Source: Halorarum salinum (GTDB lineage Archaea; Halobacteriota; Halobacteria; Halobacteriales; Haloferacaceae). Taken from it: a stretch of 64,000 nt of DNA. The translations under genes were made by a program, and so were the position numbers. How positions within the stretch are numbered: the stretch's first letter is position 1; every line of letters starts with the position of its first letter. Below are positions 1 through 64,000 of this stretch, in pieces. The notes below the pieces were generated by a model. It saw only the letters and a program-made list of their open reading frames with translations, was not told the origin of the DNA and searched no databases. The DNA is taken from positions 1,550,001 to 1,614,000 of the forward strand of contig NZ_CP058579.1 of assembly GCF_013402875.1 (NCBI RefSeq), written 5' to 3'.

Positions 1-464
1 AGGTCGGTCACGTCGTCGAACGGGAACTCCTCGTACTCCTCGTCCCAGACGGCCGCGCCGATGTGTTTGACGACGCGTGCGCTCGTGACGACCAGCGTCA
101 GGTCCGAGAAGCGGAACGTCCGCTCGACGGTCTCGCCGGGGTCGGTGATGTCCGCCGCCGAGAGCACGCCGGCGATGACGGGGTGGAGGACGCCGTCGAA
201 CCGCTTCCGGGGGACGGCGAACGACCGCTCGCCGTCGAGCCCGTAATCGAGCGTCAGCTTCGCCTTGCGGCGCGACTCGGAGACCGCGATCCGTTCGGCG
301 TCGTGTGGGTACTCCTCGACCGACTCGTCGGAGAGGAGCCCCTCGCCGCGGTAGATGAGCGTCCGCGTCGGGGTGACGAACAGTTCGTCGTCACCGCCGA
401 GGTGGACCCGGGCGGCGGGGTCCTCCCCGCCCATCTCCCGCTGGACCAGTTCCGGCAGACTCAT
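1..464 (-). CDS. PH-like domain protein (DUF7115-like), 3' end cut by window
   Basis: The reading frame runs on the minus strand from ATG at 464 to the window edge, so about 154 N-terminal residues are visible. It opens MSLPELVQREMGG and contains the stretches LFVTPTRTLIYRGEG, LTLDYGLDGER and FSDLTLVVTSARVVKHIG, which resemble alternating strands of a PH-like beta-sandwich. I recognise the pattern from a haloarchaeal family I believe is DUF7115; no biochemical role is known to me. The start is supported by a TATA-like box about 27 nt upstream, which would give a leaderless mRNA. The protein is acidic, as usual for halophiles. The C-terminus lies outside the window. Confidence 0.7.
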   Translation of the reverse strand, partial: MSLPELVQREMGGEDPAARVHLGGDDELFVTPTRTLIYRGEGLLSDESVEEYPHDAERIAVSESRRKAKLTLDYGLDGERSFAVPRKRFDGVLHPVIAGVLSAADITDPGETVERTFRFSDLTLVVTSARVVKHIGAAVWDEEYEEFPFDDVTD

Positions 465-487
465 GCCTCGGATTGACCCGTGCCATG

Positions 488-497
488 GCTTAAAACC
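488..497 (-). promoter_or_regulatory. TATA-like box of the PH-like protein gene
   Basis: On the minus strand the bases read GGTTTTAAGC, centred about 28 nt before the ATG at 464. This spacing fits an archaeal TATA element driving a leaderless transcript. Confidence 0.5.
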
Positions 498-592
498 GGT
501 GGGTCGGCGGGGACCGGGGGACGAGGCGACGCCGTCAGGCGGTCGGGGGAGATGGGAAGCTTCAAGGGTATCACCGCGCCACGTTCGAGTGA

Positions 593-740
593 GCCGGGGT
601 GGCTTAGCTGGACATAGCGCCGCACTCATAGGGTTTCGAGATTCGGTGCGGACCGCCTTGGAAGCCTCCGCCCCACGAGGCCCGCCGAGCCTCGTACCTG
701 GGACATGCGGAGATCGCGGGTTCGGAGCCCGCCCCCGGCA
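593..740 (+). tRNA. Elongator tRNA-Met (CAT) with 74-nt intron
   Basis: The exons fold into a full cloverleaf. The acceptor stem GCCGGGG (593-599) pairs with CCCCGGC (733-739), followed by discriminator A740. The anticodon stem CCGCA (620-624) pairs with TGCGG (706-710), and the anticodon CAT is at 627-629. The T stem GCGGG/CCCGC encloses TTCGGAG. The cloverleaf closes only if 631-704 is removed, which places the intron between positions 37 and 38, the canonical archaeal site cut at a bulge-helix-bulge. Haloferax elongator tRNA-Met is known to carry an intron of about this length, so I assign elongator Met rather than tRNA-Ile2 with a modified CAT anticodon. CCA is not encoded. Confidence 0.93.
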
Positions 741-1102
741 TGGTTTCTCTCCGAGCGACGAGTCGACACGCGACGTGCCCCGCCAGCCGGCGAGCGTCGG
801 GTGACGGGGCGCGTACACCGCTCGACGGTCCGGGAGACGGTGACGGCGAACGGTCCATGGCGCGAGAAGATCCGGAGACCCTCCGGACGTTCGGCCGGGT
901 CGCGTGCATGTCGGAGCGACCGGGCCGGCGACGTCCGGCTCGTAGCGGAGGGTCCGGGGGTCTGCAATGGGGCCGCTGAACCATCCCCGGTAGACGCGGT
1001 GTACTGCCGCTGGGAAGACAGTTAGCCCTAACAACTTAGGTGTCGGTTGCGTGTCGACCGATCACGGCCGGTCGCTCGGGGCCGCCGTTCGGCTGTGCCG
1101 GC
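741..1102. other. Intergenic gap, no gene recognised
   Basis: This 362-nt stretch lies between the tRNA and the 3' end of a minus-strand gene. Open frames here are G+C-driven and have no convincing start or promoter. The only structure I see is a short palindrome, GTTAGCCCTAAC, near 1020. Confidence 0.5.
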
Positions 1103-1348
1103 CTACTCGTCGTCGTCGGCCGCCTCGCGCTGCTCGCTCAGCTTCTCCCAGATCTCGGTACAGCCCGCCCCCGACGGGACCTCGTCCAGATGGGACCGCT
1201 CACCCTCGGCCTCGGCTTCGGAGGTCTCGCCGGTCCCCCCGCGAGCGTCGACGTCCCCCGTCGAACCCGTCGCTCGAAGCGGACCCGCCTCGTCGGTCCC
1301 GCCCGCCTCCCGGGTCGCCCGGGCGTCCTCGACAGCCTCGTCGCTCAT
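1103..1348 (-). CDS. Small acidic haloarchaeal protein, unknown function
   Basis: This frame encodes about 81 residues from ATG at 1348, preceded directly by a strong Shine-Dalgarno-like run (GGGGGGAGGA). The N-terminal half is low-complexity, rich in Glu, Ala, Gly and Thr. The C-terminus, HLDEVPSGAGCTEIWEKLSE, looks folded and conserved, with one cysteine. The start codon overlaps the stop of an upstream 28-codon ORF as ATGA, so the two are probably translated together. I do not recognise a named domain. A longer in-frame reading back to about 1957 exists but lacks the initiation signals. Confidence 0.6.
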   Translation of the reverse strand: MSDEAVEDARATREAGGTDEAGPLRATGSTGDVDARGGTGETSEAEAEGERSHLDEVPSGAGCTEIWEKLSEQREAADDDE

Positions 1349-1431
1349 TCCTCCCCCCGTTCCGCTCTCGCCCGGAACAGCTCCGGCGCGGCGTCGGCCG
1401 ATGCGTGTTCCCGCGGTTCCTCGTCGGTCAT
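1345..1431 (-). CDS. 28-residue microprotein, coupled to the next gene
   Basis: A short frame starts MTDEEPREHASADAAPELFR and ends ERGEE, with its TGA overlapping the ATG of the following 81-residue gene. A TATA-like box (GGCTTATGG on this strand, 1456-1464) lies about 25 nt before the ATG, so the ORF begins where a leaderless mRNA would start. Both signals suggest real translation, either of a functional microprotein or of a leader peptide that recruits ribosomes to the next gene. No homolog is known to me. Confidence 0.5.
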   Translation of the reverse strand: MTDEEPREHASADAAPELFRARAERGEE

Positions 1432-1649
1432 CGACCCCGCCTACTCGTCGGCGACCCATAAGCCGGTCCTCGCGGTCAAGCGCTTCCGGCGCTCCCCGGT
1501 ACCGGAACGGGTTGCCGTCGTCTCGGTCGGGCGTCGGGACCCGGATCGCCGTCCGGTACCCCGGTTCCGGCGCGGACGGGGCGTCACCGGACGCGACGAG
1601 GGTTGCGCCCGCCGACGGGGCTACGGGCGAGCGCCGCGTCCGTCCGGAC

Positions 1650-1967
1650 GTGACCGTCTCGTTGCGAACGCTGGACGACGGCGCCTGGGTGTCGCTGGAC
1701 GACGAGCGCCGCGCCGGAGCGAGCGAACTCTGGTACGTGGCGGGGGTGTGCGGCTGTCCGGTGGCGGACCTCGTCGTCGAGGGAATCACCGACGTCGCCG
1801 TCGACGGGCGGACCGTCGCCGCCGAGACGTACGGCACCTGCATCCGCTGTGGCGCGTCGGTGACGACCGGCCCGGTTCCCGTCGGACGCCTCGTCGGCGC
1901 CGGATTCGAACCGCTCGCGGCCGGCGCGGTGCGGACGCCGGGCGGCGGGGGAGACAACCGGAAATAG
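1650..1967 (+). CDS. Conserved hypothetical protein with paired Cys motifs
   Basis: The convincing coding region begins near VTVSLRTLDDGAWVSLDDER and runs to a TAG at 1967, about 105 residues from GTG at 1650. It contains VAGVCGCPVADLVVEG and, about 35 residues later, TCIRCGASVTTGPV. These C-x-C and C-x2-C pairs could bind zinc or form disulfides. I do not recognise the family. The start is uncertain because the frame stays open upstream into G+C-rich sequence of poorer quality. The gene diverges from the minus-strand microprotein at 1431. Confidence 0.5.
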   Translation: MTVSLRTLDDGAWVSLDDERRAGASELWYVAGVCGCPVADLVVEGITDVAVDGRTVAAETYGTCIRCGASVTTGPVPVGRLVGAGFEPLAAGAVRTPGGGGDNRK

Positions 1968-2047
1968 TTTCCTCATTCGGGTAGCCCCGGGGAGGATTGA
2001 CGGCGAGGGTCGCTTTAGGGAACTGCGGCCTGGAGGTGTGGGCAAGG

Positions 2048-3814
2048 ATGCCCACGGACGTCGAGCGGTGGAAGTCGGAGACGTACGGCAACGAGATCCG
2101 GGAGCACCTGCTCGAGTTCGCCGAGGAGGGCTGGGAGTCGATTCCCGAGGACGAACACGACGCCTGGTTCGAGCGCTTCAAGTGGTGGGGGCTGTACCAC
2201 CAGCGGAACGGCCAGGAGAGCTACTTCATGATGCGCATCGGCACGCCCAACGGCGTGCTGACGCCGGGACAGCTCCGTGTCGTCGGCGAGATCGCCGACG
2301 AGTACGCCCGCGGTCCGGGCGAGAACCCGGAGTTCGGCGCGGCCTACTGCGACTGGACGACCCGCCAGTCGATCCAGCTCCACTGGATCCGGCTGGAGGA
2401 CATCCCCGACGTCTTCGAGAAACTCGAGGCGAACGGCCTCTCGACCCAGCAGGCCTGCGGCGACTCCTGGCGCAACATCGTCGGCTGCCCGGTCGCGGGC
2501 AAGGACAGCAACGAGTTCGTCGACGCGCTGCCGGTGGCCCTGAACCTCCACGACACGTTCAAGGGAGACGACGACCACACCAACCTCCCCCGCAAGTGGA
2601 AGGTGTCGGTGACGGGCTGCCGCGAGGGCTGCGGGCAGGGCGACATCAACGACCTCGCGTTCGAGCCGGCCGAGAAGGACGGCCGAAAGGGGTTCAACGT
2701 CCGCGTCGGCGGCGGCCTCGCCAGGAACGAGCCGCGGTTCGCCCGCGACATCGACGTGTTCGTCGAGCCGGAGGACGCCAACGAGGTCGCCGGCGGCATG
2801 TCGGCGCTGTTCCGCGAGCACGGCAACCGCGAGGACCGCTACTCCGCGCGCATCAAGTTCCTCGTCGACGAGTGGGGCACGGAGAAGGTACGCGACGTCC
2901 TGCAGGAGGAGTTCGTCGACTTCGAACTGGAGACGGCGGCCGAGGACCTCCGCGACGAGTACACGTACAACTCCGGGCGCGCGACGGGCGGCCACCACGA
3001 CCACGTCGGCGTCCACGAGCAGAACGACGGCAACTACTACGTCGGCCTGAACGTCCTCGTCGGCCGGATGGGCGTCGACGACGTGCTGGAGCTCGCGGAC
3101 CTCGCCGACGAGTACGGCTCCGGCGAGGTGCGGCTCACCCAGCGGCAGAACGTCCTCGTGACCGACGTGCCCGAGGGGAGCCTCGACGATCTGCTCGCGG
3201 AGCCGCTGCTGGAGGACTACTCGCCCGATCCGCACCCGTTCATGCGCGGCTCCATCGCCTGCACGGGCACCGAGTTCTGCTCGCTCTCCATCGTGGAGAC
3301 GAAGAACCGGCAGGTTCGGTACGCCCGCTGGCTGAAGGAGAACGTCGAACTCCCCGACGGCGTCGAGGACTTCCACATCCACCTCTCGGGCTGCACTGCC
3401 TCGTGCGCCCAGCCGCAGATCGCGGACATCAGCCTCCGCGGGATGAAGACCCGGAAGGACGGCGAGGCGGTCGAGGCGCTCGACGTCGGCCTCGGCGGCG
3501 GCCTCGGCGAGGACCCGCGATTCGCCGACTGGGTCGGCCAGCGTATCCCGGCCGACGAGGTGCCCGGCGCCATCGCGAACCTGCTGGCGAGCTTCGAAGA
3601 GCGGCGTGAGGGCGACGAGAGCTTCCGCGACTTCGTCGAGCGCAGCGACGAGGAGACGCTGGAGGAACTCGTCGAGCCCGAGGAGACCTCCTACGAGGAC
3701 CCGTACATGCACAACACGAAGCTGACGTGGTACCCGTACGCCGAGGAGGACACGATGGACGACAGCCCGGCGCCCGCCCGCGCTGACGGAACGCCCATCA
3801 CCTCGGACGACTAA
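2048..3814 (+). CDS. Ferredoxin-dependent nitrite/sulfite reductase
   Basis: This 588-residue protein belongs to the siroheme / 4Fe-4S family that reduces nitrite to ammonia or sulfite to sulfide with six electrons, usually from ferredoxin. The cluster-binding motif is complete: C-x5-C (ACTGTEFC, near residues 404-410) and C-x3-C (GCTASC, near 448-452). The N-terminal half repeats the fold and holds a second Cys-rich stretch (GCREGCGQGDIND). ATG at 2048 is preferred over an in-frame ATG at 1997 because the family homology begins at MPTDVERW and a TATA-like GCTTTAGG lies about 30 nt upstream. A small partner gene follows 9 nt downstream. Sequence alone does not separate assimilatory nitrite from sulfite reductase. 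Confidence 0.9.
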   Translation: MPTDVERWKSETYGNEIREHLLEFAEEGWESIPEDEHDAWFERFKWWGLYHQRNGQESYFMMRIGTPNGVLTPGQLRVVGEIADEYARGPGENPEFGAAYCDWTTRQSIQLHWIRLEDIPDVFEKLEANGLSTQQACGDSWRNIVGCPVAGKDSNEFVDALPVALNLHDTFKGDDDHTNLPRKWKVSVTGCREGCGQGDINDLAFEPAEKDGRKGFNVRVGGGLARNEPRFARDIDVFVEPEDANEVAGGMSALFREHGNREDRYSARIKFLVDEWGTEKVRDVLQEEFVDFELETAAEDLRDEYTYNSGRATGGHHDHVGVHEQNDGNYYVGLNVLVGRMGVDDVLELADLADEYGSGEVRLTQRQNVLVTDVPEGSLDDLLAEPLLEDYSPDPHPFMRGSIACTGTEFCSLSIVETKNRQVRYARWLKENVELPDGVEDFHIHLSGCTASCAQPQIADISLRGMKTRKDGEAVEALDVGLGGGLGEDPRFADWVGQRIPADEVPGAIANLLASFEERREGDESFRDFVERSDEETLEELVEPEETSYEDPYMHNTKLTWYPYAEEDTMDDSPAPARADGTPITSDD

Positions 3815-3823
3815 GGTCCGCGC

Positions 3824-4114
3824 ATGCCCGACCGGCTCATCCGCGTGAACGCCTACACCACCTTCGACCTCCTCGAGGGGACGGCGACCGGCCACGGCTT
3901 CGAGGAGTCCGCGCCGGCCGTCCTGAACGTCACGGCGCCGCGCACGAACCCGGACCACGTCACGCTCGAACTGGAACTCGACAACGCCGACCTGGAGACC
4001 CTCCCCGCCCACGCGGACCGGGTGACGCTCTCGGCCGCCGAGGCGCGCGAACTCGCGGACGAACTCGGGTCGTACGCCGACCGGGTCGACGAGGCGTCCG
4101 CGTCCGACGAGTAG
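3824..4114 (+). CDS. DUF6360-like small protein
   Basis: This 96-residue acidic protein (MPDRLIRVNAYTTFDLLEG...) is encoded 9 nt after the nitrite/sulfite reductase stop, so the two probably form an operon. It has alternating beta segments (TFDLLEGTATGHGFEES, HVTLELELDNADLETL) and a C-terminal helix (AAEARELADELGSYADRV). I believe this matches the haloarchaeal DUF6360 family. Its position suggests an accessory role for the reductase, but that is inference from context only. Confidence 0.7.
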   Translation: MPDRLIRVNAYTTFDLLEGTATGHGFEESAPAVLNVTAPRTNPDHVTLELELDNADLETLPAHADRVTLSAAEARELADELGSYADRVDEASASDE

Positions 4115-4146
4115 CGACCGACGGACGAGGCAACGCGTCGACACGA

Positions 4147-4168
4147 GGGTTCTCGCGGCTGAGAACCC
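4147..4168. repeat. Perfect 8-bp inverted repeat
   Basis: GGGTTCTC (4147-4154) and GAGAACCC (4161-4168) are perfect complements separated by 6 nt. They lie 33 nt after the reductase operon and just before the TATA-like box (about 4177-4184) of the next gene. The repeat could be a terminator stem or an operator. Confidence 0.5.
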
Positions 4169-4208
4169 GGGGCGAACCCTTTTGCCGGCCGTCCCGCGAC
4201 ACCTCCCC

Positions 4209-4445
4209 ATGTGGGTCCGCGAGCGAGACGCCGTCGACTACGCCCTGGTGGGCGCCGTCACGCTGCTCCTCTACCTTCGGCTCCCGTTTCGCCCGGCGAT
4301 CCGCGACCGACTCCGGTGGATCGTGGACTCCGTCGCGACGTGGATCGAGGAGTCGCCGGAGGCGGTCGTCGCGACGTTCGTCGTCGTCGTCGCGCTCGTC
4401 GGCGCCGCGTTCGTGCTGGGCGTGGTGCGGCACGCCTCGACCTGA
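4209..4445 (+). CDS. Small two-helix membrane protein
   Basis: This frame encodes 78 residues from ATG at 4209, with the TATA-like CCCTTTTGC about 28 nt upstream. A hydrophobic segment near residues 10-25 (YALVGAVTLLLYLRL) and a second at the C-terminus (AVVATFVVVVALVGAAFVLG) predict two membrane helices joined by a loop with WIEESPE. No family is recognised. The 3' end faces a conserved palindromic element and a convergent small gene. Confidence 0.6.
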   Translation: MWVRERDAVDYALVGAVTLLLYLRLPFRPAIRDRLRWIVDSVATWIEESPEAVVATFVVVVALVGAAFVLGVVRHAST

Positions 4446-4454
4446 ACCTCTCGC

Positions 4455-4551
4455 ACGAACCTCTTTTGCGGGGTCGCTCCTCGCTCGCGCCCCTCCGGCG
4501 CGCTCGCTCGTCGAACCCCCGCAAAACCCGTTCATGCCAAAACGCCGCTCG
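4455..4551 (+). repeat. Palindromic intergenic element, copy 1 (convergent gene pair)
   Basis: The element opens ACGAACCTCTTTTGCGGGG and closes with CCCCCGCAAAACCCGTTCATG followed by CCAAAA and GCCGCTCG. The TTTTGCGGGG / CCCCGCAAAA arms form a 10-bp stem around a G+C-rich core. The same ends recur at 17108-17205. Both copies lie just after a plus-strand stop codon and before a convergent minus-strand gene, so a bidirectional transcription terminator or processed 3' structure is likely. Confidence 0.75.
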
Positions 4552-4616
4552 CTGGTGCCGACCGCCTCCGGTGGGTCGGTCGAGCGGCGTCGAATCGGGG
4601 TTCGGGGTCCCGCGAA

Positions 4617-4781
4617 TCAGAGCGGGCGGAAAAGCGAGAGGAACCCGTAGAAGGCCCCCAGCAGCAGCATCAGGGCCAGGAGGATCGCGACCCACCTTCG
4701 GCCGTTCCCCGGGACGTCAGGGACCTGCGACGGGGAGTACGGCGAGAGCGGGTCGTTCGGCTCCGGATCGTCGCCGGCCAT
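4617..4781 (-). CDS. Small C-terminally anchored membrane protein
   Basis: From ATG at 4781 this gives 54 residues: a Pro- and Asp-rich N-terminus (DDPEPNDPLSPYSPSQVPDV) and one membrane helix at the end (WVAILLALMLLLGAFYGFLS). An alternative in-frame ATG at 4811 adds 10 residues. The architecture is that of a tail-anchored protein. No function is recognised. It is convergent with the gene at 4209. Confidence 0.6.
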   Translation of the reverse strand: MAGDDPEPNDPLSPYSPSQVPDVPGNGRRWVAILLALMLLLGAFYGFLSLFRPL

Positions 4782-4876
4782 GCTCGGGGGAACGTTCGCC
4801 GGACGCATCACTGTTCTGGCGGGGGTGGCCCGCGAGTGGGAGTCCGACGTCGGGCCACGGCGCCGGACTCGCCCCC

Positions 4877-4884
4877 GTTTTTAG
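4877..4884 (+). promoter_or_regulatory. TATA-like box for the HpcH/HpaI aldolase gene
   Basis: GTTTTTAG ends 22 nt before the ATG at 4907, which fits a leaderless transcript. Confidence 0.5.
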
Positions 4885-4906
4885 GCCCCGGTCACGATGA
4901 GCCGGT

Positions 4907-5653
4907 ATGGCCGATACCATCAGGGAGACGCTCCGTGAGGACTCGCCGGCGGGGAGCTGGCTGTCGATTCCGTCCGCGCAGGTGGCCGAACAGACGGCGG
5001 CCGCGGACTTCGACTTCGTCGTGATCGACACCGAGCACGCGTCGACCGACGTCGGGACCGTCGAGTCGATGGTCCGCGCGGTCGACGCGGCCGAGGGGGA
5101 GACGGCCCCGCTCGTCCGCGTCGCGTGGAACGACCACGTCCGGATCAAGCGCGTGCTCGACACCGGTGCCGCCGGGGTGATGGCCCCGCAGGTGGACACC
5201 GCCGCCGAGGCCGAGGCGTTCGTCGAGGCGACCCGCTACCCGCCGGAGGGTCGTCGCGGCGTCGCCGCCGCGCGGGCGTCGAACTACGTCCGGGAGTTCG
5301 AGGAGTACTACGGGTCGGCCAACGACGCGATCGCGACCGTCGCGCAGGTCGAGTCCGCGGAGGCCGTCGGGAACGCGGCCGACGTCGCCGCCGTCGACGG
5401 GCTCGACTCGCTGTTCGTCGGGCCGGCGGACCTCTCGGCCGCCCTCGGCGCCTTCGGCGAGTACGAGTCCGAGCCGTTCCTCGACGCCGTGGGGACGGTG
5501 CTCTCGGAGAGTTCGGTGCCGGTCGGAACGCTCGCGACCTCGCCGGAGGAGGTCGACCACTGGGCGGACGTGGGGTTCGACTACCAGATCGTCGGGACCG
5601 ACATGGGGTATCTCGCGCGCGGCGCCGCCGAGTCGCTGGCGCGGTACCGGTAG
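4907..5653 (+). CDS. HpcH/HpaI family aldolase
   Basis: This 248-residue protein has the class II pyruvate-dependent aldolase signature. VVIDTEHAS is near residue 40 and GVMAPQVDT near 90. RYPPEGRRGVAAARAS follows near 112, and QVESAEAV with GLDSLFVGPADLSA near 145-180. Family members cleave or form C-C bonds of 2-keto-3-deoxy acids (hydroxy-ketoheptanedioate, ketodeoxyrhamnonate) with a divalent metal held by Glu and Asp. The Glu in VESAEA and the Asp in GPADLS fit the metal ligands. The substrate cannot be assigned. The length is normal for the family, and the gene is monocistronic with its own TATA-like box. Confidence 0.85.
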   Translation: MADTIRETLREDSPAGSWLSIPSAQVAEQTAAADFDFVVIDTEHASTDVGTVESMVRAVDAAEGETAPLVRVAWNDHVRIKRVLDTGAAGVMAPQVDTAAEAEAFVEATRYPPEGRRGVAAARASNYVREFEEYYGSANDAIATVAQVESAEAVGNAADVAAVDGLDSLFVGPADLSAALGAFGEYESEPFLDAVGTVLSESSVPVGTLATSPEEVDHWADVGFDYQIVGTDMGYLARGAAESLARYR

Positions 5654-5737
5654 CCCGGTCGCCGTGGGGCACCGACGGCCCGACGGGACGAACGACCGAG
5701 CGGTCGCGTCGAGAAGACTGGTCGGGGTTCGCTCCGG

Positions 5738-5914
5738 TCAGACCGGTCGCCCGCCCTCGCTCGTGCCGACGAGGTACGTCCCGCAGGTGAGCAGTACCGC
5801 TGCCGCGACCAGCCCCGCGCTCGTGAGGACGTCCGCCCCCGGTGCCGCCCCGGGGAGAAAGAGGACCGTGCCCACGACCATCAGCGCCGCACCGACGAGG
5901 GTTTGCCGTTCCAT
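5738..5914 (-). CDS. 58-residue membrane microprotein
   Basis: Minus-strand ATG at 5914 opens MERQTLVGAALMVVGTVLFL, followed by a Gly/Ala/Pro turn and a second hydrophobic segment (AGLVAAAVLLTCGTYLVG), ending TSEGGRPV and TGA. Two membrane helices with a short loop are predicted. The clean start, hydrophobic pattern and polar tail argue for a real gene. It lies convergent to the aldolase at 5653. Family unknown. Confidence 0.55.
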   Translation of the reverse strand: MERQTLVGAALMVVGTVLFLPGAAPGADVLTSAGLVAAAVLLTCGTYLVGTSEGGRPV

Positions 5915-5997
5915 GGTGGGGCCTGCGGAGCCGTGGCTAATGAGCGTTACCGTTTACCTCGACGCCGGCGTCCGGTTTCGTGGGATGTCACCGTGGC

Positions 5998-6549
5998 TCA
6001 CGGGGCCTTCTCGCCGGCCCGGACCGCGGCGTCGAGCCAGTTCTCGGAGGGAGCCAGCGGGCAGGCGAACGCGTCCGCGAACGCGCAGAACGGCGTGTAC
6101 GCGAGGTTGAAATCCAGCGCCACCTCGTCGCCGTCCGAGAGGGTCCCTTCGGGGTGGAGGTCCATGTAGCGGCCGCCGTCGTACGTCTCCTGGCCGGTCG
6201 TCTTGTCGCGGAACGGGACGAACAGCGTCTCCTCGTCCGGTCGCCGGTAGCCCGCCAGCGTCGCCGACTCGAGGCCGCCGTCGTCGCGCGGGAGCTCGAA
6301 CGAGAACGTCACGGCCCGCTCGTACCTGACCGCCTCGCCGTTCCGGACCGTCAGTTCGACCGGTTCGGGGTCGTCGTGGACGGTCGCCGCCGCGGTCACC
6401 CGGTAGTCCGGGTCCGGCGGGAAGTAGTCCAGCCCGTCGAACCCCTCGCGCGCCTCCGGAGGGAGCGGCGATTGCCGGTGCTCCGTGAGGAACTCGTCCT
6501 TCTCGGCGCGGTTGGCACGAACCCGCGCGGCCCACTCGTCGTCGGTCAC
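5998..6549 (-). CDS. DUF1684 domain protein
   Basis: This 183-residue protein starts at a GTG (MTDDEWAARVRANRAEKDEF). It carries the DUF1684 hallmark: a beta-rich core followed by GGRYMDLHPEGTL, ALDFNLAYTPFCAFADAF and ACPLAPSENWLD near the C-terminus. Family members are widespread in bacteria and haloarchaea, and no enzymatic activity is established to my knowledge. The RxYxD and DFN-xY-P-C motifs are conserved. It has no signal peptide, so it is probably cytoplasmic. Confidence 0.88.
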   Translation of the reverse strand: MTDDEWAARVRANRAEKDEFLTEHRQSPLPPEAREGFDGLDYFPPDPDYRVTAAATVHDDPEPVELTVRNGEAVRYERAVTFSFELPRDDGGLESATLAGYRRPDEETLFVPFRDKTTGQETYDGGRYMDLHPEGTLSDGDEVALDFNLAYTPFCAFADAFACPLAPSENWLDAAVRAGEKAP

Positions 6550-6645
6550 GTCCGGGTCTTGCCACCCCGGCGGTTTGAGTCCCGCGGCTCGCGGCGGCCG
6601 AAAAATCGGAGAACCGTGGTCGATCGGTCGGCGAACGGTCGGCGA

Positions 6646-7242
6646 CTATCGGCGGACCGCGAGGAACGCGGCGCCGAGGAGCGCGACGAGCGTGAGCACG
6701 GCGGTGAAGCCGGGCGTCGTCGTGTCGGTCGACTCGCCGTCGGAGCCGTCGGTCCCGTCGGTCGCCTCGGTCACGTCCTCCGTCGGAGTCCCGTCGTCGG
6801 CCTCGGTGCGGGAGAAGTCGCCCTCGGAGACGTACGCGCTGTCGCTCACGGTGACGTTATCGTCGGCGGTGTAGGCCGTCTCGTTGCCGACCGCGTAGGA
6901 CTCGTCGCCGTCGTCCTGGAAGAGCTGGGCGACCGAGACCTGACCGCGTTCGAACTCGCTCTCGAGTTCGACGGTGACGTTCTCGTGGGTGCCGGCCTCG
7001 AGGTAGTCGCTGCTACCGACGTAGTTGCCGGACTCGTTGAACACGACGACGAAGCCGCCCTCGGGGAGGGTGGCCTCGGCGACGGTGACCGTCTCACCGA
7101 CCTCCTGGTCGGGGTAGTCGACGGTCGCGGTTTCGTTCGCCGTCTGGGCGGCGTCCTGGGCGGCCACGGATCCGGCCACCGCTGCGACGCCGACGACGGT
7201 GGAGAGCAGTACGAGCGCGGAGATGAGGTGACGTGCGTTCAT
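6646..7242 (-). CDS. DUF7282-like surface protein with PGF-CTERM anchor
   Basis: The protein is 198 residues from ATG at 7242. It has a Sec-type signal peptide (HLISALVLLSTVVGVAAVAG, then SVAAQDAA). An ectodomain rich in Val, Thr and Glu follows, with segments GFVVVFNESGNYVGSSDYL and NVTVELESEFERGQVSVAQL that resemble DUF7282. A Thr/Asp/Glu linker leads to a C-terminal TTTPGFTAVLTLVALLGAAF tail ending in VRR. PGF plus a hydrophobic helix and Arg is the PGF-CTERM signal, which archaeosortase A processes and exchanges for a lipid. The protein is therefore probably on the outer face of the cell. Several N-x-S/T sites could be glycosylated. Confidence 0.82.
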   Translation of the reverse strand: MNARHLISALVLLSTVVGVAAVAGSVAAQDAAQTANETATVDYPDQEVGETVTVAEATLPEGGFVVVFNESGNYVGSSDYLEAGTHENVTVELESEFERGQVSVAQLFQDDGDESYAVGNETAYTADDNVTVSDSAYVSEGDFSRTEADDGTPTEDVTEATDGTDGSDGESTDTTTPGFTAVLTLVALLGAAFLAVRR

Positions 7243-7671
7243 TGGTATCGTCTCACGACGCTGACAGCCGTCGTGATGTACGTCCCGGTTTCGACGTGAC
7301 CCGGAAGAGTCCGTCGGTACCGAACGGGACGAGTCCACACACAGCGTGGGGATCGGTCACCAGCATCTGTGATGGAAACGAAATCTTTCGGACAGTGATG
7401 GGTCTCCGATTCGGGGGCGTCCGGGCGGGAAATGAGGAGTACATTACAGCATCGCGACGGCGACTGGCCGGCGAATTCGGTCGGCCGACACCGATCGGCG
7501 AGCGATCCGACCGGCGGGTGGAGTCGGAGAAGAAAGGCGGCAGATTTACGGCAGTCGTCTGAAAAGAGGCGAACGTTCACGAGTGGGTGCCCCACGCGTG
7601 GACAACCTCTGACAGCCCTCCGAACGCGGACACTCCCCCCCTCGTCCGCTTTCGTGTACCGAATCGAACGT
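7243..7671. other. Intergenic gap between divergent genes
   Basis: About 430 nt separate the PGF-CTERM gene (minus) from the HTH_10 regulator (plus). A less G+C-rich stretch near 7365-7410 could hold promoter elements for either side. No RNA gene or convincing ORF is seen. Confidence 0.4.
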
Positions 7672-7700
7672 GTTTTACCGCGAGGCGGCCATGTGCGGAC

Positions 7701-8351
7701 GTGAGCCTCGTCGCGGAGTTCCGGCTCTCACACGGGGAGTTCCCGCTGGCGGGGGCGCTCGAGCGGGTGCCGGCGATCTCGTTGCGGGCCGAGCAACTGC
7801 TGGCGGACGACCCGGCGGCGCCGACGGTGTTCTTCTGGGCCGAGGGCGAGGGGTTCGACCGGTTCGAGGCGGCCATGGACGCGGACGAGGGGGTCGAACG
7901 CTGGGAGCGCGTCGAGACGGCCTGCGACCGACGGTTCTATCGGCTGGACGTCGACCCCGCGGAGGCGACGGTGCTGTACCCGACGGACGTGAAACTGGGC
8001 GTCTCGCGCCTCGGCTTCTCGATGACGGAGGCGGGCCTGGAGGTCCGTACCCGCTTTCCCGACCGTGACACGATCGGTCGCTACTTCGAGGCCTGCCGAG
8101 CCAAGGGGATGGACGTCTCGCTCCTGCGCCTCTACGAGGGCGTCGACGGGGACGACGCCCCGTCGGGCGTCTCGGACAAGCAGGCCGAGGCGCTCCGGCG
8201 AGCGGCCGAACTCGGCTTCTTCGGGGTACCGCGGGACTGCGACCTGAGCGCGGTGGCCGCGTCGCTGGGCGTGTCCACGCAGGCGGCCTCCGAGCGGATC
8301 CGTCGCGGGACGGAGGCGCTCGTCTGCGAGTCGTTCGATCAGGGGGAGTGA
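7701..8351 (+). CDS. HTH_10 family transcriptional regulator
   Basis: From GTG at 7701 the protein has 216 residues (SLVAEFRLSHGEFPLAGALE...). The N-terminal 150 residues match the haloarchaeal bacterioopsin-activator-like sensor region. The C-terminus has the HTH_10 domain: SDKQAEALRRAAELGFFGVP followed by DCDLSAVAASLGVSTQAASE and RIRRGTEALV, with the recognition helix around VSTQAASERIRR. GTG is chosen because TGTTTTACC (7671-7679) is a TATA-like box about 25 nt upstream and the homology starts there. No operon partner. The ligand is unknown. Confidence 0.85.
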   Translation: MSLVAEFRLSHGEFPLAGALERVPAISLRAEQLLADDPAAPTVFFWAEGEGFDRFEAAMDADEGVERWERVETACDRRFYRLDVDPAEATVLYPTDVKLGVSRLGFSMTEAGLEVRTRFPDRDTIGRYFEACRAKGMDVSLLRLYEGVDGDDAPSGVSDKQAEALRRAAELGFFGVPRDCDLSAVAASLGVSTQAASERIRRGTEALVCESFDQGE

Positions 8352-8520
8352 GTTCGAGTCGGTCGATTCCCGTCCGGTCGTGCGTCGTCGTCCTGCGAGA
8401 CCGCCCCGGAAGCCCCCGCGGCCGGCGTTCCGGGCGCTTTCGAGCTATCGGCGGCGTAGCCGTAACCGACGGTTCCGACGAAAACCGCGAAATCCCGAGT
8501 TTACGACGAGAACAGCGAGT

Positions 8521-9386
<866 letters not shown>

Positions 9387-9390
<4 letters not shown>

Positions 9391-10532
9391 TGGTTGACCT
9401 CCTTCGCGTTCGCGACCGCACGCTGGACGGCGTCCTCCAGCGTCGATTCGACCTGCACCAGGTCGGTGTTCAGGATCTCCATCCCCTCCTCGGCGTTCGT
9501 GCCCGCGAGGCGGACGACGACCTTCTTGGGGATCTCGTCGAACCGCTCGAGCGCCCCGTTGATACCCTTCGCGACCTCGTCGCCGCGGGTGATGCCGCCG
9601 AAGATGTTGAACACGACCGCGTCGACGTTCTCGTCGGAGAACACCATGTCGAGCGCGTTCGCCACGCGCTCGGCCTTGGCGCCGCCGCCGATGTCGAGGA
9701 AGTTGGCGGGCGACCCGCCGTAGTGGTCCACGAGGTCGAGCGTCGTCATCACCAGGCCCGCGCCGTTGCCGATGATGCCGACGTTGCCCGAGAGGCGGAC
9801 GTAGTCGAAGCCGTAGTCGTTCGCCTTCGCCTCGAGGTCGTCCTCGGCCGCCTCGTCCTCCATCTCGGCGAGTTCGGGCTGTCGGAAGAGGGCGTCCTCG
9901 TCGATGTTCATCACGGCGTCGGCCGCGACGACCTCGCGGTCGGCCGTGATCATCACGGGGTTGATCTCGATGTCCGAGGCGTCCTTCGCCTCGTAGAGGT
10001 CGTACAGCGTCGAGACGATCGAGGCCACGTCGCCGGCGACGTCGCGCTCGATGCCCGCCTCGTAGACGACCTTGCGGGCCTGGTACGGGTGGAGGCCGAA
10101 CGCGGGGTCGATGTGTTCCCGGGCGATGGCCTCCGGCGTCTCCGCGGCCACCTCCTCAATGTCGACGCCGCCCTCGGTCGAGACCATCGCGACGGGTTCG
10201 CCCTCGCCGCGGTCCATCGTGATGCCGACGTACAGTTCGTTCTCGAAGTCGACGCCGGCCTCGACGAGCACCCTCTCGACGGTGTACCCCTTCAGGTCCA
10301 TCCCGAGGATGGACTCGGCGGCCTCGCGGGCCTCCTCCTCGTCCGTCACGATCTCGATCCCACCGGCCTTCCCACGCCCGCCGACGTGTACCTGCGCCTT
10401 GATGGCCGCCGGGTAGCCGATCTCGCCGACCGCGTCCACGACCTCCCCGACGGTGGACGCGAGCCGCGAGTCCGGCACCGGGATCCCGGCGTCGGCGAAG
10501 ACCTCCTTCGCCTGATACTCGTGAAGTTTCAT
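9387..10532 (-). CDS. sucC: Succinyl-CoA synthetase (ADP-forming) subunit beta
   Basis: This 381-residue protein is the nucleotide-binding subunit of succinyl-CoA synthetase. It opens [20 protein letters not shown] and has the ATP-grasp motif [17 protein letters not shown] near residue 45. The C-terminal ligase domain contains [14 protein letters not shown] and [18 protein letters not shown]. It is the first gene of the sucCD operon and overlaps sucD by 4 nt. The order beta then alpha is the usual one. Confidence 0.97.
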
Positions 10533-11161
10533 AGTGGAGTCGTACGATACTGTGGCAAAGGGAGGGTTAGGAGTATCGATACGGACCGGGAGTGACGGCC
10601 GCTCGGGGGGAGGGACCCCGCTTCGGTCACGTGCTTCGCTCCGATCTTCGGTCCGCCGGCGTCATGGTCCTACGTGGACGCCACCACGTCTCCGGTCTAC
10701 GGGCGTCACGTCGCCAGTCGCCCCGGAGCACGGTCCCACGGCGACGTCCACGGACGGCGTCCGCGAACCCGCTCACCCGACGGGGACGTGTGCGAACCGC
10801 GGGAACCCCGCCCGCCGCGCCGGGTTTCGGCTCCGACGCGGTCGAGAGCCCGCTATGTACGAACTAACCCGCCGAACGAGCGGGTTAGTCCCGATAATAC
10901 AACGTCGGCTCCCCGAAACGTAGCTCGTACGGGATGGGTGGTGTAACTCGTAACATACGGCCCAACCAGGGTCGGGCTCCGAGTGCAACCCTCGGCCCAT
11001 CCACTCCGGGGAGCATCGTGGTCGAGTCGGACGAGTGGTTCGCGGGACGCCGTCACGGCCGGACGGCTCCCGCCGCGATACCGCCACCTCACACGGCGCA
11101 TACGACGGTGAGGACGCCGATCGACCACCGCCAGCACCCTCCGGATCAGGAGACGGAAGAT
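10533..11161. other. Long divergent intergenic region upstream of sucC
   Basis: This 629-nt gap separates sucC (minus) from the acyltransferase gene (plus). It holds a perfect 10-bp hairpin at 10863-10889 followed by the A+T-rich GATAATACAA, and G+C-rich sequence elsewhere. The promoters of both genes must lie here. I find no tRNA or coding frame with initiation signals. Confidence 0.5.
10863..10889. repeat. Perfect 10-bp inverted repeat
   Basis: ACTAACCCGC (10863-10872) and GCGGGTTAGT (10880-10889) are exact complements around a 7-nt loop. CCCGATAATAC, a TATA-like stretch, follows immediately. The repeat could be an operator or the stem of a short RNA. Confidence 0.65.
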
Positions 11162-12220
11162 ATGACTGAGCTCACGGTATCCATTCTCGACAGCATCGAA
11201 GACGTCAATCCGAACCAGTGGAACAACCTGGTGACCCAGTCGGACCTCGGGAGCCTCTTTCACCGCCACGAGTGGTTACGACTCGTCGAGACCGCCCTGG
11301 AGTGTGAACCGCGCCACGTCGTCGTCGAGAAGGAAACCAACCCGGTCGCCGTCTTCCCGAACTTCTACGACTCGATACACGTCCCCGGCTGGCACGAGGC
11401 CGCGAGGTCGTTGCCGGTCCGGGAACTCGTCTCGGTGGCCCCCGGCTACGGCGGTCCCGTGATCGTCGGGGACGAGGACGCCTGCCTCGAACTGGCGTTC
11501 GACGCCCTGGAAGACCTCCGCGGGATCCGGACGCTGTTCCACCGCGTGCGGACGAACGACCTCGGGTACGTGCGGTACGGCAAGACGTTCGCGAAGAACG
11601 GCTACCGGCCGGTCGGGGTCAACTGCCGCTTCCGGATCGACCTCGAGCGGCCGTGGGAGGAGATCCGGGCCGGGATGGACGCCGACCACCGCCGACGGCT
11701 GCGCAGCATGCGCGACCGCGACGTCGAGTACCGCGACGAACCGATCGACGCGGGGTCGCTCGAGGAGACGTACGCCGCGTACGTGAACAACGTCGAGCGC
11801 GCCGGCGGGGTCGCCTTCCCGTTCGCCTTCTTCGCGGGACTCGCCGACCTGTTGGCCGACCGCGTGAAGGTGTTCACCGTCCTCGTCGACGGCCGGGAGG
11901 TCGGCCGGTACCTCTACCTCCTCGACGAGGAGCAGTCGACGCTACACTACTACTTCGCCGCGATCGGCGACGAGGAGTGCTTCGCGGACAACCCCTCGCA
12001 ACTCCTCCACGCCCACGCGATCCGGTGGGGCCAGGAGCAGGGGTACCGCTACTACGACTTCGGCGGGACCGGCGCCGACTACAGCGACGGCGTGTTCAGG
12101 CACAAGGAGGGGTACGGCGGCGAGGCCGTCCCGACCGGCCAGTGGCAGAAGGGGTTCTCGCGGCTCGGCTGGCCCGCCTTCCGGGCCGCGCGGAGCCTCT
12201 ACCGGAAGAGCACGTACTGA
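11162..12220 (+). CDS. FemAB-like GNAT acyltransferase
   Basis: This 352-residue protein has the two-lobed GNAT layout of FemAB/BioF2-like acyltransferases. The N-terminal lobe (LGSLFHRHEWLRLVETALE; RHVVVEKETNPVAVFPNFYD) is followed by the helical MDADHRRRLRSMRDRDVEYR. The C-terminal lobe has FTVLVDGREVGRYLYLLDEE, QLLHAHAIRWGQEQGYRYYD and FGGTGADYSDGVFRHKEGYG. The last motifs are typical of the family that joins amino acids or acyl groups to cell-surface or lipid precursors. ATG at 11162 has an upstream GGAGACGGAAGAT ribosome-binding site; a longer frame from 10934 is rejected. The substrate is unknown. Confidence 0.82.
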   Translation: MTELTVSILDSIEDVNPNQWNNLVTQSDLGSLFHRHEWLRLVETALECEPRHVVVEKETNPVAVFPNFYDSIHVPGWHEAARSLPVRELVSVAPGYGGPVIVGDEDACLELAFDALEDLRGIRTLFHRVRTNDLGYVRYGKTFAKNGYRPVGVNCRFRIDLERPWEEIRAGMDADHRRRLRSMRDRDVEYRDEPIDAGSLEETYAAYVNNVERAGGVAFPFAFFAGLADLLADRVKVFTVLVDGREVGRYLYLLDEEQSTLHYYFAAIGDEECFADNPSQLLHAHAIRWGQEQGYRYYDFGGTGADYSDGVFRHKEGYGGEAVPTGQWQKGFSRLGWPAFRAARSLYRKSTY

Positions 12221-12234
12221 CGCCGGCCGGATCG

Positions 12235-12528
12235 TCACTCCCCGCCGACGGAGTCGGCGACCTGGCCCGCGGCCGCGACGAGCAGGCCGAGCAGGGCGAC
12301 GAGGAACGCCACGGCGAAGGAGGGGTCGAGCGCCCTGCCGTCGCACCCGTCCGTGTAGTACACGCGCGGCGGCCACGCCTGGGCGCCCTCGATGGCGAAC
12401 CCGGAAAGCAGCCGCGGGCCCGGACAGGACACGAGCGTCCCGGAGCCGCCCGGCCCGAGCACGAGCAGGACGGTCCCGACGAACAGCCCGACGGCGAACG
12501 TCGTGAACCCGACCCGTTGGAGGGACAT
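12235..12528 (-). CDS. Small membrane protein, unknown function
   Basis: From ATG at 12528 the protein has 97 residues. It starts MSLQRVGFTTFAVGLFVGTV (membrane helix 1). An extracytoplasmic loop with two cysteines follows (TLVSCPGPRLLSGF; VYYTDGCDGRALD), then helix 2 (FAVAFLVALLGLLVAAAGQV). The loop cysteines could form a disulfide. No family recognised. It is convergent with the acyltransferase gene, 14 nt away. Confidence 0.6.
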   Translation of the reverse strand: MSLQRVGFTTFAVGLFVGTVLLVLGPGGSGTLVSCPGPRLLSGFAIEGAQAWPPRVYYTDGCDGRALDPSFAVAFLVALLGLLVAAAGQVADSVGGE

Positions 12529-12679
12529 GTCCCCGTCATCTCGCGCATCCGAAATCAGTCCGTCGGTCCGACCCGTGGATCGTCCGGCGGTCGGCGGGCA
12601 AGCCCGTGGATCGCGGTCCAGTTCGTTCGATCCCGCTCGTCCGATCTCGCTCGTCCGGTCCCGCTCGCCCCGCAGCACG

Positions 12680-12687
12680 GTTTTATG
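12680..12687 (+). promoter_or_regulatory. TATA-like box for the quinone oxidoreductase gene
   Basis: GTTTTATG ends 23 nt before the ATG at 12711 and fits a leaderless transcript. Confidence 0.55.
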
Positions 12688-12710
12688 CGCGTTCCCCCGG
12701 TACGGCCCCC

Positions 12711-13676
12711 ATGCGCGCGGTTCGATTCCACGAACACGGCGGACCCGACGTCCTGCGGGTGGACGAGATCGACGGGCGGGATCCCGGTCCCGACGAGGTG
12801 CTCCTCGCGGTCGCGGCGGCGGGTGTGAACCCCGTCGACACGTACTTCCGCGAGGGGTCGTACACGCCCTACGACCTCCCGGCCGTCACTGGCGTCGACG
12901 CGGCGGGGGAGGTGGTCGCCGTCGGGGACGCCGTCGAGGGCGTCGCCGAGGGCGACCTCGCGTACGCGACGGGGCTGGGTAACACGATGCCGGGAAGCTA
13001 CGCCGAGTACGTCGCCGTCCCGACGGACCGCCTCGCCGTCCTCCCCGACGACGCGGACCTCCGAGCAGCGGGGGCCGCCGGCGTCGCCGCGGTCACCGCC
13101 TGGCGCGCGCTGGTCGACCACGGCGGCCTCCGGCCGGCCGAGACCGCGCTCGTCCACGGCGGGTCGGGCGGCGTCGGCCACGCCGCCGTCCAGGTCGCCG
13201 CCGCCGCCGGCGCGCGGGTCGTCACGACCGCCTCGCCGGAGTACCACGACCGACTCCGGGAACTCGGCGCGGACGTGGCGCTGGACTACGCGCGCGAGGA
13301 CCTCGCCGACGCGGTGACGGACGCGGCCGGCGGCGAGGGCGTCGACGTGACGCTCGACCACCGGCTCGACGACTACCTCCAGTTCGACGCGGACGTCGCG
13401 GCCCACGGCGGCCGCGTGGTCGGCATCGGCGAGAACGACCCGGCGACCGGCTTCGAGCGGTCGTCGGCCGTCCGCTCGAAGGACCTCCGGTTCACGTTCA
13501 TGTCGATGTTCAACACGCCGCGGCTCGCCGACCCGCTCGCCGACCTCGCGACGCTGTGGGGCGAGGGCGATCTGACGATCGAGGTCGCGCGGAGCTACGA
13601 CCTCGAGGAGGCCGGCGAGGCCCAGCGCGCGGTGATGGAGGACAGCTTCCTCGGGAAGCTGGTGATCGAGCCGTAA
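12711..13676 (+). CDS. NADPH:quinone reductase (MDR superfamily)
   Basis: This 321-residue protein belongs to the medium-chain dehydrogenase superfamily, quinone oxidoreductase / zeta-crystallin branch. The N-terminal GroES-like domain contains MRAVRFHEHGGPDVLRVDEI and TGVDAAGEVVAVGDAVEG and lacks the catalytic zinc cysteines. The NADP-binding Rossmann domain has ALVHGGSGGVGHAAVQVAAA near residue 145. It should reduce quinones or other activated double bonds with NADPH. ATG at 12711 follows a TATA-like box, so leaderless translation is likely. Confidence 0.9.
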   Translation: MRAVRFHEHGGPDVLRVDEIDGRDPGPDEVLLAVAAAGVNPVDTYFREGSYTPYDLPAVTGVDAAGEVVAVGDAVEGVAEGDLAYATGLGNTMPGSYAEYVAVPTDRLAVLPDDADLRAAGAAGVAAVTAWRALVDHGGLRPAETALVHGGSGGVGHAAVQVAAAAGARVVTTASPEYHDRLRELGADVALDYAREDLADAVTDAAGGEGVDVTLDHRLDDYLQFDADVAAHGGRVVGIGENDPATGFERSSAVRSKDLRFTFMSMFNTPRLADPLADLATLWGEGDLTIEVARSYDLEEAGEAQRAVMEDSFLGKLVIEP

Positions 13677-13778
13677 CTCGCCCAGGAACCGCCGGACCGT
13701 GCTCGCTCCGGCGTGCGTTCGTCGGGACCGCGCCGACCCGACGGTACCTTTGTGATGCGCGGGGCCGAACCCCGTGCC

Positions 13779-14483
13779 ATGCACGCCGAGTTCGACTTCA
13801 CGGACCGCGTCGCGCTCGTCACGGGCGGGTGCGGGGCGCTCGGGAGCGCGGTCGCGGAGGCGTTCGCCGACGCGGGCGCGGACGTCGTCGCTTGCGACGT
13901 CGTCGACGTCGACGACGAGGACAGCCAGCTCGACCCCGGGGAGAACATCGCCTTCCACCGGGCGGACCTCACCGACGAGGCGGAGGTGGAGGCTGCCGTC
14001 GGGCAGGTGGTCGACGAGCACGGGCGCCTCGACTGCCTGCTCAACATCGCCGGCACCTGGCGCGGCGGGAACCCGGTCCACGAGACGGACGCCGACCAGT
14101 TCGACCTGCTCTTCGACGTGAACCTGAAGACGGCGTTCCTCGCGACGAAACACGCCCTGCCGCACCTGCGGGAGACGGAGGGTTCGATGGTCGCCGTCTC
14201 GGCGCGGTCGGGGCTGGAGGGCGGCGAGGGCGACGCGCTCTACCGGGCGAGCAAGGCCGGCGTGCGCATCCTCACCGAGTCGGTCGCCGAGGAGAACCTC
14301 GGGACGGTTCGGGCGAACTGCGTCATGCCCTCCGTGCTCGACACGCCGATGAACCGCGAGATGATGGAGTACAGCGACGAGTGGGTGAAGCCGGCCGAGG
14401 TGGCCCGCGTGATGCTGTTCCTCTGTTCGGACGCGGCGACGCCGACGAGCGGGGCCGCCGTGCCCGTGTACGGGGAGGCGTAG
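13779..14483 (+). CDS. Short-chain dehydrogenase/reductase
   Basis: This 234-residue classical SDR has the cofactor motif ALVTGGCGALGSAVAEAFAD at the N-terminus, NIAGTW near residue 90 and the catalytic Ser...Tyr-x3-Lys as VSARSGLEGGEGDALYRASK. The acidic residues after beta-2 (ACDVVDVDDED) suggest NAD over NADP. It would oxidise or reduce an alcohol/ketone pair; the substrate is unknown. The ATG at 13779 fits both the homology and the TATA-like GGTACCTTTGTG upstream. An in-frame ATG 24 nt earlier is possible. Confidence 0.87.
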   Translation: MHAEFDFTDRVALVTGGCGALGSAVAEAFADAGADVVACDVVDVDDEDSQLDPGENIAFHRADLTDEAEVEAAVGQVVDEHGRLDCLLNIAGTWRGGNPVHETDADQFDLLFDVNLKTAFLATKHALPHLRETEGSMVAVSARSGLEGGEGDALYRASKAGVRILTESVAEENLGTVRANCVMPSVLDTPMNREMMEYSDEWVKPAEVARVMLFLCSDAATPTSGAAVPVYGEA

Positions 14484-14535
14484 GCGTCGGCCGCTGAACG
14501 GGTCCGGGGCCGGCGCCCGGGACCGCCCGCGGGGG

Positions 14536-15045
14536 CTACCGCGCCGACTCGGTCTCGCGTTCGCCCCCGGCGACCGCGCCGCGGCGGGTCCGGTCACGCC
14601 CCCGCTCGTCGGCGTCGAGCAGCGCGTCCAGTTGCTCCTCGAACTCCTCGCGGGAGATGTCCCCCTCGGCGTAGCGCCGTTTCAGCGTCGCCTCCGCGTC
14701 GTTCCCGACGTCGTCGCCGACGTTCGTCGGCCGGGAGACGATCCGGGACCCGTCCGGGTACGCCTCGGGCGACTCCACGTTGCCGATGAGCGAGAGGTAG
14801 ACCGGCCAGAGGCAGACGATTCCGACGACCGCCAGCGGAACGCCCGTGACGATCATGAGGACTCCGATCAGGAACGCCAGAAACGACGTCGGTGCGGAGA
14901 GGGCCGCGATGCCGCCGAACAGTAGCAGTGGTCCCCCGACGAGCGCCGTGAGCCCGAGCAGCAGTCGCCCGACCGTCCCGTCGGGCGTGTAGTGTTCGAG
15001 AAGCCGGTGCAGGCCGCGGAGGGCGGACGCGTCGGGGCCGGACAT
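14536..15045 (-). CDS. SHOCT domain membrane protein
   Basis: This 169-residue protein has two or three N-terminal membrane helices (GRLLLGLTALVGGPLLLFGG; LAFLIGVLMIVTGVPLAVVG; CLWPVYLSLIGNV). Near residue 125 it has a short SHOCT motif, ATLKRRYAEGDISREEFEEQ. SHOCT is a short C-terminal oligomerisation module found on many membrane proteins. The tail is charged and disordered. The role is unknown. Confidence 0.8.
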   Translation of the reverse strand: MSGPDASALRGLHRLLEHYTPDGTVGRLLLGLTALVGGPLLLFGGIAALSAPTSFLAFLIGVLMIVTGVPLAVVGIVCLWPVYLSLIGNVESPEAYPDGSRIVSRPTNVGDDVGNDAEATLKRRYAEGDISREEFEEQLDALLDADERGRDRTRRGAVAGGERETESAR

Positions 15046-15116
15046 ACGCCGAGAGTGTCAATCCGAGAGGCAAAGCAGTTGTGGTCCGACGCCACGGGGG
15101 CGCCCCGTCCGCGGCG

Positions 15117-15263
15117 TCAGTTCTTCTTCGGACGGACCGTCTTGCCCCGTCGTACGAGGTCCTCGCAGTGGGGACACGCCCGCGGACTGGTGATGCCCTC
15201 CGGTTCGAACACCTTCACGTAGCGTTCCGTGACGAACGACTCACAGTTCTGGCAGGTAGGCAT
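15117..15263 (-). CDS. DUF7563-like small zinc ribbon protein
   Basis: This 48-residue protein starts MPTCQNCESFVTERYVKVFE and contains ACPHCEDLVRRGKTVRPKKN. The two C-x2-C pairs form a probable zinc ribbon with a basic tail, the pattern of the haloarchaeal DUF7563 family. ATG at 15263 is preceded by GGAGGTGAT, an unusually strong ribosome-binding site, and by TTTATCCG, a TATA-like box, near 15290. Abundance as a small nucleic-acid-binding protein is plausible but unproven. Confidence 0.8.
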   Translation of the reverse strand: MPTCQNCESFVTERYVKVFEPEGITSPRACPHCEDLVRRGKTVRPKKN

Positions 15264-15450
15264 ATCACCTCCGCAGGCCGACCCGGATAAACAGTTTTTG
15301 CTTCACTGCGAGGGTGTGACGCCCTCTCTCGGTGGCGGCTGACAGATCGATTCCGAGGGGATCCGTCGGTATGTATCACTATTCATGAACGACGTCCGGG
15401 GTTTCGTCGCCGGCGCTCGCGCCGGTCGACCAGTCCACGGCGGCGGGCGG

Positions 15451-16368
15451 CTACCGGCGGAGGCGGACGAACACGTCCCCGTCGCGCTCGGTGGGTTCGA
15501 CGAGGCCGTCGTCGGCCAGGTCCTCGACCAGCCCCCGGAGCCACTCCTCGCCGGCGTCCCCGCCGTAGTCGACCCTGACCCGGGGGCCGAGTTCGTCCAG
15601 CGTCAGTTCGTCGAACTCCCCCAGGGTGCGGACGACGCGCCCGCGGAACTGGCGCCTGGAGCCCTCGAAACTCGGCTGTTCGGGGACGTCGGGGGCGGTG
15701 AAGTCGCCCGTCTCGTACGCGTGACACCACCGGCGCCAGGGACAGCCGGACTCGTCACAGCGGGGAGTCCCTCCGCAGGCGACCCCGCCCAGTTCCATGA
15801 CGGCGTTGTTCCAGACGCGCGAGTCGCCCTCCGGCATGAGAAACGCGGCGGCCCCTTCGAACGCCGCGTCGTCGTCGGGGACCCCGAACGCGCGGTGCAG
15901 CACGCGCTTGACGTTCGTGTCCACCACGGCGTCGCCGTCGTTGAACGCGAACGACGCCACCGCGTTCGCCGTGTACGGGCCGACGCCCATCAGTTCCTGC
16001 AGTTCCCCCGGCGACTCGGGGAACGTCCCGTCGTACTCCTCCACGACCTGGCCGGCCGCCTCGTGGAGGTACTTCGCGCGGTTGTTGTAGCCGAGCGAGT
16101 GGTCCGACCAGAACGCGACGACGTCGCCGCGGTCGGCCGCCGCGAGGGCGTCCACGTCGGGCCACCTGTCGAGGAAGTCGGCGTACGCCCCCTCGACCCG
16201 CGAGAGCTGCGTCTGCTGGCTCATCACCTCCGAGACGAGGATGCGGTAGGGGTCCTCGGTGCGGCGCCACGGGAACTCGCGATGGTCGGCCTCGTACCAC
16301 GACACCAGCGCCCGCCGGACCGCATCGGGGTCGGCGTCGGCGGGCAGTTCCGGGAGCCGGTCGGTCAT
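15451..16368 (-). CDS. mutY: A/G-specific adenine glycosylase
   Basis: This 305-residue HhH-GPD glycosylase removes adenine mispaired with 8-oxoguanine. FPWRRTEDPYRILVSEVMSQ followed by QTQ carries the catalytic Glu. GVGPYTANAVASFAFNDGDA and VVDTNVKRVL hold the helix-hairpin-helix and catalytic Asp. The MutY-type Tyr replaces the lysine of EndoIII-type lyases. The 4Fe-4S cysteines occur as ACGGTPRCDESGCPWRRWC, with C-x5-C-x4-C-x5-C spacing instead of the bacterial C-x6-C-x2-C-x5-C; to my knowledge this variant is usual in haloarchaea. The C-terminal region is short, so the 8-oxoG-recognition domain is reduced. Confidence 0.92.
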   Translation of the reverse strand: MTDRLPELPADADPDAVRRALVSWYEADHREFPWRRTEDPYRILVSEVMSQQTQLSRVEGAYADFLDRWPDVDALAAADRGDVVAFWSDHSLGYNNRAKYLHEAAGQVVEEYDGTFPESPGELQELMGVGPYTANAVASFAFNDGDAVVDTNVKRVLHRAFGVPDDDAAFEGAAAFLMPEGDSRVWNNAVMELGGVACGGTPRCDESGCPWRRWCHAYETGDFTAPDVPEQPSFEGSRRQFRGRVVRTLGEFDELTLDELGPRVRVDYGGDAGEEWLRGLVEDLADDGLVEPTERDGDVFVRLRR

Positions 16369-16560
16369 CGTCGGGGCTCGGGCGGGCGGGCGTTTATGGC
16401 TCCCGGTTGGTCGCGGCTGGCGGGCGGGAGTGGCCACGGGCCGGTGGAGGGCGACCGCGGGTTCACGGCCGGCGTCCCGGGGCCGCTCGCACCTCCGGTT
16501 CCACGCCCGGTTTCCCGCCACGTCCTGTCGGAGAAAAACACGGTACTGCGCCGGCACGGA

Positions 16561-16568
16561 AGGCTTAC
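16561..16568 (+). promoter_or_regulatory. TATA-like box for the 50-residue membrane protein
   Basis: AGGCTTAC ends 26 nt before the GTG at 16594. It supports a leaderless start for this very small gene. Confidence 0.45.
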
Positions 16569-16593
16569 AAGCGTCGCTCGGCTTTCCCCGTCC

Positions 16594-16746
16594 GTGTCCG
16601 GCTCAGCAGTCTCGCTCGGCGTCGGTGCGGGGGTCGTCGCGGTACCGATCGCGCTCGCGGCCGGGTCCTCCTTCGGGCCGTGGGCGGTGCTGGCCGCCAT
16701 CGTACTGACCGGCGCGGTGACGGCCGCGGTGGTGCGGGGTCCGTAA
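16594..16746 (+). CDS. 50-residue membrane microprotein
   Basis: From GTG at 16594 the product has two hydrophobic segments (VSLGVGAGVVAVPIALAAG and WAVLAAIVLTGAVTAAVV) separated by SSFGP, and ends RGP. It is a helical hairpin with almost no soluble part. A long upstream extension of the same frame has no membrane or domain character. Function unknown. Confidence 0.5.
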   Translation: MSGSAVSLGVGAGVVAVPIALAAGSSFGPWAVLAAIVLTGAVTAAVVRGP

Positions 16747-16784
16747 CGCAACTGGTATCCGACGGACCGCCCTCCGTGGGCGAC

Positions 16785-17105
16785 ATGGGACTCGACGAAC
16801 TCGAGGACGCGGTCGGCGACGCGTACGCCGACCTCGACGAGGAGACGACGGTGGAACTGGACAGGGAGAGCCGCAACGAGCTCGCGCTGCTGGCGGCCGC
16901 GTTCGGCGCGGACCGCGACGAACTGGTCCGACGGGGGGTCCACGCGCTGTTCCGCACGACCGTCGACACCGGCGATCTGGACTTCAACCTCCGACGGGAG
17001 TTCGACGTCACCTACGACGAGTACCTCGCCGGGATGACCTACGACGAGATGACCGGCCGCGACCGGTACCCGCAGCGCGACGACGAGCGGCGGTATCAGA
17101 TGTAG
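16785..17105 (+). CDS. Haloarchaeal hypothetical protein
   Basis: This 106-residue acidic protein (MGLDELEDAVGDAYADLDEE) has a helix-rich middle, LALLAAAFGADRDELVRRGV, that reads like a ribbon-helix-helix or small HTH-type segment. The Tyr-rich C-terminus (YDEYLAGMTYDEMTGRDRYP) recalls haloarchaeal regulators of unknown class. I do not recognise a named domain. It starts 38 nt after the preceding microprotein gene and may be co-transcribed with it. Confidence 0.6.
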   Translation: MGLDELEDAVGDAYADLDEETTVELDRESRNELALLAAAFGADRDELVRRGVHALFRTTVDTGDLDFNLRREFDVTYDEYLAGMTYDEMTGRDRYPQRDDERRYQM

Positions 17106-17107
17106 GA

Positions 17108-17205
17108 ACGAACCTCTTTTGCGGGGGCATGTCCTCGCGCGTCGGCTCCGCCGCCGCGCTACGGCCAGACCCCCGCAAAACCCGTTCATGCCAAAAAGCC
17201 GCTCG
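17108..17205 (+). repeat. Palindromic intergenic element, copy 2 (convergent gene pair)
   Basis: This element shares with 4455-4551 both the 5' end (ACGAACCTCTTTTGCGGGG) and the 3' end (CCCCCGCAAAACCCGTTCATG, then CCAAAA and GCCGCTCG). The core between the arms differs. It begins 2 nt after the stop of the gene at 16785-17105 and faces the 3' end of the class III aminotransferase. Conservation of the arms with a divergent core suggests selection on the folded RNA or a terminator. Confidence 0.75.
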
Positions 17206-17318
17206 TCTCGGTCGGCGGGGCTTCGCCCCGCCTCCCTCGCTCGCGGTGGTACTGCTAGTGACCCCGCAGTCGGTCGCTCGGTAGTCGTCGCGGAGAGCGG
17301 GTTCGATTCGCTTCGTTC

Positions 17319-18668
17319 CTACGCCGCTTCCTCGATCGCGTCGAGCAGCATGTTCGCGCCGATGTCGATCTCCCGTTCGGTCACGTCGAGCGGCGGGAGG
17401 ATTCGGAGGACCGTGGTGCCGCAGGCGAGGGTCAACAGCCCCGAGGTGAGCGCCTCGTGCTGGACATCGTCGCGGCGTTCGGTCGACTCGAACTCGACGC
17501 CGAGCATCAGCCCCTTCCCGCGCACGTCGACCACGCCGTCGGGGTCCGCGTCGCGGACGGTCTCCTGGAACTGCTCGCCGCGGGCGGTCGCGTTCGCGAG
17601 CAGGTCGTACTCCTCGATGGCCTCCAGGGTGAACACCCCCTGCATCGACGAGACGACGTCGCCGGCGCCCCACGTCGAGGAGAGCCGGGACCGCTCGTCC
17701 GGGAACAGCTCACCGCGCCCGATGGTCGCGCCGACGCGGGCCCCCTTCGCGGCCGTGATGACGTCGGGTTCGATCGGGTAGTGGTCGGAGGCCCACCACT
17801 CCCCCGTGCGGCCGACCCCCGACTGGATTTCGTCGGCGATCAGCGGGACGTCGTACTCCTCGCAGACGTCCGCGACCTCCCGCAGGAACGCCTCGGAGGG
17901 GAAGCGGTAGCCCCCCTCCCCCTGGATCGGCTCCACGACGAGATAGGAGACCTCCCCGGCGTCGACGTGGCCGCGTTTCGGGTGGAGTTTCTCGCGCAGG
18001 ACGGACGTCTCGCCGCCGTCGAGGAAGAAGCCGCAGGTGCACGAGGCGGGGTCGTCGCCGGCCTCGTCACAGAACGGGACGTCGTGGATCCCCGAGATCT
18101 CGGGGAACTCCCTGCGGTACACCGACTTCGAGCGGTTCAGCGAGAGCGCGCCGAGCGTCCGGCCGTGGAACGCCCCCTGGAAGGTGATCCCGTACTTTCC
18201 CCCCTCGGAGCGGTCGTAGCAGATCTTGATGGCGTTCTCGACGGCCTCGGCCCCTGAGTTCGAGAGGAAGACGGTGTCCATCCCGTAGTGGCCCGTGAGC
18301 TCCGTGAGCTCGTGCATCAGGTCCGCGGGGCCGGGGATGGTCGACTCGCCGGGGTCGCTGCCGTCGGAGACGTAGAAGTCCTGCCCGGCGATCTTCGTCG
18401 GGTCGACGAGGTCGAACTCCGCCATGCGGTCCAGTATCTTGGGGTTGTTGTACCCCAGCGGCGCGGCGGCGACGTGGGAGGTGAAATCCAGCAGGACGTT
18501 GCCGTCCACGTCGGTGACGAACGGTCCCTCCGCCTCGGCGGTGATGTCCCAGACGAAGTCGTAGACGTAGGTGGTGGTCGCCGCGGCGTCACGGTGGTAC
18601 TCGGCCCACTCCCGGGCCCGCTCCCCCGGCATCGTCGTGACGCTCGGTTCGACGCTGTCGCGGTCCAT
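17319..18668 (-). CDS. Class III aminotransferase (PLP-dependent)
   Basis: This 449-residue fold-type I enzyme has FLSNSGAEAVENAIKICYDR near residue 120, VEPIQGEGGYRFPSEAFLRE near 240 and PLIADEIQSGVGRTGEWWAS near 270 (the Asp contacts the PLP ring nitrogen). The Schiff-base lysine is in DVITAAKGARVGATIGR. The family includes GABA, ornithine, acetylornithine and lysine aminotransferases and broad-specificity racemases; motifs alone do not choose. ATG at 18668 matches the homology start. The insert DDPASCTCGFF near residue 205 adds two cysteines seen in archaeal members. Confidence 0.88.
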   Translation of the reverse strand: MDRDSVEPSVTTMPGERAREWAEYHRDAAATTTYVYDFVWDITAEAEGPFVTDVDGNVLLDFTSHVAAAPLGYNNPKILDRMAEFDLVDPTKIAGQDFYVSDGSDPGESTIPGPADLMHELTELTGHYGMDTVFLSNSGAEAVENAIKICYDRSEGGKYGITFQGAFHGRTLGALSLNRSKSVYRREFPEISGIHDVPFCDEAGDDPASCTCGFFLDGGETSVLREKLHPKRGHVDAGEVSYLVVEPIQGEGGYRFPSEAFLREVADVCEEYDVPLIADEIQSGVGRTGEWWASDHYPIEPDVITAAKGARVGATIGRGELFPDERSRLSSTWGAGDVVSSMQGVFTLEAIEEYDLLANATARGEQFQETVRDADPDGVVDVRGKGLMLGVEFESTERRDDVQHEALTSGLLTLACGTTVLRILPPLDVTEREIDIGANMLLDAIEEAA

Positions 18669-18791
18669 GTCGGGCGGAAGGCAGGGCCGAAAATAAACCC
18701 GTGGTAATCGTTTTCGTAGCGTCACCGTTTGCCGCCCGCGCCGGCCGTCGAACGGGGTGGGTGCCGGTTTACCCGTGCAGACCGGCGGGGC

Positions 18792-20081
18792 TCACGCCAC
18801 GGCCATCAGGACCGTCGCGCCGGCGGCGACCACGAGGAGCGCGGCGCTCCACCCGGCGACTCGCCGGGTGAACCCCCGCGGGCCGGCAGCGGCGAGCCCC
18901 GCCTTGACGACGATGCTGGCGGCGGTCGCGAGCAGCACCGCGACGACCGCGGTGTTCTCGCCGATGGTGCCGGCGCGGTAGAGCAGGACCGCGGAGGTCG
19001 TCGCGCCCGCCGAGGAGACCAGCCCGGAGACGAGCGCGGTGACGTACAGCCCCGCCGTTCCGAACTCGGTCTGGGCGACCGAACTCGCCGCGAGGATGAG
19101 CAGGAAGACGACGCCGAACGCGAGCGCGTTCCGCAGCGAGAACGGCGACTCGATGTCGACGTCGACGTGCTGGTTCCAGTCGGCGGTCACGCCCGCGACG
19201 ATGAAGCTCCCCAGCACGAGGACCCCGAGCGGGACGAACACGCCGGTCAGCACCGGCCCGTCGTGGCCCACCGTGAACGCGACGGCGATGGCGAGGTTCC
19301 GCACCGCCATGGCCGCGTTGGCGAGGAGCACGGCCGCTACCGCGTAGGAGACGCCGTCCTCCTCGCGGCCCTTCACGTAGTCCAGCATCGTGCCGACGAC
19401 GGCCGTCGAGGACGCCAGTCCGCCGAGGAATCCGGTGACTGCGATTCCCCGCCCGCCGTACGTCCGGACGAGCACGTAGTTCGCCATGCCGATGCCGGCG
19501 ACGGTCACGACCATCAGCCACGCCACGCGCGGCTCGAACCCGATGCCGTAGACGGTCTGCTGGCCCGCCGGGAGCACCGGGTAGACGACGAACGCGAGGA
19601 TGGCGAACTCGATCATCGAGCGAAGTTCCTCCTTCGAGAGGTCGCCCGCGAACGAGTGGAGCTCCCGCTTCAACACCAGCAGCGCCGAGGAGACGAACGC
19701 CACGGTGACCCCCTCGAGGACGTAGCCCGCGGCGACGAGCGCACCCACGCCGTACGCGACCATGAGCGACACGGAGGTCGTGAGCGAGAGCGACTCGGTC
19801 CCGGAGTCGCTCCGGAGCCCCCGGACCGCGAGCAACACCCCCTGCACGATGACGAGCACGCCGCCGACGGCCAGCAGCGCCTCGCCGACGTCGACCCGCA
19901 TGGCGAGCAGGGTGAACACCGCGGCGACGAGGCTCGTCAGCGAGAACGTCCGGATGCCGGCGGTCTTCTGCGACCACTCGCGTTCGAGCCCCAGGAACAG
20001 CCCGAGGGCGGCCGCGAGGACGAGCCGGGCGACCGGCTGTGCGAGCGAGCCGGCGAGCGCGTCCGACTGCAGGGGTACCAC
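18792..20081 (-). CDS. MgtC/SapB and DUF4010 membrane protein
   Basis: This 429-residue polytopic protein starts at GTG. An MgtC/SapB N-terminal domain (RLVLAAALGLFLGLEREWSQ; IRTFSLTSLVAAVF) is joined to a DUF4010 domain (FAILAFVVYPVLPAGQQTVY; AVTGFLGGLASSTAVVGTML; LVSGLVSSAGATTSAVLLYR). About 11-12 membrane helices are expected. MgtC proteins in bacteria modulate ATP synthase and magnesium homeostasis. The MgtC-DUF4010 fusion is common in archaea, but its transported substrate is unknown. Confidence 0.88.
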   Translation of the reverse strand: MVPLQSDALAGSLAQPVARLVLAAALGLFLGLEREWSQKTAGIRTFSLTSLVAAVFTLLAMRVDVGEALLAVGGVLVIVQGVLLAVRGLRSDSGTESLSLTTSVSLMVAYGVGALVAAGYVLEGVTVAFVSSALLVLKRELHSFAGDLSKEELRSMIEFAILAFVVYPVLPAGQQTVYGIGFEPRVAWLMVVTVAGIGMANYVLVRTYGGRGIAVTGFLGGLASSTAVVGTMLDYVKGREEDGVSYAVAAVLLANAAMAVRNLAIAVAFTVGHDGPVLTGVFVPLGVLVLGSFIVAGVTADWNQHVDVDIESPFSLRNALAFGVVFLLILAASSVAQTEFGTAGLYVTALVSGLVSSAGATTSAVLLYRAGTIGENTAVVAVLLATAASIVVKAGLAAAGPRGFTRRVAGWSAALLVVAAGATVLMAVA

Positions 20082-20202
20082 GATGGCTATGTAGTACTCA
20101 ATAGTGCTCCTTAAATCTCTCCCTGCCCGCGATCGGCGGCGGGCGGGCCGACGGCGTCGCCGCGCGCGACACCCTTTTGCCGGTTCCGTGAGGGGAGACT
20201 GT

Positions 20203-21360
20203 ATGTCCCTCTCGGAGGTCGACCGCGGCCGCGCGGCCTGGTGGGCGGTCGGCGCGGCTCTCGGGGCGGCCGTCCTCTACGTCGTCTACTCGTTCGTCGG
20301 GACGATCGTCTTCGGCGTCTTCATCTACTACGCCACGCGGCCGGTGTACCAGCGCCTCCGGCGTCGGATCCCCCAGCCGAGCGTCGCCGCGGGGGTCGCC
20401 ATCTTCGCGCTCGCGCTCCCGGCGCTGCTCCTGATGACCTACGCGCTGCTCATCGTCGCCTCGGAGGTCTCGGCGCTCGTCGGGAACGGCGTGTTCGACC
20501 CGACCGACGTCCCCGGGGTCGACGAGGACCTGATCGAACTCCTGTCGAACCCCGAGGCGCTGCTCGCGCTCGACTGGAGCCGGTATCTCAACTTCGGGAC
20601 GCTCCAGGGCGTGTTCGACTCCCTCGGGCAGGCGGTGGACACGATCGCGTTCCTCGGGACCGCGCTGGTCCACCTCTTCGTGATGCTCGCGCTCGCGTTC
20701 TACCTCCTGCGGGACGGCGGCCGCCTCGGCCGGTACGTCGTGCGGTACGCCGACTCGGACGGCGTCCTCGAGGCGTACGGCCGGGCGGTCGACCGCGACT
20801 ACAACAGCATCTTCTTCGGCAACATCCTGAACGCGATCATCACGGGAACCATCGGCGTCATCGTCTACTCGCTGCTCAACGTCTTCGCGCCCGAGGGCGG
20901 AGCGATCCCCGCGGCCGCGCTCGTCGGCCTGCTCGCGGGCGTCGCGAGCCTCATCCCCATCGTCGGCATGAAACTCGTCTACGTTCCGGTGGCGCTGTAC
21001 ATGGCCGGGCGGGCGGTCGCGTTCGACGAGACGGGGGCGCTCGCGTTCGTGCTCGCGTTCGCGCTCGTCTCGTTCGTGGTCGTCGACACCATCCCGGACC
21101 TGGTGCTCCGGCCGTACGTCTCCGGACGTTCGCTCCACGTGGGGACGGTGATGCTGGCGTACACGCTCGGCCCGCTGCTGTTCGGCTGGTACGGCATCTT
21201 CCTGATGCCGATGCTTTTGGTGTTCGTCGTTCACTTCGTCAGGATCGTGCTGCCGGAGCTGGTCGCGGGCACCGAGATAAAGCCGTACGCGGTCGATCCC
21301 TCCTATCTCACCGTGGGAGGACCGTTCGTGTACGGCGACGTCGAGTCGGACGAGGAGTGA
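20203..21360 (+). CDS. AI-2E family transporter
   Basis: This 385-residue membrane protein has about 8 helices. It has the family's N-terminal hairpin (LYVVYSFVGTIVFGVFIYYA) and the C-terminal block (LVGLLAGVASLIPIVGMKLV, then VVVDTIPDLVLRPYVSGRSL). The family was named for autoinducer-2 export, but members also act as Na+/H+ antiporters or anion exporters, so no substrate is assigned. The TATA-like ACCCTTTTGC lies about 25 nt upstream. It faces the PadR regulator gene, 27 nt away. Confidence 0.88.
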   Translation: MSLSEVDRGRAAWWAVGAALGAAVLYVVYSFVGTIVFGVFIYYATRPVYQRLRRRIPQPSVAAGVAIFALALPALLLMTYALLIVASEVSALVGNGVFDPTDVPGVDEDLIELLSNPEALLALDWSRYLNFGTLQGVFDSLGQAVDTIAFLGTALVHLFVMLALAFYLLRDGGRLGRYVVRYADSDGVLEAYGRAVDRDYNSIFFGNILNAIITGTIGVIVYSLLNVFAPEGGAIPAAALVGLLAGVASLIPIVGMKLVYVPVALYMAGRAVAFDETGALAFVLAFALVSFVVVDTIPDLVLRPYVSGRSLHVGTVMLAYTLGPLLFGWYGIFLMPMLLVFVVHFVRIVLPELVAGTEIKPYAVDPSYLTVGGPFVYGDVESDEE

Positions 21361-21387
21361 GTTCGGCTCCGGTCCGGTCGCCGTCGG

Positions 21388-21672
21388 CTACTCCCCGTCG
21401 AGGTCGACGTACTGGGCCTCCCACTCCCGGCGCGCCTCGATCTCCCGGCGGCCGCGGCGGGTGAGCGTGTAGAAGTTCGTCCGCCGGTCGCGCTCGCCCT
21501 TCTCCACGAGCCCCTTGTCCACGAGGGTGTCGAGGTTGGGGTAGAGCCGCCCGTGGTGGATCTCCTTCTCGTAGTAGTCCTCCAGTTCGTCCTTGATGGC
21601 CAGCCCGTGCGGCTCGTCCTGTCCGGCGATCGTGTACAGCAGGTCGCGCTGAAACCCAGTCAGGTCGTACAT
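21388..21672 (-). CDS. PadR family transcriptional regulator
   Basis: This 94-residue winged-helix protein has the PadR sequence GFQRDLLYTIAGQDEPHGLA, EIHHGRLYPNLDTLVDKGLV and NFYTLTRRGRREIEARREWE. It lacks the long C-terminal dimerisation helix of full PadR proteins, as haloarchaeal short PadR proteins do. A target is not evident; the convergent AI-2E gene is not obviously controlled by it. An A+T-rich promoter region (21673-21730) lies upstream. Confidence 0.9.
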   Translation of the reverse strand: MYDLTGFQRDLLYTIAGQDEPHGLAIKDELEDYYEKEIHHGRLYPNLDTLVDKGLVEKGERDRRTNFYTLTRRGRREIEARREWEAQYVDLDGE

Positions 21673-21838
21673 CGGTAAGTTCTCATCGGAGATTATTGTC
21701 GGTTCGAAATAAACATATCGGCCTCTCGCCGGTACGGCCCCGGCGACCCACGGTTCCGGAACGCTGACCGTCGCCGAAACAGGTAACGTGGATGTAATGT
21801 TTTTCCGATAGGGTGCATTCGCGTCCCGACACGCGGAC

Positions 21839-21847
21839 TGCTTATGG
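21839..21847 (+). promoter_or_regulatory. TATA-like box for the amphi-Trp protein gene
   Basis: TGCTTATGG ends 23 nt before ATG 21871, which decides that start over an in-frame ATG at 21844. Confidence 0.5.
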
Positions 21848-21870
21848 CCCGTCGGTCCGTATCGGCGTCC

Positions 21871-22146
21871 ATGGCCGAGGAAGTCATCTTCGAGCTGGAG
21901 CGGCGCCGGGATCGGAGCGAGGTCGCGTCGCTGTTGCGGGAGGTCGCCGACGCGCTCGAGGAGGACGGGGAGCTCACGCTGACGGCCGGGGACGACTCGC
22001 TGACGCTCGCGGTCCCCTCGGAGGTCGACTTCGCGGTGAAAGCCGAGCGCGAGACGGGCGGCGCAACCGACGAACTGAGCGTGGAGTTCGAACTCGAGTG
22101 GGACGAGGGCGACCGGACGGCGGACGGCGCGTTCAGCATCGAGTAG
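21871..22146 (+). CDS. Amphi-Trp domain protein
   Basis: This 91-residue protein (MAEEVIFELERRRDRSEVAS) matches the amphi-Trp domain: a helix (LLREVADALEEDG), then amphipathic strands (ELTLTAGDDSLTLAVPSEVD; LSVEFELEWDEG) ending at the conserved E-W. The family occurs in halophiles; its role is unknown. The leaderless start is set by the upstream TATA-like box. Confidence 0.82.
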   Translation: MAEEVIFELERRRDRSEVASLLREVADALEEDGELTLTAGDDSLTLAVPSEVDFAVKAERETGGATDELSVEFELEWDEGDRTADGAFSIE

Positions 22147-22263
22147 GGTCCCCCTGCAGCGAGCCGGGTCCGGCTACGGCGAGCAGATCACGCACGGCCA
22201 CGCGTCGTCTACGACGCGTTCGAAACGGACCGGCCGCTCGGAGTCGTGAAAACCGAGGGACGG

Positions 22264-22338
22264 CCGGCCGCAAAAAAGGCGGCCGGGCGTCCCCGAATTG
22301 GTCCCCGCTGACGCTTCGGCCCTCCAGACGAAGCGTCA
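22264..22338. terminator. Tandem hairpins between convergent genes
   Basis: CCGGCCGC (22264-22271) pairs with GCGGCCGG (22279-22286) around AAAAAAG. TGACGCTTCG (22309-22318) pairs perfectly with CGAAGCGTCA (22329-22338) around a 10-nt loop. Both lie between the ends of the amphi-Trp gene (plus) and a small minus-strand gene, so a bidirectional termination or mRNA-processing role is plausible. Confidence 0.5.
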
Positions 22339-22390
22339 CCTGCGGCTACCGGGGGTTACAACTTAAACCTACCGGGCCATCATGGTCGCG

Positions 22391-22537
22391 TTATATGTAC
22401 TCCTCCTCGAGCACCCAGCCGAGGGCCCGCTTGTAGTAGGTGAACATCTGTCGGATGCGCTCGTGACGCATCTCCTCGGAGTCGAGCTGTTCGGCGAGGA
22501 ACTCGTACTGCTCGCGGATCTCCGCTTCGTCACGCAT
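22391..22537 (-). CDS. 48-residue conserved-looking helical protein
   Basis: ATG at 22537 gives MRDEAEIREQYEFLAEQLDS and MRHERIRQMFTYYKRALGWV, ending LEEEYI. The charged helical pattern, typical of small haloarchaeal proteins, contrasts with the Arg/Pro/Ser-rich sequence of the same frame upstream. It lies 79 nt downstream of the cytochrome oxidase subunit II gene on the same strand and may share its transcript. Function unknown. Confidence 0.65.
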   Translation of the reverse strand: MRDEAEIREQYEFLAEQLDSEEMRHERIRQMFTYYKRALGWVLEEEYI

Positions 22538-22616
22538 GGGCGGGACTACGCGGGCCGGGAACTTGAAGAGGGGGACGACGAGCGGCGGGAGAGCGGCGAC
22601 CGGCGTTCCGAGCCGG

Positions 22617-23378
22617 TTACTCGGAGGAGTTCGACCCGCCGGACTGGTTCTCCATGATGGCGTCGTAGTCGTCCTGGGGAACGACGACCATCTGGAAGTA
22701 CATCTGGGAGTGGGAGACGCCGCAGTACTCCGCACAGTAGCCCTGGTAGACGCCCGGCTCGAGGGGATGGGTCTTGATGGTGTTCTCCTGGCCCGGGACC
22801 GCGTCCTGCTTCAGCCCGAGCTCGGGGACGTGGATCGCGTGAATCACGTCCCGGGACGTGACGGTGATGTACACGTCCTGCTCGGCCGGCACCAGGAGTA
22901 TCGGCCCCTCGATCCCCTGGGTCCGCGGATGGTCGACGTCGTTCGCGGTGAGCGCGCTCACGTTCTCCTGGGGGTAGTTCATGTCCCAGTTCCACTGGTA
23001 GGCGACCGCCTCGACGTGGACGTCGCCCTCGTTCGGGGCGATGTCGTCGCCGGTGAACGTCACGTCCTCGCTGGCGAGCACGCCGTAGGAGGCGACCCCG
23101 ACGAACACGAGGATGATCGCCGTGGCGACCGTCCAGGTGATCTCGAGCCGGCGGTTCTCCTTTGTCGGCTGCGCCTCGTCCGAGTCCTTGAACCGAAGGA
23201 CGGTGTAGATGAGGATGACCTCGACCAGCAGGGTGATCGGGATCGCGATGTAGAGGAGCTTCCCGTTCAGCTCGTTGATGAGCTCGGCGGTCGTGGACGG
23301 CTGGGCCGCCGCCGTGCCGACGAATAGCCCGAGGCCGCCGAGCGCGGCCAGGAGGGTCCCGAGACGCGTGCCCTTCAT
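22617..23378 (-). CDS. coxB: Cytochrome c oxidase subunit II (CuA)
   Basis: This 253-residue protein begins with a signal-like helix (GTLLAALGGLGLFVGTAAAQ), then the two membrane helices of subunit II (YIAIPITLLVEVILIYTVLR; EITWTVATAIILVFVGVASY) and a cupredoxin domain. All CuA ligands are present: His in DVIHAIHVPELG, then C-x-E-x-C-x3-H-x2-M in YCAEYCGVSHSQMYF. It passes electrons from the blue-copper donor to subunit I. ATG at 23378 is chosen because the preceding frame is low-complexity and the TATA-like GGTATTTACG lies upstream. Subunit I is not in the window. The gene diverges from the heme synthase gene. Confidence 0.94.
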   Translation of the reverse strand: MKGTRLGTLLAALGGLGLFVGTAAAQPSTTAELINELNGKLLYIAIPITLLVEVILIYTVLRFKDSDEAQPTKENRRLEITWTVATAIILVFVGVASYGVLASEDVTFTGDDIAPNEGDVHVEAVAYQWNWDMNYPQENVSALTANDVDHPRTQGIEGPILLVPAEQDVYITVTSRDVIHAIHVPELGLKQDAVPGQENTIKTHPLEPGVYQGYCAEYCGVSHSQMYFQMVVVPQDDYDAIMENQSGGSNSSE

Positions 23379-23561
23379 GTTGTCGCGGGATTCGTCCAGC
23401 CGACGTAAATACCTGCTGTCTTCGTTCGATTTCGACCCCGCCCGCCCGGGTCGGTGAGGTGTGAACCGGGCGCTCGAAGGGGCCGGCCCTCCGGGGTACG
23501 GAACCCGATAGCGGCTCCGGGAAGCGGGGGGTTGATATGCCACGCGCCGATACCCCCCGCT

Positions 23562-24998
23562 GTGCACCCGAAGCGGCTCCCCGCCCTGCTCGCCGCGACG
23601 GCGATGGGCGTGTACCTCCTGCTGGTGGTCGGCGCGACGACGGCCGTCACCGACGCCGCGTCGGCCTGCGGCGCGTGGCCCGCCTGCGGGAACGGCTTCG
23701 CCCTCCCGTCATCGACGGCTGGGTGGGTCGCGCTCGGCCACCGCGCGGTCGCGTTCCTCGTCGGCCTGCTCGCGCTCGCCACCGGCGTCGCCGCCCTCCG
23801 CGAGCGCCCCTCGACGCGCGTCGCGGCCGCCCTCCTGCTCGCGGTCGTCCTCTACCCCCTGCAGTCGACGCTCGGCGCCTACGTCGCCATCGCCGGCGGC
23901 GGCCCGCTCGCGACGGTCGCGGGCGTCACCGTCGCCGCCTCCGCGCTGCACCTCGTCGTCGGGCTCACCATCTTCGGCGGCCTGCTGGCCGCGCTCGCGT
24001 GGCGGCTCGAGTCCGAGACGGGCGACCCGGACGACGCGCCCGACGGTGTCCCCGACGGTCCGGCGTCCGCGGGGGAGCCGCTCGCCGACGCGGTCCGCCC
24101 GACGCCGCCCGCCTGGCGCGACGCCCCGCTCCGTCGGACCCGACTCGTCGCGGGGGCGTACTTCCGGCTGACGAAGCCCCGGCTGATGTGGCTGCTCTGT
24201 CTCGTCGCCTCCGCGGCGATGGCGCTCGCGGGCGGCACCGGACTCTCGCCGCGCGTCGTCGCCACGACGCTCGTCGCCGGCGCGCTCTCGATCGGCGCCT
24301 CGGGGACGTTCAACCACGTGCTCGAACGCGACGTGGACCGACGGATGCGGCGCACGAGCGATCGCCCGCTCGCCGTCGACCTCGTCTCGGTCCCAAGCGC
24401 GGTCGCGTTCGGCCTGCTGCTCGCGGCCGTCTCGGTCGTGCTGTTCGCCTCGGTGAACCTCCTCTCGGCGGTCCTGGGGCTGACGGCCATCGTCTTCTAC
24501 TCGGTCGTGTACACGCTCGTCCTGAAGCCCAACACCGTCCAGAACACGGTCATCGGCGGCGCGGCGGGGGCGCTCCCGGCGCTCATCGGCTGGGCCGCGG
24601 TCACCGGAACCGTCGGGATCGGCGGGATCGCGCTGGCGACGCTCATCTTCCTCTGGACGCCCGCGCACTTCTACAACCTCGCGCTGGCGTACCGCGACGA
24701 CTACGAGCGCGGCGGCTTCCCGATGATGCCGGTCGTGCGCGGCGAGACCGCGACCCGTCGACACGTCGTGTGGTACTTCGCGGGCACGCTCGCGGTCGGG
24801 GCCGCGCTCGTCGGCTTCGCGCGGCTGGACTGGCTGTACGCGCTCTCGGGCGCCGCGGTCGGGGCGGTGTTCCTCTGGGCCATCGTCCGCCTCCACTACG
24901 AGCGGACGGAGGCCGCGGCGTTCCGGGCGTTCCACGCCTCGAACCTCTATCTCGGCACCGCGCTGCTCGCCATCGTCGTGGACGCGCTGGCGGTGTAG
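23562..24998 (+). CDS. ctaB: Fused heme A synthase-like and heme O synthase (CtaA/CtaB)
   Basis: From GTG at 23562 the product is 478 residues. The N-terminal 190 residues form a CtaA/Cox15-like four-helix half (PALLAATAMGVYLLLVVGAT; WVALGHRAVAFLVGLLALAT) with a CGAWPACG cysteine pair. A Pro/Asp linker joins it to a UbiA prenyltransferase domain. That domain has NHVLERDVDRRMRRTSDRPL (first Asp-rich motif) and YRDDYERGGFPMMPVVRG (second). CtaB farnesylates protoheme IX to heme O, and CtaA hydroxylates it to heme A. Only half of a bacterial CtaA is present, so complete heme A synthesis from this protein is uncertain. Divergence from coxB fits terminal-oxidase assembly. Confidence 0.88.
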   Translation: MHPKRLPALLAATAMGVYLLLVVGATTAVTDAASACGAWPACGNGFALPSSTAGWVALGHRAVAFLVGLLALATGVAALRERPSTRVAAALLLAVVLYPLQSTLGAYVAIAGGGPLATVAGVTVAASALHLVVGLTIFGGLLAALAWRLESETGDPDDAPDGVPDGPASAGEPLADAVRPTPPAWRDAPLRRTRLVAGAYFRLTKPRLMWLLCLVASAAMALAGGTGLSPRVVATTLVAGALSIGASGTFNHVLERDVDRRMRRTSDRPLAVDLVSVPSAVAFGLLLAAVSVVLFASVNLLSAVLGLTAIVFYSVVYTLVLKPNTVQNTVIGGAAGALPALIGWAAVTGTVGIGGIALATLIFLWTPAHFYNLALAYRDDYERGGFPMMPVVRGETATRRHVVWYFAGTLAVGAALVGFARLDWLYALSGAAVGAVFLWAIVRLHYERTEAAAFRAFHASNLYLGTALLAIVVDALAV

Positions 24999-25679
24999 AT
25001 GGCCGCCGCGCTCGCCGGCCGTCGGGTCGAGGTCTCCCGCCGGGACGCCCTGCTGGCGACGCTCCTCGTCAACGCCGAACTCGCGTTCGTCGTCGGCTAC
25101 TTCGCGCTCACGAACGCGACGCTCACCTCGCCGCTGTTCTCGCTCTACGGGCTGGTCTGGGTGAACGTCGCCCTACTCGTCCTCGCCCGGTACTCGCCCC
25201 CCGCGGGGTCGGCGTCGACCCGCCGCCGCGCCGCGGCCGTCGCGGCCGGCTACCTCGCGCTGCTCGCCGTCTTCGGCGGCGTCGTCGGCCCGCCGACGCC
25301 CACTACCCCGAGCGGCCTCGGGGTCGCACTCCTGCCGCCCGGGTGGGGACCGGCGGTGGTCTACGGCGGGAGCACGGTCGCCGCGGTGCTGATGCCGGCG
25401 AAGGTGCTAGGCTACGCCGCGCTCGCGTACCTGCTGTACGGGACGCTCGTCGAGGCGTCGGGCGCGGGGGTCGCGGGGCTGCTCGGGGTCTTCTCGTGCG
25501 TCTCCTGTTCGCTCCCCATCCTCGCGACGGTCGTGGCCTCCGTGTTCGGCGGCGGCGGCGCGCTGCTGGCTGCCGCGGTCGGGGTGGGGTACGGCCCCTC
25601 GACGGCCGTCTTCCTGGTGACGGTCGCACTGCTGTGGTGGCGGCCGGGGTTCGACGCGCTCGACTCGTGGCGGTCGTGA
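24999..25679 (+). CDS. Polytopic membrane protein downstream of ctaB (DUF7546-like)
   Basis: This 226-residue protein with about six membrane helices starts immediately after the ctaB stop codon with no spacer, so translation is probably coupled. It contains AGLLGVFSCVSCSLPILATV, a C-x2-C within a membrane segment, followed by a Gly-rich turn (VFGGGGALLAAAVG). The cysteine pair and the heme-synthase neighbour suggest a role in copper or heme delivery to the oxidase. That is inference. I believe the family is haloarchaeal DUF7546. Confidence 0.7.
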   Translation: MAAALAGRRVEVSRRDALLATLLVNAELAFVVGYFALTNATLTSPLFSLYGLVWVNVALLVLARYSPPAGSASTRRRAAAVAAGYLALLAVFGGVVGPPTPTTPSGLGVALLPPGWGPAVVYGGSTVAAVLMPAKVLGYAALAYLLYGTLVEASGAGVAGLLGVFSCVSCSLPILATVVASVFGGGGALLAAAVGVGYGPSTAVFLVTVALLWWRPGFDALDSWRS

Positions 25680-25725
25680 GAGGTCCGCCCGTCGTCCCCC
25701 CCCTGAGCGACGGAGACGGCTTAGC

Positions 25726-25955
25726 CACACGGCGCGTGGCGGCCGCCCCTCGTGGGCGGCCGAATCGCGCGAGGGGCGAGGTCGCGACCGAAGGGAGGGA
25801 CCTCGCCGGTTGGGGAGGGCGAGGCTGCGGTGGGCGGGACTGAAAGGGGCCGCGCGACCCGAGCCCCGCGGGGGCTTTCGGGAACCACGCCACGACGACC
25901 GAGCCGACTCCGAAGCCGAGAGCCCCGGGAGCTTTCGGGGTCGACGTCACCGGCC
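25726..25955 (+). repeat. G+C-rich palindromic intergenic element, family B copy 1
   Basis: The gap 25680-26035 is filled by short nested palindromes (GCGGCCGCCCCTCGTGGGCGGC; GCCCCGCGGGGGC) and the core GGGAGGGCGAGG...GGGACTGAAAGGGGCCGCG. It ends with two GGCTTTCGGG / AGCTTTCGGGG blocks. The core recurs inverted at about 33150-33215. Long frames cross it in several phases, as expected for noncoding G+C-rich DNA. The unit is compositionally unlike the flanking genes and is probably a dispersed structured repeat. Confidence 0.6.
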
Positions 25956-26035
25956 CACTACCTTCGTCCTCCCGACTAACACGGCGTCGCTCGCCCCGGG
26001 ATTTACGTCACCCCTGCGACAAACCGTAAGATACG

Positions 26036-26278
26036 ATGACGGAAGTCGAGATCGAGTACTGCGTCCCCTGCGGGATGCTCGACCGCGCACAGGACGTCCA
26101 GGGTGCGATCCTGGACGAGTACGGCGAGGAAGTCGACCGCGTCGCGCTCGTCACCGGCGATGGCGGGGTGTTCGAGGTCCGCGCCGACGGCGAGGTCGTC
26201 TACGACAAGGAGGCCGACGAGTTCGACGAGGCCGCCATCGTCGATGGCGTCGGGTCGCACGTCGGCGCGACTGCCTGA
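26036..26278 (+). CDS. Rdx (SelT/SelW/SelH-like) family protein
   Basis: This 80-residue thioredoxin-like protein begins MTEVEIEYCVPCGMLDRAQD. The C-x2-C follows the first strand as in the Rdx selenoprotein family, with Cys in place of selenocysteine. VYDKEADEFDEAAIVDGVG is the usual C-terminal helix region. Such proteins are thought to act in redox reactions with thiols. The TATA-like GTAAGATACG directly precedes the start. Confidence 0.85.
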   Translation: MTEVEIEYCVPCGMLDRAQDVQGAILDEYGEEVDRVALVTGDGGVFEVRADGEVVYDKEADEFDEAAIVDGVGSHVGATA

Positions 26279-26302
26279 ACCACGGTCCGCCCCGCGCCCC
26301 TC

Positions 26303-26992
26303 CTAGTCGCCCCGTTTCTCGGCCGTCAGGAACAGCCACGCGCCCTCCTCCTCGGCGAGTTCGTCACGGACCAGTTTCTCCCCGACGACCTCGAATCCGG
26401 CGTCCCGGAGGTGCTCGCGGGTCCGTTCGACGCCCGGGAACGACCACTCCATGCGCGTTCCGCCATCGAGCCAGTCGTCGTTCGCGCCCGACCAGCCCTC
26501 CGCGCTCGCGGTGAGCAGCAGGCGCCCGTCGGGGCGGGTCACCCGCGAGAAGTCCGCGATGACCGCCGGGTGGCGCTCGACCGGGACGTGAACGAGCGAG
26601 TGCAGCGCCGTCACTGCGTCCACGGCGCCCTCGGCGACGGGGAGCGCGGTCATGTCGGCCCGGAGGAGGGCGGCGTCGGTCGCGGAACGGGCGCGTCGAA
26701 GCTGTTCGGCGGAGAAGTCCAGCCCTACGGCGTCGACTCCGGCGGGAAGCCGGTCGAGTACGGGGGTGCCCTGTCCACAGCCGACGTCGAGGAGTCGGCC
26801 GCCGCTCGGTAGCGAGTCGAGGAACGATCCGACGAGCGGGGCCTCGGGCGGGTCGCGGGACTTCCCGTAATCGTCGGCCAGCGCGTCGTAGCCGTCGCGG
26901 ACCGTCCGCCGTTGCGAGCGGTCGTCGTCGGGGTCCGGAGGGGCGTCGTTGTCGGTCGGCACGTCGCGATCCGTCGGGGCGTCGTCGGTCAC
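26303..26992 (-). CDS. Class I SAM-dependent methyltransferase
   Basis: About 229 residues from GTG at 26992, after which the frame becomes methyltransferase-like. An Asp/Pro-rich N-terminus precedes YDALADDYGKSRD, the SAM-binding motif I GGRLLDVGCGQGTPVLDRLP near residue 70, AVGLDFSAEQLRRAR, LLRADMTALPVAEGAVDAVT and the post-motif LLLTASAEGWSG. The fold is Methyltransf_11/25. The substrate is unknown. The same frame stays open far upstream through the aldo/keto reductase gene, but that part is an antisense shadow. Confidence 0.87.
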   Translation of the reverse strand: MTDDAPTDRDVPTDNDAPPDPDDDRSQRRTVRDGYDALADDYGKSRDPPEAPLVGSFLDSLPSGGRLLDVGCGQGTPVLDRLPAGVDAVGLDFSAEQLRRARSATDAALLRADMTALPVAEGAVDAVTALHSLVHVPVERHPAVIADFSRVTRPDGRLLLTASAEGWSGANDDWLDGGTRMEWSFPGVERTREHLRDAGFEVVGEKLVRDELAEEEGAWLFLTAEKRGD

Positions 26993-27063
26993 AGTCGGTG
27001 CCTGCGGGGGCGGCGGCAAGTGCCTTCGGGTGTCCAGGGACGGCGCCACGGGGAGGCGGTGAG

Positions 27064-28068
27064 CTACTCGTCCCCGTCGGACTCCCGCGCGGCGGTGATG
27101 CGCCCGCGCTGGTCGTCCGAGAGCGAGAGGGCGACGGCGCCCAGGTTCTCCTCCAGTTGCTCGACCGTCCGCGCGCCGACGATGGGGATGCAGGCGTAGT
27201 CGGGGCGCTCCATCAGCCAGCGGAGCGCGACCTGCGCGGGCGTCGCGTCGAGTTCGTCCGCGACCTCCCGGACGGCGTCGAGGACGCGCCAGCTCCGCTC
27301 GTCGACGTAGTAGTCCTGGAAGTGGTCGACGAGGTCGGCCCGGGAGCCCTCCGGCCCGACCGCCGAGCCGTCCTCGGCGCGCTCGTACTTCCCGGTGAGG
27401 AAGCCGCCTGCGAGCGGGGAGTACGGACAGACCGCGAGGTCCTGGTCGGCGCAGACGTCGAGGTACTCCTCGGTGCCCCGGTATGCGGCGTGGAACAGCG
27501 GCTGGGTCACGGTGAAGCGTTCGAGGTCGTTCACCTCGCCCTTCCAGAGCAGCTTGGTCAGCTGCCAGGCCGCCATCGAGGAGCCGCCGAGGTAGTTCAC
27601 GCGCCCGTCCTCCACCAGGCCGGTGAGCGTCGACAGCGTCTCCTCCACGGGCGTCTCCTCGTCGAAGCGATGGATGTAGTACAGGTCGAGGTAGTCGGTG
27701 CCGAGGCGGTCGAGCGTCCCCTCGATCTGCCGGCGGACGTGGGTGCGCGAGAGCCCCGAGCCGTTGGGGTCGTCCGGGTCGAAGCCGTAGTACACCTTCG
27801 AGGCGAGCACGTAGTCCTCCCGGTCGCGGCCGGCGAGCCAGTCGCCGATGTACTCCTCGGCGGTGCCGTTCGGGTCGCCGTACACGTTCGCGGTGTCGAC
27901 GAAGTTCCCGCCCGCGTCGGCGAACGCGTCGAGCAGGTCGTGGGCGTCCGAGCGGTCGGTCTCGACGACGCCGTTCGATCGCTTGCCGAAGCGCCACGTG
28001 CCGAAACAGAGGCTCGAGACCTTCGTGCCGGTCGAACCGAGTCGCCGGTACTCCATGTCGGTGGTCAT
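27064..28068 (-). CDS. Aldo/keto reductase
   Basis: This 334-residue (beta/alpha)8 oxidoreductase has the catalytic tetrad in order: Asp and Tyr in NFVDTANVYGDPNGTAEEYI, Lys in YVLASKVYYGFD and His in DLYYIHRFDEETPVEE. The NADPH-binding C-terminus is CIPIVGARTVEQLEENLGAV. It is closest to the AKR11/AKR12-like potassium-channel beta-subunit group of general aldehyde/ketone reductases. ATG at 28068; MEYRRLG at 28056 is an alternative. It diverges from the ABC exporter across a long repeat. Confidence 0.9.
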   Translation of the reverse strand: MTTDMEYRRLGSTGTKVSSLCFGTWRFGKRSNGVVETDRSDAHDLLDAFADAGGNFVDTANVYGDPNGTAEEYIGDWLAGRDREDYVLASKVYYGFDPDDPNGSGLSRTHVRRQIEGTLDRLGTDYLDLYYIHRFDEETPVEETLSTLTGLVEDGRVNYLGGSSMAAWQLTKLLWKGEVNDLERFTVTQPLFHAAYRGTEEYLDVCADQDLAVCPYSPLAGGFLTGKYERAEDGSAVGPEGSRADLVDHFQDYYVDERSWRVLDAVREVADELDATPAQVALRWLMERPDYACIPIVGARTVEQLEENLGAVALSLSDDQRGRITAARESDGDE

Positions 28069-28167
28069 TCGTCGTGACGTTGGGTCGGCGGCGACTAAAA
28101 CTGGGGTGCCCGTGAGTGCGAATACGAGGTGGAAATGGCCCGTCCTTCGCCAGACCGGTCGTAGAGT

Positions 28168-28580
28168 AGCGGACCGGGACTGCTTGCACTCTGGCGTCCA
28201 CCAGTTACCTCGGAGCGAGCCCCTCGGAACGCACCCTCGCTGCGCTCGTGTGAGCCTCCCCAGTCGATTCGCTCGCTGTGGCGCTTCGCGGGACTCGTGG
28301 TTCGAGTGACGCTTTTGCCGTTTCTCGTCATCACGAAAGTCTTCGATTTTCGTACGACCGCGCTCGACCCGCGTGCTCTCGTTCGCTCCTTCGTCGCTCA
28401 CGGGAGCGCCACGGGGGCGCGCCGGCTCGCTTCACCCCTCGCGCACGTTGCTCGCTCCACGAGGGAGCTCGCGTCGCGCGCGCCACCGCTGCTGCCGGCG
28501 CGACCGCCGGGTGGCCGGCCGAGCGACCGTCATGCTGGACTACTCACGGCGAGCAGTAGTCGGGCCCTGTCGCTCGGTCG
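28168..28580 (+). repeat. Long dispersed repeat, family C copy 1 (inverted relative to 51.7 kb)
   Basis: This stretch of about 413 bp is the near-exact reverse complement of 51750-52157. I find only a handful of differences: a 5-nt difference near 28246, about three substitutions and a 1-nt indel near 28463. The single-base indel breaks any shared reading frame, so the element is not protein-coding in the usual sense. It lies between two divergent genes, as does the second copy, and includes the imperfect palindrome ACGAAAGTCTTCGATTTTCG. The gap 28069-28729 contains this repeat and the promoter of the ABC gene (ACACCCTTACGCC near 28705). Confidence 0.9.
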
Positions 28581-28729
28581 AGATCGCCACAGGAGGATCC
28601 TCGAGGCCGTATCGACAACCAAGAGTCCTCGGAAACGGACGAACACGCTTTCGGCCGGTTTCCCTTGGTGGACCCCTCCACCCACCTCGCTTCGACACCC
28701 TTACGCCCGAAAGCCCCACAGTTCCGACG

Positions 28730-29749
28730 ATGAGCGACGAATCGGTCGTCCGCGCCGACGCCCTCCACAAATCCTACGACGACACCGTCGCGCTCGACGG
28801 CGTCTCGCTCTCCATCCCCCGGGGCGAGGTGTTCGGACTCATCGGGCCGAACGGCGCCGGGAAGACGACGCTCGTCCGGGCCCTCACCGGGACGACCGCC
28901 GTCGAGGGCGAGGTCCGGACCTTCGGCGTCGCGCCGACCGAGGCGGACCGCTCGCGGGTCGGCCTGCTCCCGCAGGAGTTCGGCCCGCCCGATCGACTCA
29001 CCCCCCGCGAACTGCTGGAGTACTACGGCGGCCTGTACGACGAGGCCCGCGACCCGGAGGCGGTGCTGGCCGACGTCGGCCTGACCGAGGAGGCGGACGA
29101 GTGGTACGAGACGCTCTCCGGGGGGCAGCGCCGCCGCGCCTGCGTCGGGATCGCCCTGGTCAACGATCCCGACCTGCTGTTCCTCGACGAGCCGACGACC
29201 GGCATCGACCCGGCCGGTCGGCGCGACCTGTGGACCCTGCTGGAGGGGCTCGCGGCGGGCGGCACCACGGTCGTCCTCACCAGCCACTCGATGGACGAGG
29301 TCGAGCGGCTGGCCGACCGCGTCGGCCTGCTCCGGGACGGCCGCCTCGTGGCCGTGGGTACGCCCGCCGACCTCGTCGCCGAACACGGCGGCCCGTCCCG
29401 GCTGGTCGTCGGGGTCGACGCGGGGGCCGACGATCCGGCGGCGACCGGCGACGGGGAGTCCGGGGCCGGGGCGCTCCGCGGGGCCGGCTTCGACGTGGAG
29501 GCGGGCGACGGCGAACTCGTCGTCGAGGGCGTCACGCCCGCGGACCTCGCCGGGGCCGTCGCGGCGCTCGACGACGCGGGCGTGGGGTACGAGTCGCTGA
29601 CGTGGACCGAACCGGGGCTGGAGGACGTCTACCTCCGGCTCACCGGCGAACGGTTCGAGGGCGCGTTCACGCCGGGAGCGAGCGCGGTCGACGGCGAGGA
29701 CGGCCGGGCGTCGACCGCCCCGGAGGCCGACGCCGAGGTGGGGCGGTGA
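28730..29749 (+). CDS. ABC-2 type exporter, ATP-binding protein
   Basis: This 339-residue ATPase has Walker A GLIGPNGAGKTTLVRALTG, signature LSGGQRRRACVG, Walker B LLFLDEPTTGIDP and the switch His in VVLTSHSMDEVERL. The C-terminal 110 residues follow the pattern of drug-exporter ATPases with a DAGVGYESLTWTEPGLEDVY domain. It pairs with the permease that overlaps it by 4 nt (GTGA). The exported substrate is unknown. ATG at 28730 is decided by the TATA-like box and homology; a longer frame enters the repeat. Confidence 0.92.
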   Translation: MSDESVVRADALHKSYDDTVALDGVSLSIPRGEVFGLIGPNGAGKTTLVRALTGTTAVEGEVRTFGVAPTEADRSRVGLLPQEFGPPDRLTPRELLEYYGGLYDEARDPEAVLADVGLTEEADEWYETLSGGQRRRACVGIALVNDPDLLFLDEPTTGIDPAGRRDLWTLLEGLAAGGTTVVLTSHSMDEVERLADRVGLLRDGRLVAVGTPADLVAEHGGPSRLVVGVDAGADDPAATGDGESGAGALRGAGFDVEAGDGELVVEGVTPADLAGAVAALDDAGVGYESLTWTEPGLEDVYLRLTGERFEGAFTPGASAVDGEDGRASTAPEADAEVGR

Positions 29750-30525
29750 GCCGCCCCCGCCGCGTGCGCGCCGAGGCGACCGCCGCCTACCGCTCGTTCG
29801 TCCGGCGGAAGACGGCCGTCTTCTTCACGTTCCTCTTCCCGGTCATCCTCGTCGTCATCTTCGGCGCGCTCGTTTCCACCCGGCCGGGCGGCGGCGGCCT
29901 GTTCGCGGAGCCCGCGGCCTACTACGTGCCGGGCTATCTCGCGACGGTCGTGCTGTTCACGCCGCTCTCGCGGGTCGGCTCCGAGATCGCCCGTCACCGC
30001 GAGGGCAACCGGTTCGAGAAGCTGGCGACCACGCCGCTCACCCGGGCCGAGTGGCTGCTCGCCCACACGGCCGTCAACGTCGCCATCATCGGCGCCGCCT
30101 CGGCGCTCATCCTCGCGCTCACGCTGCTGCTCACCGACGCGGACGTCCCGGTCACGCCGGCGCTCGCGCTGCTCGTCCCCCTCGTGGTGCTCGGCGTCGT
30201 GCTGTTCTGCGGGTTCGGCGCGGTGCTGGGCAGTCTCGCGGATTCCCAGGACGGCGTCATCGCCGCCTCGAACACCATCGCGCTTCCCCTGCTGTTCCTC
30301 TCGGACACGTTCCTCACGACCGACCTGCTCCCGGCGTGGTTCGCGCCGGCGGTGAACCTCTCGCCGCTCACCTACTTCGCGCGCGGCGTCCGGGGCGTCA
30401 CCTACGGGGCCGACGGGGGGTTGTACGTCCCGCCGCTGGGCGTGCTCGGGAACCTCGCCGTGCTGACGGCGCTGGCCGTGGTCTTCTTCGCCGCCGGCGC
30501 GGTCGCCATCCCGCGGACGGACTGA
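29746..30525 (+). CDS. ABC-2 type exporter, permease protein
   Basis: From GTG at 29746, 259 residues with six membrane helices. An N-terminal cytoplasmic helix (YRSFVRRKTAVFFTFLFPVI) and the conserved RHREGNRFEKLATTPLTRAE loop are typical of ABC-2 permeases. LSPLTYFARGVRGVTYG is the family's C-terminal motif. It forms the exporter with the preceding ATPase, and the GTGA overlap ties their translation. Confidence 0.9.
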   Translation: MSRPRRVRAEATAAYRSFVRRKTAVFFTFLFPVILVVIFGALVSTRPGGGGLFAEPAAYYVPGYLATVVLFTPLSRVGSEIARHREGNRFEKLATTPLTRAEWLLAHTAVNVAIIGAASALILALTLLLTDADVPVTPALALLVPLVVLGVVLFCGFGAVLGSLADSQDGVIAASNTIALPLLFLSDTFLTTDLLPAWFAPAVNLSPLTYFARGVRGVTYGADGGLYVPPLGVLGNLAVLTALAVVFFAAGAVAIPRTD

Positions 30526-30582
30526 CTCCCGTCCTCACGGCGCTCCGCGTACCTTCTTACCGGTTCGCGCTCATCCGGACCC

Positions 30583-31881
30583 ATGAGCGAGCGCGACCGC
30601 GACGCCGAGGTGGTCGTCGTCGGCGCGGGACCCGGCGGCGCCGTGCTGAGCTACCTCCTCGCGCGGAGCGGCGTCGACGTGACGCTCGTCGAGCGCGAGC
30701 GCACCTTCGAGCGGGAGTTCCGCGGCTTCGGCTGGAGCCCCGGCGTCGTCGAACTGTTCGACCGGATGGGACTGCTCTCCGACCTGCTGGACCTCGACCA
30801 CGAGATCGTCACGGAGGGCGCGGCCACGCTGTACGGCGAGCGCGTGGAACTGTTCGACGTCGGCTCGCTCGACGCTCGCCACCCGTACGTGCTGATGATG
30901 GAACAGCCGGCGCTCCTCGAACTGGTCGTCTCGCGGGCCGCCGAGTACGACGGCTTCACGTTCCGCCCGTCGACGACCGTCGAGGGGCTGGTCACCGAGG
31001 GCGGACGAACCGTGGACGGCGGGGGGCTCTCGGAGGGCGAACGCGTCGCAGGCGTCCACGCCCGCGACCGCGCGGCGGACGAGGACGTGACGCTACGGGG
31101 CTGCCTCGTCGTCGGCGCGGACGGCCGGTACTCGCGTGTCCGCTCGGCCGCCGGCGTCGACGCCGGGCTGTTCGACCCGATCCTCGACCTCGTCTGGTTC
31201 AAGCTTCCGGTCGAAGACGCCGACCCGGCCGGGGACACGCAGGTCCGAATCGGCCGCGACGGCATCCTCGTCTCGTTCGGCATCGGCGGCGGCGAGTTCC
31301 AGATCGGACTGCCGATCCTCGCGGGAACGTACCCGGAGCTTCGGTCGGCGGGCATCGAGGCGTTCCACGACAGGGTCGCTGCCATCGCCCCGGAGCTCCG
31401 GCCCGCGCTGGAGGAGCACGTGACCGACTACGGCGACTGCTCGCTGCTGGAGGTCGCGCCCGGAATCGCCCCGGAGTGGGTCGGAGACGGCTTCCTGTTG
31501 CTGGGTGACGCGGCACACGTCGCCTCCCCGGTCGGCGCGCAGGGGAACCCGCTCGCCGTCGCCGACGCGGTCGCCGCCCACGCCACCGTCGTCGGGGCGC
31601 TAGAGCGGTCGGAGAGCCCCCTCCCGGCCGGTGTGCTGGCCCGATACGAGGGGCGGCGTCGCCCCCCGGTCCGGCGGATCATCGCGCTGCAGCGTCGCGC
31701 CGAGCGCGCGATGGGGCTGTTCCTCCGGTACGGCCGCCACGTCCCGCCGTCGCTGGCGCTCACGGGCGCGAAGGCGAGCGGCTCGCTGCTCGCCCGTTCG
31801 CGACTGCTCCGGCGGAGTGTCGAGCGGATGGCGCTGGGAGCGGCCGACGAGCCCGTGGATTCGGCGCGGTTCGTGGACTGA
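30583..31881 (+). CDS. FAD-dependent monooxygenase-like oxidoreductase
   Basis: This 432-residue flavoprotein of the PHBH/geranylgeranyl-reductase fold has the FAD motif VVVVGAGPGGAVLSYLLARS at residue 10. LRGCLVVGADGRYSRVRSA (the DG motif) is near 175 and GFLLLGDAAHVASPVGAQGN (GD motif) near 305. The GAQGNPLAVADA helix is typical of aromatic-ring hydroxylases. Substrate not assignable; candidates are quinones, aromatics or isoprenoids. The TATA-like ACCTTCTTACC is about 25 nt upstream, so it has its own promoter. Confidence 0.85.
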   Translation: MSERDRDAEVVVVGAGPGGAVLSYLLARSGVDVTLVERERTFEREFRGFGWSPGVVELFDRMGLLSDLLDLDHEIVTEGAATLYGERVELFDVGSLDARHPYVLMMEQPALLELVVSRAAEYDGFTFRPSTTVEGLVTEGGRTVDGGGLSEGERVAGVHARDRAADEDVTLRGCLVVGADGRYSRVRSAAGVDAGLFDPILDLVWFKLPVEDADPAGDTQVRIGRDGILVSFGIGGGEFQIGLPILAGTYPELRSAGIEAFHDRVAAIAPELRPALEEHVTDYGDCSLLEVAPGIAPEWVGDGFLLLGDAAHVASPVGAQGNPLAVADAVAAHATVVGALERSESPLPAGVLARYEGRRRPPVRRIIALQRRAERAMGLFLRYGRHVPPSLALTGAKASGSLLARSRLLRRSVERMALGAADEPVDSARFVD

Positions 31882-31914
31882 TCGGGACCGGCTCCCGGCC
31901 GCCCCGACGCCGTA

Positions 31915-33003
31915 CTACCGGACCGGCACGCTGTCGGCGGTGTCGGGCCGCTCGCGGAGTTCGACCGGCACCGTGACCTCGTCCAGGACGCCCTCGCGGA
32001 GCACGGTCACCTCGACCGACTCGCCCGGCTCGGTGTCGACGATGAGCCGGCGGATCAGTTCCTCGGCCGAACGGACCGGCTCGCCGCCGAGGCCGACGAC
32101 GACGTCGCCCCCGACCGGCACCTCGCGACCCCGGACGCGGGCGGTCCGGTCACAGCCCCGGAGCCCGTCGTCGCCGGCCTCGACGACCAGCACGCCGCCC
32201 GGTTCCGGGAGCCCGTTCGCCGCCGCGACGGCCGGCGTCGCGTCCAGCGTCCGGGCCCGCAGGTACGAGTGCCGGTAGACGCCGTCGGCGACGAGGCCGG
32301 GGACGACCCGGTTCACCAGCCGCGAGGAGACGGCGAACCCGATGTTGTCGCCGCCCCTCGCGCGGTTGACCCCGACGACCTCGTAGGCGGCCTCCGGGGC
32401 CGTCGTCCCGTCGTCCCCCGCGTCCTCGTCCCCCGCGTTCCCGTCGCCCGCGTCATCCGCCGCGAAACCGTCCGACGGGCCGTCCCCGGACCCCTCGCCC
32501 ACCACGTCCCGCCTGCGCGCGACCAGCGGCCCGCCGCTGTTGCCGGGGTTGATGGGGGCGTCCGTCTGCACGACGTCGGGGATGGAGAAGCCGCCCCGCG
32601 TCGGCATCGACCGGTTCACGCCGGAGACGATGCCCGCCGAGACGGAGCCGTCGAGCCCCATCGGGTTGCCCAGCGCGGCGACCGGCCGGCCCGGTTCGGG
32701 GACGTCGTCGGCGACCGCGAGCGGCGGGGCGTCGTCGGGGAGGTCCGGCACCCGGACGACCGCGAGGTCGGTGTAGGCGTCGCTGCCGACGACGCGCCCG
32801 GCGCGCCAGCGGCCGTCCGCGAGGCGGACGTGGACGTCGCGCTCGTCGCGGACGACGTGGTCGTTCGTCACGACGTGGCGCCGGTCGTAGACGAACCCCG
32901 ATCCCGCGCCGCGAGCGCCCGAGGAGGAGCCCACGTAGACGGAGACGACGGAGGGGGCGACCGCGTCGTAGAGCCGTTCGAAATCGAGAGAGTGCGTGAT
33001 CAT
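31915..33003 (-). CDS. HtrA/DegP-like serine protease (S1C) with PDZ domain
   Basis: This 362-residue protease has the triad His in RRHVVTNDHVVRD (about 51), Asp in AYTDLAVVRVPD (about 80) and Ser in APINPGNSGGPLVA (about 155). The C-terminal PDZ domain spans about 255-350 (GGVLVVEAGDDGLRG; GDVVVGLGGEPVRSAEELIR). No signal peptide or membrane helix is visible, so it may work in the cytoplasm on misfolded proteins. An acidic, Gly-rich insert of about 45 residues follows the catalytic Ser motif, probably a surface loop. It is convergent with the monooxygenase gene. Confidence 0.88.
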   Translation of the reverse strand: MITHSLDFERLYDAVAPSVVSVYVGSSSGARGAGSGFVYDRRHVVTNDHVVRDERDVHVRLADGRWRAGRVVGSDAYTDLAVVRVPDLPDDAPPLAVADDVPEPGRPVAALGNPMGLDGSVSAGIVSGVNRSMPTRGGFSIPDVVQTDAPINPGNSGGPLVARRRDVVGEGSGDGPSDGFAADDAGDGNAGDEDAGDDGTTAPEAAYEVVGVNRARGGDNIGFAVSSRLVNRVVPGLVADGVYRHSYLRARTLDATPAVAAANGLPEPGGVLVVEAGDDGLRGCDRTARVRGREVPVGGDVVVGLGGEPVRSAEELIRRLIVDTEPGESVEVTVLREGVLDEVTVPVELRERPDTADSVPVR

Positions 33004-33049
33004 CCCGGATCTACGAGGGCGATTCGCATACCTCGCTCGCGGTCTGGGC

Positions 33050-33262
33050 GGGGTCGCGCACGACCGATGCTACGTTTCGGACGGGTCGGGGTTCGCCTCG
33101 AAATCCCCGCGGCGTTCGGCTTCGATGTCAGTTCAGCGTCGTCGCTGCAGTGCCCGACAGCCGCGGCCCCTTTCAGTCCCACCCGACCGCACCGCCGCCT
33201 CGCCCTCCCGTACCTCGGAGCACGCTCCTCGGAACTCACCCTCGTGGTTCGAAAATCGATGA
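33050..33262 (-). repeat. Mosaic of family B and family C repeat segments
   Basis: Read on the minus strand, 33150-33215 contains GGGAGGGCGAGG and GGGACTGAAAGGGGCCGCG, the core also found at about 25800-25850. Next to it, CCTCGGAGCACGCTCCTCGG and AACTCACCCTCG (33212-33243, plus strand) match the end of the third family C copy near 61220-61260. Two repeat families are therefore joined here. No gene is seen. Confidence 0.6.
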
Positions 33263-33273
33263 CTTTCGACAGT

Positions 33274-33527
33274 ACGGGAACTCGGGGAGTTCCCGTCAGC
33301 GGCCAGATTCCTACGGAATCTGGCAGCATCACGAAAGGCGCAAAGCGCCTTTCGAACGGCTCCGCTCGCGTGAGCAGCCTCCTGCGCTCCTCGCCTCGGG
33401 CGCTCACTCCGTTCACTCCCTCTGCTGCGGTGTCCGCGGGCGACTTGCGGGTCGCCCGCGGGCTAGCGAGACCGGCGGTCCCGCCGTGCTCGTCCCTCGC
33501 ACGAGCGGCCGCGCTCCGCGCGGCCGC
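33274..33527. repeat. Array of five perfect hairpins
   Basis: Five exact inverted repeats occur in 254 nt. ACGGGAACT/AGTTCCCGT: 33274-33282 and 33288-33296. GCCAGATTCC/GGAATCTGGC: 33302-33311 and 33315-33324. CGAAAGGCGC/GCGCCTTTCG: 33332-33341 and 33345-33354. CGCGGGCGAC/GTCGCCCGCG: 33435-33444 and 33451-33460. GCGGCCGCGC/GCGCGGCCGC: 33505-33514 and 33518-33527. Loops are 3-6 nt. The array lies between the protease start and the KDPG aldolase promoter. Confidence 0.85.
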
Positions 33528-33580
33528 CGCGCGCCGGTCGGAGTGCCCTTCGTCCCCCGCCGACTCACCGGGACCCCCGC

Positions 33581-33588
33581 GTTTATTG
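33581..33588 (+). promoter_or_regulatory. TATA-like box for KDPG aldolase gene
   Basis: GTTTATTG ends 23 nt before ATG 33612. The spacing supports a leaderless transcript starting after the hairpin array. Confidence 0.6.
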
Positions 33589-33611
33589 ACGCCCCGAACG
33601 TTCACTCGCGC

Positions 33612-34244
33612 ATGAGTACGCTCGATGCGCTGCGGGAGAGCGGGGTCGTCGCCGTGCTTCGCGGCGCGGAGTCGGAGACGGTCGTAGACACGGCCGAGGC
33701 GCTCGTCGAGGGCGGCGTCACCGCGCTGGAGGTGACCGCCGACACGGCCGGATCGACCGAGATGATCCGGACGCTCGCCGGGGAACTGGGCGACGAGGTG
33801 CTCGTCGGGGCGGGGACGGTGCTCGACGCCGCGACGGCACAGTCGGCCATCGCGGCCGGCGCGGAGTTCGTCGTCTCCCCCTCGTTCCACGAGGACGTGG
33901 TGGAGACGTGCAACCGGTACGGCGTCCTCGTCGCGCCGGGCGTCATGACTCCGACCGAGGCCGTCGAGGCGTACGAGGCGGGCGCGGACGTGGTGAAGGT
34001 GTTCCCCGCGGCCACGCTCGGGCCCGACCACCTCGCCGCGATGAAGGGCCCGCTCCCCCAGATCCCGATGCTTCCGACGGGCGGCGTCTCGCCCGAAAAC
34101 GCGGGCGACTACGTCGAGGCCGGGGCGCTCGCGGTCGGCGCCGGGTCCGCGCTCGTGGACCGCGACGCGGTCGAGGCCGGCGAGTTCGGGGCGATCACCG
34201 AGCGTGCGCGGACGTTCCGCGGCGTGGTCGAGGACGCGCGGTAG
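33612..34244 (+). CDS. eda: 2-dehydro-3-deoxy-phosphogluconate aldolase (class I)
   Basis: This 210-residue aldolase cleaves KDPG to pyruvate and glyceraldehyde 3-phosphate. In haloarchaea that is the last step of the semi-phosphorylative Entner-Doudoroff pathway. The Eda features are VVAVLRGAESETVVDTAEAL, GVTALEVTADT with the catalytic Glu, LVGAGTVLDAATA, SPSFHEDVVE and the Schiff-base lysine in GADVVKVFPAATLGP. It ends with the phosphate-binding MLPTGGVSPENAGDYVEAG. KHG aldolase activity is also usual for the family. Confidence 0.92.
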   Translation: MSTLDALRESGVVAVLRGAESETVVDTAEALVEGGVTALEVTADTAGSTEMIRTLAGELGDEVLVGAGTVLDAATAQSAIAAGAEFVVSPSFHEDVVETCNRYGVLVAPGVMTPTEAVEAYEAGADVVKVFPAATLGPDHLAAMKGPLPQIPMLPTGGVSPENAGDYVEAGALAVGAGSALVDRDAVEAGEFGAITERARTFRGVVEDAR

Positions 34245-34340
34245 CCCGGCGTCAGGTCACCACCCCCCGGCCGGCTGAAAGGCTCAAACGTCCCTTTCAC
34301 ATTCCCGAGGAGTTAGGACGTCGGGGGAGAACCGACCTCC

Positions 34341-35324
34341 ATGCGTCGAAGACACGTACTCGTCGTCGTCGTCGCCGTCGCCCTCGCGCTCGTGCTCGCC
34401 GGCTGTTCGGGCGCGGGCAACGACGGCAACGGCGGCGGCGGACCGAACCTCGCGGGCGACCACGCCGACACGGGCGCCCCCGAGTCGACCCAGTCCGGCG
34501 ACGGGGCTGGCGGCGACGACGGCGGCGGGAGCGCCGACGTGGGTGCGAACGTCCAGAACCGGGAGATCATCTACACCGCCGAGGTGCGACTCGAGGTCGA
34601 CGACTACGACGCCGCGCGGGAGAACCTGACCGCGGCGGCCCGCGAGCGCGGCGGCTACGTCGGCGACGCGAACCGGCAGGTCCGCGGGAGCGGCAACGAC
34701 ACGTTCGTCGTCGGCACGGTCACGCTCCGGGTGCCCTCCGGCAACTACTCCGACGCGATGGCGGCCGTGGACGAGAACGGCGAGGTGCTCGAGTCCCGGG
34801 AGTCGACCGACGACGTCACCGACCAGGTCGTCGACCTCCGCGCACGCCTCGACAGCCTGCGGACCGAGCGCGACAGGCTCCGGGAGCTGTACGAGGAGGC
34901 GAACGACACCGAGGAGGTGCTGGCGGTCCAGCGCGAACTCTCGGACGTCCAGACCGAGATCGAGCGCGCCGAGGCGCGGCTACAGAGCCTGGAGCGGCAG
35001 GTCGCGTACAGCACCATCACGGTCCGCATCGAGGAGCCGCGACCCGACCCCCAGCCGCTCGAGGGCACGCGGTTCCACGAGACGCCGCTACTCCAGGCGT
35101 TCCTGGCGTCGGTCGACGGGGTCGTCGTGCTCCTCAGGTCCGCCGTGGTGTTCTCGGCGTACGCGCTCCCGTACGCGCTCGTCCTCGGGGTCCCGACGGT
35201 CGCCGTCGCGGCGCTGGCCAGGCGCCGCGAACTCCCGTCCCTGCGGGGCGGTGGGAACGGAGGGAATGGGGGGAACCGAGGGAACGGTGAGAACGGGCGG
35301 GAGGGGGGCAACGGGGGGGAGTGA
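34341..35324 (+). CDS. DUF4349 lipoprotein
   Basis: This 327-residue protein has a lipoprotein signal (VVVVAVALALVLAGCSGAG; lipobox LAGC with Cys near 22) and a Gly/Asp-rich spacer. The DUF4349 domain follows (REIIYTAEVRLEVDDYDAAR; TVTLRVPSGNYSDAMAAVDE). A coiled coil of about 60 residues (RARLDSLRTERDRLRELYEE; ELSDVQTEIERAEARLQSLE) leads to one membrane helix (SAYALPYALVLGVPTVAVAA) and a Gly/Asn-rich tail. It is probably anchored on the cell surface by lipid and by the C-terminal helix. No function is known for the domain. Confidence 0.88.
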   Translation: MRRRHVLVVVVAVALALVLAGCSGAGNDGNGGGGPNLAGDHADTGAPESTQSGDGAGGDDGGGSADVGANVQNREIIYTAEVRLEVDDYDAARENLTAAARERGGYVGDANRQVRGSGNDTFVVGTVTLRVPSGNYSDAMAAVDENGEVLESRESTDDVTDQVVDLRARLDSLRTERDRLRELYEEANDTEEVLAVQRELSDVQTEIERAEARLQSLERQVAYSTITVRIEEPRPDPQPLEGTRFHETPLLQAFLASVDGVVVLLRSAVVFSAYALPYALVLGVPTVAVAALARRRELPSLRGGGNGGNGGNRGNGENGREGGNGGE

Positions 35325-35421
35325 CGCGGCCGCGACGAGCCACCCGCCGCCGACCGGTCGAGTGCGCGGGAATATCGGCCCGACCGGGGGACCTTTCCCG
35401 TCCGGTTCCCGACTCCGGAGC

Positions 35422-36168
35422 ATGACGCTCGCCTCTGCGCTCGCGGCCGGCGCGATCGTCGGCGCCCGACACGCGCTGGAATCGGACCACCTCGCGGCGG
35501 TGGCGACCATCGTCGAGGAGGACGAGTCCCGACCCGGCCTGGTGGGCGCGTCGTGGGGCGTGGGTCACTCGCTTCCCGTCGTCCTCCTCGGACTCACGTT
35601 CGTCTGGCTCGGCGTTCGACTCCCGGGGGCGTTCACCGTCCTGTTCGAGGCGGTGGTCGGCGCAGTACTGGTGTTCCTCGGCGCCAGGATGCTGTGGCGG
35701 GTGCTCCGGGACCGACCGGCGACTGGCCACGACCACCGGGACGGGACGGGATCCCACGAGGACGCGGACGGGACGTCGCCCGCAGACCGCGGCGACGGGA
35801 CCCGCCACCGGGACGGCGCCGGCGGAACTGGCCACACGCACATCCGGTTCGGCGGCCTCTCACTGGGGCTCACGCACGGCCACCTCGACGGGGAGGGCGT
35901 CGCGGTCGGCGTGCTCCACGGGCTGGCCGGGAGCGGCGCGCTCGTCGTCCTGCTCGTCTCGTCGGCCCCGACCGCGGCGGCGGCCGCCTCGTTCCTCGCG
36001 TCGTTCGCCCTGCTGTCGGTCGTCACCATGGCGCTGGTCGTGGCGGTCTGGGGGCGGACGCTCGGGACGCGGTTCGAGCGCGTCCTCGAGGTCACGGCGG
36101 GGGTCGTCGGCGTCGCCGTCGGTGCGCTCCTGCTCGCCGAGCAGGTCGGGCTCGCGGGCGTCCTCTGA
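35422..36168 (+). CDS. NiCoT-like nickel/cobalt transporter
   Basis: This 248-residue membrane protein has two three-helix halves and a His-rich linker. Helix 1 carries AIVGARHALESDHLAAVATI, close to the HxxxxDH signature of NiCoT (HoxN/NixA) permeases. Helix 4 carries GVLHGLAGSGALVVLLVSSA. The linker (residues about 105-150) has many His and Asp (HDHRDGTGSHEDADG; GTGHTHIRF), as expected for metal capture. Nickel or cobalt uptake is likely; the metal cannot be chosen from sequence. A cobalt-type nitrile hydratase lies 11 kb away. Confidence 0.8.
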   Translation: MTLASALAAGAIVGARHALESDHLAAVATIVEEDESRPGLVGASWGVGHSLPVVLLGLTFVWLGVRLPGAFTVLFEAVVGAVLVFLGARMLWRVLRDRPATGHDHRDGTGSHEDADGTSPADRGDGTRHRDGAGGTGHTHIRFGGLSLGLTHGHLDGEGVAVGVLHGLAGSGALVVLLVSSAPTAAAAASFLASFALLSVVTMALVVAVWGRTLGTRFERVLEVTAGVVGVAVGALLLAEQVGLAGVL

Positions 36169-36295
36169 GCCCGCGCGCCCCGGGTCCGATGCCGGGTCGA
36201 TGGAGGTCGATGCGGACCCGGTCGGCCCGCGGTCGAACCCGGCCGCGCCGACCGGTTGGGGAAGCTATTTCGCCCGGCGACCGTACCCACGAGCG

Positions 36296-38410
36296 ATGAG
36301 CGAACTCCCCATCGACGCCCACTACGACCTCACGGAGGTCCGCGACGTCGCCCTCTCGCCCGACGGGAGTCGGGTCGCGTTCCTCGCGGACGAGTTCGAC
36401 GCCGACGAGGACGAGCGCGTCCCGTCGCTGTTTCTCGTCCCGGCCGACGGCTCGCGGGACCCCCACCGGCTCACGCGCCTCCCCGGCGCGTCGGGTCCGA
36501 AGTGGAGCCCGGACGGCGACCGCCTGGCGTTCCTCGCCGCCCGCGAGGAGGACGTCGCGCGCCGCGTGGGGGTCGATGCGGACGGCGACGATGCGGACGG
36601 CGAGGGCGGGGACGGGGACGCGACCGCCGACGACGAACCGGCCGGTGACGACGAACCGGACCGGCAGGTCTGGCTGTTCGACCTCGCGCTCGGCGGCGAC
36701 GCCCGCCAGGTGACCGACTTCCCGGAGGGCGCGGCGGAGTTCGACTGGAGCCCGGACGGCGACAGGCTCGCCGTCGCCGCCCGCGACCCGACCGACGAGG
36801 AGCGCGCCTACCTCGACGCGCGCGAGGAGGGCGGCCCCGTGGAGACGGAACGGCTCCAGCACAAGTTGGACGGCGTCGGCTACACCGACACCGTGCGGAC
36901 GTACCTCCACGTCGTCGACGTCGGGACCGGCGAGGCCGAGAAGCTGGAGGACGCGTACGGCGGCGGTGCCTTCTCCGGGCTCCGCGGCCTCCAGCCCGCG
37001 TGGGGCCCGACCGACCGCATCGCCTTCTGCGCGTACCACGGCGAGGACGGCGACGACACGCTCGTCACCGACGTGTTCACCGTCGCGCCCGACGGCACCG
37101 ACCTGCGGCGACTCACCGACTCGGACCTCTCGGCGAACGCCCCCGAGTGGTCGCCCTCGGGCGAGCGACTCGCGTTCGCCGGAGCGAACCCGGAAAACTG
37201 GTGCATCCCGACGCAGCTGTACTGCCACGAGGACGGCGAATACGGGTCGCTGACCGCGGACCTCGACCGGACGCTCGCCCGCGGCGCGGACATCGACTGG
37301 GTCGACGACGGGACCCTCTACACGACGATCGGCGACGAGGCGCGCACCCGCCTGCTCCGCGTCTCGGTCGACGGGACGACCGAGCGCACCTTCGAGGCGC
37401 AGGGGAACGACCGCGCGCTCGGGAACGTCGACGTCGCCGACGGCAGGGCCGCCTTTACCCTCTCGCACCCGAGCGAGGGCGAGGACGTGTACGCCGTGGA
37501 CGCGGCGGACCTCGGGGCGGACGAGGAGCCCGAATCGCTCGTCCGCCTCTCCGAGGTCAACGCCGACCTGACCGACGAGTACCCGATGCCCGAGGTCCGG
37601 CGCGTCGAGTGGGAGAGCGAGGGCAACGCCATCTCGGGCATCGTCTACCACGACCCCGACGCGGACCCCGAGGACGGCGACCACCCGCTCGTCGTCGCCA
37701 TCCACGGCGGCCCCGTGAGCTACGACGAGCCGACCTTCTCGTTCGCCCACGCGGCGCTCACCTCCCGCGGCTACGTCGTGCTCCGGCCGAACTACCGCGG
37801 CGGCTCCTCGTTCGGCCGCGACTTCTGCGAGGCGCTCCACGGCCAGTGGGGCACCCACGAGGTGACCGACGTCGCCGCCGGCGTCGAGTCGATGGTCGAG
37901 CGCGGGTGGGCGGACCCCGACCGCGTGTTCGGCTACGGCTTCTCCTACGGCGGCATCGCGCAGGGGTTCCTCGTCACCCGGGAGCCGGACCTGTTCGCGG
38001 CGGCCGCGCCCGAACACGGCATCTACGACCTCCGGTCCGCGTACGGCACCGACGACTCCCACCTCTGGATGGAGAACGAGTACGGCTACCCGTGGGAGGT
38101 GCCCGAGGAGATCGACGCCTCCTCGGCCATCACCGACGTCGGGAGCCTCGAGACGCCGCTGCTCGTCACCGCCGGCCGCGACGACTGGCGCTGCCCGCCC
38201 TCACAGTCCGAACAGCTCTACGTCGCGGCGAAGGCGCGGGGCGTCGACGCGCGGCTGGTCGTCTACGAGGACGAACACCACGACGTCGGGACGCCCGACC
38301 GGGCCGTCCACCGGCTCGAGGAGGTGCTCGCGTGGTACGAGCGCCACGACCCCGCCACCGGGGACGGCGCGGGGACGGACCCGCACGGGCGGTCCGAGAC
38401 GGGCGAGTAA
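36296..38410 (+). CDS. S9 family acylaminoacyl-peptidase-like protease
   Basis: This 704-residue protein has an N-terminal seven-bladed propeller with repeated SPDG motifs (VALSPDGSRVAFLAD; PKWSPDGDRLAFLA; EFDWSPDGDRLAVAA; PEWSPSGERLAFAG). The alpha/beta-hydrolase domain follows from about residue 440. The triad is Ser in VFGYGFSYGGIAQGF (about 547), Asp in VTAGRDDWRCPPSQSE and His in VYEDEHHDVGT; the oxyanion region is VVAIHGGPVSYDE. It hydrolyses short peptides in the cytoplasm. ATG at 36296 is supported by the TATA-like AGCTATTTCG about 27 nt upstream. Confidence 0.93.
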   Translation: MSELPIDAHYDLTEVRDVALSPDGSRVAFLADEFDADEDERVPSLFLVPADGSRDPHRLTRLPGASGPKWSPDGDRLAFLAAREEDVARRVGVDADGDDADGEGGDGDATADDEPAGDDEPDRQVWLFDLALGGDARQVTDFPEGAAEFDWSPDGDRLAVAARDPTDEERAYLDAREEGGPVETERLQHKLDGVGYTDTVRTYLHVVDVGTGEAEKLEDAYGGGAFSGLRGLQPAWGPTDRIAFCAYHGEDGDDTLVTDVFTVAPDGTDLRRLTDSDLSANAPEWSPSGERLAFAGANPENWCIPTQLYCHEDGEYGSLTADLDRTLARGADIDWVDDGTLYTTIGDEARTRLLRVSVDGTTERTFEAQGNDRALGNVDVADGRAAFTLSHPSEGEDVYAVDAADLGADEEPESLVRLSEVNADLTDEYPMPEVRRVEWESEGNAISGIVYHDPDADPEDGDHPLVVAIHGGPVSYDEPTFSFAHAALTSRGYVVLRPNYRGGSSFGRDFCEALHGQWGTHEVTDVAAGVESMVERGWADPDRVFGYGFSYGGIAQGFLVTREPDLFAAAAPEHGIYDLRSAYGTDDSHLWMENEYGYPWEVPEEIDASSAITDVGSLETPLLVTAGRDDWRCPPSQSEQLYVAAKARGVDARLVVYEDEHHDVGTPDRAVHRLEEVLAWYERHDPATGDGAGTDPHGRSETGE

Positions 38411-38460
38411 CTCGGGTCCGGCGGGGTCCGGTTCCGGTCGGAACTCGACGTCGTACCCCG

Positions 38461-39240
38461 TCAGTCCTCGATCCGGTGGCCGAACGCCCTGAGCGTCCGC
38501 TCGCCGGCGTCGCTGACCGAGACGTACTTCGACCGGCCGACCGCGGTCACCTCCACGTCCCCCCGCTCCAGGAGCGGGTCGAGGACGTGCGAGTCGAGGA
38601 GCCGGTAGTACCCCTTCTCGGTGCTCGCGTCCGAGGAGGCGACGAACGGGAACCCCGACTCGCGCACGTACTCGACGAGGTCACCCTTCGACACGCCCGC
38701 GTAGCGCCCCGTCACGTCCCGCCCCTCGTCGGCGGCGTCGACGTGCGCGAGGACGGCGAGCTGTTCGTCGGGCGGCGTCTCAACCGGGTAGGCGGGGAGC
38801 GCCTGCACCTCGGCGACGGTCTCGTGGGTCGGCTCGTGGGGGAGCCGGTCGCCGTCCGGGCCGTAGTCGGGCCGGGCGTACAGCGGCGTCGCGCCGGTCA
38901 TCATGCACGCCATCGCGCCGGCGACGGCGGTGATGCGGCTGCCCGAGGAGATGTTCACGTACACGTCGTCGCCGGCGTGGTCGTCGATGGCGGCCGCGAC
39001 CGCGCCGAGCGCGTCGTAGAAGTCGAACAGGTCGCAGGCCCTGCGCTCCAGGTCGACGCGGTCGTTCGCCTCGAGTTCCCCCAGGAACTCGGCCAAGTAC
39101 GGGAGGTCGGCGTCGCCGTCGGCGTACTCCAGCGCCACGACCTTGTCCGCGCGCCAGCGAAACACCGGCTCGCGGAGCCGCGCGTACTCGGCGCCCAGCG
39201 GCACCACCTGCACCCGGAGGGGGACCGGCGGGTCGTCCAT
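38461..39240 (-). CDS. HFX_2341/DUF6293-like regulator with CARF-like sensor
   Basis: This 259-residue protein has an N-terminal Rossmann-like domain containing VYVNISSGSRITAVAGAMAC near residue 100. That is the strand-turn-helix pattern (N-x-S/T-x-G-S/T) of CARF domains, which bind cyclic oligonucleotides in CRISPR ancillary regulators. A winged-helix C-terminus follows (EKGYYRLLDSHVLDPLLERG; VTAVGRSKYVSVSDAGERTL). I believe it belongs to the haloarchaeal HFX_2341 (DUF6293) family. No cas gene or CRISPR array is nearby, so the ligand may be unrelated to CRISPR. Targets unknown. Confidence 0.78.
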   Translation of the reverse strand: MDDPPVPLRVQVVPLGAEYARLREPVFRWRADKVVALEYADGDADLPYLAEFLGELEANDRVDLERRACDLFDFYDALGAVAAAIDDHAGDDVYVNISSGSRITAVAGAMACMMTGATPLYARPDYGPDGDRLPHEPTHETVAEVQALPAYPVETPPDEQLAVLAHVDAADEGRDVTGRYAGVSKGDLVEYVRESGFPFVASSDASTEKGYYRLLDSHVLDPLLERGDVEVTAVGRSKYVSVSDAGERTLRAFGHRIED

Positions 39241-39336
39241 GGTGGTCGGCCGCCGCGAACGGTAATGACGGTATCGAACCGTCGTGACCGTTCCCGATCG
39301 CCGACGTCCCCCGTCCCGTTCGCCGACCGCCCCAGT

Positions 39337-40206
39337 TCAACCGGTGGCCGCCAGCAGCGCCCCGACCCCGACCACCCCCAGCGCGAGCAGGTCGAGGGGG
39401 CTGAGCGACTGTCCGAGCGCGAGCCACCCGAGCGCCGCGACCTGCAGCAGCATCGTGTTGTTGACGACGCTCGCCTCGACGGCGGTGAGCGTCCTGAGCG
39501 CGACGTTCCAGAGCCAGAACGCGAGCGCCGTGTTGACGACCGCGAGCCAGGCGACGACCCCGATTTCGGGCGGCGCCAGCGGCGGGATCGGCTCCGTGGC
39601 GAGCGCGGTCGCCGCGAGCAGGAGCGCCCCGACGGTCATGCTGACGGTCGTAACCGCCAGCGCCGGGAGCGTCCGGTCACGGTTCGCCGCCCGGCCGACG
39701 ACCGCCCCGCCGGCGTTCCCGGCGAGCGCGAGCAGGCCGGCGAGCAACCCGGCGCCGAGGGCGGGCGCGGCGTCGAAGTAGAGGACCGCGCCGGCGACGA
39801 GCGTCACGACGCCGACGCCGGTCCGGGCGGTCGGGCGCTCGCCCAACGTCGGCCACGCGACCGCCGCGACGACCGCCGGGGTCGCCGTGAGCAGCAGGCT
39901 CACCGCCGCGGCCCGGAGCGACGTCAGCGCGAGGAACTGCCCGCCCTGCGTGACGCCGTACAGCAGGACGCCGAGCGCGAGGAGCCGCAGCCACTCGACG
40001 CGTGAGGCGCTCGCGAGCGACCGGTGCTGGCCGCGAAGCACCGTCGCGACGGCGAGCATCGCGGCCGCCAGGCCGTAGCGGAGCGCGGCGAACGAAAGCG
40101 GCGGAAGCGTCCGGAGGCCGACGTCGATCAGGACGTAGGAACTCGACCAGAGGAACGTGACGAGGAGGCCGAGCCCGATGGCCCGGCGCGTGGAACCGAC
40201 GTTCAC
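39337..40206 (-). CDS. EamA/DMT family transporter
   Basis: This 289-residue protein has ten predicted membrane helices in two EamA repeats. The first starts AIGLGLLVTFLWSSSYVLID; the second contains GLLAGLLALAGNAGGAVVGR and EIGVVAWLAVVNTALAFWLW. DMT-family proteins export or import small metabolites such as amino acids and nucleosides. Substrate unknown. It lies downstream of the macro-domain gene in divergent orientation. Confidence 0.88.
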   Translation of the reverse strand: MNVGSTRRAIGLGLLVTFLWSSSYVLIDVGLRTLPPLSFAALRYGLAAAMLAVATVLRGQHRSLASASRVEWLRLLALGVLLYGVTQGGQFLALTSLRAAAVSLLLTATPAVVAAVAWPTLGERPTARTGVGVVTLVAGAVLYFDAAPALGAGLLAGLLALAGNAGGAVVGRAANRDRTLPALAVTTVSMTVGALLLAATALATEPIPPLAPPEIGVVAWLAVVNTALAFWLWNVALRTLTAVEASVVNNTMLLQVAALGWLALGQSLSPLDLLALGVVGVGALLAATG

Positions 40207-40332
40207 GGGTCCGGGTGGCTATCATGAGGACGTTACGGTACCCCCGTTACCATCGTTACTACCCCTACCGGGCCGGACGCGGCTGGCCGATCCGGAGGTA
40301 GAGATACGGGACTCCGACCGAAACCGCCACCC

Positions 40333-40833
40333 ATGGACTTCGAGGTGATTCGCGGCGACATCGCCGATCAGTCCGCCGACGCGCTCGTGAACGCCGCCGG
40401 GACCAGCCTCCGGATGGGGTCGGGCGTCGCCGGCGCGCTCCGCCGCCGTGGCGGCGAGGAACTGAACGAGGCCGCGATGGAACGGGGGCCAGTAGACCTC
40501 GGCGACGTGGCGGTGACCGACGCCTACGGGCTCGACGCGGCGTACGTGATCCACGCGGCGGCGATGCCCCACTACGGAGACGGGGAGGCGACCGCCGGGA
40601 GCGTCCGCGACGCGACGCGGAACGCGCTGGCGACGGCCGACGGACGGGGCTGTGAGTCGCTGGTGATCCCGGCGCTCGGCTGCGGGGTCGCGGGCTTCGA
40701 CCTCCGCGAGGGCGCCCGGACCATCGCCGAGGAGATACGTTCGTTCGAACCGGAGTCGCTGACGGACGTGCGCTTCATCGCGTACTCGGACGAGGAGTAC
40801 CGAACGGTTCGCGAGGCGGTCGAGGGCGCGTGA
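40333..40833 (+). CDS. Macro domain protein (ADP-ribose binding)
   Basis: This 166-residue single macro domain has MDFEVIRGDIADQSADALVN followed by AAGTSLRMGSGVAGALRRRG (loop 1 binding ADP-ribose) and VIPALGCGVAGFDLREGART (loop 2). Likely roles are hydrolysis of ADP-ribose from proteins or of O-acetyl-ADP-ribose. NAAGTSLRMGSGVA resembles ALC1/TARG-like and archaeal Af1521-type proteins. It overlaps no neighbour. Confidence 0.9.
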   Translation: MDFEVIRGDIADQSADALVNAAGTSLRMGSGVAGALRRRGGEELNEAAMERGPVDLGDVAVTDAYGLDAAYVIHAAAMPHYGDGEATAGSVRDATRNALATADGRGCESLVIPALGCGVAGFDLREGARTIAEEIRSFEPESLTDVRFIAYSDEEYRTVREAVEGA

Positions 40834-40844
40834 CCGGCCCCGGC

Positions 40845-41690
40845 TCAGTCCTGCTCCGAAGCGTCCGGGTCGAGGTCGACGTCCTCGCCGACGAGCGCGA
40901 TGTGGCCGTAGTTGAGCAGGCCGACGAACACCGTCCCGCCGACGACGTTGCCGAGGGTGGTCCAGAGGAGGAAGTGGACCAGCCCGCCGACGCCCACCCC
41001 CTGTCCGAGCAGGAGCGCGGTCAGCACCTCCGTCGTCCCGAGGATGCTGTGGTGGAACGGCCCGAACCCGATGGCGCCCGTGCCGAGGAGGACGAACGCC
41101 GCCCGCCCGATGGTGTCGCGGCTGGCCGCCGAGAGCCACGTCACGAGCCCCATCAGCCAGCCCGCGAGCACGCCGCTGAGGGTGACCGCCCACCAGGGGA
41201 GCGGCACCAGCGCGCCGGCGAGGCTGCCGAACGCCGAGGCCGAGAGGACGTCGCGCGAGGCGACGACGCCGGTCAGCAGGGCCGAGAAGACGGCACAGCC
41301 GACCAGGTTCGATGCGTAGGTGACCGCCCACAGCCTGCCGAGGTCGCGGCTCGAAGCCTGCCCGTCGAGCACCGGGAGCACGCCGAGCGTGGAGTGTGCC
41401 GTGAACAGCTCCGTCTGTCCGACGACGACGAAGAGGAACGCGACCGAGGAGGCGGCCGCGAGCGCGGTCTGCTGGACCAGGTCGGAGTCGAAGCCGCCCG
41501 AGAGCGTCAGCACCAGCCCCATGAACAGCGCGCCGAAGCTCAGGTTCAGCCCCGCCGAGATGCCCGAGAGGAACAGCCCCGAGTTCGGCCGGTCCATCTC
41601 CGTGAGCGCGTTGTCCATCTCACGCTCGAGGATGTTCCGGTACGAGAGCGTCGCCCCCGAGGGGTCGCCGTCGCCGTCCGTGGACTCCAT
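40845..41690 (-). CDS. Formate/nitrite transporter family channel
   Basis: This 281-residue FNT protein has six membrane helices. The family marks are SGISAGLNLSFGALFMGLVL, GQTELFTAHSTLGVLPVLDG (Omega-loop region), VTYASNLVGCAVFSALLTGV and IGFGPFHHSILGTTEVLTAL with the central-pore His. LLWTTLGNVVGGTVFVGLLN closes the pore. It conducts small monovalent anions such as formate, nitrite or hydrosulfide. The hydrophilic N-terminus is acidic. The 3' end faces the macro-domain gene. Confidence 0.9.
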   Translation of the reverse strand: MESTDGDGDPSGATLSYRNILEREMDNALTEMDRPNSGLFLSGISAGLNLSFGALFMGLVLTLSGGFDSDLVQQTALAAASSVAFLFVVVGQTELFTAHSTLGVLPVLDGQASSRDLGRLWAVTYASNLVGCAVFSALLTGVVASRDVLSASAFGSLAGALVPLPWWAVTLSGVLAGWLMGLVTWLSAASRDTIGRAAFVLLGTGAIGFGPFHHSILGTTEVLTALLLGQGVGVGGLVHFLLWTTLGNVVGGTVFVGLLNYGHIALVGEDVDLDPDASEQD

Positions 41691-41806
41691 ACCGCCGGTT
41701 CGCCACGAGGAGGGTTAATTCGACGGGCCGACCGCCGACCGAACCGCCCCGAACGACGGGTCGGGCCCGCAGTGGCTTCAAACGTTCCCGGGCCGTACTC
41801 CGGCCG

Positions 41807-43192
41807 ATGACCGGCTCCACCGCCGCGGCGCTCGAGACCCCACTCCGTGTCGGGGACGTCGCGCTCCCGAACCGGCTCTACCGCGCGCCGCTGCTCGAGT
41901 GCGCCGGGAACGGCCCCGGCGCCGTCGACGCGCTCGTCGACGCGCTCGAACCGGCGGCCGCCGCCGGTGCGGGACTGGTCTGTCAGGGCGCGACCATCGT
42001 CCGCCCGGAGGGCGGCTGTGCCGCGCCGGGGATGACGCGCGTCCACGATCCGGACTTCGTCGCGGACCTCGAACGGCTCACGGAGGCGGTCCACGCCCAC
42101 GGCGGACGGATCGCGATCCAGCTCGAACACGGCGGCCTGCGCTCGATGGAGACCTGGCACCACGGGCACCGCGACGCCAACCCGGGCCTCGAACAGCTCG
42201 CGGTCTCGGAGCCGCCGCTTCCCCTCCGGGTGCTCGACCGCGCAGGGTTCCTCTCGTACGACCCCCGCGTCCTCTCGACCGACGAGGTGTACGACCTCGC
42301 CGCGGACTTCGGCCGGTCCGCGGCGTACGCGGCCGACGCGGGCTACGACCTGATCCACCTCGCGGGCGCGAACATGGGCATCGTCCAGCAGTTCCTGTCC
42401 CCGTTCTACAACCGGCGGGACGACGAGTTCGGCGACGGCGTCCGCTTTCTGGAACTCGTCCGGGAGGAGATCCGCGATCGCGCGGGCGACGTGCCCGTGA
42501 CGACCAAGGTGCCCGCGGAGACCGAGGCGCCGCCGTTCGTCCGCCGGCGGCTCACGGGAGCGGACTGCGTTCGGCTGTGCCAGCGGCTCGAGGCGGCGGG
42601 GTACGACGCGCTCGTCCCCGTGTCGGGCTCGGTGTTCTGGGACATGAGCGTGATCCGGGGCGAGTTCCCGGCCCGGTCGTGGCGCGACGATCGGTTCCGC
42701 GGGGGGTACGCGGCGGCCTTCGGCTCCCGCTGGCGCGCGGCGCTCGTCGCGCTGGCGAACTGGGTCGAGTCCCTCCGGTACGGCTTCGAGCCCGCCTGGA
42801 ACGCCGACCTCTGCGGTCGGGTCCGGGAACGGGTCGACGTGCCGGTGTTCTGCGAGGGCGGCGTCCGCGACCGGGGAACGATCGACGACCTGCTGGGAAC
42901 CGCCTGCGACGCGGTCGGGATGGCCCGCCCGTTCTACGCCGAACCGCGGCTCCCCGCCCGACTGCTCGGCGCTGCGGGTGACGGGGCCACGGGTAACGAC
43001 GCCGCGGGTGACGGCGCGATCGATGTGCCGCCTGCCGCGGTCGCCTGCGAGAACTGCAACAACTGCGTCGTCCCCCAGGCGTCGGGCGAGTCGGGGATCT
43101 GTCGGACGCCGTCGGTGCTCCGCCGGGTCGGGGAGCGGCGGCGGGCCGGCGAGTACGACCGCGACGCGGACCGGTCCGCCGCCGACCCCTGA
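41807..43192 (+). CDS. NADH:flavin oxidoreductase (Old Yellow Enzyme family) with Fe-S motif
   Basis: This 461-residue FMN-binding TIM barrel has LPNRLYRAPLLECAG, GRIAIQLEHGGLRS near residue 100, AGYDLIHLAGANMGIVQQFL and VFCEGGVRDRGTIDDLLGTA. The C-terminus carries AVACENCNNCVVPQASGESG and ICRTP. Its C-x2-C-x2-C-x12-C pattern is the 4Fe-4S motif of 2,4-dienoyl-CoA reductase and related enzymes. The FAD/NAD domain that normally follows is absent. Electrons may come from a separate partner, or the enzyme may be a simple ene-reductase with a structural cluster. Substrate unknown. Confidence 0.85.
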   Translation: MTGSTAAALETPLRVGDVALPNRLYRAPLLECAGNGPGAVDALVDALEPAAAAGAGLVCQGATIVRPEGGCAAPGMTRVHDPDFVADLERLTEAVHAHGGRIAIQLEHGGLRSMETWHHGHRDANPGLEQLAVSEPPLPLRVLDRAGFLSYDPRVLSTDEVYDLAADFGRSAAYAADAGYDLIHLAGANMGIVQQFLSPFYNRRDDEFGDGVRFLELVREEIRDRAGDVPVTTKVPAETEAPPFVRRRLTGADCVRLCQRLEAAGYDALVPVSGSVFWDMSVIRGEFPARSWRDDRFRGGYAAAFGSRWRAALVALANWVESLRYGFEPAWNADLCGRVRERVDVPVFCEGGVRDRGTIDDLLGTACDAVGMARPFYAEPRLPARLLGAAGDGATGNDAAGDGAIDVPPAAVACENCNNCVVPQASGESGICRTPSVLRRVGERRRAGEYDRDADRSAADP

Positions 43193-43247
43193 CCGGATCG
43201 ACGGGCCCCCGTCGGGTCCAGCGTACACGGCCGTCGGCCATGACCTC

Positions 43248-45209
43248 TCACGGCGCCTCCGTCGAGTCCGGCTGGAGGCTCGCCCGCGTCGACTCAAGCG
43301 CCGGGAGATCGATCCCGAGGACGGCCGCGACGGCCCCCGCGGCGCCGAGCAGCCACTCCGTCCGCTCGACCCGCGACTCGAGGTCGCCGGGTCCGATCCG
43401 GTAGTCCGCGACGAGCTCCTCGGGGGGAACGCCCTCGACCAGTTCCGCGAGGACGCGGGCGGTCTTCAGCGACTCCAGCCACCCCTCGAAGTCGTCCGTC
43501 TCACCCATCCCCGTCGTCAGTTCGCTCCCGTGTTCGCGGGCGTACTGGTACATCGCGGCCCGTTCGCGCTCGCCGAGGTAGGTGTCGTGCATGTCCGGCG
43601 TCGCGCAGACGAGTTCGAGCGCGGTGAGCGGGGTCACGTCGGCCGGGTCCATCGCCGCCGCGGTCCGGAGGCCGGCGACCAGTCGCTCCCCGGTTCGAGG
43701 GGTCACGTACTGTCTCGACACCTGCTCGCCGAGCTCCGTCGCGGCGATGCCGCCGTCGTCGGGCGCGAGCATGTCCATCTCGATGAGCTCCCCGATCACG
43801 TCGCCGACGATTCCCCCGAGGTCGGGGTTCGGCGTCCGGGATGCGTAGAACGTCCCGCCGAGCGCCTCGAGGACGCCCGCCTGCGAGTTCGCGATGCCGG
43901 TGGCGACGAGCGCGAGCGTGTGGGTGCGGAGCGCGTCGCGGTCCCGGAGCTGTGACTCGACGGCCTCGGGTTCGCCCTCGACGTAGCGCTCCCACAGCTC
44001 GTCGCGGTCGTCCGCGTCGCCGACGAGCACGGCCTCGCCGTAGGGGTCGAGGTGCGGGCGCCCGGCCCGCCCGCACATCTGGTGGACCTCCAGGGCGGGG
44101 AGCCACTCGGTCCCCGTGCCGGTGTAGCGCTGCTGGTCCCGGACGACGACCCGGCGGGCGGGGACGTTGACGCCCGCCGCGAGCGTCGGCGTCGCGCAGA
44201 TGACCGCCAGCCTGCGGTCGCGGAAGGCGTTCTCGACGACCGAGCGGTGTTGCGAGCGGAGCCCGGCGTGGTGGAACGCGACGCCCCAGGCCGCGCTCTC
44301 GGCGAGTCGCTCGCCGAGTTCGGTGCCGCCGGCGTCCCGGACCTCCTCGGCGACCGCCGCGGCGTCCGGCCCGATCTCCGCCGCGTCCGCGAGCCCCTCC
44401 TCGCGCAGGCGGTCGGCCAGCCGTTCGGCCTCTCTGCGCGAGCGCACGAACGCGAGCGCCTGGCCCCCGCTCGAGACGGCCTCGCGGACGAGCGCGGCGG
44501 TCGCCTCGGTGTCGCCCCCGTCCGCGGGGTCGTCAGGGTCGAACCCGTCGACGTCGGCGGTCGTCCCGTCGTCGAACCGGACGGCCGCGTCGGCGTACAC
44601 CCCCGTCCGGAGGTCGACGGGCCGCCAGTCGGACTCGACGAGTTCGGCGTCGAGCCACGCGGCGACGTGCTCGGGGTTGTCGACGGTCGCGGAGAGCGCG
44701 ACGACCTGGACGTCCGGCGCCCTGCGGCGGAGCGTCGCGAGCGTCACCTCCAGGGTCGGACCGCGGCCCGGCGCGCCGAGCAGGTGGACCTCGTCGACGA
44801 CGACGCAGGCGAGGTCCGCCACCCACGCGGCGCCGTTGCGGACGGCCGAGTCGACCTTCTCGGACGTGGCGACGACGACGTCGTGGTCGGCCAGTTCCGC
44901 CGCCGGCGAGTCGAAGTCGCCCGTCGAGATGCCGACGCTCACGCCCGGGAGAGCGTCGAACTCCTCGTACTTCTCGCGGGCGAGCGCACGGAGGGGACAG
45001 ACGTAGAGCCCCGGGCCGTCGGCCGTGAGCAGGCCGAGCTGGGCGAGGAGCGTCTTGCCCGAGGCGGTGGGAACGGCCGCGACGACGTCCCGGCCCTCGC
45101 AGACGCCGGCCTCGACGGCGGCCGCCTGCGGCGGGTAGAGTTCCTCGATGCCCTCCGCCCGGAAGTGCTCCACGTACTCGGGGGACAGCGGGAGGTCGTC
45201 GACGCGCAC
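43248..45209 (-). CDS. Hel308-type DNA helicase lacking domain V
   Basis: This 653-residue superfamily 2 helicase starts at GTG. Motifs are Walker A VPTASGKTLLAQLG (about 45), DEVH box CVVVDEVHLLGAPGRG, motif III VVALSATVDNPEHV and motif VI EVHQMCGRAGRPHLDPYGEA. The ratchet domain is present (LTALELVCATPDMHDTYLGE; ESRVERTEWLLGAAGAVAA). Hel308 unwinds lagging strands at stalled forks. The protein stops just after the ratchet, with no C-terminal helix-hairpin-helix domain V, and no remnant is seen in the 55 nt before the next gene. The brake on the helicase would be missing. It is probably a second Hel308 paralog. Confidence 0.82.
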   Translation of the reverse strand: MRVDDLPLSPEYVEHFRAEGIEELYPPQAAAVEAGVCEGRDVVAAVPTASGKTLLAQLGLLTADGPGLYVCPLRALAREKYEEFDALPGVSVGISTGDFDSPAAELADHDVVVATSEKVDSAVRNGAAWVADLACVVVDEVHLLGAPGRGPTLEVTLATLRRRAPDVQVVALSATVDNPEHVAAWLDAELVESDWRPVDLRTGVYADAAVRFDDGTTADVDGFDPDDPADGGDTEATAALVREAVSSGGQALAFVRSRREAERLADRLREEGLADAAEIGPDAAAVAEEVRDAGGTELGERLAESAAWGVAFHHAGLRSQHRSVVENAFRDRRLAVICATPTLAAGVNVPARRVVVRDQQRYTGTGTEWLPALEVHQMCGRAGRPHLDPYGEAVLVGDADDRDELWERYVEGEPEAVESQLRDRDALRTHTLALVATGIANSQAGVLEALGGTFYASRTPNPDLGGIVGDVIGELIEMDMLAPDDGGIAATELGEQVSRQYVTPRTGERLVAGLRTAAAMDPADVTPLTALELVCATPDMHDTYLGERERAAMYQYAREHGSELTTGMGETDDFEGWLESLKTARVLAELVEGVPPEELVADYRIGPGDLESRVERTEWLLGAAGAVAAVLGIDLPALESTRASLQPDSTEAP

Positions 45210-45280
45210 GGATGGTGGGTACTCCGTCGCTATGTGGTAAAAGGGTTCGCCGACCGCGGGGCGTCAGTGGTCGCCGTCGG

Positions 45281-46513
45281 TCACCTCCCCTCGGGGACGC
45301 GGCCGACGTGGAGGCGGTACGCGCCGCGGGTGACGGCCTCGTCGTGGTAGCGGATCGGCTCCTCCACGGCCGCGAACCGGCCGTCGGAGAGCGAGGCGGC
45401 CGTCACGATTCCCTCCGTGGACGGCGCGGCCACCTCGCCGTCGACCAGGTCGAACAGCTGGAAGCCGTGGGTGCGCGGGTCGCGCGTCCACATGTTCTGG
45501 GCCGAGGGAACGAGGACCAGGCCGCCGTCGACGCCGAGTTCGCGCGTCAGTCCCCGCACGTCCGCGCCCCGGCGGTGCTCGCCGGCGGGGGAGAAACAGC
45601 GGATCCGATGCTCGTGGGGGTGGAGCGACTCCGCGGCGCGCGGGTACGTGCTCCCCGTGACGAACGCCACGCCTGCTTCGGCTCCGTGGACCGCAGTGGG
45701 GTGAGCGTACACCGTCTCACCGTCGACCTCGCGCGGCGTCGCGAGATCGGCGCGCCAGCGCGTGGTGCCGTCCCCGTCGAGCACGTACCCCCGGTGATCC
45801 CCGTAGTCGATCGCCACGACCCCCTCCGGGAGGAGCGCCACGTCGCCGACGCGACGCTCGTCCGGGGAAGTCCCGACCCCCCAGCGCATCAGTTCGGTCC
45901 CCCGTACGGGGTCGAGCACGACGGCCGGGGCGTCGTGGTCGCCGGGACAGCGGTTGTACGCGACCGCGAGGCGTCCGTCTCGGACCGAGAGTGCGCTGAC
46001 GCAGGCGTCGGAGCCGTACCGCCACCGGACCTCGCCGGCCGGGTCGAACGCCAGGACGACGCTGGAGTACGCTCTCGAGTCGCCCTCGCGGCTTGCACGT
46101 CGGACGGCGACGAACAGCCGATCCCCCTCGGCGACCGCGTCGACGACGAACGGGTGGTCGCCGTCGGCGTCGACCCGCGGCCCGCCGACGTCGTCGCTCG
46201 CGGCGTACGTCCACCTGACCGTCCCCCCGTCGATCACCCGCACGGTCCCGTCCGGGTCACGGCCGCCGGCGGCGACGCCCCCGTCGAACGGGGCGAGAGA
46301 GACGGCACCCCCGTCGGCGTCGGCGGTCCACCGCGTCGCGAGCGTTCCGGGATCGACCGCGAGGACTCGACCGTCGGCAAGCCCCGTGACGACCGCGTCG
46401 TCGACGACGAGGACGCCCGAGCGCCGGGACAGCGACCGGGTGCGTGCGGGCTCGAGTTCGCCCAGCGGGACCGAGTTCGTTCGATCGGGCCGACGTGACC
46501 CCGACGGCCCCAT
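45281..46513 (-). CDS. PQQ-like beta-propeller protein coupled to nitrile hydratase genes
   Basis: This 410-residue protein has repeated propeller strands (GVLVVDDAVVTGLADGRVLA; GVAAGGRDPDGTVRVIDGGT; VVLAFDPAGEVRWRYGSDAC; VVAIDYGDHRGYVLDGDGTT), the PQQ/WD40-like pattern of BamB-type scaffolds. It lacks a signal peptide, so it is probably cytoplasmic. Its ATG overlaps the stop of the nitrile hydratase accessory gene (TGATG), which predicts coupled translation. A role as scaffold or maturation factor for nitrile hydratase is inferred from position only; I know of no described propeller subunit of this enzyme. Confidence 0.75.
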   Translation of the reverse strand: MGPSGSRRPDRTNSVPLGELEPARTRSLSRRSGVLVVDDAVVTGLADGRVLAVDPGTLATRWTADADGGAVSLAPFDGGVAAGGRDPDGTVRVIDGGTVRWTYAASDDVGGPRVDADGDHPFVVDAVAEGDRLFVAVRRASREGDSRAYSSVVLAFDPAGEVRWRYGSDACVSALSVRDGRLAVAYNRCPGDHDAPAVVLDPVRGTELMRWGVGTSPDERRVGDVALLPEGVVAIDYGDHRGYVLDGDGTTRWRADLATPREVDGETVYAHPTAVHGAEAGVAFVTGSTYPRAAESLHPHEHRIRCFSPAGEHRRGADVRGLTRELGVDGGLVLVPSAQNMWTRDPRTHGFQLFDLVDGEVAAPSTEGIVTAASLSDGRFAAVEEPIRYHDEAVTRGAYRLHVGRVPEGR

Positions 46514-46986
46514 CAGTGCGAGTGGTCGTGGCCGCGGTGGTCAGAGCCGTCCGCGTGTCCCTCCGGAAGGCGGTCGGCGTGCGCGCGCGGGTCGCCCTCG
46601 ACGAACTCGTGGGCGTCGCGGTCGCCGTCGGCGAACTCGGCGGCGCGCTCGGCGAACGCTTCGGCGTCGATCACTCCCCGCTCCGTGAGGAACCGCTCGA
46701 GCGCGGCGAGCCACGCGCCGTAGTAGTCGCCCTCGTCGCCGTCGACCTCGTCTCCGGCCTCGGTCCCGCCCCCGGCTCCGGCCGATCGGTCGAGTTCCGC
46801 GACGAGCTCGCGCCGGAAGCCGTCCCAGTTCCGGTCGCGCTCGCCCTCGTCGGTGAGCGCCACCGCGAGCGCGAACGCGCGGGCCTGCCAGGGCTCCGCG
46901 AACGTCGGCCCCTCGCGTTCGCCGCCCGGGGGACGACGGTGATCGCGTGCTCCGCGCGTCCCTCGCGGGCCGTCCCCGGTGCTCAC
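46513..46986 (-). CDS. Nitrile hydratase accessory protein with His-rich tail
   Basis: From GTG at 46986, 157 residues. The core FAEPWQARAFALAVALTDEG and NWDGFRRELVAELDR, then YYGAWLAALERFLTERGVID, matches nitrile hydratase activator/beta-subunit N-terminal proteins (P14K/NhlE type). Those deliver cobalt and exchange with the alpha subunit. The C-terminus ends HADRLPEGHADGSDHRGHDH, then SH, with six His in 20 residues, suggesting metal binding. Its start overlaps the alpha-subunit stop (GTGA). It sits between the alpha gene and the propeller gene. Confidence 0.82.
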   Translation of the reverse strand: MSTGDGPRGTRGARDHRRPPGGEREGPTFAEPWQARAFALAVALTDEGERDRNWDGFRRELVAELDRSAGAGGGTEAGDEVDGDEGDYYGAWLAALERFLTERGVIDAEAFAERAAEFADGDRDAHEFVEGDPRAHADRLPEGHADGSDHRGHDHSH

Positions 46987-47618
46987 GCCTCGACACCCCC
47001 GAGTCGTTCGACGCCGATCATGGAGTTGCGGGTGACGAGTTCTGCCAGTTCGTCCTCGCTCAGGCCGTCGGTCCCCTCGGGCCGCTGCGGGAGCACCATG
47101 TACCGGATCTCCGAGTTGGAGTCCCACACCTCCACGTCGACCGAGTCGGGGAGGTCGGTGTCGAACTCCTCGCGCAGCAGCGCGCGGGGCTCGTCGACGA
47201 CGCGGGAGCGGTAGGCGGGCGACTTGTACCACGTCGGCGGGAGGCCGAGCACCGCCCAGGGGTAACACGAGCAGAGCGTGCAGACGACGACGTTGTGGAC
47301 GTCGGGCGCGTTCTCGACCACCCGCAGCTCCATCACCTCGTCGTTCACCTCGACGTCGAGTTCGGCCACCGCCGAGATGCCCTCCTCGAGCAGGCGCTCG
47401 CGGTAGTCGGGGTCGGTCCAGGCCCGCGCGACGACCCGGGCGCCGTTCATCGGCCCGACGTCGCTCTCGTAGGTCGATATCACCTCGTCCACCGCGTCGG
47501 TGCTCAGGATCCCCTCCTCCACGAGGACGGACTGGAGGGCGCGCGCCCTCGCCTCCGGGTCGACGTCGCGGAGGTCCGGGTTCGGTGTCTCCGGCGGTTC
47601 CGGCGTCTCCTCTGCCAT
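46983..47618 (-). CDS. nthA: Nitrile hydratase subunit alpha, cobalt type
   Basis: This 211-residue protein hydrates nitriles to amides. The metal-binding claw is VVCTLCSCYPWAVLGLPPTW near residue 112. The Thr in C-T-L-C-S-C is the mark of the cobalt-dependent type (iron enzymes have Ser). The two inner cysteines are expected to be oxidised to sulfinate and sulfenate. YKSPAYRSRVVDEPRALLRE follows and is typical of the alpha fold. Thiocyanate hydrolase gamma subunits share the motif, but the adjacent beta gene supports nitrile hydratase. The gene is split from beta by a repeat element. Confidence 0.92.
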   Translation of the reverse strand: MAEETPEPPETPNPDLRDVDPEARARALQSVLVEEGILSTDAVDEVISTYESDVGPMNGARVVARAWTDPDYRERLLEEGISAVAELDVEVNDEVMELRVVENAPDVHNVVVCTLCSCYPWAVLGLPPTWYKSPAYRSRVVDEPRALLREEFDTDLPDSVDVEVWDSNSEIRYMVLPQRPEGTDGLSEDELAELVTRNSMIGVERLGGVEA

Positions 47619-47639
47619 GGGAAGTGGTGGCGTTCACGC

Positions 47640-47960
47640 GGACTTAGCCGTTGGCCCCGAGGCGGTGTTCGGTCAACCGTCCGGCGCGTGCCGGCGCGGA
47701 CGGAGCCGCGCCGGATGCGCACGAGGGACGAGCGAACGCGGTGAGCGAGGCGGCTGGGGAGGTCACGCGAGTGAACGAAGTGAACGAGCGTGAGTGGCTG
47801 CGGTCGGGTGAGACCGAAAGCCCCCGTGCGCTCGGCTCCCGGGCCTCGTTGCGCGCGCTCGGTCGGTCGCTGTCGCTCCCTCCCTCACGTGCTTACGCCG
47901 TCCGGGTTCGCCGAGCGCACGGGGGCTTTCGAGGTGTCGTCAGCTGTTGCTAAAATCGAA
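47640..47960. repeat. Palindromic repeat element between nthB and nthA
   Basis: The 385-nt gap between the two subunit genes holds G+C-rich repeated motifs (CGGCTGGGGAGGTCACGCGAG, related to family C). It also holds a perfect 21-bp inverted repeat, CGAAAGCCCCCGTGCGCTCGG and its complement, at 47815-47835 and 47911-47931. The subunits of nitrile hydratase are normally encoded with little spacing, so the element looks like an insertion. Confidence 0.75.
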
Positions 47961-48003
47961 GCCACTGCGTCACGAGGGACGAATCCCATACTGTACGGAC
48001 GAT

Positions 48004-48684
48004 TCAGACCGAGTCCAGGTACGGTTCCCAGAGTTCGATGTGGAGCCCGTCCCCGTCGGTGTTCGCTTCCCCCCACAGTTCCCCCGAGTCGAACCGGACG
48101 TTGTACAGCGGCTCCGCGCGCTCCTCGCCGTGGGCGTTCGCGTCGGGGAAGACGTGCACGCCCCGGTACGACGCCACCTCACCCACGCAGCCTCGGACGT
48201 ACCGCGGACAGCGGGTGTGCGAGGACGGATGCTCCTTGCGCACGCGGACCCGGTCGCCCTCCGAGAACGCCGGCTTTCCGACCTCCCCCTCGCGCTCGCT
48301 CATGTACACCTCGCGGACTCCCTCGAGGAGCTCGGGGAGGCGCTCCGGATCCGTCTCTTCGGTCACCTCGCGCTCGCCGGCTTCGATGGCCCGGGCGCGT
48401 TCGAGCAGTTCCTCGCGGTCGACCACGCCGGCCTCGTCGAACAGCGACTCGACGGCCGTGAGCCATCGCTCGTAGTAGGGGGTCTCGAGGTGGTACTCCG
48501 GTTCGTGGGTCTCGAGTTCGTAGCGGAAGCGGTCCAGGTGGAACGCCCCGGAGCCGAGCCCTGCGAGGTAGAGCGCCTGCACGACGCCCTCCCACTCGTG
48601 GTGGAACGGGCTGGCGTCGTCGGGCTGGTCCGGGGGGAGGCGCCGGAAGGAGTCCATGCCGCCGACGTCGTGAATGCCGTCCAT
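48004..48684 (-). CDS. nthB: Nitrile hydratase subunit beta
   Basis: This 226-residue protein opens with the family start MDGIHDVGGMDSF and contains FHHEWEGVVQALYLAGLGSG, YHLETPYYERWLTAVESLFD and the C-terminal SH3-like barrel (FSEGDRVRVRKEHPSSHTRC; LYNVRFDSGELWGE). It forms the heterodimer with NthA. ATG at 48684 matches the family; an upstream GTG adds one residue. A TATA-like box (48708-48717) marks it as the first gene of the operon. The order beta, alpha, accessory is common in cobalt-type operons. Confidence 0.92.
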   Translation of the reverse strand: MDGIHDVGGMDSFRRLPPDQPDDASPFHHEWEGVVQALYLAGLGSGAFHLDRFRYELETHEPEYHLETPYYERWLTAVESLFDEAGVVDREELLERARAIEAGEREVTEETDPERLPELLEGVREVYMSEREGEVGKPAFSEGDRVRVRKEHPSSHTRCPRYVRGCVGEVASYRGVHVFPDANAHGEERAEPLYNVRFDSGELWGEANTDGDGLHIELWEPYLDSV

Positions 48685-48707
48685 CACCGGGGTGTCGGGG
48701 CGTCGGG

Positions 48708-48717
48708 TCTAAAAAGT
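48708..48717 (-). promoter_or_regulatory. TATA-like box of the nitrile hydratase operon
   Basis: On the minus strand ACTTTTTAGA is centred 28 nt before ATG 48684 and would give a leaderless transcript. Confidence 0.55.
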
Positions 48718-49027
48718 TGGTAGCGATCGACACGGCCGAATTCCTCGTCGAACGTCGATTTCGGACTTCGTTGGTCGATACGGGGACGCCATCGATCGCT
48801 CGGTAGCGGCGACGTGTGCATCGTCCGGTACGGATGAGCCAGTCGCCGACCACGAAACCCGTCCCGTCACCGTTCGGCTACCCTCCCGACCCACAGGTTC
48901 CTACGAGGACGCCCGAGTTAGAGTCCGTCGAGGTTGACAGGTCCAGTACCCACAGGGAACCGCCAAAGCGGAGGCCGTAGCGCCCGTCAGTTCGACGAAA
49001 AATGTGCCGGATAGTCGGGGAGTGGAA
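48718..49027. other. Intergenic gap, nothing recognised
   Basis: About 310 nt between the nitrile hydratase promoter and the 3' end of the glutamine-rich gene. Composition is less G+C-rich than in the genes. I find no RNA gene, repeat or ORF with start signals. Confidence 0.4.
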
Positions 49028-49579
49028 CTATTGGATCGGCTGCTGCCCGCCCATCTGGGACTGTCCACCCATCTGGGACTGCCCGCCCATCTGTTGCTGG
49101 GGCCCTGACTGCATGACTTGCTGGCTCGCCTGTGAAACGGTCTGAGCGAGCTGCTCCGCCTGCTGGACGACCTGTTGGACGCCCGGCACCTGCGACTGCT
49201 GGAGCTGCTGGGAGGCTTGCTGGAACGCTTGTTGGGTGCACTGGCTGATCGTTTGCGCGTGCGGGGACTGTCGGAGGAGCAGCTTCTTCTGGACGTGTGC
49301 GATGTCGCTGAGGTCCTCCAACTGTATCGCAGTGAAGCGATCTCCCTGGTGGATCGCCTGGGCTTGCGCCCACTCCGCGTCCGTTTCGATCTGTTCGAGC
49401 GAGTAGATGGCCTGTGAAACCTGCTGCGGGAGGGACTGCTCGAAGCCCTGCTGTTGCTGTGGCTGCTGTTGCTGTTGCTGTGGCTGCTGTTGCTGTGGCT
49501 GCTGTTGCTGTTGCTGTGGCTGCTGTTGTTGTTGTGGCTGCTGTCGCTGCTGTTGCTGTGGCTGCTGCAGTTGTGACAT
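49028..49579 (-). CDS. Glutamine-rich low-complexity protein
   Basis: This 183-residue protein has an extreme composition. Residues 1-45 are almost only Gln and Pro in QQQQP units. A helical middle (QQVSQAIYSLEQIETDAEWA; QLEDLSDIAHVQKKLLLRQS) is followed by a second Gln-rich helix and three QMGGQS-like repeats at the C-terminus. Acidic residues are rare outside the middle, unlike other proteins here. Expression signals are strong: the TATA-like TGTATAACGT (49634-49643) and the ribosome-binding site GGAGGAGAGGTG just before ATG 49579. No family recognised. The sequence resembles prion-like or condensate-forming proteins in composition only. Confidence 0.78.
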   Translation of the reverse strand: MSQLQQPQQQQRQQPQQQQQPQQQQQQPQQQQPQQQQQQPQQQQGFEQSLPQQVSQAIYSLEQIETDAEWAQAQAIHQGDRFTAIQLEDLSDIAHVQKKLLLRQSPHAQTISQCTQQAFQQASQQLQQSQVPGVQQVVQQAEQLAQTVSQASQQVMQSGPQQQMGGQSQMGGQSQMGGQQPIQ

Positions 49580-49604
49580 GGTTCACCTCTCCTCCACGAT
49601 GACG

Positions 49605-49630
49605 CACTCCGGAGCACGCCCCGCGGAGTG
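49605..49630. promoter_or_regulatory. Palindrome in the leader of the glutamine-rich gene
   Basis: CACTCCG (49605-49611) and CGGAGTG (49624-49630) are exact complements 12 nt apart. They lie between the TATA-like box and the ribosome-binding site, around the likely transcription start. An operator or a small 5'-UTR hairpin is possible. Confidence 0.45.
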
Positions 49631-49633
49631 CTA

Positions 49634-49643
49634 CGTTATACAA
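49634..49643 (-). promoter_or_regulatory. TATA-like box of the glutamine-rich protein gene
   Basis: TGTATAACGT on the minus strand predicts a start near 49612, giving a leader of about 33 nt with a ribosome-binding site. This differs from the leaderless pattern of most genes here. Confidence 0.6.
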
Positions 49644-49997
49644 TGCCACGGCTGAAAAACACCGATGACCGTTACTCTTCGCCAGCTAATACTACTCGCT
49701 GGTAACGCGACGATGGGCTCGGAAAGCGACGTGCAACGGTAGTAACTGACCCTTAAGAGACGCCTTGTCCTTCACACGACGCCAGTAGCTGTCGGTACTC
49801 CGACGGTCGATTCGCCCGGTTTCGCGGGCTCCGTCGAACGGCCGTTCCACGATGAATACCGGCCGGAAAAGGGAGCAAGCGAATCCTTCCCGACGATCAC
49901 GACGAACGTACCGACCGTGAAAGCCCCCGCCGCTCGGTCCCGCCACGATCGGTCGCACGCTCCTGGCCGGGCGAGTCGGTACCGTCGCCGCCGCGAC
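49644..49997. other. Intergenic gap, nothing recognised
   Basis: About 350 nt upstream of the glutamine-rich gene and downstream of the aminotransferase. I see no repeat or RNA structure and no ORF with convincing signals. Confidence 0.4.
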
Positions 49998-51149
49998 TCA
50001 GATCAGGCCGCCTTCGGCGAGGCGGTCGATGCCCTCGCGGAGGCGCTCCTCGCTGGCCGCGTAGGAGATGCGGGCGTAGCCCGGCGCGCCGAAGGCGGAA
50101 CCGGGGACGGTGGCGACGTGGGCGTCCTGGATCGCCGACTCGGCCCAGGCGGAGTCGTCCTCGTCCACGGGGAGCATCACGTAGAACGCGCCGTCGGGCT
50201 CCGGGGGTTCGACGCCGTACTCGGCGAGCAGGTCGAGCACGAGGTCCCGCCGCTCGCGGAACGCCTCGACCATCTGGTCGACTGCGGTCTCCGTGTTCGT
50301 CAGCGCCTCGACGCCCGCGTGCTGGACGAAGTTCGTCGCACAGGAGACGGAGTGGCTGTGGAGCTTTCCGGCCTGTGGGATCAGGTCGCCCTTCGCGTGG
50401 AAGTAGCCGAGGCGCCAGCCGGTCATCGAGTACGCCTTCGAGAAGCCGTTGACGGTGACGGTTCGGTCGGCCATCCCGTCGAGGGCGGCGAGGCTCGACG
50501 GCTCGACGCCGTAGGTGATCTCCTCGTAGATCTCGTCGGAGATGACGGCGAAGTCGTGCTCGACCGCGAGGTCGCGGACCCCCTCCAGGGCGGCGTCGGA
50601 GTACACCGCGCCCGTCGGGTTCGAGGGGGAGTTCACGACGAGCAGTTCGGTGTCGTCGCTCACGGCCGCCCCGAGCGCGTCGAGTCCCGGTTCGAGCTGG
50701 AAGTCGTGGGGCGCCAGGTCGACCCGCGTCAGGTCCCCGCCGGCGAGCTTCACCATCGCCTCGTAGGAGACCCACGCGGGGTCGAGCAGCGCCACCTCGT
50801 CGCCCTCGTCGATCAGGGTCTGGACGACCTCGTACAGCGACTGCTTCGCGCCGGGCGTGACGATGACCTCGTCCGCCGCGGCGTCGACGCCGTCGTCGCG
50901 AAGCTTCCCGGCGATGGCTTCCTTCAGCGTGGGAATCCCGTTCGAGGGCGTGTAGCCCGTGTTTCCGGCGTCCATCGCGTCCTTGCCGGCCCGCACGACG
51001 TTCTCGGGGGTCGGGAAGTCCGGCTCCCCCACGGAGAGGTCGACGACGTCCACCCCGTCGGCCTCCAGCGCCGACGCGGCGTTGCCGATGGCGAGCGTCG
51101 CGGACGGCTCCACGCGGCCGATCCGGTCGGAGAACTCGTACGCCGTCAT
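49998..51149 (-). CDS. Aspartate-type aminotransferase (class I/II)
   Basis: This 383-residue fold-type I PLP enzyme has DVVDLSVGEPDFPTPENV near residue 35, the PLP pocket LLVVNSPSNPTGAVYSDAAL near 170 and FAVISDEIYEEITYG near 195. The Schiff-base lysine lies in TVNGFSKAYSMTGWRLGYFH near 232, and the substrate Arg near the end in PGYARISYAAS. The pattern fits the aspartate or broad-specificity I-gamma subgroup. It is translationally coupled to ribH (ATGA overlap), an arrangement I regard as haloarchaeal; no shared pathway is obvious. Confidence 0.9.
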   Translation of the reverse strand: MTAYEFSDRIGRVEPSATLAIGNAASALEADGVDVVDLSVGEPDFPTPENVVRAGKDAMDAGNTGYTPSNGIPTLKEAIAGKLRDDGVDAAADEVIVTPGAKQSLYEVVQTLIDEGDEVALLDPAWVSYEAMVKLAGGDLTRVDLAPHDFQLEPGLDALGAAVSDDTELLVVNSPSNPTGAVYSDAALEGVRDLAVEHDFAVISDEIYEEITYGVEPSSLAALDGMADRTVTVNGFSKAYSMTGWRLGYFHAKGDLIPQAGKLHSHSVSCATNFVQHAGVEALTNTETAVDQMVEAFRERRDLVLDLLAEYGVEPPEPDGAFYVMLPVDEDDSAWAESAIQDAHVATVPGSAFGAPGYARISYAASEERLREGIDRLAEGGLI

Positions 51150-51556
51150 GCCGGCAGCCCCTCCGCGAGGTCGACGGCGGCGTTCACGGCCTCGGCGCCC
51201 TTCTCGACGCGTTCGCGGGCCACCGCGCCGCTCTGGCCCGGCCCGGAGACGCCGAAGGTGACGGGCTTGTCCCGGTCGAGGCTCACGTCGGTCAGCTTCC
51301 GCGCGGCCGCGTGGCCGATGACCTGGTCGTGGTCGGTGTCGCCCGAGACGATGGCGCCGACGACGGCGACGGCGTCCACGTCCTCGCGGCGCGCGAGGCG
51401 GTCGGCGGCGAGCGGCGCGTCGTAGACGCCCGGCACGTGGACGGTCTCGCCGACCTCCACGTCGCGGTCGGCGGACGCCTTCAGCGCCGCCTCCTCCATC
51501 GGTTCGGTGACGGGCGCGTTGAAGCGCGCCACCACCAGCCCGAGTGTGACTGTCAT
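51146..51556 (-). CDS. ribH: 6,7-dimethyl-8-ribityllumazine synthase
   Basis: This 136-residue protein condenses 3,4-dihydroxy-2-butanone 4-phosphate with the ribitylamino-uracil in riboflavin synthesis. Motifs are LGLVVARFNAPVTEPMEEAA, HVPGVYDAPLAADRLA, VVGAIVSGDTDHDQVIGHAA (with the catalytic His) and PVTFGVSGPGQSGAVARERV. It is a little shorter than bacterial RibH, as in archaea. It is first in a two-gene unit with the aminotransferase. Confidence 0.95.
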   Translation of the reverse strand: MTVTLGLVVARFNAPVTEPMEEAALKASADRDVEVGETVHVPGVYDAPLAADRLARREDVDAVAVVGAIVSGDTDHDQVIGHAAARKLTDVSLDRDKPVTFGVSGPGQSGAVARERVEKGAEAVNAAVDLAEGLPA

Positions 51557-51749
51557 ACGCCAGCGGTCGGCGTCGGCGGTGAAAGGCGTACCGTTCGGGG
51601 CCTATGTCGCCCCTCGCGGCCCCGTGTTGGCGGGTGCCGTGGTCGTCGGAGTGGGGCGCGCGAAAACCGGTAGCCGTCGTTGTCGGTGCATACGTACGAC
51701 GCTCGGCGACGGCGGAGTGATGACCGTGAACGCCCACTCCGCCGGACGT

Positions 51750-52262
51750 TCGACCGAGCGACAGGGCCCGACTACTGCTCGCCGTGAGTAGTCCAGCATG
51801 ACGGTCGCTCGGCCGGCCACCCGGCGGTCGCGCCGGCAGCAGCGGTGGCGCGCGCGACGCGAGCTCCTCGTGGAGCGAGCAACGTGCGCGAGGGGTGAAG
51901 CGAGCCGGCGCGCCCCCGTGGCGCTCCCGTGAGCGACGAAGGAGCGAACGAGAGCACGCGGGTCGAGCGCGGTCGTACGAAAATCGAAGACTTTCGTGAT
52001 GACGAGAGACGCCAAAAGCGTCACTCGAACCACGAGTCCCGCGAAGCGCCACAGCGAACGAATCGACTGGGGAGGCTCACGCGAGCGAGGGTGCGTTCCG
52101 AGGGGCTCGCTCCGAGGTAACTGGTGGACGCCAGAGTGCAAGCAGTCCCGGTCCGCTCCCTACGCCAGCCGACCCGAGCGAAATCTGGTCCGGAAACACG
52201 AGGGAGCGGATCGGCCGGGGAGGTTCGCGGCCGCCGTCGTGCAAGCAGCAGCGGTCCGCTTC
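51750..52262 (-). repeat. Long dispersed repeat, family C copy 2
   Basis: Positions 51750-52157 are the near-exact reverse complement of 28168-28580. The element extends to about 52262 with sequence shared with the third copy (CCGACCCGAGCGAAA, CGGAAACACGAG, GGCCGGGGAGG, CAAGCAGCAGCGGTCCGCT). It lies between ribH and the Agl23-like gene, again a divergent pair. The gap 51557-52374 contains this repeat and the promoter of the latter gene. Confidence 0.9.
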
Positions 52263-52374
52263 TTCGTAGCCCATCACGAGCGTCGTTTCCGGAGGAACCG
52301 TCCCGAGCACCTCGGAGTCTCCGAAAACCCGCAATCACAAGAGTTGTTACCGGGGGCGCGCGAGGGAGGAGGCA

Positions 52375-54285
52375 ATGAGCGAGGCGGCCGGCGACGCGCC
52401 CTCCAGGGAATCCACCGACCCGCCAGCCGACGCCGGACGCCACACCGCGACCGGTCCGTGGGACCGGTTCCCCGGCGACCCGGCCACGCGGGGCGTCGTC
52501 GTCGTCACCGTCGTCTCGCTGCTGCTCCGCCTCGTTGACCTCGGCGGCCGGGTGTTCCACTGGGACGAAGGCCGCGTCGGCTACTGGATCCTCCGGTTCG
52601 ACGCGACGGGGGAGTTCTTCTACCGGCCCATCATCCACGGCCCGTTCCTCCCCGTCGTGAACAACGCGCTGTTCGACGTCCTCGGCGCCTCGGACTTCAC
52701 CGCGCGGCTCCCCGTCGCGCTCGTCGGCGGCCTGCTCCCGCTCGCTGCGCTCTGCTTCCGCCGGCGGCTCTCGACGCGCGAGCAGGTCGCGCTCGCGCTC
52801 GTGCTCGCGCTCGACCCGCTGCTCGTCTACTACTCGCGGTTCATGCGCTCGGACGTGCTCGTCGGCGCGTTCGCGTTCGGCGCGTTCGCGCTCGTCGTCT
52901 ACGCCGTCGACCACGAGCGGACGCTCCCGCTGGTGCCCGCCGCCGCGCTGCTGGCGCTCGGGTTCGCCTCCAAGGAGAACGCGCTCGTCTACGTGGCCTG
53001 CTTCGCCGGCGCCGCCGCCCTCGTGGTCGACCATCGAGTCGTCCGCGGTTCGACCCGGTCCGGCTCGCTCCTCGACGCGGTCGTCCGCGAGGGCGTCTCG
53101 CTCGCCCGGTTCGCCGGCCGGTGGACGGGCGGACGGCGCACGAGGCGGGCGATCGAGCGCCGGGTCGCCGAGCGGGGCGGCCGGAGCGCCCCGTTCGCCC
53201 CCGAAATCGGGGCGCTCGGCCACCTCCTCGTCTGGGTGCCGCTCGTCACGGCGGCGATCCTCGGGACGTTCCTCGCCGTCGTCGCGTTCTTCTACGCGCC
53301 GCGCCCGGAGCTGTGGGGCGCGCTCGGCGGCGTCGACCCGGTCCAGCCCGTGCTGTACAACGCCACCGTCGTCCCCGGGGAGCGCCTCTACGGCACCTGG
53401 GCGGCCGGGTCCCACTCGGGCCACTCCTACGCCCCGTACCTCCTCGACCTCGCGGAGACGCTCGTCTACGGCTCCGGGGTCGTCCTCGTGCTCGCGGCCC
53501 TCGGGTTCCTCGCGGACGGCTACGGCGGGCGGAACCGGTCGCTCGTCGCGTTCGCCGTCTACTGGGCGGCCGCCTCGCTCGTCGGCTACCCGGTCGCGAC
53601 GGACATCCAGGCGCCGTGGGCGGCGGTCCACGTCGTGCTGCCGCTCGCCATCCCCGCCGCCGTGGGAATCGCGACCGTCGCCGACTCGTTCGAGGAGTCG
53701 CTCGCCGCCGAGGACGTCGCGAGCCTCGCGCTCGCGGGCCTGCTGGTGTTCGCGGCGGTCGGCGGCGTGGCGGCCGCCAACGTGGACTACTGGAACTCGA
53801 CCGACCGGGAGGACGAGCAGGTGCTCCAGTGGGCACAGCCGGGCAACGAGATCAGGCCGGCGCTCGACGACGCCCGCCTCGTCGCCGAGCACAACGACGG
53901 GACCGACGTCATGTTCGTCGGCACGTACGTCGGCGACTCCACCGAGTTCTACCTGAACGACGAGTCGAGCGTCGAGCGGATGCCCCCCGGCGGCCCCGGC
54001 TGGCACGACAGGCTCCCGCTCCCGTGGTACCTCGAACTCTCCGAGGCCGAAACCACGTCCACGCACCCCGACGCCCGCTACGACGGGCTCCCGGACGACC
54101 CGCCGCCGGTCATCGTCGCGATGTCGGACGACCGGGAGGGGCTGATGGAGCGGTACGACGGCTACGAGGCCCGGACGTACCCGTTCAAGCTCTGGGGCGA
54201 GGACGTCACCTTCCTCTTCGACGAGGAGGCGCTCGCGGAGGCCCGGGCGGCCGAGACGGGCGAGCCCGGGACCGAGGGCGCGTAG
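52375..54285 (+). CDS. Agl23-like flippase-associated glycosyltransferase family protein
   Basis: This 636-residue polytopic protein of the TIGR03663 / GT39-like family has GGRVFHWDEGRVGYWILRFD with the Asp-Glu pair in the first extracytoplasmic loop. YRPIIHGPFLPVVNNALFDV, VYYSRFMRSDVLVGAFAFGA and LGFASKENALVYVACF follow, as in dolichol-phosphate-sugar transferases. About ten membrane helices precede a soluble C-terminal domain (MFVGTYVGDSTEFYLNDESS). Haloferax Agl23 was linked to N-glycosylation and the family name reflects that; no agl genes are adjacent here. ATG 52375 has an upstream GGGAGGAGG ribosome-binding site. Confidence 0.87.
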   Translation: MSEAAGDAPSRESTDPPADAGRHTATGPWDRFPGDPATRGVVVVTVVSLLLRLVDLGGRVFHWDEGRVGYWILRFDATGEFFYRPIIHGPFLPVVNNALFDVLGASDFTARLPVALVGGLLPLAALCFRRRLSTREQVALALVLALDPLLVYYSRFMRSDVLVGAFAFGAFALVVYAVDHERTLPLVPAAALLALGFASKENALVYVACFAGAAALVVDHRVVRGSTRSGSLLDAVVREGVSLARFAGRWTGGRRTRRAIERRVAERGGRSAPFAPEIGALGHLLVWVPLVTAAILGTFLAVVAFFYAPRPELWGALGGVDPVQPVLYNATVVPGERLYGTWAAGSHSGHSYAPYLLDLAETLVYGSGVVLVLAALGFLADGYGGRNRSLVAFAVYWAAASLVGYPVATDIQAPWAAVHVVLPLAIPAAVGIATVADSFEESLAAEDVASLALAGLLVFAAVGGVAAANVDYWNSTDREDEQVLQWAQPGNEIRPALDDARLVAEHNDGTDVMFVGTYVGDSTEFYLNDESSVERMPPGGPGWHDRLPLPWYLELSEAETTSTHPDARYDGLPDDPPPVIVAMSDDREGLMERYDGYEARTYPFKLWGEDVTFLFDEEALAEARAAETGEPGTEGA

Positions 54286-54374
54286 GTCGGAGGGCCCGGG
54301 TCGAAGCCCCGCCGGCCGGCACGCGATCCCGAATTCTATCCGCGAACGTGCGTATATCCGTCGTGATGTGGCAA

Positions 54375-54382
54375 GGTTTATT
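54375..54382 (+). promoter_or_regulatory. TATA-like box of the purK-purE operon
   Basis: GGTTTATT ends 24 nt before the GTG at 54407. It supports the GTG over the in-frame upstream ATG at 54368, which overlaps the box. Confidence 0.6.
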
Positions 54383-54406
54383 CGCGGAGGTGTCGAACCG
54401 ACGCCC

Positions 54407-55588
54407 GTGACACCGACGTGTCCCGGCCCGACGCTCGGCGTCGTCGGCGGCGGGCAGCTCGGCCGGATGCTGGCCGAGGCGGCCTCCCCGCTGGGCGTCG
54501 ACGTGGTCGTGCTCGACCCGACGCCCGACTGCCCGGCCGCCCGCGTCGCCGAACAGGTCGAGGGAGCGTTCGACGACCCCGACGCGGTGCGGGCGCTCGC
54601 GGAGCGGGCGGACGCACTGACCCTGGAGATCGAACTCGCGGACCCGGACGTGCTCGAATCCGCGAGCGCCGAGTACGACGTCCCGGTCCACCCCTCCCCC
54701 GACGCGCTGCGGACGATCCGGGACAAACTGGTCCAGAACGGGGCGTTCGCGGACGCCGGCGTCCCGGTCCCGGAGTTCGTCCGGGTGGACGGCGCCGACG
54801 ACCTCGCGGACGCCGTCGAAGCGCTTCCCGGTTCGGCCGCCATGCTCAAGGCCCGGACCGGCGGCTACGACGGCCGCGGGAACCGACCCGTCGAGGCGGG
54901 CGACGACTACGGGGCGGCGCTTGCGGAAGTCGGCGCTGGAGACGGCGGAGCGCTCGCGGAGGAACTGGTCGACTTCGAGCGCGAGGTCGCCGTGATCGGC
55001 GTCCGCGGCGACGACGAGGTCCGGGCGTTCCCGCTCACCGAGACGGTCCACGAGGCGGAGATCATGCGGGAGACTGTCGTCCCGGCGCGGACCTCGGACG
55101 CGGTCGCGAAACGCGCCCGCGAGGTCGCGCTCGACGCGCTGGACACCCTCGACGGTCGCGGCGTCTTCGGCATCGAACTGTTCGAGACGAGCGAGGGGGA
55201 GGTGCTGCTCAACGAGGTCGCCCCGCGGCCGCACAACTCCGGCCACTGGACCATCGAGGGCGCGACGGCGTCGCAGTTCGAACAGCACGTCCGCGCCGTG
55301 CTCGGGTGGCCGCTCGCCCCGGCCGAGGCCCGCGCGCCGACCGTGACCGCGAACGTCCTCGGCGACGTGTCCGACCCCGAACCCGCACGACTCCGAGGCG
55401 TCGGCGGCGCGCTATCCACGCCGAACGCACACTTCCACTGGTACGGAAAACGGGAAGTCCGTCCGCTCCGCAAGATGGGGCACGTGACCCTCACGCGCGC
55501 GGACGCCGACGAGAACGACCTGCTCGCGGAGGCACGCGGCCTCCGGGACGAACTAACGTTCACGACCGACGACCACGACCCACGATGA
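54407..55588 (+). CDS. purK: 5-(carboxyamino)imidazole ribonucleotide synthase
   Basis: This 393-residue ATP-grasp enzyme carboxylates AIR to N5-CAIR using ATP and bicarbonate in purine synthesis. The N-terminus has GVVGGGQLGRMLAEAASPLG. The ATP-binding region has AAMLKARTGGYDGRGNRPVE near residue 145 and LFETSEGEVLLNEVAPRPHN near 265, followed by SGHWTIEGATASQFEQHVRA. Translation starts at GTG on a probable leaderless mRNA. The stop overlaps purE as ATGA. Confidence 0.95.
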   Translation: MTPTCPGPTLGVVGGGQLGRMLAEAASPLGVDVVVLDPTPDCPAARVAEQVEGAFDDPDAVRALAERADALTLEIELADPDVLESASAEYDVPVHPSPDALRTIRDKLVQNGAFADAGVPVPEFVRVDGADDLADAVEALPGSAAMLKARTGGYDGRGNRPVEAGDDYGAALAEVGAGDGGALAEELVDFEREVAVIGVRGDDEVRAFPLTETVHEAEIMRETVVPARTSDAVAKRAREVALDALDTLDGRGVFGIELFETSEGEVLLNEVAPRPHNSGHWTIEGATASQFEQHVRAVLGWPLAPAEARAPTVTANVLGDVSDPEPARLRGVGGALSTPNAHFHWYGKREVRPLRKMGHVTLTRADADENDLLAEARGLRDELTFTTDDHDPR

Positions 55589-56199
55589 CCACCGTTCAGG
55601 ACCTCGTCGACGGGCTCGAATCGGAGGCGGAGAGCGACGCCGACCCGGTGACGACCCCCGACGTCGGGGTCATCATGGGCTCGGACTCGGATCTGGACAC
55701 GATGGCGGGCGCGTTCGACGCGCTCTCGGAGCTCGGATTCGCCGAGCAGACGGACTTCCACGACCCGCCGGAGGCTCGGTTCACCTACGAGAGCTACGTC
55801 GTCTCCGCACACCGGACGCCCGAACTCATGTACGCCTACGGCGGGACGGCGGCTGATCGCGGGCTGGACGTGATAATCGCGGGCGCCGGCGGGAAGTCCG
55901 CGGACCTGCCGAACATGACCGCGAGCATCGCGTATCCGGTCCCCGTCGTCGGCGTGCCCGTCCAGGAGAAGTCCGTCGACTCGGTCATCGGGATGCCGAC
56001 CGGCGCCCCAATCGTCGCCGTCGACGCGGGCAAGTCGTTCAACGCCGGGCTCTCGGCCGGGCAGATCCTCGCACGGGAGCACGGGGAACTGCGGGAGGCG
56101 CTGGTCTCGTACCACGAGGACCTGCGGGCCGACGTGGCGGCGGTCTCGCGGGACCTCCACGACCGCGGCGTGGACGGGTTCCGCGAGTCGCGGGAGTAG
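55585..56199 (+). CDS. purE: 5-(carboxyamino)imidazole ribonucleotide mutase
   Basis: This 204-residue protein converts N5-CAIR to CAIR. It has VGVIMGSDSDLDTMAGAFDA, YVVSAHRTPELMYAYGG (catalytic His), IIAGAGGKSADLPNMTASIA and PVVGVPVQEKSVDSVIGMPT. A 25-residue acidic N-terminal extension precedes the core. It follows purK with a 4-nt overlap, so the two steps are made together. Confidence 0.95.
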   Translation: MTTVQDLVDGLESEAESDADPVTTPDVGVIMGSDSDLDTMAGAFDALSELGFAEQTDFHDPPEARFTYESYVVSAHRTPELMYAYGGTAADRGLDVIIAGAGGKSADLPNMTASIAYPVPVVGVPVQEKSVDSVIGMPTGAPIVAVDAGKSFNAGLSAGQILAREHGELREALVSYHEDLRADVAAVSRDLHDRGVDGFRESRE

Positions 56200-56239
56200 C
56201 CTCCGGTCCGGCCCAGCGCCGATCCGTCGCCGTCCTCGC

Positions 56240-56305
56240 GCCGACCCGTCACCGTTCCGGTGCCGACCCGTCACCGTTCCGGTACCGACCCGCCACCACC
56301 CCCGT
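56240..56305 (+). repeat. Short tandem repeat, 22-nt unit
   Basis: Two identical units GCCGACCCGTCACCGTTCCG+GT are followed by a diverged third (ACCGACCCGCCACCACCCCC+GT), with a degenerate unit before them. It lies between purE and the nuo operon. A slippage-prone spacer; no function apparent. Confidence 0.65.
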
Positions 56306-56430
56306 ACCTACTCGCCGCTACCCCGTATCGAACTGCCACGTTCGGCTCGCCGGGGCCCGCGCGGCGGACGCTCGTAAATGAACGCTTATGTACGGGCGTT
56401 TCCAAGCCACGGACGATAGGAGAACCCGGA

Positions 56431-56847
56431 ATGAATCCATGGATAGCCATCGGCGCAATGGCGGTGATGGGCGTGGGCATCCCCCTCGGGATGATGGCCG
56501 CGTCGGCGATCCTCCGCCCGAGTGTGCCAGAACAGGGGAAGAGCGCCACCTACGAGTCCGGCGAGATCCCCACCGAGTCGGCGATCGGCATCCAGTTCAA
56601 CATCCAGTACTACATGGTTGCCCTGCTGTTCGTCGTCTTCGACCTGGAGACCGTCCTCGTGTTCCCGTGGGCGGTCATCTACGGCCCCGCGCTGGAGGGG
56701 GGCGTCCCGCTCGTGGACGTGCTGCTCCCGATGCTCGTCTTCATCGCGGTGCTGGTCGTCGGACTCGCCTGGGCGTGGAGACAGGGCGCCGTCAACTGGG
56801 CGAAGAGCCCGCGTGCGTCCCGACGGAAGACGGAGCGTAGATCATGA
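56431..56847 (+). CDS. nuoA: NADH-quinone oxidoreductase-like subunit A
   Basis: This 138-residue subunit has three membrane helices. It carries the family motif KSATYESGEIPTESAIGIQF near residue 40 (the conserved Y-E-S-G), followed by MVALLFVVFDLETVLVFPWA with the membrane-embedded Asp and Glu. It opens the nuo operon, starting at ATG 56431 after an A+G-rich leader (GGACGATAGGAGAACCCGGA). NuoA joins the peripheral arm to the proton-pumping membrane arm. Its last codons overlap the nuoB start. Confidence 0.94.
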   Translation: MNPWIAIGAMAVMGVGIPLGMMAASAILRPSVPEQGKSATYESGEIPTESAIGIQFNIQYYMVALLFVVFDLETVLVFPWAVIYGPALEGGVPLVDVLLPMLVFIAVLVVGLAWAWRQGAVNWAKSPRASRRKTERRS

Positions 56848-57545
56848 GTAGCGACAACAGGCCGTTCATCACGGACGACTCGCAGGTACTGACCGAGACG
56901 CGCGACGCCCGGATCGCCGGGCAGGACGACCGCTTCAACTCGAAGCTCCGGGAGGCGTTCGGCTCCTCCCCGTTCATCCTCACCAAGTTCGACAAGTTCA
57001 TGAACTGGGTGCGGGGCTCCTCGATGTTCATGCTGCAGTTCGGCATCGCCTGCTGCAGCATCGAGATGATGCACACCTACGGGGTCAAACACGACCTCGA
57101 CCGCTTCGGGTCGGGCGTCCCGCGCGCCTCGCCCCGGCAGGCGGACGTCATCATCGTCCCGGGGACCATCGTCTCGAAGTTCGCCCCGCGGATGAAGCGC
57201 GTCTACGACCAGATGCCCGAGCCGAAGTTCGTCGTCGGCATGGGCTCGTGTACCATCTCCGGCGGCCCGTTCCAGGAGGGGTACAACGTGGTCAAGGGCG
57301 CCGAGGAGGTCATCCCGGTCGACATCCACGTCCCGGGCTGTCCCCCCCGCCCCGAGGCGCTGGTGTACGGCGTCGTGAAGCTCCAGGAGCGCATCGCCAA
57401 CGGCGAGTCCTCGCCGGTGACGGTGAAGCCGTACGAACTGGAGCAGTTCGGCGACCTCGAGCGCGACGAGATCGTCGACCAGCTCGCCGCCGAGATCGAC
57501 GAGGACGACCTCGTGATGCGGTACAACTGGGCCGATTCACCCTGA
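56844..57545 (+). CDS. nuoB: NADH-quinone oxidoreductase-like subunit B
   Basis: This 233-residue protein carries the terminal N2 [4Fe-4S] cluster that reduces quinone. Ligands are in FGIACCSIEMMHTYGVKHDL (tandem Cys), VVGMGSCTISGGPFQEGYN and DIHVPGCPPRPEALVYGVVK. It has an N-terminal extension of about 45 residues compared with bacterial NuoB. It overlaps nuoA by 4 nt and precedes nuoCD by 2 nt. Confidence 0.96.
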   Translation: MSSDNRPFITDDSQVLTETRDARIAGQDDRFNSKLREAFGSSPFILTKFDKFMNWVRGSSMFMLQFGIACCSIEMMHTYGVKHDLDRFGSGVPRASPRQADVIIVPGTIVSKFAPRMKRVYDQMPEPKFVVGMGSCTISGGPFQEGYNVVKGAEEVIPVDIHVPGCPPRPEALVYGVVKLQERIANGESSPVTVKPYELEQFGDLERDEIVDQLAAEIDEDDLVMRYNWADSP

Positions 57546-57547
57546 CC

Positions 57548-59215
57548 ATGAGTCTGGAAGAACCAGCACCGGCGGCGATCGAGGAACAGTCCGCCGACGA
57601 CCTCGCCGACCTGCTCGGCGAGCACGTGCTCGCCCGCGAGGAGCACCTGAACGCGCCGGGCTACGTCGTCCGGCCGGACGCGGTCCAGGACGTGCTCTCG
57701 GCGCTGAAGGAGGAGGCCGGCTTCGACCACCTCTCGTGTGTCACCGCCCAGGAGTACGAGGACCGCTACGAGTCCATCTACCACCTGAAGAAGTACGACG
57801 ACCCGACCCAGGAGGTCAGCGTCGTCGTCCCCACGGACCGCGAGCACCCCGTGAGCCAGTCGGGCGAACCGGTGTTCCGGACCGCGGACTGGCACGAGCG
57901 GGAGGCGTACGACCTCGTCGGCGTCGAGTACGACGACCACCCCGACCTGCGCCGCATCCTCCTGCCGGAGACGTGGCAGGGCCACCCCCTCTCGCTCGAC
58001 TACGACCAGGACCGCCCGCAGGTCGTCCCGCTCCGCGAGCACGCCAACCCGCTCGAGGCGGACAACCGCGCGGAGAACGACCAGGACGCGGACACGATGT
58101 TCCTCAACATCGGGCCCCACCATCCGGCGACCCACGGCGTGCTCCACCTGGAGACCACGCTCGACGGCGAGCAGGTCGCCGACGTGGAGTCCGACATCGG
58201 CTACCTCCACCGCTGTGAGGAGCAGATGGCCCAGAACGGCACCTACCGCCACCAGATCATGCCGTACCCGGACCGCTGGGACTACATCTCGGCGGGCCTG
58301 CTGAACGAGTTCGCGTACGCCCGCGCGGCCGAGGACCTCGCGGACATCGAGGTGCCCGAGTACGCGCAGGTCGTCCGGACGATGGGCGCGGAACTGTGCC
58401 GCATTGCGGCCCACATGCTCGCGGTCGGCACGTTCGCGCTCGACATCTACGGCGACTTCACGGCCATCTTCATGTACGCCATCCGGGACCGCGAGAAGGC
58501 CCAGAACCTGCTGGAGGACCTGACGGGCCAGCGGCTCATGTTCAACTACTTCCGGCTCGGGGGGGTCGTCTGGGACCTGCCCGAACCCCGCGAGGAGTTC
58601 TTCGAGAATGTCCGTGACTTCCTCGACGCGCTCCCGGAGGCGCTCCAGGAGTACCACGACCTCATCTCCTCGAACGAGATCCTCCAGATGCGGACCGTCG
58701 ACACGGGCGTGCTCCCCCCGGAGGTCGCCAAGGACTACGGCGCGACGGGGCCGGTCGCCCGCGGGTCGGGCGTCGACTACGACCTGCGACGGGACGATCC
58801 GTACGGCTACTACGACGAACTCGACTGGAACGTCGTCACCGAGGACGGCTGTGACAACTACGCGCGCCTCCTCGTCCGCCTCCGCGAGGTCGAGGAGTCC
58901 GCGAAGATCATCGAGCAGTGCGTCGACCTGCTGGAGGACTGGCCCGAGGACGAGCGGACCATCCAGGCGAACGTCCCCCGGACGCTGAAGCCGGAGGACG
59001 ACACGGAGGTGTACCGCGCGGTCGAGGGCGCGAAGGGCGAACTCGGCATCTACATCCGCGCGGACGGCACCGACAAGCCGGCCCGGTTCAAGATCCGGTC
59101 GCCGTGCTTCTCGAACCTCCAGACGCTGCCCGAGATGGCCCAGGGCGAGTACGTGCCCGACCTGGTGGCCGCGCTCGGTAGCCTGGACATCGTGCTCGGG
59201 GAGGTGGACCGGTGA
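57548..59215 (+). CDS. nuoCD: Fused NADH-quinone oxidoreductase-like subunit C/D
   Basis: This 555-residue fusion has a NuoC part up to about 165 (EAYDLVGVEYDDHPDLRRIL, then LPETWQGHPL). The NuoD part follows (FLNIGPHHPATHGVLHLETT; DIGYLHRCEEQMAQNGTYRH; ELCRIAAHMLAVGTFALDIY; KARGELGIYI-like VEGAKGELGIYIRADGTDKP). The His-Pro loop forms the quinone cavity with NuoB. The stop codon overlaps a 32-codon ORF inserted before nuoH. Haloarchaea lack NuoEFG, so the electron donor is not expected to be NADH bound by NuoF. Confidence 0.95.
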   Translation: MSLEEPAPAAIEEQSADDLADLLGEHVLAREEHLNAPGYVVRPDAVQDVLSALKEEAGFDHLSCVTAQEYEDRYESIYHLKKYDDPTQEVSVVVPTDREHPVSQSGEPVFRTADWHEREAYDLVGVEYDDHPDLRRILLPETWQGHPLSLDYDQDRPQVVPLREHANPLEADNRAENDQDADTMFLNIGPHHPATHGVLHLETTLDGEQVADVESDIGYLHRCEEQMAQNGTYRHQIMPYPDRWDYISAGLLNEFAYARAAEDLADIEVPEYAQVVRTMGAELCRIAAHMLAVGTFALDIYGDFTAIFMYAIRDREKAQNLLEDLTGQRLMFNYFRLGGVVWDLPEPREEFFENVRDFLDALPEALQEYHDLISSNEILQMRTVDTGVLPPEVAKDYGATGPVARGSGVDYDLRRDDPYGYYDELDWNVVTEDGCDNYARLLVRLREVEESAKIIEQCVDLLEDWPEDERTIQANVPRTLKPEDDTEVYRAVEGAKGELGIYIRADGTDKPARFKIRSPCFSNLQTLPEMAQGEYVPDLVAALGSLDIVLGEVDR

Positions 59216-59313
59216 TGGCTCTCCGTAGCGGCAGCCGGACCCTGGTGGACATGAAAAGGGCGAGCGGCCGCGGAGCGGCCGCGAGGGCTTTCCGGACGGA
59301 GGTGGATCGCTGA
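59215..59313 (+). CDS. 32-codon bridging ORF on a palindromic insert in the nuo operon
   Basis: ATG at 59215 overlaps the nuoCD stop (TGATG). The frame ends in TGA overlapping the nuoH ATG at 59313, also as TGATG. The product would be MALRSGSRTLVDMKRASGRG, then AAARAFRTEVDR: basic, unlike its neighbours, and probably not a subunit. The DNA is palindromic (AGCGGCCGCGGAGCGGCCGC). A 19-nt sequence, GGAGGTGGACCGGTGATGG, is repeated 98 nt later with two mismatches, carrying the ribosome-binding site. The ORF may exist only to keep ribosomes moving into nuoH. Confidence 0.6.
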   Translation: MALRSGSRTLVDMKRASGRGAAARAFRTEVDR

Positions 59314-60389
59314 TGGCCGCGGCCGTCACGCTCCAGCAGATGCTGCCCGAGACCATCGCGGACCTGCTCCCGTTCGGCGGGCTGGCGGCCGACGTCGTCG
59401 GCGCGCTGATCGGGGCGTTCCTCGTCGCCAACTTCCTGCTCATCAACACGGCCGTCGCCGGCCCGTGGGCGAAACGGAAGATCACGGCGGCGTTCACCGA
59501 CCGCATCGCGGTGAACCGCATCGGGCCGTTCGGGCTGTTCGTCATCGTGGCCGACGCGGTCCGCCTGCTCTCGAAGGAGCTCATCATCCCGGAGGGCGCC
59601 GATCGACCGGCGTTCGACATCGGGCCGCTGCTCATCCCCTTCTCCGCGCTGCTCGGCTTCGCGGTCATCCCGATGGGGAGCGGCATCCAGCTCGCGGACC
59701 CGGAGACCGGGCTCGCGTTCGCGTTCGCCGCGTCCTCGATCGCCTCGCTCGGGCTGGTGATGATGGGCTACGCGTCGAACAACAAGTACTCGCTGCTGGG
59801 GGGGCTCCGCGCGGTGGCCTCGAACATCGCCTACGAGATCCCGCTCATCGTCACGGCGCTGTCGGTGGTGCTTTTCACCGGGACGCTCCAGACGAGCCAG
59901 ATCGTCGCCCAGCAGACCGAGCCGTTCGTGGCGCTGGGCGGGCTGACGATCCCGACGTGGTTCGCGTTCGTCAACCCGTTCGCGTTCGCGCTGTTCACGG
60001 CGGCCAACCTCGCGGAGGTCGGACGGAACCCGTTCGACGTGCCCGAGGCGCCGACCGAGATCGTCGCCGGCTTCCAGACGGAGTACAGCTCGGTGTACTT
60101 CGTGCTCATCTACCTCGGGGAGTTCATCCACATCTTCCTCGGGGGCGCGCTGGCGGCGACGCTGTTCCTCGGCGGCGGTTCCGCGCCGATCGCGGCGCTG
60201 AACGTGATCCCCGGCATCGTCTGGTTCACCGCGAAGATCTGGGCGTTCTTCCTGTTCACCCAGTGGGCGCGCTCGGCGATCCCGCGGCTCCGCGTGGACC
60301 AGTTCATCGAGATCGGCTGGAAGGGAATGCTGGTGCTGGCGTTCGCTAACCTCGTCCTCACGGCGATCCTCGTGGGGGTGCTCGCGTAA
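59313..60389 (+). CDS. nuoH: NADH-quinone oxidoreductase-like subunit H
   Basis: This 358-residue protein with eight to nine membrane helices links the quinone site to the proton channels. It has RIGPFGLFVIVADAVRLLSK near residue 70, LRAVASNIAYEIPLIVTALS near 170 and PFDVPEAPTEIVAGFQTEYS near 230, with the Glu-rich loop that contacts quinone. LPWxRxDQ-like PRLRVDQFIEIGWKGMLVLA lies near the end. Translation is fed by the inserted 32-codon ORF. Confidence 0.95.
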   Translation: MAAAVTLQQMLPETIADLLPFGGLAADVVGALIGAFLVANFLLINTAVAGPWAKRKITAAFTDRIAVNRIGPFGLFVIVADAVRLLSKELIIPEGADRPAFDIGPLLIPFSALLGFAVIPMGSGIQLADPETGLAFAFAASSIASLGLVMMGYASNNKYSLLGGLRAVASNIAYEIPLIVTALSVVLFTGTLQTSQIVAQQTEPFVALGGLTIPTWFAFVNPFAFALFTAANLAEVGRNPFDVPEAPTEIVAGFQTEYSSVYFVLIYLGEFIHIFLGGALAATLFLGGGSAPIAALNVIPGIVWFTAKIWAFFLFTQWARSAIPRLRVDQFIEIGWKGMLVLAFANLVLTAILVGVLA

Positions 60390-60391
60390 CC

Positions 60392-60853
60392 ATGATCGGA
60401 ATCCTCAAAGGAATGGCGACGACGATGAAGCACGCGCTGGACGGCACGACGTTCACGGTGGAGTACCCGGACGTCGCGCCCGAAGTGAGCCCCCGGTTCC
60501 GCGGGGTGCACAAGTTCTCCCAGGAGCGGTGCATCTGGTGCCGCCAGTGCGAGAACGTCTGTCCGAACGACACGATCCAGATCGTGATGGACGAACAGCG
60601 GAACGGCGAACAGTACAACCTCCACATCGGGCAGTGCATCTACTGCCGGCTGTGCGAGGAGGTGTGCCCGGTGGACGCGATCCTGCTCACCCAGAACTTC
60701 GAGTTCACCGCGGACACGAAGGACGAGTTCGTCTACAACAAGGAACAGCTGAAGAACGTCCCCTGGTACAAGGGGATCGACCCGCTCGCCTCCCGTGAAC
60801 CCGACCGCGGCGCGTGGATCGGCGAGGGCGAGGGCGAACTGGACTACCAGTAG
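60392..60853 (+). CDS. nuoI: NADH-quinone oxidoreductase-like subunit I
   Basis: This 153-residue 8Fe ferredoxin-type subunit has two C-x2-C-x2-C-x3-C-P motifs, RCIWCRQCENVCPNDTIQIV and QCIYCRLCEEVCPVDAILLT, for clusters N6a and N6b that pass electrons to NuoB. It starts 2 nt after nuoH. The following 803 nt, before nuoJ, are occupied by a dispersed repeat instead of the next subunit gene. Confidence 0.95.
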   Translation: MIGILKGMATTMKHALDGTTFTVEYPDVAPEVSPRFRGVHKFSQERCIWCRQCENVCPNDTIQIVMDEQRNGEQYNLHIGQCIYCRLCEEVCPVDAILLTQNFEFTADTKDEFVYNKEQLKNVPWYKGIDPLASREPDRGAWIGEGEGELDYQ

Positions 60854-60962
60854 TTCGGACGCTCCGTCGTTTCGTCCTTCGATTTCGGGTCCCGTGATTC
60901 GGCCGGTTTCGTTCGGTCGACCGTCGCAACTGCCGTAGCGACCGCGAAAGTCACGCCCCCGA

Positions 60963-61400
60963 CGTTCGGCCGAGCGACGCGGACTCGACTGTCGCTCGTA
61001 CTCGTCGTGGGTAGTCCAGCGTGACGCCCGCCCGGCCAGTCAGCCGGCGGTGGCGTCGGCAGCAGGGGTACGGTAGAGCGCCTGCTGGCGGTCGGGGCGC
61101 GTGACGCGAGCGCCCTCGTGGCGCGAGCATTCGCGCGCCAGGGATGAGCGAGCCGGCGCGCCCTCGTGGCGCGCCGAGCACGAGGGAATCGGCTGGGGAG
61201 GCTCACGCGAGCGAGCCTGCGAGCGAGGGTGAGTTCCGAGGAGCGTGCTCCGAGGTAACTGGTGGACTCCAGTGGGCAAGCAGTCGTGGTCTGCCCCCTA
61301 CACCAGCCGACTCGAGCGAAAACCACTCCGGAGACACGAGCGAGCGAATCGGCTGGGGAGGCGGGTGGACTCCAGTCGGCAAGCAGCGGCGGTCCGCTCG
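60963..61400 (-). repeat. Dispersed repeat, family C copy 3, inside the nuo operon
   Basis: The stretch parallels 51750-52262 in the same orientation: CGGCCGAGCGAC, GTAGTCCAGCGTGAC, GAGGCTCACGCGAGCGAG, CCGAGGTAACTGGTGGACTC and GGGCAAGCAGTC, then CACGAGCGAGCGAATCGGC and GGCAAGCAGCGGCGGTCCGCT. It is diverged by substitutions and indels from the two near-identical copies, so it is probably older or of a different subfamily. It fills most of the 803-nt gap 60854-61656 between nuoI and nuoJ. No coding frame is shared. Confidence 0.82.
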
Positions 61401-61623
61401 TTCGGGACCGGTTCGGCACGTTCGCGGGAGGTCGACCCAGTTCGTTCTTGAGCAACGAGACGGGAGCCGTTACGACCGCCCGACGGACGCCGAACCGGTA
61501 CGCACGACCGAAATTCACGGATACTGACCGCTCACCGGTCCGATCGACGCCGGCCGAATCCCACCCACACGACACGCGAAAATCACCCCAACGCACACGC
61601 ATACGCGCGAATCGTTCTCGAAA

Positions 61624-61633
61624 CCTTCAAACG
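61624..61633 (+). promoter_or_regulatory. Possible internal promoter for nuoJ
   Basis: CCTTCAAACG ends 23 nt before the ATG at 61657, in an A+T-richer stretch after the repeat. It could restore transcription of the distal nuo genes. Confidence 0.4.
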
Positions 61634-61656
61634 CCCTCCGACGGGAGTACCGCGTA

Positions 61657-61938
61657 ATGGTTGTAGAGACTATCGCGTTCGCGCTGTTCGCCCTCGTCAC
61701 GGTGGGGGCCAGCCTGGGCGTCGTCCTCGTGGAGGACGTGTGGCACTCCGCACTCCTGCTGGGGGCCGCCCTGCTGAGCGTCGCGGTGCACTACGTGATG
61801 CTGCAGGCGGAGTTCCTGGCCGCCATGCAGATCCTCGTCTACGTCGGCGGGGTGCTCGTCCTCATCACGTTCGCCGTGATGCTCGTGCGGACCGACGTTA
61901 CCGAACCCGAGACCGACGCGGAGGTGACTCGCTCGTGA
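61657..61938 (+). CDS. nuoJ: NADH-quinone oxidoreductase-like subunit J, N-terminal part
   Basis: This 93-residue protein covers the first three helices of NuoJ: ETIAFALFALVTVGASLGVV, HSALLLGAALLSVAVHYVML (with the conserved QAEFLAAMQILVYVGGVLVL). In haloarchaea NuoJ is split in two genes. The stop overlaps the GTG of the second part (GTGA). It follows the repeat insertion and may have its own promoter. Confidence 0.92.
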   Translation: MVVETIAFALFALVTVGASLGVVLVEDVWHSALLLGAALLSVAVHYVMLQAEFLAAMQILVYVGGVLVLITFAVMLVRTDVTEPETDAEVTRS

Positions 61939-62309
61939 GCCAGGATGGGGTGCGCGGGTCGAAACCCGAACTGAAGCTCGGCTCGCACCTCGTTCCCGGG
62001 CTGGCCGCCGTCGCGCTGTTCGTCGTGATGGCGGTCACCTTCCTCCAGGCGTCGTTCCCGCTCGAGGAGGCGGCTGGCTTCCCCGAAGGGGCCTCCATCA
62101 CCGCCAGCATCGGCTACGCGATGTTCAACATCAGCGGGGGTCCCGTCCCGGCCGAGGGGTTCCTCGTGGCGTTCCTCGTCATCGCGATCGCGCTGGACAT
62201 CGCCATCGACGGCGCCATCTTCCTCGCCAAGAGCGGCGAGGAGGGCGTCCTCGGGAAGGCGTTCACCGACGGCGGCTCCGACCGGGCCGGGAAGGGGGGG
62301 AACGACTGA
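61935..62309 (+). CDS. NADH-quinone oxidoreductase-like subunit J, C-terminal part
   Basis: From GTG at 61935, 124 residues: helices 4 and 5 of NuoJ (GLAAVALFVVMAVTFLQASF; GFLVAFLVIAIALDIAIDGA) plus a hydrophilic tail. It is translationally coupled to the upstream half and its stop overlaps the nuoK start. A frame that stays open further upstream is a shadow of nuoJ1. Confidence 0.85.
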   Translation: MSQDGVRGSKPELKLGSHLVPGLAAVALFVVMAVTFLQASFPLEEAAGFPEGASITASIGYAMFNISGGPVPAEGFLVAFLVIAIALDIAIDGAIFLAKSGEEGVLGKAFTDGGSDRAGKGGND

Positions 62310-62611
62310 TGGTCCCCCCGCAGTACTACCTGGTGCTCGCGGCCGCCGTGTTCTGTATCGGCGTGTTCGGCCTGCTCACTCGCCGGAACGCGCTGCTGTT
62401 CCTCATGTCAGTGGAACTCATGCTCAACGCCGCGAACATCAACCTCGTCGCGTTCTCCCAGTTCTGGGGGAACGTCACGGGCCAGACGTTCGTGCTGTTC
62501 ACGATGGCGCTCGCCGCGGCGGAGGTCGCGGTCGGGCTCGGTATCATCCTGGTGCTGTACCGGAACTTCGCGGGCGTCGACGTCACCGACGCGACGACGA
62601 TGAGGTGGTAA
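62309..62611 (+). CDS. nuoK: NADH-quinone oxidoreductase-like subunit K
   Basis: This 100-residue subunit with three helices has LFLMSVELMLNAANINLVAF (conserved Glu in helix 2) and FTMALAAAEVAVGLGIILVL (second Glu in helix 3). These Glu residues form part of the proton path. It starts on the last base of the nuoJ2 stop and precedes nuoL by one nucleotide. Confidence 0.95.
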   Translation: MVPPQYYLVLAAAVFCIGVFGLLTRRNALLFLMSVELMLNAANINLVAFSQFWGNVTGQTFVLFTMALAAAEVAVGLGIILVLYRNFAGVDVTDATTMRW

Positions 62612-62612
62612 G

Positions 62613-64000
62613 ATGGCGGGTGCATTCGACTACGCGCCGGCGATCGTCCTGCTCCCGTTCCTGTCGTTCCTGCTCTCGCTCGGGGGCTCGCTCCACGGCG
62701 AGGGGAAGGGGGTCCTCCCCAAGGGCGGCGCGCTCGGGGGGATCGCGGCGACCGCCGGTTCGCTGCTGCTCTCGATCTGGGTGGCACTGACCGTCGCGGG
62801 CGGGAACGTTCACGACGAGACGATCTACACGTGGGCCGCCGCGGGCGACCTCGAACTCACGTTCGGGCTGCTGCTCGACCCGCTCTCGGCGCTGATGCTC
62901 GTCATCGTCTCGCTGATCGCGCTGCTGGTCCACGTGTTCTCGCTCGGCTACATGAACGACGAGGGCGAGACGGGCCTCCCGCGCTACTACGCCGGACTCG
63001 GCCTGTTCACCGCCTCCATGCTCGGGTTCGTCGTCGCCGACAACCTGCTCATGGCGTTCATGTTCTTCGAGCTCGTCGGGCTCTGCTCGTTCCTGCTCAT
63101 CGGCTTCCACTTCCGGGAGCCCGGCCCGCCGTCGGCCGCGAAGAAGGCGTTCCTCGTCACCCGCTTCGGGGACTACTTCTTCCTCGTCGGCGTGGTGGCC
63201 GTCTTCGCCACCTTCGGCACGGCGCAGTTCGCGGGCGAGGGGTCGTTCCCCGCGCTCGCGGCCGCTGCGCTCGACGGGAACGCCTCGGTGACCACGTACC
63301 TCGGGCTCGCCCCCGAGGCGTGGTTCACGGTCGTCGGCCTGCTGATCCTCGGCGGGGTCGTCGGCAAGTCCGCGCAGTTCCCGCTCCACACCTGGCTCCC
63401 CGACGCGATGGAGGGCCCGACTCCGGTCTCGGCGCTCATCCACGCGGCGACGATGGTCGCGGCGGGGGTCTACCTCGTCGCCCGGATGTACGGCTTCTAC
63501 GCCGTCTCCCCGACCGCGCTCGGCGTCATCGCGCTGGTCGGCGGGTTCACCGCGCTGTTCGCGGGCACGATGGGGCTCGTGAAGCGCGAACTGAAGCAGG
63601 TGCTCGCGTACTCCACCATCTCACAGTACGGCTACATGATGCTCGCGCTGGGCGCGGGCGGCTACGTCGCGGCGACGTTCCACCTCATGACCCACGCGTT
63701 CTTCAAGGCGCTGCTGTTCCTCGGCGCCGGGTCGGTCATCATCGCGATGCACCACAACGAGAACATGTGGGACATGGGCGGGCTGAAGGGGAAGATGCCC
63801 GTCACCTACTACACGTTCCTCGCCGGGTCGCTCGCGCTCGCGGGCATCTTCCCGTTCGCGGGGTTCTGGTCGAAGGACGAGGTGCTCTACGAGGCGCTCG
63901 CGCACGGCCTCGGCGGGACGCCGCTGCTGTTGCTCGGCTACGCGATGGGGCTGCTCGCAGTGCCCGTCACGGCGTTCTACACGTTCCGGATGGTGGCGCT
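62613..64000 (+). CDS. nuoL: NADH-quinone oxidoreductase-like subunit L, 3' end cut by window
   Basis: About 462 residues are visible from ATG at 62613. The antiporter-like domain is clear: LLLDPLSALMLVIVSLIALL, FMFFELVGLCSFLLIGFHFR (with the conserved Glu), KAFLVTRFGDYFFLVGVVAV, KSAQFPLHTWLPDAMEGPTP with VSALIHAATMVAAGVYLVAR, and VKRELKQVLAYSTISQYGYM. NuoL is a distal proton pump of the membrane arm. The C-terminal helices and lateral helix lie beyond the window. Confidence 0.95.
   Translation, partial: MAGAFDYAPAIVLLPFLSFLLSLGGSLHGEGKGVLPKGGALGGIAATAGSLLLSIWVALTVAGGNVHDETIYTWAAAGDLELTFGLLLDPLSALMLVIVSLIALLVHVFSLGYMNDEGETGLPRYYAGLGLFTASMLGFVVADNLLMAFMFFELVGLCSFLLIGFHFREPGPPSAAKKAFLVTRFGDYFFLVGVVAVFATFGTAQFAGEGSFPALAAAALDGNASVTTYLGLAPEAWFTVVGLLILGGVVGKSAQFPLHTWLPDAMEGPTPVSALIHAATMVAAGVYLVARMYGFYAVSPTALGVIALVGGFTALFAGTMGLVKRELKQVLAYSTISQYGYMMLALGAGGYVAATFHLMTHAFFKALLFLGAGSVIIAMHHNENMWDMGGLKGKMPVTYYTFLAGSLALAGIFPFAGFWSKDEVLYEALAHGLGGTPLLLLGYAMGLLAVPVTAFYTFRMVA

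Follow-up and report, generated by a model that had tools for sequence, protein, structure and literature searches.

A hairpin cluster in a haloarchaeal chromosome as a nest of dispersed repeats holding a probable mobile DNA element of four hairpins

What does a dense cluster of perfect hairpins in the gap between two haloarchaeal genes represent: one structured RNA, or a composite of mobile palindromes? The question arises from a window of 64 kb (the whole stretch of Halorarum salinum DNA that was analysed, 64,000 nucleotides), in which a preliminary description had listed five inverted repeats within 254 bp. All five are present, with stems of 10-11 bp, slightly longer than the 9-10 bp originally given, and the spacing of 5 and 7 nt among the first three was reported correctly. 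Chance is indeed an unlikely source, as had been argued: outside the array the window holds 43 other hairpins with a stem of at least 8 bp and a loop of 3-8 nt, and since only 8 of these (counted by hand) have a stem of at least 9 bp and a loop of 3-6 nt, about 0.03 would be expected per 254 bp against the five observed. Folding z-scores reach -6.0 on the plus strand and -7.0 on the minus strand, with none of 100 shuffles equally stable. The stems are not one repeat copied, as the description had it, yet every hairpin belongs to some dispersed repeat, and the five do not form a single unit (Table 1). The proposed resemblance of the fifth palindrome to an insert in the nuo operon is weak, its 23 bases being unmatched elsewhere in the window at up to three mismatches; a palindrome at 59264-59282, GCGGCCGC-GGA-GCGGCCGC, perhaps the insert that was meant, has just an 8-bp core in common with it.

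Table 1. Features of the hairpin cluster and its surroundings (window positions; h1-h4 are the hairpins of the mobile element, and ordinals refer to the preliminary description)
Feature	Positions	Strand	Stem; loop	Basis or remark
HtrA-like serine protease gene	31915..33003	-		PF13365 2e-31; neighbour
Nest of repeats, 507 bp	33067..33573			missing from the protease-aldolase gap in congener G001
Outer dispersed repeat H1, left part (...CCCCTTTCAGTCCCACCC...CACCCTCCC)	33136..33209	+		blastn copies, some without H2; edges set by eye
Inner repeat H2, left part (TACCTCGGAGCACGCTCCTCGGAACTCACCCTCG)	33210..33244	+		found without the hairpin element in L030, L050, L053, L054
Mobile hairpin element, 115 bp, TGGTTCGAAA...TTTCGAACGG	33245..33359	+		filled versus empty H2 copies, further copies, order-wide relatives
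Hairpin h1	33249-33269	+	9 bp with one mismatch; 3	overlooked in the preliminary description; same element as h2-h4
Hairpin h2 (first)	33274-33296	+	10 bp; 3	in the element
Hairpin h3 (second)	33302-33324	+	10 bp; 3	in the element
Hairpin h4 (third)	33332-33354	+	10 bp; 3	in the element
Inner repeat H2, right part (CTCCGCTCGCGTGAG)	33360..33374	+		filled/empty copy comparison
Outer repeat H1, right part, with hairpin 33434-33461	33375..33482	+		many blastn breakpoints at 33375
Fourth hairpin	33434-33461		11 bp; 6	inside H1 right part
GC-rich dispersed repeat with hairpin 33505-33527	33483..33540	+		several copies, 80-100% identity, in G000, G001, G002
Fifth hairpin	33505-33527		10 bp; 3	inside the GC-rich dispersed repeat
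KDPG/KHG aldolase gene	33612..34244	+		PF01081 4e-48, TIGR01182 above cut-off; neighbour, outside the element

In the congener G001, the corresponding locus (L065) aligns to window positions 32067-33066 and 33574-34244 with 21 bp between them, so that the intervening segment has no counterpart there and was therefore inserted here or lost from G001. A query spanning 33240-33612 returned 28 matches each from the window's own genome and from congener G002, and alignment of the retrieved loci resolved three layers, with the element lying in H2 and H2 in H1. The sequence of H1 runs ..CCCCTTTCAGTCCCACCC..CACCCTCCC and continues with CAGCCTCCTGCGCTCC..., H2 being inserted at that junction, while H2 runs TACCTCGGAGC..CACCCTCG and continues with CTCCGCTCGCGTGAG, the junction in this case receiving the element. 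Empty H2 copies read CACCCTCG^CTCCGCTCG and filled ones CACCCTCG (TGGTTCGAA...TTCGAACGA) CTCCGCTCG, the two differing by exactly the element. The fourth and fifth hairpins come from the older H1 and from a further dispersed repeat, not from the element. The earlier suggestion of a composite of mobile palindromes is thus supported, in the form of a mobile element nested in two dispersed repeats. H1 (CCCCTTTCAGTCCCACCC..) also occurs widely, and Halorubrum has a similar host that ends in ..GGCTGGGGCTTTGGAGGTGTT. The loop of the fifth hairpin, TCC in the window, is GGA in a G002 copy (L045), a loop flip outside the element. A link between the element and the KDPG aldolase gene was considered and rejected: the nest is missing at the G001 locus, and in G002 an element does lie upstream of the aldolase gene but with another upstream neighbourhood, so the two have no constant link.

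The element itself begins with TGGTTCGA and ends with TCGAACGG. Fourteen further copies with both ends are present in three congener genomes, and with a covariance model the window's genome gives nine hits at E<=5e-13. At E<=0.01, hits occur in 308 of 392 Halobacteriales genomes, many of them weak, so that 308 serves as an upper guide; seven family-level groups (f1, f4, f5, f7, f12, f14, f17) contain hits at E<=1e-15. Relatives are mostly 109-126 bp long and carry inverted terminal repeats T(G/C)GTTCGA; the copies counted are related to one another and hence are not independent events. An exact-pattern scan of a named species collection gave 119 stretches, with 70 of the 80 titled ones haloarchaeal; the first hairpin is formed in 96 of the 119 and in none of the 10 with non-haloarchaeal titles, these 10 being among the 23 that failed the h1 stem test. 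Haloarchaeal plasmids also bear the element or parts of it. Among viruses, two IMG/VR pattern matches without hairpins are attributable to chance, and no phage record matched. The fetched loci yielded no autonomous, longer element with these ends: left half-ends lacking a right counterpart within 200 bp proved to be short, diverged copies or chance matches. Another hairpin array is dispersed as well, in several copies per genome between genes (L082-L087 in G000, L060-L063 in G001); its linkers (CAGCATTACGGG.., CAGCAGTGGGATTCC..) resemble those of the element, but it has no TGGTTCGA ends.

The element is dispersed and inserts precisely at CG^CNNCG without target duplication, often within other non-coding repeats. 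The copies, whose exact ends are identical, lie in 63 different flank contexts; the flank consensus is in part preset, as the GT beside the left end was fixed by the pattern scan itself. Long clean flanks (150 clean bases each side) are available for 58 copies. For one Halorubrum copy (L112, G335), 13 homologous places in the genus are precisely empty, reading ..gcg^cag.., again without target duplication, and a fourteenth (L311, G371) holds a two-hairpin version that is without the two inner hairpins. Matching target sequence, gttcaaacg^cgaca, likewise holds two hairpins in L338, on a Haladaptatus plasmid, and four in L115. Insertion inside near-terminal palindromes of PATE or IS605 elements is clear in L175, L243 and L335-L337; overall, palindromes are not enriched as targets, with 8 of 58 sites reaching a stem score of at least 7 against 5.8% of control sites. 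Some near-identical G002 copies have the H2 host in common, and in that genome the composite rather than the element alone may have spread.

Hairpins are gained, lost and swapped as modules. End hairpins are drawn from a small stock (CGAGAGAGC, CGAGACGCC, CGAAAGGCGC, CGAAAGACGC, CGAAACGGC and CGAAAATC), and whole end hairpins are swapped between copies with identical inner hairpins; part of the covariation is therefore hairpin replacement, not successive point changes. The number of hairpins per version varies: two in L311 and L338, three in L076, four, and apparently six in L122, where the inner part is enlarged. These numbers refer to perfect stems only, and L076, L120, L122, L124 and L232 were read by eye. 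The lengthened inner hairpin series of L122 (1501-1660) is a sign that the array can grow. In L120, L124 and L232 the two inner hairpins lie in the opposite orientation with respect to the ends, and the right end is altered (CTCTCGTA.. in L124).

The stems stay complementary while their sequence changes, and the triloops are closed by C-G and strand-symmetric. Across 15 aligned copies (13 distinct), 96.5% of cells in the four helices are paired, and 37 cells have changed on both sides compared with 13.6 in shuffles. Of 39 predicted pairs in 31 diverse copies, five of which are long-range and probably spurious, 23 show double changes (a hand-summed 197 cells), while the helices hold only 5 G-U and 5 A-C cells. 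A helix formed by RNA could accommodate numerous G-U pairs on its strand. The C-G closing pair, with C on the 5' side, is found in 342 of 346 perfect hairpins, and 210 of the 346 have the loop GNA or its complement TNC, where random triplets would give one eighth; these counts omit 7 of the 108 parsed elements (L039, L040, L042, L043 and L052, with an even-length h1, as well as L136 and L163). C-GNA-G is an exceptionally stable DNA minihairpin. On the element's plus strand the two forms are balanced (GNA 109, TNC 107 among 360 loops), and the counts of loop triplets correlate with those of their reverse complements at 0.89, or at 0.78 without GNA/TNC (0 of 5000 permutations); no such correlation holds for the reverse or the complement (-0.14 and -0.16). 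In one Halorubrum subfamily, identical perfect stems carry AAA or TTT, ACC or GGT, TTC or GAA. Loops are therefore used, or flipped, regardless of strand, and a nearly missing G-U class equal to A-C together with strand-symmetric loops leads us to read the covarying stems as DNA rather than RNA. The symmetry could also come from loops that are free apart from closing stability. Loops of three nucleotides occur in 210 of 224 hairpins with a stem of at least 8 bp. In these loci, hairpins other than those of the parsed elements show the C-closing habit as well (221 of 264 triloops); some of these may be undetected relatives, but the habit is shared beyond the element.

No mobilising enzyme was found. 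Y1_Tnp (PF01797), sought with the Pfam model alone at E<=1e-5, was not found in G000, G002, G015, G066 or G089, all of which have strong copies and which include the window's genome. The combination of zero target duplication and hairpins suggests a single-strand route like that of IS200/IS605. Haloquadratum walsbyi (G007) has a two-hairpin relative as a constant component of both a PATE and a tnpB element (PF01385, PF07282), and in three plasmid records two-hairpin copies lie within the CCTCGGGG..CCCCGAGG hairpin, which, judged from the Haloquadratum copies, we would read as an IS605-type end. One Haloquadratum tnpB (L267, 1528-2451) has last codons that extend into the two-hairpin array. In TnpB systems, the region of the last tnpB codons is usually part of the guide RNA. 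With no Y1 transposase and no longer element found, and no palindrome enrichment, the data point to a DNA-hairpin element moved by an unknown enzyme, for which hairpin shape would be the signal.

The readings that compete with such an element differ in what they make of the same data. That four hairpins are kept for the function of a structured noncoding RNA, as the preliminary description had proposed, would fit the strong compensatory change and a fold that is stable on both strands. Such changes, which that description had tied to an RNA, are indeed found in homologous copies, yet they are strand-symmetric and G-U-poor; Rfam gives no match at E<=1, the covariance model scores on the mirror strand too, the loops show no strand preference, and the element is precisely inserted and missing at homologous places. 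The RNA proposal is thus left unsupported and was set aside as highly improbable, and the hairpin cluster is unlikely to be an RNA gene, although it may be transcribed. One could instead derive the element from IS200/IS605, as a short PATE-like form that a Y1 transposase (TnpA) acting in trans mobilises in single-stranded form; this would explain the lack of target duplication, the near-end palindromes and the insertion into other elements, as well as the two-hairpin relatives in the Haloquadratum PATE and tnpB element and in the IS605-like end hairpin of three plasmids. Against this, the five strong-copy genomes listed above gave no Y1_Tnp, on which ground the Y1 transposase was rejected as mobiliser, past supply being possible, and the ends form an inverted repeat, which PATEs by definition do not have; we regard this derivation as unlikely.

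It is also conceivable that nothing is mobile here and that old hairpins are carried in host repeats and spread by recombination between those, as the several G002 copies in a common H2 host and the two-hairpin arrays travelling with a Haloquadratum PATE might suggest; about 60 different flanks with identical exact ends, and precise empty sites, make this very unlikely. Membership in the SMR-A repeats of Haloquadratum is a question of filing, compatible with a mobile hairpin element, and we think it rather unlikely. It is favoured by the shared size class and inverted terminal repeat, by the lack of target duplication and of any gene, and by insertion into other mobile elements, at times in the loops of IS605-type end hairpins, while palindrome targeting is not general and one presumed SMR-A (L289) has unrelated ends, the comparison resting otherwise on description. 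Direct filing as SMR-A was rejected, because the Haloquadratum hits are a two-hairpin array fixed in a PATE and the presumed SMR-A sits in one of its hairpins. L289 (near 1500) is a repeat of about 120 bp with inverted ends ATCGCTCATCTGTAG/CTACAGATGAGCGAT within the PATE two-hairpin array, presumably an SMR-A by a name that we infer.

Taken as a whole, the segment 33245-33359 is probably a copy of a non-autonomous haloarchaeal mobile DNA element made of four hairpins and moved by an unknown enzyme. In such an element the hairpins would act as DNA, either single-stranded or as cruciforms, and would form the substrate of a trans-acting recombinase or endonuclease. The putative enzyme would cut at the TGGTTCGA/TCGAACGA ends and join them into the target, and the perfect arms and flipped loops may be maintained either when a cruciform is extruded and the strand switches from one arm to the other, or when sequence is copied from other hairpins. 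More tentatively, and with less confidence than doubt, one may see here a widespread class of archaeal mobile DNA consisting of hairpins only, in which a non-Y1 enzyme reads hairpin shape, two-way triloops testify to extruded cruciforms and switching strands in vivo, and hairpins are exchanged as cassettes. If the mobile hairpin reading is true, the haloarchaea would have an order-wide mobile element of DNA hairpins only, with precisely defined ends and target and unambiguous empty sites, and both the mover of transposase-free haloarchaeal repeats and in vivo cruciform formation in archaeal chromosomes would become testable questions. Its interest would lie in the mobiliser and in the sign of cruciform dynamics. 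The element also carries a warning that strong covariation, the usual mark of an RNA gene, can come from DNA palindromes, G-U scarcity and strand symmetry of loops being features that separate the two.

As far as the literature searched extends, the family is new, though of a known kind, its nearest counterparts being the SMR-A and PATE repeats (SMR-A by description) and organellar hairpin elements, in sources consulted in part. No other description of such an element was found in the literature on haloarchaeal repeats that lies outside subscription journals; PMC11431627 mentions an HqIRS element once. MITEs have their ends in common with a full-length transposon and usually duplicate their target; the element makes no target duplication and, among the fetched loci, has no longer element with the same ends. 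Hairpins in chloroplast genomes undergo small loop inversions, and perfect hairpins there are found with loops in both orientations. Such two-way loops are like those of the haloarchaeal element but lie outside any mobile element.

According to the part of the Haloquadratum walsbyi study consulted (PMC3119063), SMR-A are non-coding repeats of about 110 bp with inverted terminal repeats and no target duplication that insert in near-terminal palindromes of PATE/IS605 elements, their mobilisation being called 'enigmatic', whereas PATEs are non-coding relatives of IS605-type transposons with near-end palindromes but without inverted terminal repeats. Compared by description with that part of the source, the haloarchaeal element is like SMR-A in size, inverted ends, lack of duplication, non-coding nature, insertion into mobile elements and the lack of an identified mobiliser; it differs in that SMR-A target PATE/IS605 palindromes while it lies mostly elsewhere, and the same part of the source mentions no hairpin array for SMR-A (PMC3119063). 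With PATEs it shares near-terminal palindromes, the lack of target duplication and of coding capacity, and a two-hairpin relative lies inside one Haloquadratum PATE, but its ends are inverted, and it is present in genomes that gave no Y1 transposase (PMC3119063, in the part consulted).

REP sequences of the GTAG and CGTC types are likewise palindromic and extragenic, occur in pairs or arrays and show complementary stem changes, and the CGTC type lacks a dedicated transposase (PMC3733652). The units described there are single, measure 20-40 bp, carry a tag and have loops of 2-20 or 4-5 bases (CGTC type: stem 8-9 bp, loop 4-5), whereas the haloarchaeal element is a fixed multi-hairpin array with triloops and inverted ends (PMC3733652). 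Closest in style are the mitochondrial hairpin elements of Allomyces and sponges, which in the sections consulted are mobile hairpin arrays with variable loops and no known enzyme (PMC2800124, PMC7218506). Those belong to organelles and usually have one or two hairpins, the sponge elements with conserved stems and variation only in the loops, while the haloarchaeal element has four hairpins, lockstep stem changes and two-way loops and resides in archaeal chromosomes (PMC2800124, PMC7218506). For the Allomyces double-hairpin elements, the same sections report no target duplication (PMC2800124, PMC7218506), and a mobile, variable hairpin pair without duplication is what the two-hairpin L311 represents at the four-hairpin L112 site, a likeness of kind for which homology is not claimed.

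Follow-up and report, generated by a model that had tools for sequence, protein, structure and literature searches.

A glutamine-tailed protein of Halorarum salinum with a predicted copper-storage-protein bundle and none of the reference core cysteines

Proteins in a molar-salt cytoplasm are usually acidic. What, then, is the polar, nearly uncharged, Gln-rich protein of 183 residues (P0001) that is encoded within the window, the stretch of 64,000 nucleotides of Halorarum salinum DNA analysed here? Its open frame lies on the minus strand, from an ATG at 49579 to a TAG at 49028-49030, and divides as follows:

49028..49579, minus strand: coding sequence of the 183-residue Gln-rich protein P0001 (open frame; purifying selection on the core)
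49448..49579, minus strand: N-terminal Gln/Pro-rich disordered tail, residues 1-44 (composition, tandem repeats, low pLDDT)
49106..49426, minus strand: predicted four-helix bundle core, residues 52-158, resembling copper storage proteins (Csp), with 15/15 reference Cys positions replaced (AlphaFold2, Foldseek, profiles, Cys-column table)
49031..49105, minus strand: disordered C-terminal tail (residues 159-183) carrying the QMGGQS repeats, in 18-nt units at 49043-49096 (tandem repeats, low pLDDT)

By composition count, Gln contributes 76 of the 183 residues (41.5%) and Pro 11, while charged residues number 15 (D4 E6 K2 R3; pI 4.87). Residues 1-44 contain 34 Gln and 6 Pro, with a Pro breaking the Gln tract every 3-6 Gln, and the DNA beneath them is an imperfect 15/21/36-nt array in which the Gln codons are mixed (23 CAG and 11 CAA). 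The QMGGQS repeats of the C-terminal tail correspond to an 18-nt tandem unit present in about 2.8 copies (49043-49093). Thus, the Gln/Pro-rich N-terminus, the C-terminal repeats, and the near absence of charge, unusual for a haloarchaeon, are as the preliminary description of this locus had given them. The protein also contains five Met (three of them within the QMGG repeats), three His, and a single Cys (Cys113), and no signal peptide is apparent. No special structure is seen in the RNA 3' of the gene (z = 0.56), and the sole terminator-like match at the locus falls inside the repeat array, on the opposite strand.

Open frames overlap the gene on both strands, as might be expected if P0001 were a chance or decaying ORF that yields no product. 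That idea is already largely refuted and retains next to no probability. Ten orthologs sit in unrelated gene neighbourhoods, the reading frame is intact in every one, and dN/dS over the core is 0.16-0.32 between P0001 and the orthologs and 0.03-0.28 among the orthologs themselves. P0001 is therefore a selected gene, held by purifying selection, rather than a chance ORF. Conservation of the genes next to these orthologs is confined to near-identical Natrinema species, and so no operon partner is suggested.

To which family does the selected core belong? Direct searches of Pfam, NCBIfam, and the PDB, with either the whole protein or its middle, give chance-level matches only; P0001 does not reach the Pfam gathering cut-off of DUF326 (PF03860) and is not matched by the Csp1 model, NCBIfam TIGR04401. 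PDZ, DUF6415, and 4HB_MCP were rejected as identities for P0001, their matches being weak and below threshold. The HMM search with the middle domain that the preliminary description had proposed thus fails when made directly, but it succeeds by way of relatives. A profile of Cys-bearing haloarchaeal relatives (A3) finds the P0001 gene in its own genome at E=6.7e-8 and, in the PDB, picks up Bacillus subtilis Csp3 (5fig) at 3.7e-8, the match covering positions 14-103; designed helical repeats are also among its PDB matches, through the C-terminal half only, and the domain-spanning match is the Csp. The real P0001 core scores 35.0 bits with A3 versus 9.8 for the best of 2000 shuffles and 4.0 for the reversed sequence, indicating that the match is not an artefact of Gln content. 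In the reciprocal direction, a profile of the Cys-less members (A2) finds a nine-cysteine paralog in the same genome at 1.1e-6, and hhalign joins A2 to A3 at 98.5% over 105 columns. Residues W70, D89, R103, and S105 are invariant in a ten-sequence alignment of the family, whose members share the core.

The genome itself supplies intermediate steps. The paralog just mentioned is a Gln-rich protein of 230 residues, and a third member (L086, G000:C1:2119673-2119978) is a classical Csp3-like protein of 117 residues with 15 Cys and no tails. L086 passes the DUF326 cut-off; its E-values are 1.4e-15 with Streptomyces Ccsp and 4.9e-14 with BsCsp3, and its matches to Ccsp, BsCsp3, and MtCsp3 together span 1e-15 to 1e-13; TIGR04401 is matched weakly by the Cys-bearing members of the genome (9.6e-10 and 9.4e-4). 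Together, the profiles place the middle domain of P0001 in the copper-storage-protein four-helix superfamily, through a chain of haloarchaeal intermediates. The earlier statement that the protein has no named family has thus given way, although Pfam and NCBIfam do not name P0001 itself.

In a whole-genome search for relatives, 47 of the 392 Halobacteriales genomes yield a match at E<=1e-5, which in some is to a Cys-bearing paralog, and A3 matches at 1e-8 in 213 of the 392; close relatives of L086 are widespread in this order. The Csp literature that was found describes bacterial Csp only, and no description of the tailed subfamily was found in publications dealing with prions of archaea, with DUF326, or with haloarchaeal Csp, which is not proof that none exists. 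Two gene arrangements stand out among the relatives. A frame of 386 residues (L022, G264:C1:1534981-1535970) carries two Cys-poor bundle domains in succession with a Gln-rich linker between them. Elsewhere, a tandem pair is formed by two distinct Csp-like genes with Gln-rich tails (L103 and L117, G191:C11:47213-48780), one with nine core Cys and the other with fewer and a divergent core.

Structure prediction agrees with the profiles. An AlphaFold2 (AF2) model built on a 13-sequence alignment contains helices at residues 52-77, 81-102, 108-126, and 134-158 with pLDDT of about 88-98, as the helical middle noted in the preliminary description would lead one to expect, while the tails have pLDDT around or below 50. 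The top natural Foldseek matches of the model are Csp3, Csp1, and Ccsp entries, and BsCsp3 (5fig) superimposes with a TMt of 0.84-0.87 and an rmsd of about 2 A. Since the Foldseek E-values, at 0.02-0.3, are weak and the first rank goes to a redesigned Rop bundle, the fold is taken as support only. With that proviso, the core of P0001 is confidently predicted to be a Csp-type four-helix bundle.

A protein so rich in Gln could instead be of the prion-like or condensate type, with the tails driving reversible phase separation or amyloid formation upon a change in salt or temperature and the bundle serving as a spacer. The likeness drawn earlier to prion-like proteins holds as one of composition only: the richest stretch of 80 residues has 42 Q/N, and at least 30 in 80 is the threshold for a Q/N-rich low-complexity segment. 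The predicted disorder of the tails is also compatible with such a role, as is their pattern of conservation, since across the family their sequence and length are poorly conserved and their composition alone is kept. However, the core is constrained as strongly as an ordinary folded domain, and a Pro every 3-6 Gln is expected to disfavour amyloid. We consider a prion-like protein rather unlikely.

What sets P0001 apart from a copper storage protein is the interior of the bundle. None of the 15 Cys columns of the Csp3 from its own genome (L086) is kept; the residues found there are A, L, A, A, A, T, L, T, F, A, L, V, V, L, and V. The sole Cys, Cys113, lies one column out of register with a reference Cys, and the Cys-rich HxxHC segment has lost its His residues. 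Every Cys of Csp3 faces the inside of the bundle (PMC5171941), and the replacements in P0001 would thus represent a thiolate core repacked with small and hydrophobic residues. If a Cu(I)-binding interior lined with thiolates has in this way become an ordinary hydrophobic core, the domain would no longer store copper. By sequence, then, copper storage by P0001 is very unlikely; the protein appears to be Csp-derived in descent and predicted fold but not a Csp by the feature that defines Csp function, the core Cys. A residual metal role, with copper held by Met, His, or Cys113, has potential ligands in the five Met, three His, and one Cys. Besides the loss of 15/15 core Cys, the register of Cys113, and the missing His, it has to contend with the reduction of the C-tail Met repeats in the closest orthologs, and we regard it as very improbable.

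The relatives of P0001 form a graded series in the number of core Cys, from 15 to 9 to 4-5 to 0-3. On a tree of 60 rows, which was midpoint-rooted and has many unresolved forks, these four classes need 4 changes versus 28.8 for shuffled labels, and the clade containing P0001 has support of 100/100 and a long branch. Outgroup reasoning with the Cys-rich bacterial Csp3s leads us to infer that the direction of change is loss. Gln-rich tails, with a Gln share of 20-77% in the N-terminal tail, are present in the 9, 4-5, and 0-3 Cys classes and absent from the 15-Cys class. They are thus a trait of the whole haloarchaeal subfamily, Cys-bearing members included, and probably arose before the Cys were fully lost.

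Upstream of the P0001 gene are three sequence features:

49584..49592, minus strand: SD-like GGAGAGGTG, just upstream of the ATG (sequence; not conserved in orthologs)
49634..49643, minus strand: TATA-like TTGTATAACG (sequence; not conserved in orthologs)
49666..49675, minus strand: GTAACGGTCA, a weak fit to AACRGTNG, the promoter element seen in the tailed relatives (a score this high is reached by about 5% of random stretches)

The TATA and ribosome-binding signals from which high expression had been predicted do exist as TATA-like and SD-like sites, but the orthologs share neither of them in their upstream regions, and thus high expression is unsupported. The third feature refers to an element of the wider family, AACRGT followed 5-14 nt on by TTTA or TTAA, which occurs upstream of 41 of 55 tailed genes, Cys-rich and Cys-less, and in 1.2% of random stretches (the loci concerned include L020, L026, L030-L041, and L052-L081). 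Repeats of it, spaced by 9-10 or about 21 bp, are frequent, and it was found upstream of none of the four untailed Csp3s examined. Although the element is strong in other genera, its match at P0001 would arise by chance in about 5% of cases, and no function is claimed for it there.

A longer form of the element, AACRGTNGNNNCNGTTTA, gave 46 sites in an exact scan of 20 genomes, versus 1 for the reversed control; within one haloarchaeal family, each genome has 3-6 of them. Each of the tandem genes L103 and L117 has its own copy of the promoter element. Other genes behind AACRGTNGNNNCNGTTTA (L100-L129) encode DUF7282 secreted, halocyanin-domain, polysaccharide deacetylase, and secreted pentapeptide-like repeat proteins, together with Arg/Pro/Gly-rich low-complexity proteins and one DUF7344 protein. 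Apart from the tailed Csp-like genes, those that follow AACRGTNGNNNCNGTTTA thus have mostly cell-surface functions, and the motif looks like the mark of an undescribed regulon.

Could P0001 act together with its Cys-bearing relatives? As a pseudo-subunit, it would co-assemble with one of two proteins that its own genome also encodes, the Cys-bearing paralog with tails or the Csp3 without them, and tune copper loading; the shared fold and tails, and the promoter element that is likewise shared in many genera, would suit such a partnership. Yet the genes are unlinked, and four genomes with a Cys-less member (G338, G189, G261, and G394) have no A3 match as strong as the tailed Cys-bearing paralogs, so that such a paralog is unlikely to be an obligatory partner. 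This arrangement seems to us quite improbable.

The gene itself is a probable newcomer to its site, which lies within an interval of distinct composition:

48739..50006, strand not assigned: low-GC interval with the P0001 gene, probable lateral insertion (GC; the congener interval is unrelated, the flanks are collinear)

The GC content of this interval (1269 bp) is 61.8% versus 70.9% for the window. P0001 is absent from both of the congeners examined (G001 and G002), in which the flanking genes are collinear and the matching interval, of 767 and 114 bp, is unrelated in sequence. Its closest relatives, 63-70% identical, belong to Natrinema, Haloterrigena, Halomicrococcus, and one uncultured member of the Halobacteriales. 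Together, the absence from congeners, the low GC, and the nearest relatives in Natrinema and Haloterrigena make lateral acquisition probable and the simplest reading; loss of the gene from both congeners is a possible alternative. A search of plasmids found just three partial matches (42-43%), in Natrinema, IMG/VR scans found no viral relatives, and across 393 genomes sampled from the whole phylum the Cys-less profile A2 matched nothing beyond its own order. In G001, the syntenic interval (L094, positions 2560-3327) holds unrelated sequence of 71% GC, and thus the site looks like a variable slot. By eye, that G001 sequence reads like a membrane-protein gene, a DedA-like candidate.

We consider it reasonably likely that P0001 derives from the Csp bundle, has lost the core Cys, was acquired laterally, and, with its disordered Gln-rich tails, acts as an oligomeric scaffold or hub. 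Csp3 forms tetramers (PMC5171941), and by analogy we infer that Csp-like oligomerisation is kept. If so, P0001 would serve as a small hub in the cytosol, presenting several uncharged tails of Gln/Pro and Gln/Gly type for contacts that are weak and multivalent; in the high-salt cytoplasm, its role would be structural or one of assembly. Against the hub reading stand the poor conservation of tail sequence and length, the weak Foldseek E-values with a designed Rop bundle first, and a direction of Cys change that comes from outgroup reasoning on a tree with many unresolved forks. A wider proposal is that haloarchaea recast the Csp bundle as a metal-free oligomeric core with Gln-rich tails, a salt-adapted multivalent condensate or scaffold system whose paralogs preserve each step from 15 to 0 Cys and which possibly answers to a regulator common also to cell-surface proteins; taken whole, this is speculative and we would lean against it.

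An orphan low-complexity protein is now placed in a family, and that family offers a natural series (15, 9, 4-5, and 0-3 core Cys) along which a fold for metal storage appears to lose its metal site, keep its scaffold, and gain disordered tails. The series lets one test how a hydrophobic core replaces a thiolate-packed one, and the subfamily lets one test Gln-rich tails as interaction modules in a molar-salt cytoplasm.

Compared with known systems, P0001 resembles Csp3 and Ccsp (BsCsp3, 5FIG; MtCsp3, 5ARM; Streptomyces Ccsp, 6EI0; DUF326, PF03860) in its predicted four-helix bundle of about equal length. However, the core of Csp3s contains 18-19 Cys and Gln-rich tails are lacking (PMC5171941), whereas P0001 has 0/15 of the reference Cys and tails on both sides. 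Csp1, which is Tat-exported and has 13 Cys (PMC5171941), belongs to a family (TIGR04401) whose fold P0001 is predicted to share, and from which it differs in that it lacks both core Cys and any apparent signal peptide. Eukaryotic prion-like and polyQ condensate proteins are similar in tail composition, without homology, and unlike them P0001 has a Gln tract interrupted by Pro. The nearest counterparts are the Gln-tailed 9-Cys and 4-5-Cys Csp-like proteins of haloarchaea (L002/L061 in the same genome; L020, L026, and L033), which have the core, the Gln-rich tails, and the branch of the superfamily in common with P0001 but, unlike it, retain 4-9 core cysteines. With a Csp-like core between two Gln-rich tails of low charge, P0001 falls within this Gln-tailed haloarchaeal subfamily.
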